From Deltaproteobacteria bacterium (GTDB taxonomy: Bacteria; Desulfobacterota; JADFXK01): a stretch of 8,380 nucleotides of DNA. The translations under genes were made by a program, and so were the position numbers. The notes below the pieces were generated by a model that worked only from the letters and a program-made list of their open reading frames with translations, ran no database searches and was not told the DNA's origin. Below are positions 1 through 8,380 of this stretch, piece after piece; the stretch's first letter is position 1; each line of letters opens with the position of its first letter. The DNA lies in the NCBI GenBank assembly GCA_015233285.1, contig JADFYA010000146.1:1-8380 (forward strand). The letters run 5' to 3'.

Positions 1-27
1 ATGGTTTTTATATAGTCGCCACCCCTA

Positions 28-71
28 CCCAGGGCGTTGCCCTGGGCTAACCTAGAGCGCCCTTTCAGGGC
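28..71. repeat. Paired-hairpin intergenic element (REP-like)
   Basis: Two adjacent perfect hairpins are visible. The first has stem CCCAGGGC (28-35), loop GTT and GCCCTGGG (39-46). The second has stem GCCCT (59-63), loop TTC and AGGGC (67-71). No T-run follows on either strand, so this is not a classic intrinsic terminator. It lies about 100 bp past the stop of the minus-strand GGDEF gene. Paired GC-rich hairpins of this form are common as dispersed intergenic elements in environmental bacteria. Whether it is repeated elsewhere in this genome cannot be seen here. Confidence 0.5.
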
Positions 72-146
72 TTCATCGGAATTAACCATTTATTAGAATA
101 GGATCCGATGACCCTACCCTTAAGTCAGTGACATTGACCAGCAACC

Positions 147-167
147 TGTAACCGGCAACCAGTTACA
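147..167. repeat. Short inverted repeat next to the GGDEF gene stop
   Basis: TGTAAC (147-152) and GTTACA (162-167) form a 6-bp stem with a 9-nt loop, directly after the minus-strand stop codon at 168-170. A role as a weak transcription end or 3' mRNA-stabilising hairpin is possible. There is no U-tract, so this is a structural observation only. Confidence 0.25.
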
Positions 168-1085
168 TCAACTACCAACCCTGTTTCTTCCGTTAGTCTT
201 TGACCGGTAGAGCGCCGCGTCCGCGGCCTTGATCAAGTTGTCCGGCGAAGTATCCGAAGACGGGATCATGGTGGCTACGCCCTGGCTAATGGTCAGGTAA
301 TCGGCGGTTGCTGAACCGGCATGGGGTATCTTAAGCGCCACGATACATTCCCGAAACCTCTCGGCCATCGCTATGGCCCCATCCAGGGTCGTATTGGGCA
401 AAATGCAGCCGAACTCCTCGCCGCCATACCGGGCCATCAGGTCTACACTTCGTCTCAACGAAGCGCCCAGGGTCTGGGCCACCCGGATCAGGCAGGCGTC
501 ACCGTCCTTATGGCCATAGTTGTCATTGAAGAATTTAAAATGATCGATATCGATCAAGACTAATGATAACGGAGAAGATTCCCGCTTGGCCAGATTCCAG
601 GTGGCGCTTAGATATTCATCAAACCTACGGCGATTGGCGATACAGGTCAGGCCGTCTCGAAGTGAGAGACTTTCATAGAACTCCCGGAGTTTTTTGAGTT
701 CCACATGGGTCTTGACCCTGGCTTTGACAATCACCGGGCTAAACGGCTTGGTAACATAGTCCACCGCTCCGGTCTCAAACCCGGTGATCTGGTCTTCCTC
801 ACTATCTTTGGCGGTAATGAAGATCACTGGAATATGCTGGGTGCAGGGGCCGGCCTTCAGCCTGCGGCAAACCTCATATCCATCCATTCCCGGCATCATG
901 ATGTCCAGGAGAACCAGATCGGGAGGATTATCAGAGGTGGCGATGCGCAGCGCTGTTTCCCCATTCACGGCCACTCGGGTGGTGTAATAGGGGCGCAGCA
1001 ATTCAACCAAGATTCTAATATTCCCAGGTTCATCATCTACGATCAGGACGACGGATAGAGCTTGTTTTTCAATCTGGTCAGTCAT
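168..1085 (-). CDS. Response regulator with receiver and GGDEF (diguanylate cyclase) domains
   Basis: This 305-residue cytoplasmic regulator should make cyclic di-GMP from two GTP under control of phosphorylation. The N-terminal receiver domain (about residues 10-128) has the acidic pair D17/D18, the phospho-acceptor D61 in 'LLDIMMPG', T91 and K113 before Pro-Phe. The GGDEF domain (about 140-303) begins with 'SLRDGLTCIANRR', has the metal-binding D179 in 'LIDIDHFK', and an intact active-site loop GGEEF (221-225). An RxxD product-inhibition site (R212-D215) sits five residues before it, so feedback inhibition by c-di-GMP is expected. There is a single receiver, as in WspR-type proteins, not the tandem receivers of PleD. 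The chosen ATG has an AGGG-rich stretch just upstream. The cognate kinase is not in the window; upstream on the same strand lie broken signalling fragments that may once have been its partners. Confidence 0.93.
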   Translation of the reverse strand: MTDQIEKQALSVVLIVDDEPGNIRILVELLRPYYTTRVAVNGETALRIATSDNPPDLVLLDIMMPGMDGYEVCRRLKAGPCTQHIPVIFITAKDSEEDQITGFETGAVDYVTKPFSPVIVKARVKTHVELKKLREFYESLSLRDGLTCIANRRRFDEYLSATWNLAKRESSPLSLVLIDIDHFKFFNDNYGHKDGDACLIRVAQTLGASLRRSVDLMARYGGEEFGCILPNTTLDGAIAMAERFRECIVALKIPHAGSATADYLTISQGVATMIPSSDTSPDNLIKAADAALYRSKTNGRNRVGS

Positions 1086-1111
1086 TTCATCACCCTAAAG
1101 TAATATTCTTT

Positions 1112-1287
1112 TCATCTGCAATCTGTTGCAATGGTAAGGAGAGCATTCTTAAAATCAAAATTGGCCACATTTAATCCAAGGGGCTGAATCTCCTCTTTAA
1201 ACATAGAGCTGCCATATTTTTCTTCAACGCCTCTAAACATTTTTCAGGATCCGGATTAAATTCTTCAAGAATCCGGGCCGGGTCCAT
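1112..1287 (-). pseudogene. Frameshifted remnant of a sensor/response-regulator C-terminal region
   Basis: Reading leftward from the ATG at 1287-1285, the frame gives a helical, acidic peptide containing 'ARILEEFNPDPEKCLEAL'. It runs out of sense near 1204. A second frame then continues from about 1204 with 'FKEEIQPLGLNVANFDF' and 'KNALLTIATDCR' and stops at 1112. Joined across one frameshift, the pieces resemble the short helical tails (HPt-like, with a final 'DF..AL..L' helix) that end many deltaproteobacterial hybrid sensor proteins. The same frame upstream of 1287 has stops at about 1299 and 1311. I do not recognise the family with certainty. The call as a decayed gene rests on frame-switching sense-like sequence beside other signalling relics. 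Confidence 0.35.
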
Positions 1288-1378
1288 CGGCAGATCTGGA
1301 GACTACGGATTTTCTCACGGAACTTCGGCCAACCTGGTCATCGATTCCAGGACCGGCTGGAGCCCGGCCGGAGCCGGC

Positions 1379-1618
1379 CTACTCCGAATCCACTTCGCTC
1401 ACTCTCCATTTCTTGGCGATTTCCGGGTAATACTTTTCGACGCACTCCGGACAAATGCCGTGACTGAACTTAACTTCCAGATGTTCTGAGATATAGGCTT
1501 CGACCTACTGCCGGTAACCATCGTCCGATCTAATCTTTTTACAGTGCCCACAAATCGGGAGCAGCCCGGACAATCTTTTGATTTCAGACAGTGACTCTTC
1601 CAGTTCGGCAATGGTCAT
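1379..1618 (-). pseudogene. Relic of a signalling protein's Cys-rich C-terminal module, with an in-frame stop
   Basis: From the ATG at 1618-1616 the frame reads a short amphipathic helix ('AELEESLSEIKRLSGLLP'), then 'CGHCKKIRSDDGYRQ', an in-frame TAG at 1507-1505, and 'VEAYISEHLEVKFSHGICPEC' split across the module before ending at the TAG at 1381-1379. This matches the well-known tail 'LPIC..CKKIR.D.GYW.Q(V/I)E.YI..H....FSHGICP.C' that follows coiled coils or receiver domains in many deltaproteobacterial histidine kinases and regulators. Its CxxC...CxxC arrangement suggests metal binding, but its function is not established. Compared with the usual 'GYW.Q', Trp has become Arg and the next Gln codon probably CAG to TAG, as expected of point decay. 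It is probably the end of the same gene as the receiver fragment at 1626-1748. Confidence 0.6.
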
Positions 1619-1625
1619 TTTGAGT

Positions 1626-1748
1626 TTAAGATGGTGCAGCGACAATCGTGCACAGATCTTTCAATGTATCCGAAATAATCCGCCGGGTTAGTGGGACATC
1701 ATCCACCACGAGCACTTTCTGGGCACTAAAGCTTTGGTCCCTTTTCAT
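1626..1748 (-). pseudogene. Truncated receiver-domain (REC) fragment
   Basis: A 40-codon frame begins at ATG 1748-1746, with a purine-rich GGCGAGG just upstream, and reads 'QKVLVVDDVPLTRRI' then 'ISDTLKDLCTIVAAPS' before TAA at 1628-1626. This is the first beta strand, the acidic DD pair and helix 1 of a response-regulator receiver domain. About 80-90 residues that should follow, including the phospho-acceptor Asp, Thr/Ser and Lys, are absent. The next recognisable sequence, in another frame, is the helix plus Cys-rich tail at 1379-1618. The simplest reading is an internal deletion with frameshift in an original receiver plus Cys-rich-tail protein. A second receiver-start-like stretch lies immediately upstream (1741-1785). 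Confidence 0.55.
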
Positions 1749-1785
1749 TCCTCGCCTGATGGTCCACAATCAAAATTCGAGCCTT
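1741..1785 (-). pseudogene. Second receiver-start-like fragment
   Basis: In a different frame from the adjacent fragment, codons at 1785-1741 read 'KARILIVDHQARNEK', very like the first strand of a receiver domain ('RILIVDDEARN') with the second Asp changed to His. It runs into a stop within a few codons past 1741. There is no start codon of its own in the 14 bp before the amidohydrolase stop. It may be the stump of another receiver domain. At this length the match could also be chance, so the call is tentative. Confidence 0.3.
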
Positions 1786-1797
1786 GAATAAAGTGCC

Positions 1798-2622
1798 TCA
1801 TTTCTCCAGGCCGAGCAACCTGGCCCCATTGCCCCAGAGGATGGCCTCGATGGTGGCGGGCTTTAACGGCAGGCGGGTGACGCGGTCAACAAAGGAGCGG
1901 ATGTCCGGCACTCCGGGCCAGTCGGAACCAAACAAAAAACGGTCGGCGAATTTCTCCAGTTTGGGGAAATGAGTCAATAACTGCTTGGCCGGGATACCGG
2001 AAATGTCGATGAAGATATTTTTGTGCCGGGTGATCATCCAGGCAGCCCGGTCATACCAAAAGCTCCGGCCACCATGAGCCATCACAATCTGGAGGGCCGG
2101 AAACGCCTCGGCAACATCATCAAAGAACAGAGGATCACCGTATTTGACCAATGAGCCTTTGAAAATAGATGTCCCGGTGTGAAAGAGAAGCGGCACACCC
2201 AGGTCCCGGACGGTCTCATAAAAGGGCCATAACCCCGGGTCGTTGGGGTAGAAATGGGCATAGGTGGGCATCATTTTGAAACCTTTCATGCCCATTTCTC
2301 TTACGGCTCGTTCGGCCTGTTCGGCCAGCGGGACCGGATCGTATAAGCAAACCGCCCCAAAGGGGATGAGCATATCCCGGCCGCGGCAGAATTCGGTGGT
2401 GAATTCATTAGTCACCACGCCGGTCGCTTTAGGTGCGTACTCAGACAAGACGACGGCTTGGTCGACCCCCTGCTCTTTCAAGTAGGCTGTAATTTCTTCC
2501 GGCGTAATCCGGTCCACGAACCGGCTAGCATAGCCGGGGTTGTTCTCCCGAAAGAAATCTATCACCCACGGCGTCCAGTGATGCCGGGTACCCACATGGA
2601 GATGAAAATCCAAAACCTTCAT
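1798..2622 (-). CDS. Amidohydrolase family (Amidohydro_2) metal-dependent hydrolase
   Basis: A complete 274-residue TIM-barrel hydrolase of the Amidohydro_2 (PF04909) branch, which also contains ACMSD-type decarboxylases and many uncharacterised hydrolases. Visible metal/catalytic positions are the N-terminal HxH (H7, H9 in 'DFHLHVG'), a Lys-rich strand 'GMKGFKMMP' (K113/K116), H148 in 'LLFHTG', H183 in 'MAHGGRSFW', and the late Asp D234 in 'FGSDWPG'. The C-terminal 'WGNGARLLGL' is typical of the family. There is no signal peptide, so it is cytoplasmic. An AAAGGA ribosome-binding site precedes the ATG. The DUF2442 gene ends 57 bp upstream on the same strand, so co-transcription is likely. Substrate cannot be inferred: the metal ligands are intact, but no pathway genes accompany it. 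Confidence 0.9.
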   Translation of the reverse strand: MKVLDFHLHVGTRHHWTPWVIDFFRENNPGYASRFVDRITPEEITAYLKEQGVDQAVVLSEYAPKATGVVTNEFTTEFCRGRDMLIPFGAVCLYDPVPLAEQAERAVREMGMKGFKMMPTYAHFYPNDPGLWPFYETVRDLGVPLLFHTGTSIFKGSLVKYGDPLFFDDVAEAFPALQIVMAHGGRSFWYDRAAWMITRHKNIFIDISGIPAKQLLTHFPKLEKFADRFLFGSDWPGVPDIRSFVDRVTRLPLKPATIEAILWGNGARLLGLEK

Positions 2623-2679
2623 GCTGATCCTTTTGAGTAAAAGTCAACGGTGACCTCTTGCCGGTGCCGGAGGTATGCT

Positions 2680-2934
2680 TCAGGTTAGAATCCATTGGCC
2701 GTCTCGGCGGATCGCCTCATACATGGCATCGGGGGCGAGGTCTAAATCTCCCGGCCAGGAGACAAACCCGTCGGTAACCTGCAATTGGCTAAAAACGCCG
2801 GGATCCTTCAGTGGTTCAAAGACGCCGGATAGATGCGACGGAAGCATCTTGACTCGGCCGGAAAGCCCGTAGGCAAAAGGCACGGCAAACTCAAGATGAT
2901 TAATGGCTGTGACGGAAATCACGTCCCAGTGCAT
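2680..2934 (-). CDS. DUF2442 domain-containing protein
   Basis: An 84-residue protein that is essentially one DUF2442 domain. It shows the N-terminal 'MHWDVISVTAI' strand, 'GVFEPLKDPGVF' in the middle, and the diagnostic C-terminal 'WPGDLDLAPDAMYEAI'. The start is well supported: GGAGG lies 5 bp before the ATG. Family members are small, cytoplasmic and of unknown biochemical function. They are often encoded beside DUF4160 proteins in arrangements that resemble toxin-antitoxin pairs. No recognisable DUF4160 partner is present here. Instead the gene precedes the amidohydrolase by 57 bp on the same strand, so the two probably share a transcript. Functional linkage to the hydrolase is unproven. 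Confidence 0.85.
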   Translation of the reverse strand: MHWDVISVTAINHLEFAVPFAYGLSGRVKMLPSHLSGVFEPLKDPGVFSQLQVTDGFVSWPGDLDLAPDAMYEAIRRDGQWILT

Positions 2935-3164
2935 GGTCGCCTCCGATCTATTTCAACGGGTCGATGTCTTTATTCCTTATCATAACTTGAAGTTTTATAA
3001 CATCAAATAAATAGCCGGGAGCCCGATCCGGCGAGAAAAATTCCTGTAACCGGCGGTTGAGGCCGGACACCTGTGTGGCTCCAGCCGCCTGAGGAAGACA
3101 TCTTTTCTATTGCTTTGTGCAAATATAGGTTGAGGTTAGGATCTATTTTGATATATGCTTAACC
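2935..3164. other. Divergent intergenic region between the DUF2442 gene and fetA
   Basis: These 230 bp separate divergently transcribed genes and must hold promoters for both directions. Candidates are weak. On the plus strand TTGAGG (3130-3135) lies 16 bp before TATATG (3152-3157), but that would leave almost no leader before the ATG at 3165. On the minus strand the only firm signal is the GGAGG ribosome-binding site just before 2934. I see no clear operator palindrome and no RNA gene. Confidence 0.3.
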
Positions 3165-3839
3165 ATGCCTGAAGCAATTTATCAGCTTGAGAATGTATCT
3201 TTTGCCTATAGCCAGGCCCGCCCCGTGCTGGACCAGGTCTCCTACGAGGTGCTGCGGGGGTCGTTTGTCTGTATCCAGGGGCCGTCCGGCTCAGGCAAGT
3301 CAACTTTACTCAAGTTGTTATGCCGGCTGGAAGAACCCGGCCAGGGACTAATCCGGTTCGGTGGCCGGCCTCTGGCCGAAATGTATCCGCCCCTGCTCAG
3401 ACGTGAGGCCATCTATATCCAGCAAACCCCGGTGGTCGGGCCCGGCTCGGTCAGGGATAACTTGCTGCTCCCTTTCAATTTCAAGATCAATGCCGATTTG
3501 CTTCGGCCCGCGGACGAGCGCTTGCGTTCCCTATTGGATGAGTTTCAGCTATCGGACATCGGCCTGGACGACCCCGCGTCCGGAATGTCCGTCGGCCAGA
3601 AACAGCGGGTTTGCCTCATCCGGTCCATGCTCCTGTCGCCTAAGGTGATGCTGATGGACGAACCCTATTCCGCCCTGGACCCGGCCAGCGCCCATATCGT
3701 CTGGGATATGAGCCGGCGGCTTAATCGGGAAAACGGCATCACCATCTTGATGGTTACGCATAGCCAACTCGGTGGGCGGGTTCAAGACGGGCTGGTGGTG
3801 GAAGTCAGCCAGGGGAAAATCAGACCCAGGTGCACCTGA
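3165..3839 (+). CDS. fetA: ABC transporter ATP-binding protein, FetA-like (YbbL family)
   Basis: A complete 224-residue ABC ATPase, close to the 225 residues of E. coli FetA. In E. coli FetA pairs with FetB to export iron and protect against oxidative stress. Visible motifs are Walker A GPSGSGKST (39-47), the Q-loop in 'YIQQTP' (Q87), signature MSVGQKQR (141-148), Walker B VMLMDE (161-166), D-loop SALD (169-172) and H-loop H199 in 'VTHS'. 'Y..QTP', 'DNL..P', 'KQR..LIR' and 'PKV.L.DE' follow FetA more closely than general importer ATPases. The signature has Val where LSGGQ has its first Gly, which is unusual. The ribosome-binding site is weak. The naming is strongly supported by the FetB-like permease at 6210, but that gene is about 2.4 kb away, with a peptidase gene in between. 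Confidence 0.85.
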   Translation: MPEAIYQLENVSFAYSQARPVLDQVSYEVLRGSFVCIQGPSGSGKSTLLKLLCRLEEPGQGLIRFGGRPLAEMYPPLLRREAIYIQQTPVVGPGSVRDNLLLPFNFKINADLLRPADERLRSLLDEFQLSDIGLDDPASGMSVGQKQRVCLIRSMLLSPKVMLMDEPYSALDPASAHIVWDMSRRLNRENGITILMVTHSQLGGRVQDGLVVEVSQGKIRPRCT

Positions 3840-4202
3840 TCCGGTTGGCAGTTGGCGCCGGGCAATCCGCGCTGGATCTAAAATTAACCGTTTTTTTGAC
3901 TGATTAGATCAGCTTGGATGATCGGCATCTCTCTTGCAAGCACAATTTCGTGATTAGTGGACGCGGATATTTGGTCAAAATCGCTCAATTCGCGTGATAT
4001 CCCCACTAAGTCATTTTCCAACATCCACTGGATTTGGGCAAATAGCATCGTCACGTTTTCGCCTCGCCGTGTTACCGGCAAGCCTTACCGGGCTCTCGTA
4101 GGCGGTCTGCCGGAACCGTTTGTCCAAAGCCCAATTGATCAGGAAAGGGAAGATCACCGACCAATCATGCCGAACTAACCAACTACTTGAAAGGAGTAGA
4201 TT
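3840..4202. other. Spacer between fetA and the peptidase gene, with a possible decayed minus-strand frame
   Basis: These 363 bp contain no intact recognisable gene. On the minus strand, codons from about 4180 down read protein-like sequence such as 'HDWSVIFPFLINWALDKRF' and 'RQTAYESPVRLAG' in one frame with no clear start. A second frame (4081-3884, TTG start only) continues with 'FAQIQWMLENDLVGIS' and 'ELSDFDQISASTNHEIVLAR' to a stop at 3886-3884. The two overlap near 4060-4080, as expected of one gene broken by a frameshift. I do not recognise the family, so this is a suspicion and not a call. On the plus strand the only firm signal is AAGGAG (4191-4196), the ribosome-binding site of the next gene. 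Confidence 0.3.
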
Positions 4203-5621
4203 ATGTCCAAAAAGAAGATTATGAATTATTCTATCCCGTTGTTGCTTCTAATTCTTTTTGCCATTTCCTTCACGGTGGTTACCCAGGCTCCAGCCGTGAT
4301 AGACCGTCAAAACCAGCCAACCAACAGGACTGCCACCACTCCCTGCTCCGCCACCCTTTCCTCCGACCAGAAACTGCAAATTCCCTATGTCTTGGTCAAT
4401 GGTCAGCCCTATTCGGTCAGCTTTGGTCTCAGCGCCGACGCCAGTGGACAAATTCAGATCGCTTTACTTAGTTGTACCCAAAACACGACTCCTTACTCTT
4501 GCCCACCCGGTTCGTTTGATTCTAAAAACATGGTCTTATATGTGCCGGACATTGTGTATAATGCCGTTTCCTATTGGGCGATTTTTAAATACCAGCCCAC
4601 TTCCGATGGTCAGATCTGGTTTAAATTGTCTGCCGCCTCACCCAATGGCCCCGGTTCACAGGTGCTGGCCAGGGTGGAAGTGCCGGGGTATCTTCAGGAC
4701 TTGAACCTGCCGGTATACGCCGACCTGGAAGACGGCGCCGGGACCTACTACGCTCTCGTCGTTGCCCCCCAAGCTCTGTTGGAACTTACCGGAGTCACAT
4801 TTAAAGTGATAGACCAATTTACCCCTGGGACCAACTACATGCTGGGTCAGGAGGACACACCGGGGGCGCGCCAACAGGCGGCGAAGATAACCAAGGTTCT
4901 GTACGATGACGGCCGCAATATCATGGTCCGGTATAACTCCGGCCTGGCCGATACCCTGGGTGATCTTGGTTTCGAAATGGACATATTGAACCAGACCCCC
5001 ATGGTCCTTTTTTCAACTGGAACTGAAGATGCAGTAAAGGACGTTAGATCCGACAAGAATCCCACGGTGGATCAACTGATCGGGAAGATAACCGAAGCCG
5101 ACGTCAAGACCTTTATCTCCAACTTAAGCGGCGAATCCACAGTCACCGTCAACGGGGCTGTGACCACTATAGACGGCCGCCAAACCGAATCCACCAACTT
5201 GAAACTCGCCTCCCAATACGTCCTGGACCAGCTTAAGGCCATGAACCTGACCGCTTCTTTCGATGACTGGACTGCTACCGATGAAAATGGGGCGGTATTA
5301 AAGGACCGTAATGTGATTGGGGAAATAACCGGGAAAACAAAACCCGGCGAAATCATCATCCTCGTTGCCCACCTGGATAGCTTACCCTCCAAGGGCCGGG
5401 CGCCTGGGGCGGACGACGACGCCAGCGGTTGCGCGGCTTTGCTGGCCGGGGCCAAGGCCATGAGTAGTTACAGCTTCCAGCGGACCATCCGGTTCGTTTT
5501 TTCGACCGGTGAGGAAGACGGCATTTTCGGAAGCAAAGATTACGCCAATAAGGCCAAAGCGAAAATGCCGTCTTCCTCACCGGTCGAAAAAACGAACCGG
5601 ATGGTCCGCTGGAAGCTGTAA
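4203..5621 (+). CDS. Secreted M28-family zinc peptidase, N-terminal part (truncated by an inverted-repeat arm)
   Basis: The ATG follows AAGGAG by 6 bp. The 472-residue product starts with a Sec-type signal peptide: basic 'MSKKKIM', then a hydrophobic stretch to about 27, with likely cleavage near 'TQA'. A beta-rich region fills about 40-290. The M28 (PF04389) metallopeptidase domain starts near 330: H390 in 'LVAHLDS', the bridging Asp around D405 in 'PGADDDASG', and catalytic/zinc Glu pair E437-E438 in 'STGEEDGIFGS'. M28 enzymes are di-zinc exopeptidases, here expected outside the cytoplasm. Sense ends at about residue 453. The last ~19 residues are translated from the right arm of a 92-bp inverted repeat and end at TAA 5619-5621. 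The conserved segment with the 'LDMI' zinc-ligand Asp is therefore missing. The domain resumes in the same frame after 5651. As written the gene is broken; an assembly error could also explain it. Confidence 0.85.
   Translation: MSKKKIMNYSIPLLLLILFAISFTVVTQAPAVIDRQNQPTNRTATTPCSATLSSDQKLQIPYVLVNGQPYSVSFGLSADASGQIQIALLSCTQNTTPYSCPPGSFDSKNMVLYVPDIVYNAVSYWAIFKYQPTSDGQIWFKLSAASPNGPGSQVLARVEVPGYLQDLNLPVYADLEDGAGTYYALVVAPQALLELTGVTFKVIDQFTPGTNYMLGQEDTPGARQQAAKITKVLYDDGRNIMVRYNSGLADTLGDLGFEMDILNQTPMVLFSTGTEDAVKDVRSDKNPTVDQLIGKITEADVKTFISNLSGESTVTVNGAVTTIDGRQTESTNLKLASQYVLDQLKAMNLTASFDDWTATDENGAVLKDRNVIGEITGKTKPGEIIILVAHLDSLPSKGRAPGADDDASGCAALLAGAKAMSSYSFQRTIRFVFSTGEEDGIFGSKDYANKAKAKMPSSSPVEKTNRMVRWKL
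5438..5529. repeat. Left arm of a perfect 92-bp inverted repeat
   Basis: This arm is genuine M28 coding sequence, from about 'ALLAGAKAM' through 'STGEEDGIF'. Its reverse complement occurs without a mismatch at 5560-5651 (positions sum to 11089). Pairing fails immediately outside, at 5437/5652 and 5530/5559. The total structure is 214 bp with a 30-bp loop that also reads as normal protein ('GSKDYANKA'). Confidence 0.97.
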
Positions 5622-5651
5622 CTACTCATGGCCTTGGCCCCGGCCAGCAAA
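5560..5651. repeat. Right arm of the 92-bp inverted repeat (inverted copy, likely the intruder)
   Basis: A perfect reverse complement of 5438-5529. Read in the peptidase frame it gives non-homologous sequence ('MPSSSPVEKTNRMVRWKL') and a TAA. It therefore looks like the copied arm, and the left arm the original. It occupies the place where M28 peptidases carry the strand with the third-position zinc ligand. No terminal repeats, transposase or target duplication flank it. Confidence 0.97.
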
Positions 5652-5975
5652 AATACGTTGTACAATAACGACCTGAATCTCGCCCAAGTATATCTTAATG
5701 TGGTCAAAGACTATGGGCTGACCGGGACTATCACGCCGGTTCACGTGCCGGACAATGATCGGTTCAGCGATCAATCTTCCTTCTGGGATAAAGGTTACGC
5801 CGCGATTTGGATAATTGAGGATGACTCTGCCGGTGGGCCACCACCACAACAACCTTGGAATCCCTACTACCATTCAACCGATGATAAATTGGCGAACATG
5901 GATATGACGTACTGCACGGCCATGGTCAAGGCCGCCGCGGGCACTGCCGCAACCCTGGCCGTCCCTAGCCCATGA
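5628..5975 (+). pseudogene. C-terminal part of the M28 peptidase
   Basis: Past the inverted-repeat arm (from 5652) the peptidase resumes in the same frame as 4203. It reads 'NTLYNNDLNLAQVYLNVV', 'FSDQSSFWDKGYAAIWIIED', and 'NPYYHSTDDKLANMDMTY', ending 'AAGTAATLAVPSP' at TGA 5975. The His of 'YYHSTDD' (codon 5871-5873) is the last M28 zinc ligand. The nominal ATG at 5628 lies inside the repeat arm, is not preceded by a ribosome-binding site, and its first eight residues come from the inverted copy. I do not think it is an independent gene. With the upstream part it would make about 590 residues, a normal size for a secreted M28 enzyme with an N-terminal extension. Confidence 0.75.
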
Positions 5976-6209
5976 GTTTCATCTCAACTAGATGACAAAA
6001 TTGATAATGTCCAAAAATGATCATGTTTCCTTACTTTGTCCGGAATGACGGTGTTCCCCGGCGCCTGGAAACGGCAAAGGGGCGTCGTCATTTCAAGCGA
6101 AACGAAAAATCTTAACGTCGCACCTTTATCTCAGCATTGTGGTCTCAAGACGGGCTGCCTGCGGCAGTCATCCCAGGCCGGACCAGACCACGAGGAAGAT
6201 CAGACCTAG
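5976..6209. other. Intergenic region with degenerate repeat-like sequence
   Basis: The 234 bp between peptidase and permease hold no gene. AATGACG (6044-6050) and CGTCATT (6086-6092) are inverted to each other. The stretch from 6086 resembles a worn copy of the dispersed intergenic sequence 'GTCATTTCGAGCGAAGCGAG', seen in many environmental genomes. A short hairpin CTGCC-TGC-GGCAG lies at 6155-6167. GAGGAAG (6192-6198) is the probable ribosome-binding site of the permease gene, rather far from its ATG (11 bp). Confidence 0.35.
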
Positions 6210-6998
6210 ATGAATACGGCAACTATAGAAATCGGACCCTGGCAGTTAGCCTTGACCCTCGTGTTTGTGCTGCTGGCTCAGGTCTTTTCGTTGATCTACC
6301 GGCTGGGTCTGAATCGGGACCTGACCATAGGCACGATCAGGACCTTCGCCCAGTTGTTTTTGATGGGCTATGCGCTTAAGGTGATCTTTCGGTTGTCACT
6401 AAGCTGGGTCACCCTGAGCGTCTTTTTGATCATGATCATCTGCGCCGTGTACACGATCAAGGGCCGGGTTAAGGAAAAGACCGTGCCCTTTGCCCTGCCC
6501 ATGTTCGCGGCCATGTTCATCAGCTATTTCGTGGTCTCAGTGACGGTCACCGGCCTAATCGTCGGGGCCAAACCCTGGTGGCAGCCCCAGTATTTCATCC
6601 CCATTGCCGGAATGATCATCGGCAACTCCATGAACGCCCTGGCCGTGTCCATTGAGCGCCTGATTTCCGATTTGCGCACCAAAATGGATATGGTCGAGAT
6701 GCACCTGGCTCACGGCGCGGATTTCCGGGAAGCCAGTTGGGAGATCGTGCGCGGGGCGGTGAAGGCGGGGATGATTCCGTCCATCAACTCCATGATGGGC
6801 GTGGGCATTGTGTTTATCCCAGGTATGATGACCGGTCAGATCCTATCCGGGGCGGACCCGGTCCTGGCCATTCGATACCAGATTATGGTCATGCTCATGC
6901 TGGTCGCGTCGGCCGCCCTGGGTACGGTGATCGTCGTTTTGATTACCAGGAACAGATGTTTTGGAAAAAGCCAACGGTTACTGCTGAGGCGCCGGTAG
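6210..6998 (+). CDS. fetB: ABC transporter permease, FetB-like (YbbM / UPF0014 family)
   Basis: A complete 262-residue inner-membrane protein, matching the roughly 259 residues of E. coli FetB. About seven hydrophobic segments are visible, near 11-30, 43-61, 64-83, 93-118, 127-148, 188-208 and 222-246. Family-diagnostic stretches include 'FIPIAGMIIGNSMNALAV' (129-146), the cytoplasmic coupling loop 'HLAHGADFREASWEIVRGAV' (165-184), 'AGMIPSINSM' (186-195), 'IPGMMTGQILSGADP' (203-217) and 'IRYQIMVMLMLVASAALGT' (221-239). With FetA it should form an iron-exporting ABC transporter; that role is taken from E. coli and the metal in this organism is unknown. The C terminus is basic. The gene is separated from its ATPase gene by the peptidase gene but keeps the same orientation. 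Confidence 0.88.
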   Translation: MNTATIEIGPWQLALTLVFVLLAQVFSLIYRLGLNRDLTIGTIRTFAQLFLMGYALKVIFRLSLSWVTLSVFLIMIICAVYTIKGRVKEKTVPFALPMFAAMFISYFVVSVTVTGLIVGAKPWWQPQYFIPIAGMIIGNSMNALAVSIERLISDLRTKMDMVEMHLAHGADFREASWEIVRGAVKAGMIPSINSMMGVGIVFIPGMMTGQILSGADPVLAIRYQIMVMLMLVASAALGTVIVVLITRNRCFGKSQRLLLRRR

Positions 6999-7075
6999 GC
7001 CGCGGCAGATTGACCACACTTTAACCCGCGATCTTTCGACCACAGGTTTTGATCGCTATTCTTGGAGGAGCCAAC

Positions 7076-8380
7076 ATGGTTGAAAAAACTTACCAACCCG
7101 GAGAATACTATCAATATCCTCTGATTATCAAGAAACTGCTCAGTACCCCGATGATTTACTCGCCGGACCGGGAAATCGTTTACCGGGATAAGTTCAGGAT
7201 GACCTACCGGGACCTGCATGAGCGGATCAACAGGTTGGGCAGCAGCCTGGCCAACCTTGGGGTTAAACCCGGCGACACCGTGGCCGTATTCGACTATGAC
7301 AGCCATCGTTATCTGGAATGTTTTTTTGCCATCCCGATGATGGGCGCGGTGCTCCAAATGGTTAACTGGAGGTTATCGTCCGATCAAATATTATATACCA
7401 TCGATCATGCCGAGGCCAAAGTCATTCTAATCAATTCCGACTTCCTGCCTATTCTAGAAAGTATCCGAAGCAAGCTGGACAAAGTGAAGAAGATCGTCGT
7501 ACTGGCTGAAGATGGAAACCCCCCCGAGACAAAACTCCAGTTCGACGCCGAATATGAGGGGATGCTGACCGCAGCCGCACCGGCCTACGATTTCCCGGAT
7601 TTTGATGAGAATACAAAAGCCACCACGTTTTATACCACCGGGACGACCGGCTTACCCAAGGGCGTTCACTTCACCCATCGGCAACTGGTCCTCCATACGT
7701 TGTCTATGACCATCGCCGTCAGTGCGTTCCATACCATCGGCCGATTTCATTCAGACGATGTGTATATGCCCATTACCCCCATGTTTCATGTTCACGCCTG
7801 GGGTGTGCCTTACGTGGCTACTTTATTGGGAGCCAAGCAGGTTTATCCGGGAAAATATGAGCCGGAGATGCTGCTGAAACTTATCCTAACGGAAAAGGTG
7901 ACTTTTTCCCATTGCGTCCCGACGATCTTGCAGATGTTGGTGACCAGTCCGGTAATCAAAAAGATTGACCTGTCCAAATGGAAGGTGATCATTGGCGGAT
8001 CGAGGTTGCCCAAGGGCCTGGCCAAAGCCACGCGAGATGCCGGAATTACCGTCTATGCCGGATACGGAATGTCGGAAACCTGCCCTATCCTGACCCTGGC
8101 CCTGCCGAAGGAAGAAATGTTGACTTGGGAAGATGACAAGCTTCTGGATATAGTAATTAAAACAGGGTTGCCCATCCCGCTGGTGGATGTCCAGGTGGTG
8201 GACATGGATGACAAAGTCTTGCCCCATGACGGGACGTCCGTGGGCGAGGTGGTGGCCAGGACCCCGTGGTTGACTCAAAGTTATTTCAAAGAACCGGATA
8301 AGTCAAAAGACCTCTGGACAAATGGTTGGTTACACACCGCAGACGTGGGCTACATCGATGACCAGGGCTATCTCCAAATA
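7076..8380 (+). CDS. AMP-dependent fatty-acyl-CoA ligase (partial, runs off the window)
   Basis: An open frame of 435 codons reaches the last base of the window without a stop. The ATG follows GGAGGAG (7064-7070) by 5 bp. The protein is an ANL-superfamily adenylate-forming enzyme, expected to activate a fatty or aromatic acid to acyl-AMP and then acyl-CoA in the cytoplasm. Visible motifs are the phosphate-binding loop 'YTTGTTGLPKGV' (about 186-197), 'MFHVHAWG', 'IIGGSRLPKGL', 'AGYGMSETCP' (about 328-337) and 'NGWLHTADVG' with the ribose-binding D423. The end of the hinge region and the small C-terminal domain with the catalytic Lys lie beyond 8380; family members are usually 530-570 residues. 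Such ligases are abundant in fatty-acid-degrading and syntrophic deltaproteobacteria. Chain-length specificity cannot be read from the sequence. The gene lies 77 bp after fetB and may be read from the same transcript. Confidence 0.93.
   Translation, partial: MVEKTYQPGEYYQYPLIIKKLLSTPMIYSPDREIVYRDKFRMTYRDLHERINRLGSSLANLGVKPGDTVAVFDYDSHRYLECFFAIPMMGAVLQMVNWRLSSDQILYTIDHAEAKVILINSDFLPILESIRSKLDKVKKIVVLAEDGNPPETKLQFDAEYEGMLTAAAPAYDFPDFDENTKATTFYTTGTTGLPKGVHFTHRQLVLHTLSMTIAVSAFHTIGRFHSDDVYMPITPMFHVHAWGVPYVATLLGAKQVYPGKYEPEMLLKLILTEKVTFSHCVPTILQMLVTSPVIKKIDLSKWKVIIGGSRLPKGLAKATRDAGITVYAGYGMSETCPILTLALPKEEMLTWEDDKLLDIVIKTGLPIPLVDVQVVDMDDKVLPHDGTSVGEVVARTPWLTQSYFKEPDKSKDLWTNGWLHTADVGYIDDQGYLQI

What the first reader, a model, noticed from the sequence alone, without database searches (positions are those of the whole stretch)
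5438..5651. Perfect 92-bp inverted repeat with 30-bp loop inside a peptidase gene
Bases 5438-5529 and 5560-5651 are exact reverse complements with no mismatch, and homology stops abruptly at both ends. A structure this long inside coding DNA cannot be chance. The left arm and loop read as normal M28 peptidase, while the right arm reads as nonsense, so it is a recent inverted copy. Two explanations fit: a template-switch (quasi-palindrome/hairpin) event during replication, or a chimera from whole-genome amplification or assembly. Long palindromes are cleaved by SbcCD-type nucleases, which argues either for recency or for an artefact. If real and present in only part of the population, it would be a natural example of palindrome-mediated gene inactivation.
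Basis: partly seen in the sequence, partly recalled or inferred. Interest (0 to 1): 0.75.

Follow-up and report, generated by a model that had tools for sequence, protein, structure and literature searches.

The report
Two-jump copying error inside peptidase gene
A stretch of a bacterial peptidase gene has been overwritten by a 92-base backwards copy of the stretch just before it, the mark of a copying enzyme that jumped strands and jumped back; this probably happened in the sequencing library, though a fresh mutation in the living cell is not excluded.

Summary
The three close relatives found have the M28 gene uninterrupted. Against the nearest (L001), the right arm is not an insertion: it replaces 104 native nt with 92, removes the NLDM segment and brings an in-frame TAA. 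The joins carry 2-nt (CG) and 7-nt (CAGCAAA) microhomology, so the structure is best read as an out-and-back template switch on the strain's own DNA. Where it happened is open. The rest of the gene shows no other lesion and no relaxed selection, and the ORF that starts in the right arm was found in this contig only. In 1.284 Mb sampled from the relatives' assemblies, the one comparable palindrome (48-nt arms, 15-nt loop) lies in the last 222 nt of a contig and jumps again to sequence 3.6 kb away, which looks like a chimera. I lean to an in-vitro chimera (0.57) over a very recent in-vivo mutation (0.40). The SbcCD argument is weak: recombination-proficient E. coli tolerates a similar interrupted palindrome. 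No functional element is indicated. Raw reads would settle it; none were available.

The parts
4203..5559 (+). native 5' part of an M28-type metallopeptidase gene; the frame reads on into the right arm to a TAA at 5619-5621 (472-aa ORF)
   Evidence: Pfam PF04389 positions 1-81 of 193; best relative L001 95% identical in the best segment
5438..5529 (+). left arm, the source of the copy (native coding sequence)
   Evidence: 3, 10 and 6 mismatches of 92 to L001, L002, L003
5530..5559 (+). 30-nt loop, native coding sequence
5560..5651 (-). right arm: exact reverse-complement copy of the left arm, in place of 104 native nt (L001 2554-2657)
5560..5561 (+). 2-nt microhomology (CG) at the first join
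   Evidence: with L001 as proxy for the sequence before the event
5645..5651 (+). 7-nt microhomology (CAGCAAA) at the second join; its reverse complement is at 5438-5444
   Evidence: same proxy; L002 and L003 differ within these 7 nt
5619..5621 (+). in-frame TAA created by the inverted copy
5652..5975 (+). native 3' part of the peptidase gene, still open and in the original frame
   Evidence: the 115-aa ORF 5628-5975 matches Pfam PF04389 positions 113-190 of 193 at 19.8 bits, just under the curated 21.3

Best explanation
The structure is the product of one out-and-back template switch on the strain's own DNA. A polymerase copying the peptidase gene left its template, copied 92 nt of the opposite strand close by, and returned to the original strand, skipping 104 nt of native sequence that were thereby lost. 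The 7-nt CAGCAAA/TTTGCTG match is the more likely priming site of the first jump and the 2-nt CG match that of the return (order inferred). It has no function of its own; if the joined molecule exists in cells it truncates the peptidase. I judge it more likely that the switch was made in vitro (whole-genome amplification or library synthesis, then assembled) than in the cell. Shown: the copy, the replacement, the junctions, the intact relatives. Inferred: the polymerase step, its order and its venue.
For: Perfect copy with abrupt ends. 3 of 3 relatives found have the gene uninterrupted. Replacement 104 to 92 nt with 2- and 7-nt microhomology; 7 nt or more at a random join has a chance of about 5e-4 by a simple count. 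The 3' part is still open, and substitutions on the window's branch are 24 synonymous: 8 non-synonymous against 19: 6 on L001's branch, so no relaxed selection is seen. A search of 5.8 billion clustered proteins with the 115-aa ORF that starts in the right arm gave one protein, in an 8380-nt contig, i.e. the window itself. In 100 stretches (1,284,081 bases) of three relatives' assemblies there is 1 perfect inverted repeat with arms of 40 nt or more and a loop of 100 or less: L044 13027-13137, 48-nt arms, loop 15, ending 111 nt before the contig end; the last 115 nt of that contig are identical to a place 3.6 kb away in the same contig, joined over a 4-nt match. phi29 chimeras: 406 of 475 inverted, most joins with 2-21 nt of complementarity (PMC1855051, passages); overlap peak 6 nt, distance peak 250-300 nt, two or more parts (PMC4595205, passages).
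Against: No read data; the window's source, library type and assembler are unknown, so the in-vitro venue is inferred. The palindrome is interior to an 8.4-kb contig with native sequence on both sides, so a chimera would have had to win over the native path. The comparison chimera comes from another assembly and is itself inferred. A study of MDA on low-biomass metagenomes found few chimeras (under 0.07% of unmapped reads, most of them inverted), while quoting much higher rates from others (PMC10945365, passages). An in-vivo switch would leave the same junctions. The 7-nt match rests on L001 alone.
Confidence: 0.57

Rival explanations
1. The same out-and-back template switch happened in the living cell during replication or break repair, very recently, and knocked out the peptidase in this strain.
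For: The same structural evidence. Template switching that creates perfect hairpins in one event is documented (PMC8794818, abstract and passages; largest pattern quoted there 59 bp). Recombination-proficient E. coli tolerates a 111/24/111 palindrome (PMC4245961, passages). Perfect inverted repeats with arms of hundreds of bp occur, rarely, in complete bacterial genomes (PMC13155455, abstract and passages, spacers up to 8 bp only). An assembler is unlikely to invent joins that share 2 and 7 nt, so some molecule carried them (inference).
Against: No second lesion and no relaxed selection; found once only. No other interior palindrome with arms of 40 nt or more and loop of 100 or less in the 1.284 Mb sampled from relatives. 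True long coding palindromes broke automatic short-read assemblies in another study (PMC6649704, section 6 read), yet this contig runs through; the window's read type is unknown. A distant SbcD-like phosphoesterase gene next to an SMC-like ATPase gene is present in one relative, G002, though their action on this palindrome is unknown.
Confidence: 0.4
2. Pure assembly error: the assembler turned a graph edge around with no chimeric molecule behind it.
For: The relatives' assemblies are fragmentary (contigs of 3-6 kb at this locus), so low-coverage assembly trouble is plausible; the window's own assembly is unknown.
Against: The joins share only 2 and 7 nt, much less than a usual k-mer overlap; one relative's contig starts with a 127-nt exact repeat of its own interior, which suggests k=127 there (one case).
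Confidence: 0.02
3. A functional inverted repeat (invertible switch, mobile-element end or regulatory hairpin).
For: Perfect arms.
Against: The arms are peptidase coding sequence and occur once, not as a repeat, at this locus in 3 of 3 relatives; no Rfam match there at gathering scores. Of the 7 ORFs given to Pfam, 2 are the M28 pieces and the other 5 are an ABC ATPase, UPF0014, an amidohydrolase, a GGDEF response regulator and DUF2442; the other listed ORFs were not scanned, so a recombinase is not formally excluded.
Confidence: 0.01

Closest known systems
phi29 MDA inverted chimeras (PMC1855051, PMC4595205; passages)
   Same: Inverted join of nearby sequence, short complementarity at the joins, loss of intervening sequence, two or more parts possible
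   Different: The described typical case joins two segments; here there are two joins 92 nt apart, and whether this sample was amplified is unknown
Replication template-switch mutations with four switch points (PMC8794818; abstract and passages)
   Same: Out-and-back copying of a nearby strand makes a perfect stem in one event
   Different: 92 nt is longer than the largest pattern quoted in that study (59 bp), and here a protein gene is broken
Quasipalindrome-associated template-switch mutations in E. coli (PMC7202029; search listing only)
   Same: Template switch at inverted repeats in bacteria
   Different: Those arise at existing imperfect inverted repeats; here no perfect inverted repeat over 12 nt is left in the window once the right arm is left out (imperfect ones not tested in the reconstructed native state)
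Perfect coding palindromes of nematomorph mitochondria (PMC6649704; passages and section 6)
   Same: Long perfect inverted repeats inside protein-coding genes
   Different: There both arms encode conserved protein; here one arm is nonsense with a stop

Membership tests
Out-and-back template-switch event | Segment equals the reverse complement of nearby sequence of the same molecule | tested here: met
   92 of 92, while the left arm differs from L001 at 3 of 92
Out-and-back template-switch event | Native sequence continues on both sides, with replacement or gain in between | tested here: met
   104 nt of L001 replaced by 92 nt
Out-and-back template-switch event | Microhomology at the switch points | tested here: met
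   2 nt and 7 nt against L001; the 7-nt match is not kept in L002 and L003; 2 nt alone is within chance (0.19)
MDA or library chimera | Present only in amplified or library molecules, with the native allele in other reads | not testable with these tools
   no reads available; no genome held for the window
MDA or library chimera | Similar chimeras in comparable assemblies | tested here: inconclusive
   1 case in 1.284 Mb, at a contig end; another data set than the window's, and its chimeric nature is inferred
In-vivo mutation established in a strain | Same allele in independent records | tested here: inconclusive
   not found: one record for the right-arm ORF; junctions in 0 viral contigs; metagenome contigs could not be scanned, so absence there is not shown
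Old pseudogene | Further lesions or relaxed selection | tested here: not met
   24:8 against 19:6 over 557 codons; 3' part still open

The most novel reading that the evidence does not exclude
A natural bacterial population carries a very fresh in-vivo two-jump template switch that in one step built a palindrome with 92-bp arms and deleted a conserved segment of a peptidase, caught before any secondary decay.
Probability: 0.4. Interest if true: 0.4.

Novelty: new member of a known kind. Interest (0 to 1): 0.2.

Why it matters
If real, it is a clean natural example of one replication error making a long palindrome and a null allele at once. If an artefact, as I lean, it suggests that multi-jump inverted chimeras can survive into contig interiors, where they look like pseudogenes and truncated proteins in databases.

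Tried and rejected
Looked for the window's genome: none held. Looked for the palindrome allele elsewhere: one record, the window's own contig, for the right-arm ORF; the truncated 472-aa protein is not listed on its own among the 120 of 152 hits shown, and could be one of the 4 members of cluster P0001; left-join and right-join patterns in 0 viral contigs; no megablast match in plasmids. Looked by script for other template-switch footprints between the window and the three relatives (exact reverse-complement stretches of 12 nt or more within 250 nt covering 3 or more differences): only the 92-nt event, apart from L003 candidates that I put down to its 74-base run of N. A first count of inverted repeats in relatives was dominated by runs of N and was redone without N. 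Tried to argue from absence of SbcCD: not supported. SbcD-model matches were below the curated cut-off in 3 of 3 genomes (controls over it in 8 of 14), SbcC-model matches below it in 3 of 3 (controls over it in only 1 of 14); in G002 a phosphoesterase gene is directly followed by an SMC-like ATPase gene, while the neighbouring ORF in G001 and the G003 locus were not scanned. Family- and class-level searches around G001 reached 3 and 1 genomes. A finished-genome control in E. coli K-12 was not obtained. The survey of perfect inverted repeats in 118,019 genomes (PMC13155455, abstract and passages) used spacers up to 8 bp and gives no rate for 30-nt loops. Paper searches on the source of the nDJH assemblies and on palindromic chimeras in metagenome assemblies listed nothing on point.

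Full report
What is there. Bases 5438-5529 and 5560-5651 are exact reverse complements, 92 nt with a 30-nt loop. Complementarity stops at once outside. In 100 Markov-1 resamples of the window the longest perfect inverted repeat was 13 nt, and without the right arm the window's own longest is 12 nt. It is not chance.

Context. The gene 4203-5975 is an M28-type peptidase split by the event into a 472-aa ORF and a 115-aa ORF in the same frame. Pfam M28 positions 1-81 match upstream (81.8 bits) and 113-190 downstream (19.8 bits, just under the curated 21.3), so about 30 profile positions are lost. In the relatives the lost segment contains NLDM; that this Asp is a metal ligand is recalled from studied M28 enzymes and was not tested.

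Relatives. One genome scan gave three loci, all from Deltaproteobacteria MAGs: L001 (95% protein identity in the best segment), L002 (88%), L003 (86%). All three read through without the palindrome, with ORFs of 594, 593 and 593 aa. With L001 as proxy, 104 native nt (2554-2657) are replaced by the 92-nt right arm, net -12 and in frame, and the arm brings a TAA at 5619-5621. The left arm differs from L001 at 3 of 92 positions while the two arms are identical, so the copy was made from this strain's own sequence.

Junctions. The first join shares CG (2 nt) with the native continuation, which is within chance (0.19); the second shares CAGCAAA (7 nt), chance about 5e-4, both by the simple count. 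L002 and L003 differ within those 7 nt, so that value depends on L001 as the nearest relative. The pattern is that of primed polymerase switching rather than random end joining (inference).

Age. With L002 and L003 as outgroups and 557 codons compared, the window's branch has 24 synonymous and 8 non-synonymous changes, L001's 19 and 6; 30 differences could not be polarised. There is no relaxed selection and no second lesion in the 3' part. The event is very young or never existed in the cell.

Recurrence. The search with the ORF that begins in the right arm returned one protein, in a contig of 8380 nt, which is the window itself. Neither junction is in viral contigs.

Base rate in relatives. 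In 100 stretches of G001 (384,693 bases), G002 (281,912) and G003 (617,476) there was one perfect inverted repeat with arms of 40 nt or more and loop of 100 or less. It is L044 13027-13137 (G003:C586 33027-33137 of 33,248), arms 48 nt, loop 15, abrupt ends. The last 115 nt of that contig, of which the first 4 (GTGG) are also the arm's end, are identical to 29502-29616 of the same contig. G002 has the gene start without the copy; G001 gave no match. I read this as the same kind of event plus one more jump at a contig end, probably a chimera; that too is inferred. The sample holds ten other perfect inverted repeats of 20 nt or more with loops up to 500, none meeting both limits; the longest (L079, 46-nt arms, loop 157) is an inverted pair of the dispersed Acido-Lenti-1 element.

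Venue. phi29 chimeras are mostly inverted (406 of 475), join nearby sequence and use 2-21 nt of complementarity (PMC1855051, passages), with overlaps peaking at 6 nt and distances at 250-300 nt (PMC4595205, passages). The 7-nt join here spans about 220 nt of native sequence, close to that peak; the other join (2 nt, 30 nt apart) is not. Inverted-repeat chimeric reads also arise in sonicated libraries (PMC10908179, abstract and passages). Against a frequent artefact, an MDA study of low-biomass metagenomes found few chimeras (PMC10945365, passages). In favour of biology, template switching creates perfect hairpins in one event (PMC8794818, abstract and passages), and E. coli with recombination tolerates a 246-bp palindrome with 111-bp arms and a 24-bp centre (PMC4245961, passages), so instability is no strong argument against reality. 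Weighing these I give 0.57 to an in-vitro chimera and 0.40 to an in-vivo event; these are judgements, not computed odds.

Verdict.

Noticed in passing
window 1-160, core 28-72 (+): The contig starts in a dispersed repeat whose core is Rfam RF01687 Acido-Lenti-1 (44.7 bits). The relatives have many copies: 141, 25 and 26 matches at E up to 0.001 in G001, G002, G003 (150 candidates scored in each, so lower bounds; not all over the curated cut-off), and matches in 0 of 14 control genomes. Many lie as inverted pairs about 200 nt apart. The 2010 paper lists the motif for Acidobacteria and Lentisphaerae (PMC2864571, one table passage); these relatives are labelled Deltaproteobacteria. Copy number and pairing look more like a mobile or MITE-like element than an ordinary sRNA gene (inference).
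   Followed up: partly
window about 6087-6140: A second short dispersed repeat in the intergenic region: in the capped list, 12 matches in G002, 2 in G003 and 1 in G001, about 40-60 nt each.
   Followed up: no
L044 12850-13248 (G003:C586 contig end): Contig end made of a native gene start, an inverted 48-nt copy and a 115-nt tail identical to a place 3.6 kb away: a likely chimera in a public MAG.
   Followed up: yes
L021 1351-3302 (G002:C27): A calcineurin-like phosphoesterase gene directly followed by an AAA_27 (SMC-like) ATPase gene, a candidate distant SbcCD-like pair.
   Followed up: partly
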